9,064 nt of DNA from Gemmatimonadaceae bacterium. Lineage in GTDB: Bacteria; Gemmatimonadota; Gemmatimonadetes; Gemmatimonadales; Gemmatimonadaceae. The stretch lies in the NCBI GenBank assembly GCA_019689955.1, contig JADGGM010000078.1, positions 1 through 9,064 of the forward strand, given 5' to 3'. Each line of letters opens with the position of its first letter. The stretch's first letter is position 1. The translations under genes and the position numbers were made by a program. The notes beneath the pieces were generated by a model, which was not told the DNA's origin, ran no database searches, and was given only the letters and a program-made list of their open reading frames with translations. Positions 1 to 9,064 of this stretch are shown in pieces.

Positions 1-1
1 G

Positions 2-2605
2 CTCGTGGTGCAGCACACCTCCGGCGCGCCCGGCCGCCCGGCGCGCCTTCGGCTCCGCGGCCCGGCGAGCGTGAACGAGAGCAACGATCCGATCGTGATC
101 GTGGACGGCGTACGGGTGTACGCCGAGCAGTCGGGGGCTCGCGACAAGAACCTGGCCAGCTTCAGCACGCAGTACGCCGCGCCGTCGCCGCTGGACTACC
201 TCGACCCGCACAGCATCGAGACGATCGAGGTCTTGAAGGGACCGAGCGCGGCGACGATGTACGGATCCGACGCCGCCAACGGCGTCATCGTCATCACGAC
301 GAAGCGCGGCAAGAGCGGCCCCCCGCAGTGGACCGCGAGCCTCGAGCGCGGCACGACCGCGCTCCCCGGGAAGTGGCCGAACACCTACGTGCGGTGGGGG
401 CGGAACCCGCTGGACAACGAACAGGTCTTCTGCGGGCTCGTGGATGAGCTCACGACCGCCTGCCGGCCGGACAGTCTGGTCGCGTACCAGCTCCTGAACG
501 ACCCCTCGATGACGGTGCTCGGCCACGGCTGGCGGAGCGGCATCACGCTCGGTGTCTCGGGGGGGAGCGACGCGCTGACGTACGCCGTCAACGGCAACTA
601 CAGCGAGGAGATGGGGCTCATCCGGCTCCCCGCGTTCGAGGCCCAGCGCTACCGCACGAGCCACGGCGGCGAGCCGCCGGAGTGGATGCGGCGCCCGCAG
701 CGCCTGAAGCAATGGGGCGCCCAGAGCCGGATCGGGGCGCGGATCGGGCAGACGGCCAACGTCTCGCTCACCTCGATGCTCTCGCGCTCCGAGCAGCAGC
801 GCTCTTCGCTCGAGCAGCAGATCGGCACGCTCATGCGGAGCTACGTCGACCACGCCAGCGGCATCTACTACACGCCGTTCGTCGTCGGCACGCACGTCGA
901 GGGGCTGATGCCCAACGACATCATCCTGAACGACTACTTCCAGCGCGCCACCGATGTGGCGACGCAGTTCACCAACGGCGTGAACCTGAACTGGACCACG
1001 CGGCCATGGCTGCAGGTCAGCGCGGACGTCGGCCTGAACGTGGTCGAGCGCACCGACGGCACGCTCCTCCCCAACGGCGCGAAGAGTCCGACCGATTCCG
1101 GGCAGGTGTCGATGGGGCGCGGCGAATCGATCATGAAGACGGTGAACGTGCGCGCGACCGCGACCGCCCCGCTCCCGTGGGGGATCCGCCTCCAGCTCGC
1201 CTCGGGCGTCAACTACACCGACCGGTCCACGTCCGATTTCGCGATCCTGAAGTCGCACCTCGCCTACGGCGGCGAGAGCATCCAGAATGCGACGAAGATC
1301 GAGAGCACGACCGGGCTGACGCAGGACCAGGCGACGTTCGGGTGGTACATCGAGCCGTCGTTCAGCCGCAAGCGCCTCTGGCTCTCCACCGGGCTGCGCC
1401 TGGACGGCGGGAACGCGTTCGGGTCGAGCGCGCATCTCACGGCGCTCCCCAAGATCAGCCTCTCGTATCTCCTGTCGGACGAGCCGTTCTTCCCGGATGC
1501 GCTCAAGCCGGTGTTCAACACGCTCCGGCTGCGCGCGGCGTACGGGATGGCCGGCGTGCAGCCCGGGCCGACGGACCGGCTGCGGCTCTATGGGGTGAGC
1601 GCGGGCCAGTGGTACGACGGGCAGTTCGTCGACGCAGCGCACCTCTCCAACGTGGGGAACTCGGAGATCCGGCCGGAGCGCTCGCGCGAGCTCGAGGGGG
1701 GCTTCGACGCCGACATGTTCGATGATCGGATCTCGCTGGGGTTCACCGGCTATCGCAAGACGCGCATCGACGCGCTGGTGAGCTTCAAGCTGCCGCCGTC
1801 GGTGCTCGGCGATGGCGGGACCATCCTGCGGAACATCGGCGTCATTCGCAACCTGGGGTACGAGCTCACGCTCGGCGCGCAGCTCCTCCGCACCGATCCC
1901 GTGTCGTGGCGCGTGCAGGGGCAAGTGAGCCACAACACCAACACGGTCGTCACGCTCAACCAAGGGATCCCGTCGTACCGGACCCCGAGCGGTTCGGCCA
2001 CGGTCGGGGTGGTGCCGGGCTATCCGCTGTTCGGGCTCTGGGGCCCGCAGATCCTCGGCTACAGCGACCGGAACGGCGATGGCGTGATCGACCCCGCCTC
2101 GGAGCTCCTGGTCAGCGACACGCTGGTCTATCTCGGGTCGCAGAACCCGGACTATGAGGGCTCGGTGAGCACGACGCTCTCGCTCTTCCGGAGCGCGGTG
2201 ACGCTGAGCGCCACCTTCCTGTACGTGGGAGGGCTCACGCAGACCGGGCTCGGCACCACGTTCAGCGCGCTCGCGCTGGCCGCGAACGATCCCGCCGCGC
2301 CGCTCGATGCCAAGGCCGCCGCGGTCGCCCAGAACAGCGTGGCCGGATTTGTCGGGACGCAGACCGTGTCGACCTGGCGGCTCAACAGCCTGTCGGTGGC
2401 GTACAACGTCCCCACGCGCGTGGCGCAGCGCCTCGGGGCACAGGCGCTCTCGGTCGCCCTCCAGGGCACCAACCTCTGGCTCCATACCAACTACCGCGGG
2501 ATGGATCCCAACGTGAACGCCTTCGCGACGGGAAACAGCATCGCCGACACCGGCATCCTCCCGCAGCCGCGCACCTGGAGCATCCGCGTGCGCGCGAGCT
2601 ACTGA
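2..2605 (+). CDS. SusC/RagA-type TonB-dependent outer-membrane transporter, 5' truncated
   Basis: This is the outer-membrane barrel of a SusCD importer, taking up a substrate with TonB energy. The frame is open from base 2 (CTC codon) to a TGA, giving 867 residues. The signal peptide, carboxypeptidase-regulatory-like domain and TonB box expected at the N-terminus lie outside the window, since full-length members usually reach about 1,000 residues. The plug domain is visible: 'NDPIVIVDGVRV' around residues 28-39 and the classic run from IETIEVLKGPSAATMYG to ANGVIVITTKRG at residues 72-103. The remainder alternates in the way of a beta-barrel and ends 'WSIRVRASY', a terminal aromatic typical of BAM substrates. 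D689-x-N691-G-D693-G-V-I-D697 is the EF-hand-like calcium loop common in SusC proteins. Cys144 and Cys154 could form a loop disulfide. The apparent GTG at base 5 is not the real start. The substrate cannot be read from sequence; no glycoside hydrolase lies nearby. Confidence 0.95.
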   Translation, partial: LVVQHTSGAPGRPARLRLRGPASVNESNDPIVIVDGVRVYAEQSGARDKNLASFSTQYAAPSPLDYLDPHSIETIEVLKGPSAATMYGSDAANGVIVITTKRGKSGPPQWTASLERGTTALPGKWPNTYVRWGRNPLDNEQVFCGLVDELTTACRPDSLVAYQLLNDPSMTVLGHGWRSGITLGVSGGSDALTYAVNGNYSEEMGLIRLPAFEAQRYRTSHGGEPPEWMRRPQRLKQWGAQSRIGARIGQTANVSLTSMLSRSEQQRSSLEQQIGTLMRSYVDHASGIYYTPFVVGTHVEGLMPNDIILNDYFQRATDVATQFTNGVNLNWTTRPWLQVSADVGLNVVERTDGTLLPNGAKSPTDSGQVSMGRGESIMKTVNVRATATAPLPWGIRLQLASGVNYTDRSTSDFAILKSHLAYGGESIQNATKIESTTGLTQDQATFGWYIEPSFSRKRLWLSTGLRLDGGNAFGSSAHLTALPKISLSYLLSDEPFFPDALKPVFNTLRLRAAYGMAGVQPGPTDRLRLYGVSAGQWYDGQFVDAAHLSNVGNSEIRPERSRELEGGFDADMFDDRISLGFTGYRKTRIDALVSFKLPPSVLGDGGTILRNIGVIRNLGYELTLGAQLLRTDPVSWRVQGQVSHNTNTVVTLNQGIPSYRTPSGSATVGVVPGYPLFGLWGPQILGYSDRNGDGVIDPASELLVSDTLVYLGSQNPDYEGSVSTTLSLFRSAVTLSATFLYVGGLTQTGLGTTFSALALAANDPAAPLDAKAAAVAQNSVAGFVGTQTVSTWRLNSLSVAYNVPTRVAQRLGAQALSVALQGTNLWLHTNYRGMDPNVNAFATGNSIADTGILPQPRTWSIRVRASY

Positions 2606-2613
2606 CCGAACCC

Positions 2614-2617
2614 GAGG
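2614..2617 (+). promoter_or_regulatory. Ribosome binding site for the SusD-like gene
   Basis: GAGG lies 8 bases before the ATG at 2626, inside the 20-base spacer after the SusC stop. It supports 2626 over the later in-frame ATG at 2656, which has only weak purine sequence in front of it. Confidence 0.5.
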
Positions 2618-2625
2618 CAAGCACC

Positions 2626-4083
2626 ATGATCGTGACTGGTCGATACGAGCACGCGATGCGCCGGCTCCGCGCCGGCCTTGCGGCGGGGATCGTGCTGGGA
2701 GGGCTCGCCGCGTGCTCGCCCGAGAATCTGGTCGGGAACGCGGACCTGCCGTCGAACGTGACCGATCCCGCAGCGACCGAGACGCCGCGGGGCGCGCTGG
2801 CCGCGTACTACGGCGCACTGATCACCTTCCGCGATGCGTTCGGGCGCGAGTATGTCCGCACGACGGGGATCCTGAGCGACGAGCTGCAGGATGGGTACCT
2901 CGGCGGCGCGAGCTACGGTGGCGACGAGGCGCTCGATCGCCGCATGCTCCCGGCGGTGCGGTCGAGCGACAGCTACCAGAATTCGGACTGGCGCAGCTAT
3001 CGGAGCCTCCAGCGGGTGCGTGGGGAGGTGAGCCAGGCGCTGGGGCTGCTGCGCGACTATCCGCCCGACACGTCGTCCGCCGCGCTGCGCGGGCACCTGT
3101 ACGCGATCGAGGGCTACGCCGAGGTGATGCTGGCGGAGCTCTTCTGCTCCGGCATCCCGCTCAGCACCCTGGACTATCGCGGGGACTGGACGCTCCGACC
3201 CGGCTCGACGACCGAGGAGGTGCTCCGGAACGCGACCGCGCTCTTCGACACCGCGCTCGCGCTGGGGGCGGACAGCGCGCGCGTCGTGAACCTGGCGCGC
3301 GTGGGGCGCGGGCGCGCGCTGCTCGATCTGGGGGACTATGCCGGAGCGGCTGCGGCGGTGGCGGACGTCCCCGACGACTTCTCGTACGCGGAACAGTTCA
3401 ATCCCGCGAGCGGCATCAACGTCACCAACTTCGCCGTGCAGAGCCCCGGATCCATCGCGTGGAGCTTCACCGTCTCGGATCGCGAGGGGATCAACGGGAT
3501 CGACTATCGCACGAGCCTCGATCCGCGCACCGCGGTGCGGGCGCTCTCCGCGCACGACGCGAACATCTACGGCACGCCGATGTTCTGGCCGGCCAAGTAT
3601 CAGCCTGATGGCGGGAGCCCGATCGTCCTCGCGGATGGGATCGAGGCGCGGCTCATCCAGGCCGAAGCGGCACTGCACGGCGCGGGCGGCGACTGGCTGG
3701 CGATCCTCAATGCGCTCCGCACCAACGGCACGTTCACCACGAGCGCGCCCGACAGCACGGGGCACGTCGACACGACGTGGGCCGCGGGCACCGGGCACGT
3801 GGCGGGGTTGCGGCCGCTCACGGACCCGGGCGATCCGGACGCGCGGGTGGATCTCCTCTTTCGCGAGCGCGCGGCGTGGCTCTTTCTCACCGGCCACCGT
3901 CAAGGGGATCTGCGCCGGCTCGTCCGACAGTACGGGCGCGATCAGGTCACGGTGTACCCCACCGGCCAGTACGGGCCGGGGTCGGGGTCGGGGACCTACG
4001 GCAACGACGTGAACGCCCCCGTCCCGCCCGATGAAGAGAGCACGAACCCGCTGTACCACGGCTGCCTGAACCGGGATGCGTAA
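2626..4083 (+). CDS. SusD/RagB-family substrate-binding outer-membrane lipoprotein
   Basis: This is the lid and binding partner of the SusC barrel encoded just upstream (20-base gap). It is 485 residues from ATG 2626. The N-terminus carries a lipoprotein signal: a basic MRRLR stretch, a hydrophobic core and the lipobox LAAC, with lipidated Cys30. Family hallmarks are 'IEARLIQAEAAL' at residues 339-350, 'FRERAAWLFLTGHRQGDLRR' at about 412-431, and the C-terminal 'YGNDVNAPVPPDE' near 459-471, which matches the usual N-x-x-FPIP-x-x-E ending. The middle is helix-rich, as expected of the TPR-like SusD core. The start is ambiguous: 2626 has the better ribosome site, whereas 2656 gives a more standard signal peptide with a short n-region (475 residues). 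Both give the same mature protein. No CAZyme or other gene nearby fixes the ligand. RagB, which binds peptides, is as good a model as SusD, which binds starch. Confidence 0.93.
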   Translation: MIVTGRYEHAMRRLRAGLAAGIVLGGLAACSPENLVGNADLPSNVTDPAATETPRGALAAYYGALITFRDAFGREYVRTTGILSDELQDGYLGGASYGGDEALDRRMLPAVRSSDSYQNSDWRSYRSLQRVRGEVSQALGLLRDYPPDTSSAALRGHLYAIEGYAEVMLAELFCSGIPLSTLDYRGDWTLRPGSTTEEVLRNATALFDTALALGADSARVVNLARVGRGRALLDLGDYAGAAAAVADVPDDFSYAEQFNPASGINVTNFAVQSPGSIAWSFTVSDREGINGIDYRTSLDPRTAVRALSAHDANIYGTPMFWPAKYQPDGGSPIVLADGIEARLIQAEAALHGAGGDWLAILNALRTNGTFTTSAPDSTGHVDTTWAAGTGHVAGLRPLTDPGDPDARVDLLFRERAAWLFLTGHRQGDLRRLVRQYGRDQVTVYPTGQYGPGSGSGTYGNDVNAPVPPDEESTNPLYHGCLNRDA

Positions 4084-4105
4084 CATGCATCCGAACCATC
4101 CATTC

Positions 4106-4110
4106 GAGGG
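4106..4110 (+). promoter_or_regulatory. Ribosome binding site deciding the start of the third gene
   Basis: GAGGG lies 7 bases before ATG 4118. The earlier in-frame ATGs at 4076 (overlapping the SusD stop) and 4085 have no comparable purine stretch, so this site favours 4118. Confidence 0.6.
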
Positions 4111-4117
4111 CGCTTCC

Positions 4118-5161
4118 ATGATCGCTGCTCCCGCCTCGACCACAGCTCGCCACGGCGTGCGGCTCGCCGTGCTCCTGGCCCTGGCCGTCCTCGGGTGTGG
4201 GGGGAAGGAGCCGGCGCCGACCGCGCCGATCTCGGTAAGCGATGTCTCTCATCTCTACTGGGCGCTCACGATCGACCATCGCGGGGTCACGCTGTCCACG
4301 GCGGCGCCGTACGACACCATCACGCTCGTGGCCACCCTCTGCGACGCGACCGGCGCGCCGCTGGCCGCGCAGGCCCCCGTCACCTTCCGCACCGACAACA
4401 GCAAGATCGCGTTGACCCCTGACGGACACGTGCGCGCGCTGGGCGTCGTGACCGCGGCGCGCGTGATCGCCGAGGCCGCGATCGGGAACATCCGCCACGC
4501 GGACACGGCGTTGATCACGGTCACCGCAGACGACCCGCCCCCGGTGCTCGCGTACTTCGACGTCCAGGCCGACTCCACGGTGCCCATGCTGGCGACGCTC
4601 CCGTTCGTCGCGCGGGCGTTCACCGCGGACAGCGTGCCGATCCCGGCCACGGCGCTCAACGTGGCGTACACGGTGTCCGATCCTCTGGTCGCGTCGATCA
4701 CGAACGGCCGGCTCCTGGGGCACAAGATCGGCCACGTGTCGGTGATCGCGACGACCACGGTGTACGGGGTCACGATGGCGGACACGCTCGACATCGACGT
4801 GACGATGCGACTCGGCGCGGTCGTCAACGTCATCATGCGCGCGACGAAGGTCGGCGAAGCCGAGCACCCGGTGTTCTCGCCGAGCGAGGTCGTGATCGCG
4901 CCGGGCGGCTACGTGGTCTGGTTCGACAAGGTCGCGAAGACCGACATCGTGTTCGACGACCCCACCAACGTCGTGGCGCAGACCGCGCTCCCGGGCACCC
5001 CGACCGGCACCGGCAACGTCGCGCCGTTCGGCGGCGACACGTTCATCCTCAACAACTTCCAGTCGCGCGCGTTCACGCAGCCGGGTGTGTACGAGTACTA
5101 CAGCACGCTCATCCCGGGCGCGACGGGGCGCGTCGTCGTCTCCGCCGACATCCCGCAGTAG
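4118..5161 (+). CDS. Lipoprotein with Ig-like segments and a ligand-less cupredoxin-like domain
   Basis: The protein has 347 residues from ATG 4118. This start is chosen for its ribosome site and because it places a compact signal peptide (VRLAVLLALAVLGC) at the very N-terminus, with lipidated Cys27. Two beta-rich, Thr/Val-rich segments at about 47-143 and 145-230 resemble bacterial Ig-like (BIG) domains, as in 'PVTFRTDNSKIALTPDG' and 'YTVSDPLVASITNGRLLG'. Residues from about 235 to 347 follow a plastocyanin/amicyanin-like pattern: 'FSPSEVVIAPGGYVVW', then 'TDIVFDDP', then 'FTQPGVYEYYSTLIPGATG' and 'RVVV'. Where a copper protein would have His and then Cys-x-x-His-x-x-Met, this one has Asp276 (or Thr275), Ser329, Ile332 and Ala335, so type 1 copper binding is unlikely. 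It follows SusD at 34 bases and may act as a SusE/SusF-like accessory surface binder (inference). The Ig boundaries are approximate. Confidence 0.8.
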   Translation: MIAAPASTTARHGVRLAVLLALAVLGCGGKEPAPTAPISVSDVSHLYWALTIDHRGVTLSTAAPYDTITLVATLCDATGAPLAAQAPVTFRTDNSKIALTPDGHVRALGVVTAARVIAEAAIGNIRHADTALITVTADDPPPVLAYFDVQADSTVPMLATLPFVARAFTADSVPIPATALNVAYTVSDPLVASITNGRLLGHKIGHVSVIATTTVYGVTMADTLDIDVTMRLGAVVNVIMRATKVGEAEHPVFSPSEVVIAPGGYVVWFDKVAKTDIVFDDPTNVVAQTALPGTPTGTGNVAPFGGDTFILNNFQSRAFTQPGVYEYYSTLIPGATGRVVVSADIPQ

Positions 5162-5193
5162 CCTCGCTGCTCTCGACCGATCACCACGACCGC

Positions 5194-6792
5194 ATGCCGA
5201 TCTCACGTCGTGACTTCCTGAAGGCCAGCGCGCTCGTTGCCGCGATCCCCGCGGGCACGCACCCGCTCCTGGCGCGGTTCGGCCGCGCGGGCGATCCGGT
5301 GCCCGCGCTCGCGGACCCGGCGCTCGAGGAGCTCGCCGGCCGCGCGCTCGATGCCGCGCACTCCGCGGGCGCCACGTACGCCGACGTCCGCCTCACGCGG
5401 ACGATGAGCCGGATCGTGCGCCCCCGGGCCGTGGGCGACCAGGAGCAGCTCGCGGTGGGCGTGCGCGCGCTCGCCGACGGCTACTGGGGGTTCGCGAGCG
5501 GGCCGGTGTGGAGCGCGGACGAGATGGCGCGCCTGGGGGCCGAAGCGGTCCACGAAGCCCGAGTGAACGCGATCGGCGGCGCCGCCGTGACGGAGCTCGC
5601 TCCCGCGGCGGCGGTCCCCAAGGGGCACTGGGTGATGCCGGTCGAGATCGACCCGTTCGCGGTGTCGCCGCTCGAGATCGCAGACTACCTCCAGAGCCTC
5701 GCCATCTTCACCGCTCGCATCCCACACGCCGAGGTGTGGAGCAATCAGTGCGCGTTCACGATGCAGGAGAAGGTGTATGCATCGACCGTCGGGAGCTACT
5801 GCACCCAGCGCACGTACCTCTCCCAGGGGGAGCTCGTGCTCCAGGTCCGCAAGAACGACCGGGTCACGCGGCTGGCGGTCGATCTCCTGAGCCCGGCGGG
5901 GGTCGGGTGGGAGCTCTATCGCCATCAGCCGCTCCACGAGGCGATCCGGCGGACGGTGGCCGAGGCGGAGGAAGACCTGTCGCTCCCGGTCAAGCCGGTG
6001 GACGTGGGGCGCTACGACGCGGTGTTCAGCGCGCCCGACGTGGCCAACCTGCTGCACCAGACCCTCGCGCCGGCCACGCAGCTCGACCGCGCGCTTGGCG
6101 AGGAGGCCAACGCCGGCGGCACGAGCTACCTCAATCGCCCCTTCGAGATGCTCGGCCAGTACCAGGTCGGTGCGTCCGCGCTCACGGTGACCGGCAACCG
6201 GTCCGAGCGCGGCGGGTGCGCCACCGTCCAGTGGGACGATGACGGCGTCGCACCCGAGGAGTTCACGCTCGTGAAGGACGGCGTGCTGGTCGACTTCCAG
6301 ACCACGCGCGAGAGCGCGGCGTGGATGAAGGACTATTACGCGAAGATCGGGAAGCCCGTGCGCTCGCACGGGTGCGCGAGCGCGGAGTCGGCGATCGATG
6401 CCCCGCTGCAGACCACGCCCAACCTCGTGATGCACCCGGGGCGGGAGGCGTTGGACTTCGACGCGCTGGTGAGCGGGCTCGAGCAAGGGATCGCCGTCAA
6501 GGGAGCGCAGTTGAACATGGACTTCCAGCACCTCAACGGCCTCGGCGCCGGTGGCCGCGTCTACGAGGTCAAGCGCGGAAAGCGCGTGGCCATGATCGCC
6601 GGCGCGGGGTTCCTCTTTCGCGCGCCCGAGCTGTGGAAAGGGCTCCGCGCGGTCGGCGGGCGCGCGAGCGTGCGCCGCGTGGGCATGGCCTCGATGAAGG
6701 GCGAGCCGGGGCAGCAATCCGTGGCCAGCGTCACGGCACCGCCGACGGTGTTCGCGCAACTGACGGTGATCGACCCGCTGCGGAGAGCGTGA
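5194..6792 (+). CDS. Tat-exported TldD/PmbA-family protein without the HExxxH zinc motif
   Basis: This is the TldD-like (larger) member of a TldD/TldE-type pair, 532 residues long. It opens with a textbook twin-arginine signal, SRRDFLKAS, followed by a hydrophobic stretch to about residue 27, so it should be folded in the cytoplasm and exported. The body matches the family: 'AGATYADVRLTR' near the mature N-terminus, 'GVRALADGYWGFA', 'VDVGRYDAVFSAPDVANLL' leading into the former active-site helix, 'EEANAGGTSYLNRPFEMLG', 'SHGCASAES' (391-399) and 'AGAGFLFRAPELWKGL' (469-484). In active TldD the helix reads LLHExxGH; here it reads LLH288-Q-T-L-A-P293, losing the catalytic Glu and second His. The C-terminal Cys ligand of TldD also appears missing (ASMKGEPGQQ, from 499). 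Peptidase activity is therefore doubtful. No Shine-Dalgarno is visible in the 32 bases upstream. It overlaps the next gene by one base, which fits a heterodimer. Confidence 0.9.
   Translation: MPISRRDFLKASALVAAIPAGTHPLLARFGRAGDPVPALADPALEELAGRALDAAHSAGATYADVRLTRTMSRIVRPRAVGDQEQLAVGVRALADGYWGFASGPVWSADEMARLGAEAVHEARVNAIGGAAVTELAPAAAVPKGHWVMPVEIDPFAVSPLEIADYLQSLAIFTARIPHAEVWSNQCAFTMQEKVYASTVGSYCTQRTYLSQGELVLQVRKNDRVTRLAVDLLSPAGVGWELYRHQPLHEAIRRTVAEAEEDLSLPVKPVDVGRYDAVFSAPDVANLLHQTLAPATQLDRALGEEANAGGTSYLNRPFEMLGQYQVGASALTVTGNRSERGGCATVQWDDDGVAPEEFTLVKDGVLVDFQTTRESAAWMKDYYAKIGKPVRSHGCASAESAIDAPLQTTPNLVMHPGREALDFDALVSGLEQGIAVKGAQLNMDFQHLNGLGAGGRVYEVKRGKRVAMIAGAGFLFRAPELWKGLRAVGGRASVRRVGMASMKGEPGQQSVASVTAPPTVFAQLTVIDPLRRA
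6782..6785 (+). promoter_or_regulatory. Ribosome binding site and coupled stop-start for the PmbA/TldE-like gene
   Basis: GGAG lies within the last codons of the TldD-like gene, 6 bases before ATG 6792. The TGA of the upstream gene (6790-6792) shares its A with this ATG, a TGATG arrangement that suggests coupled translation and matched subunit dose. The frame is open far upstream of 6792, but that extension is only a shadow of the TldD-like gene. Confidence 0.65.
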
Positions 6793-8198
6793 TGCGACTC
6801 GATGGGGTGATGCGGCTGCTCGAAGCGCGCCAGCGCCTGCTCTCGCAGGCGGAATGCGAGGCGCTGGCCGCGCGCGCGCGCCAGGCGGCCGTCGGGGGCG
6901 GGAAGACCAGCGTCAACGTCGACAGTTGGTGGGCCGGAGCGCTCCGGTGGGGGCGGAACCGCGTCCGGTTGGCCAGCGATCGGCGCGACGTGAGCATCAG
7001 CGTGGTCCGCGCGATCCACGAGCACGCGGCCGGGCGCGCGTCGACGAACCAGATCGACGACGTCTCGCTCGTCAACCTGGTCCGCGCGGCCGAGCGCGAT
7101 GCGAGACTGTTCGGCGTGCGCGCGCTGCCGGAAGACCTCCCGCTGCACGCCCCCTGGTTCACCTTCCCGGCGACGCGCATCTGGAGCGACGCGACGTACG
7201 ACCTGACCGCCGAAGAGCGCGGCGCGGCCGCCCGCGCACTGCTGGAGCCCGCCAGAGCGGCCGGGATGCAGTCGGCAGGCTTTCTGGAAGTGCGGGCGCG
7301 AGAGTGGGGCGGCTTCCCCGACGGCGGGCAACCGTGCTATGCGCGCCAGACGCTCGCGCAGTGCTCGATGACCGTGCGCGATCCCGAAGAAACGGGCTCC
7401 GGGTGGGCCGGAGCGACGAGCTTCGATTGGCGCGCGATCGACACGCAGGCGCTGGCCAAGCGCGCGCTCGAGAAATGTCTCGCCTCGCGTCACCCCGTGG
7501 CGCTCGAGCCGGGGCGCTACACCGTCGTGCTCGAGCCGCAGGCCGTCTACGACCTCGTCGTGCGCATCACCTGGAGTCGCGAGGAGGCCGAGCATGGCAG
7601 GGGGCCCTTCGTGGCCGGCGCGGACGGCGCGCTCGGCATCGTCCGCACCAAGCTCGGGCTCAAGGTCGTCGATGAACGCATCACCATCAGCCACGATCCC
7701 GCCGATCCCGAGCTGGGCGTCATGCCCTTCACCCACGAGACCGGCGAGCCCGTGCGCCCGGTGACGTGGGTCGACCATGGCGTGCCCACCATGCTCTCCG
7801 ACCGGCGCGAGTACGCCCTCACGACCCGCACCGACAACCTGGGGACGCCGGACAGCCGCTCCTTCCGCATGAGCGGCGGGACGACGACGGTCGACGAGAT
7901 GGTGGCGAGCACGAAGCGCGGGCTCCTCGTCACGCGATTCTCCAACGTCAACGTGCTCGATCGGTCGACCCTGATGGCGACCGGGTTGACGCGCGACGGG
8001 GTCTGGCTGATCGAGAACGGGAAGATCACGAAGGCCGTGAAGAATTTTCGCTTCACCGAGTCGCCGCTCTTCGTGCTCAACCAGGTGGAGCAGCTCGGGC
8101 CGCCGGTCCCGGTGTTCGGCTTGCCGGGAGCGCCGGCGATCGTCCCGCCGCTCAAAGTGCGCGACTTCAGCTTCACGTCGCTGGCCGATGCCGTCTGA
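6792..8198 (+). CDS. PmbA/TldE-like partner of the TldD-like protein
   Basis: This is the second subunit of a TldD/TldE-type pair, 468 residues, close to the usual length of about 450. Family traits are 'YTVVLEPQAVYDLV' at residues 243-256, where TldD would carry HExxxH but TldE/PmbA members normally do not. Further traits are 'THETGEPVRPVTWVDHGV' in the C-terminal half and a standard C-terminal block with 'NFRFTESPLFVLNQVEQLG' at 418-436, ending 'KVRDFSFTSLADAV'. In E. coli the TldD/TldE heterodimer cleaves unfolded peptides such as the microcin B17 precursor, with zinc only in TldD. The present N-terminus (MRLDGVMRLLEARQRLLSQ) is an amphipathic helix with no signal peptide, although its partner has a Tat signal. 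ATG 6810 is an alternative start. Start 6792 is preferred for its ribosome site and stop-start overlap. It cannot supply the missing zinc site to its partner. Confidence 0.9.
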   Translation: MRLDGVMRLLEARQRLLSQAECEALAARARQAAVGGGKTSVNVDSWWAGALRWGRNRVRLASDRRDVSISVVRAIHEHAAGRASTNQIDDVSLVNLVRAAERDARLFGVRALPEDLPLHAPWFTFPATRIWSDATYDLTAEERGAAARALLEPARAAGMQSAGFLEVRAREWGGFPDGGQPCYARQTLAQCSMTVRDPEETGSGWAGATSFDWRAIDTQALAKRALEKCLASRHPVALEPGRYTVVLEPQAVYDLVVRITWSREEAEHGRGPFVAGADGALGIVRTKLGLKVVDERITISHDPADPELGVMPFTHETGEPVRPVTWVDHGVPTMLSDRREYALTTRTDNLGTPDSRSFRMSGGTTTVDEMVASTKRGLLVTRFSNVNVLDRSTLMATGLTRDGVWLIENGKITKAVKNFRFTESPLFVLNQVEQLGPPVPVFGLPGAPAIVPPLKVRDFSFTSLADAV

Positions 8199-8200
8199 GA

Positions 8201-8207
8201 GGGAGAG
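8201..8207 (+). promoter_or_regulatory. Ribosome binding site for the last gene
   Basis: GGGAGAG lies in the 16-base spacer after the PmbA/TldE-like stop. Its GGGAG core is 9 bases before ATG 8215 and 6 bases before the adjoining in-frame GTG 8212. Either start gives essentially the same protein. Confidence 0.5.
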
Positions 8208-8214
8208 TCGCGTG

Positions 8215-9064
8215 ATGCGAGCAATCCGATGCGTGGGGTGGGGGATGGTCCTGGCGTGCCTCGTCGCCGCGCGAGCGCGGGGGCAGGCGCGCTTCGAGGA
8301 GCCGTCGGCGCCGGTGGACGTGAGCCATTATCGCACGGTCGACGAGTGCCTCGCGCTCACCGAGCGCGTGGCCGACAGTCTGCGCAAGAGCGCCGCGGTC
8401 TGGCGCGACACGCTGCCGCTGGAGGCGATGGACTACGACGCCGGGCCGCCGGCGCTCGTGCGGGAGACCGCGCGGCTGTGCCGGCGCAACCTGCCCGACA
8501 CGACGACGTCGCTCGACGAGTTCCCGCTGCTCATGGCGCTGGATCGCCAGGCGGGGATGGAGGAGCAGGCCGACACGCTCGTGAAGCGCCGCCTCGATCT
8601 CGTCCCCGCGTCCGCGGCCGGGGAGCGGGCCGCGCTGGTGATCGACACGATCGTCCCGCTGTATCTCCGTGCCCCCGTGCGCTTCACCGCGGCCGAACGG
8701 CTGATCGATGCGCTCGGATCCTCGCCGGCCGTCTCGCGCGCGACGTGGATGGAGGCGCTGTGGAAGCTGGTGCTCGCGGCGCAGCGGATGGGCGACACGG
8801 CGCGCATGATGCACTACGCCCGGCGCGTCGTGGCGGTCGGGAACACGCTGACCGAAGCGGACCGGCGGGAGAAGGATCTGCTGGTGACGCTGGAGGGCTA
8901 CCTGGCCCGCGCGATCCTCAACGATCGCGCCCGCCTGGACAGCCTCCGGCGCAGCACGGCGAGCTACGTCGCGCTCCTGCGCGCCGACTGGGCCGGCGCC
9001 TCCGGCGCGGGGCGCCGCGCCATGGCCGTACCCCGCGGCCGCCCACCGCCGCCCCGCCCCCGGG
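8215..9064 (+). CDS. Exported helical protein of unknown function, 3' truncated
   Basis: The frame is open from ATG 8215 to the window edge with no stop, giving 283 residues so far. It has a Sec-type signal: MRAIR, a hydrophobic stretch CVGWGMVLACLVAA, and a probable cut after 'RGQA' near residue 25. A lipoprotein reading at Cys15 is possible but the hydrophobic stretch before it is short. The mature part is almost entirely helix-forming, with Leu/Ala/Arg-rich segments such as 'LIDALGSSPAVSRATWMEAL' and 'WKLVLAAQRMGDTARMMHYA', resembling TPR-like repeats. Cys45 and Cys89 could pair as a disulfide. I do not recognise the family. Proteins of this style in Gemmatimonadota sometimes carry a C-terminal thioredoxin/TlpA-like domain, but none is visible before the cut. 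The final ~20 residues turn abruptly into Pro/Arg-rich sequence, so a frameshift near 8990-9020 is likely. It lies 16 bases after the PmbA/TldE-like gene, in the same apparent operon. Confidence 0.65.
   Translation, partial: MRAIRCVGWGMVLACLVAARARGQARFEEPSAPVDVSHYRTVDECLALTERVADSLRKSAAVWRDTLPLEAMDYDAGPPALVRETARLCRRNLPDTTTSLDEFPLLMALDRQAGMEEQADTLVKRRLDLVPASAAGERAALVIDTIVPLYLRAPVRFTAAERLIDALGSSPAVSRATWMEALWKLVLAAQRMGDTARMMHYARRVVAVGNTLTEADRREKDLLVTLEGYLARAILNDRARLDSLRRSTASYVALLRADWAGASGAGRRAMAVPRGRPPPPRPR

Follow-up and report, generated by a model that had tools for sequence, protein, structure and literature searches.

A TldD-like clade without the HExxxH zinc motif at SusC-type import loci of Gemmatimonadota: putatively one half of a peptide-holding shell

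The DNA analysed here (the window, 9,064 nucleotides of contig JADGGM010000078.1, from a Gemmatimonadaceae bacterium) encodes a Tat-signal TldD-like protein belonging to a clade without the HExxxH zinc motif. We propose, with a probability of roughly 0.5, that this protein and its TldE partner would form a shell that holds peptides without cutting them, within a SusC-type import locus. A peptide-holding chamber is the simplest reading because the zinc motif is lost but the fold, the peptide-tethering residues and the partner are kept. The genes of the window run in the order SusC (5′ end cut), SusD-position gene, Ig/cupredoxin gene, lost-type TldD, TldE and the start of a thioredoxin-like gene, with these features:

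2..2605, forward strand: SusC/RagA-type TonB-dependent receptor, 5′ end cut by the contig (TIGR04057, TIGR04056)
2626..4083, forward strand: SusD-position protein, likely lipoprotein (named from its position)
4076..5161, forward strand: Ig-like/cupredoxin-like protein, likely lipoprotein (by eye)
4808..5158, forward strand: cupredoxin-like domain lacking the copper-ligand His and Cys
5194..6792, forward strand: lost-type TldD, a Tat-signal TldD-like protein of 532 aa without HExxxH (PF19289 and TAT_signal matches; fold from models)
5194..5268, forward strand: N-terminal Tat signal region of this protein with S-R-R-D-F-L, residues 1-25, end approximate (best TAT_signal stretch, residues 3-17)
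6055..6072, forward strand: H288-Q-T-L-A-P293, at the place of HExxxH (translation and alignments)
6691..6693, forward strand: Ser500, aligned with E. coli Cys454, the third metal ligand, which is Asp or Cys in motif-bearing relatives (alignment; ligand role from the available text of PMC5810440)
6697..6699, forward strand: Lys502, equivalent to the clamp tether Lys456 of E. coli (alignment; role from the same text)
6792..8198, forward strand: TldE-like partner, 468 aa (PF19289, 92.7 bits)
8188..9063, forward strand: first part of a protein tentatively named thioredoxin-like, truncated where the contig ends (tblastn to sister copies)

The lost-type TldD scores 64.2 bits against PF19289, the PmbA/TldD C-terminal domain (cut-off 22), and 23.0 bits against TAT_signal (cut-off 22.7). 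The SusC protein passes TIGR04057 (51.6 bits, cut-off 46.2) and, being a fragment, reaches 308.8 bits with TIGR04056, below the cut-off of 368.25. No Pfam or NCBIfam match at 1e-3 was found for the SusD-position protein, and its assignment is its place after SusC. The TldE ATG overlaps the stop codon of the lost-type TldD (TGATG), and no signal peptide was seen on TldE by eye.

A sequence-only reading of this DNA had held that the protein has lost its zinc motif and that the C-terminal ligand region is free of Cys, and the translation agrees on both counts: residues 288-293 are HQTLAP and residues 499-508 are ASMKGEPGQQ, the interval first given (6049-6075) covering residues 286-294 and the motif proper 6055-6072. 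What needs amending is the residue expected in the latter region, which is Asp or Cys rather than Cys alone: across 110 motif-bearing relatives the third-ligand column holds Asp in 94, Cys in 13 and a gap in 3. The equivalence of Ser500 with Cys454 is anchored on the Lys two residues on. For the roles of E. coli His262, Glu263, His267, Cys454, Lys456, Glu270 and Asp272 we follow Ghilarov et al. 2017 (PMC5810440), the available text of which also allows that Asp may stand for the Cys ligand in Gemmatimonas TldD. H288 is indeed the single surviving zinc contact that had been described, but its survival looks incidental, as among 336 lost-type rows the aligned position holds Asp in 181, Ala in 64 and His in only 18. 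Asp or Cys stands at the third-ligand position in 6 of 327 non-redundant lost-type rows among the matches listed. We predict that the lost-type TldD binds no catalytic zinc and does not act as a metallopeptidase. A sequencing error or frameshift behind the motif loss was rejected, given the same loss across 336 rows from many sources.

The loss is shared by a whole clade. HExxxH was found, in its column or anywhere, in none of 120 rows comprising the window's protein and 119 homologues (57-67% identical, among the matches listed, the best 120 of 1029). A wider alignment of 446 rows was made up of 326 database proteins of at least 480 aa (13 shorter ones were dropped before alignment), 12 other TldD-type proteins encoded by the window's genome, 80 contig loci and 28 phylum-search proteins. 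Among the matches listed, 110 of these rows have H, E and H in the three motif columns and 336 are of lost type, none of which contains HE...H anywhere. Lost rows are enriched by design, since all three protein searches (the best 120 of 1029, of 5673 and of 844 matches) had lost-type queries, and some genes are counted twice, the 336 rows falling to 327 at 98% identity. At the four ligand or catalytic positions, 254 of these 327 proteins retain no residue, 63 retain one and 10 retain two; no protein has both His.

With the motif columns removed, a FastTree phylogeny of all rows gave one change of state (support 0.991), with 63 motif-bearing rows as the sister group under a root of our choosing; the named records among 40 inspected sister rows are Gemmatimonadota, save one (L067) titled only "bacterium". 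IQ-TREE recovered the same split for 57 chosen rows, 31 lost and 26 motif-bearing (SH-aLRT 100). Mapping the motif loss on a tree, as had been suggested, therefore returned one change of state in both trees, and this single change, with 336 lost-type rows among the matches listed, supports the earlier idea of a whole clade of pseudopeptidase type. The suggestion that Tat-type members occur in other Gemmatimonadota was also supported. A Tat-like RRx[FLMVI] lies near the start in 262 of 320 lost-type database rows among the matches listed, and the names given by the sources, for the minority of rows in three such listings that carry one, are all Gemmatimonadaceae, Gemmatimonadales, Gemmatimonadetes or Longimicrobiales.

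The clade is rare in the genomes searched, as 28 of 395 genomes of a phylum sample (E 1e-130) and 3 of 179 of a family sample (1e-142) match. At most three candidates per genome were scored in the phylum sample, and the 30 of its 34 match rows that had loci were read: 7 are lost-type, from the window's genome (G000) and genomes G313, G113, G006 and G328, and 23 are motif-bearing. A first scan of genome contigs found no relative; a second found at least 80 loci, all motif-bearing, where the absence of lost types proves little. G000 (3.76 Mb, 751 contigs) matches PF19289 at 28 places, read as 14 TldD-type and 14 TldE-type genes. The helix region lies on the contig for 13 of the TldD-type genes, and 12 of these lack HExxxH while one, on contig C266, reads HESIGH. 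The fourteenth, also on C266, is a C-terminal fragment of the Asp-GKGQP form, and a further TldD-type N-terminal fragment lies on contig C598. C266 (locus L001) is ordered TldD(fragment)-TldE-TldD, with no import gene found on its 3.1 kb.

The intact fold and absence of decay claimed from the sequence alone both stand up. Single-chain structure models keep the fold, and the modelled protein carries the PmbA/TldD C-terminal domain; the fold assignment rests on models because sequence searches of the PDB found no TldD with the protein alone and only weak TldE-side rows with a 38-row profile. Seventy columns are invariant in 38 diverse rows, and dN/dS is 0.34 for one tandem pair on contig C505, a value that includes a nearly identical stretch. 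These two figures led us to reject an isolated pseudogene. The tandem locus (L030, 77-9162 of C505) carries repeated TldD-TldE-thioredoxin-like units, and its two TldD copies are nearly identical over codons 301-420 and differ elsewhere, as after gene conversion. The clamp tether residues are mostly conserved in the lost clade among the matches listed: Lys502 is kept in 263 of 336 lost rows, with Arg in 47 and a gap in 10. In the window's protein Gln296 replaces the tether Glu. One lost-type TldD (L160, contig C118 of G328, 1802-3418) is also without the KGEP clamp stretch.

The lost-type TldD is tied to a SusC/M16-type import locus, a link that the sequence-only reading had missed. Seventeen lost-type loci were read (12 from G000, two from G313 and one each from G113, G006 and G328), 16 of them with upstream DNA. 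Upstream stand a SusD-position gene in 14 of 16 and an Ig/cupredoxin gene in 13 of 16, the exceptions being the second unit of the tandem (C505a) and G006, with G328 also lacking the Ig/cupredoxin gene. TldE lies downstream in all 14 loci with DNA there, and the thioredoxin-like gene follows in 9 of 10 (tblastn). Both G313 loci run in the order FecR, SusC, SusD-position, Ig/cupredoxin, TldD, TldE, thioredoxin-like and M16, and a Pfam scan of one of them placed an ECF sigma factor ahead of FecR. M16 lies downstream in C508, C640 and both G313 loci and is absent downstream in C253, G113 and C505; the G006 locus is rearranged, with M16 upstream and FecR and SusC downstream. Seven more G000 contigs that start inside TldE read TldE, thioredoxin-like, M16. 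Run on 80 motif-bearing loci, the same queries (tblastn) found TldE in 74, SusC in 2 and the SusD-position gene in a single one, with no FecR, Ig/cupredoxin, thioredoxin-like or M16 gene in any. In both sets of loci, queries taken from G000 may overlook divergent SusC or M16 genes. Neither SusC nor M16 is restricted to such loci: in G000 the SusC model matches 58 times and the M16 model 26 times.

The cupredoxin part of the Ig/cupredoxin protein, aligned in 13 copies (the window's and sisters L029, L030, L037, L040-L045 and L156-L158, 12 in all), finds plastocyanin 1PCS at E 2.2e-8. Its copper His column reads T in six copies, I in three, V in two, A in one and L in one, and its copper Cys column S in 11, D in one and T in one, so that by alignment the domain appears to be without the copper His and Cys ligands in 13 of 13; this loss, too, had been missed. 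An invariant Asp (13/13) directly follows the first copper His column, and in one copy (L158) a Met still lies close to the Met position. The thioredoxin-like protein has no worthwhile Pfam match and only weak PDB rows (E 0.37 and above), and its fold name is tentative. Among the window's copy and 15 sister copies, all 15 that span the region retain two Cys, 2-21 residues apart by eye: G113 has CxxC, the two C505 copies and G006 have CxxxC, and the other 11 have 7-21 residues between the pair. The window ends before M16; in the sister copies scanned, PF00675 and PF05193 both score over cut-off. Of 12 copies or fragments, 11 keep HxxEH and the other is a fragment whose extracted frame does not include the region.

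In TldE, comparison of lost with motif-bearing loci (18 vs 65 rows) shows A263R and the loss of R264 and R270 in the central helix, as if the two members of the pair had changed together. No HE..H or HE...H occurs in the 18 lost-locus TldE rows. TldE as a new catalytic subunit was considered and rejected: A263R, W341Y and F405W differ cleanly but make up no obvious catalytic set.

Under the proposed scheme, SusC and its SusD-position partner, whose gene order is observed, would bring an oligopeptide through the outer membrane. The lost-type TldD, which bears a Tat motif, would be exported folded, probably carrying the signal-less TldE along, and the dimer would bind peptide in its clamp cleft, where the tether residues are mostly kept. 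The shell would thus receive imported peptides and hand them on, and the M16 peptidase that ends many sister loci, with its HxxEH, would do the cutting. Precedent comes from catalytically dead E. coli TldD. As described in the available text of PMC5810440, the mutants E263A and H262A crystallised with stray hexa- and pentapeptides held in the cleft by main-chain pairing, H262A kept wild-type Zn/Fe content, His267Ala did not fold, and changes at Glu270 and Asp272 lowered soluble protein. The zinc site of E. coli TldD therefore also helps folding, as the last two observations indicate, and the dead mutants are a partial model for the lost clade, given that H262A kept its metal and His267Ala unfolded. 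Several observations count against the scheme: Gln296 at the tether Glu, Arg or a gap at Lys502 and the KGEP loss in G328; the failure of M16 to follow in C253, G113 and C505 and its upstream place in G006; a SusD-position protein that matches no family model; and the HESIGH TldD on C266, which could serve the lost-locus TldE proteins.

Tat co-export carries signal-less partner proteins across the membrane, and the lost-type TldD might be mainly an export or assembly partner, its Tat signal bringing TldE to the periplasm and the pair scaffolding or allosterically assisting M16, with no free peptide held. We regard this as unlikely. The prevalence of the Tat-like motif among the lost-type matches listed, the lack of a visible signal on TldE and the sharing of loci by TldE and M16 all fit it, as does the parallel of the alpha subunit of mitochondrial processing peptidase (MPP), essential though inactive, in the available text of PMC11266112, although that subunit is itself of M16 fold. 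A pure carrier, however, would not need the clamp tether residues that are kept, and M16 is absent from some loci.

That the lost-type TldD still catalyses, with a new residue set or a relocated metal, seems to us quite improbable. S391-H392-G393-C394, D443, Q445 and R476 are strongly conserved, H392 or C394 could be catalytic, and position 288 is Asp in 181 of 336 lost rows among the matches listed. But motif-bearing rows conserve S391, G393, C394, D443 and Q445 just as strongly, so that these residues are not new, and His occurs at position 392 in 248 of 336 lost rows and in 62 of 110 that bear the motif. The different active site once offered as an alternative finds no backing, as no 90%-conserved column carries a differing residue between the 336 lost and 110 motif-bearing rows. 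A look for another metal site, made by comparing alignment columns, likewise revealed no His, Cys, Asp or Glu cluster newly invariant in the lost clade (TldD columns, among the matches listed), and the column comparison argues against new chemistry there.

A mixed assembly, in which the motif-bearing TldD of the genome supplies catalysis to the lost-type TldD and TldE, is very doubtful. G000 does encode one HESIGH TldD, and homodimers as well as heterodimers are described for E. coli TldD and TldE (available text of PMC5810440), but every one of the 14 lost-type loci with downstream DNA has its own TldE, whose central helix has changed. That the gene is decaying or neutral is scarcely credible: twelve copies in one genome and freely varying motif residues would suit it, but the invariant columns, the dN/dS of one pair with its nearly identical stretch, and a gene order conserved in several genera count against it.

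The non-cutting shell can be set beside known systems. In the E. coli TldD/TldE heterodimeric metalloprotease (5NJ5; available text of PMC5810440) TldD is the catalytic subunit, whereas the lost-type TldD is without HExxxH and the Cys/Asp ligand, is predicted to be Tat-exported and sits in a SusC-type locus. The nearest motif-bearing relatives are Tat-signal TldD proteins of Gemmatimonadota, with HE(S/A)xxH and Asp-GKGQP (for example L046-L073), about 32-39% identical to it. Both kinds adjoin a TldE and share an ELDRA.G.EAN stretch, but the motif-bearing proteins keep the zinc site and have no M16 or Ig/cupredoxin gene in 80 loci. TldE/PmbA (1VL4, 1VPB, 3QTD, 6J6A) is the known inactive partner. 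Because the lost clade has a TldE of its own next door and agrees with motif-bearing TldD rows in 46 columns at the 90% level, it is a putative second inactive line, on the TldD side.

With RagAB/SusCD uptake systems the sister loci have in common a SusC/RagA-type receptor, FecR and an ECF sigma factor, and the parts of the open-licence literature on SusC/SusD and TldD that were consulted hold no published SusCD locus with TldD/TldE. MPP alpha (PMC11266112, available text) offers a likeness, being a peptidase homologue that is inactive yet retained to bind substrate next to an active peptidase; it is of M16 fold, and the inactive pair here is TldD/TldE. That 2024 review of metallopeptidase pseudoenzymes does not use the words TldD, M103 or PmbA in its available text, and in the consulted parts of the open-licence literature on TldD, pseudopeptidases, SusCD and Gemmatimonad we met no description of the lost clade or its locus.

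A wider possibility, which we put forward only tentatively, is that accessory proteins of this import locus have shed metal centres. A non-catalytic TldD/TldE shell would then capture peptides in the periplasm, with a cupredoxin-like lipoprotein free of copper and a thioredoxin-like protein whose two Cys have moved apart as its neighbours, and would supply M16, the only enzyme of the locus to retain its metal motif. One loss would have founded a clade that later came to a dozen lost-type TldD genes in one genome. TldD/TldE is a hollow heterodimeric peptidase, dead E. coli mutants of which already trap peptides in the cleft (available text of PMC5810440). The lost and HESIGH types in one genome are a ready pair for probing the chamber without its zinc motif. 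If our reading is correct, hundreds of database proteins are misleadingly labelled "TldD protein" or "metallopeptidase TldD-related protein", and a pair in which both subunits are without the zinc motif, under selection and at import loci, would make this fold a peptide-binding chamber in its own right.
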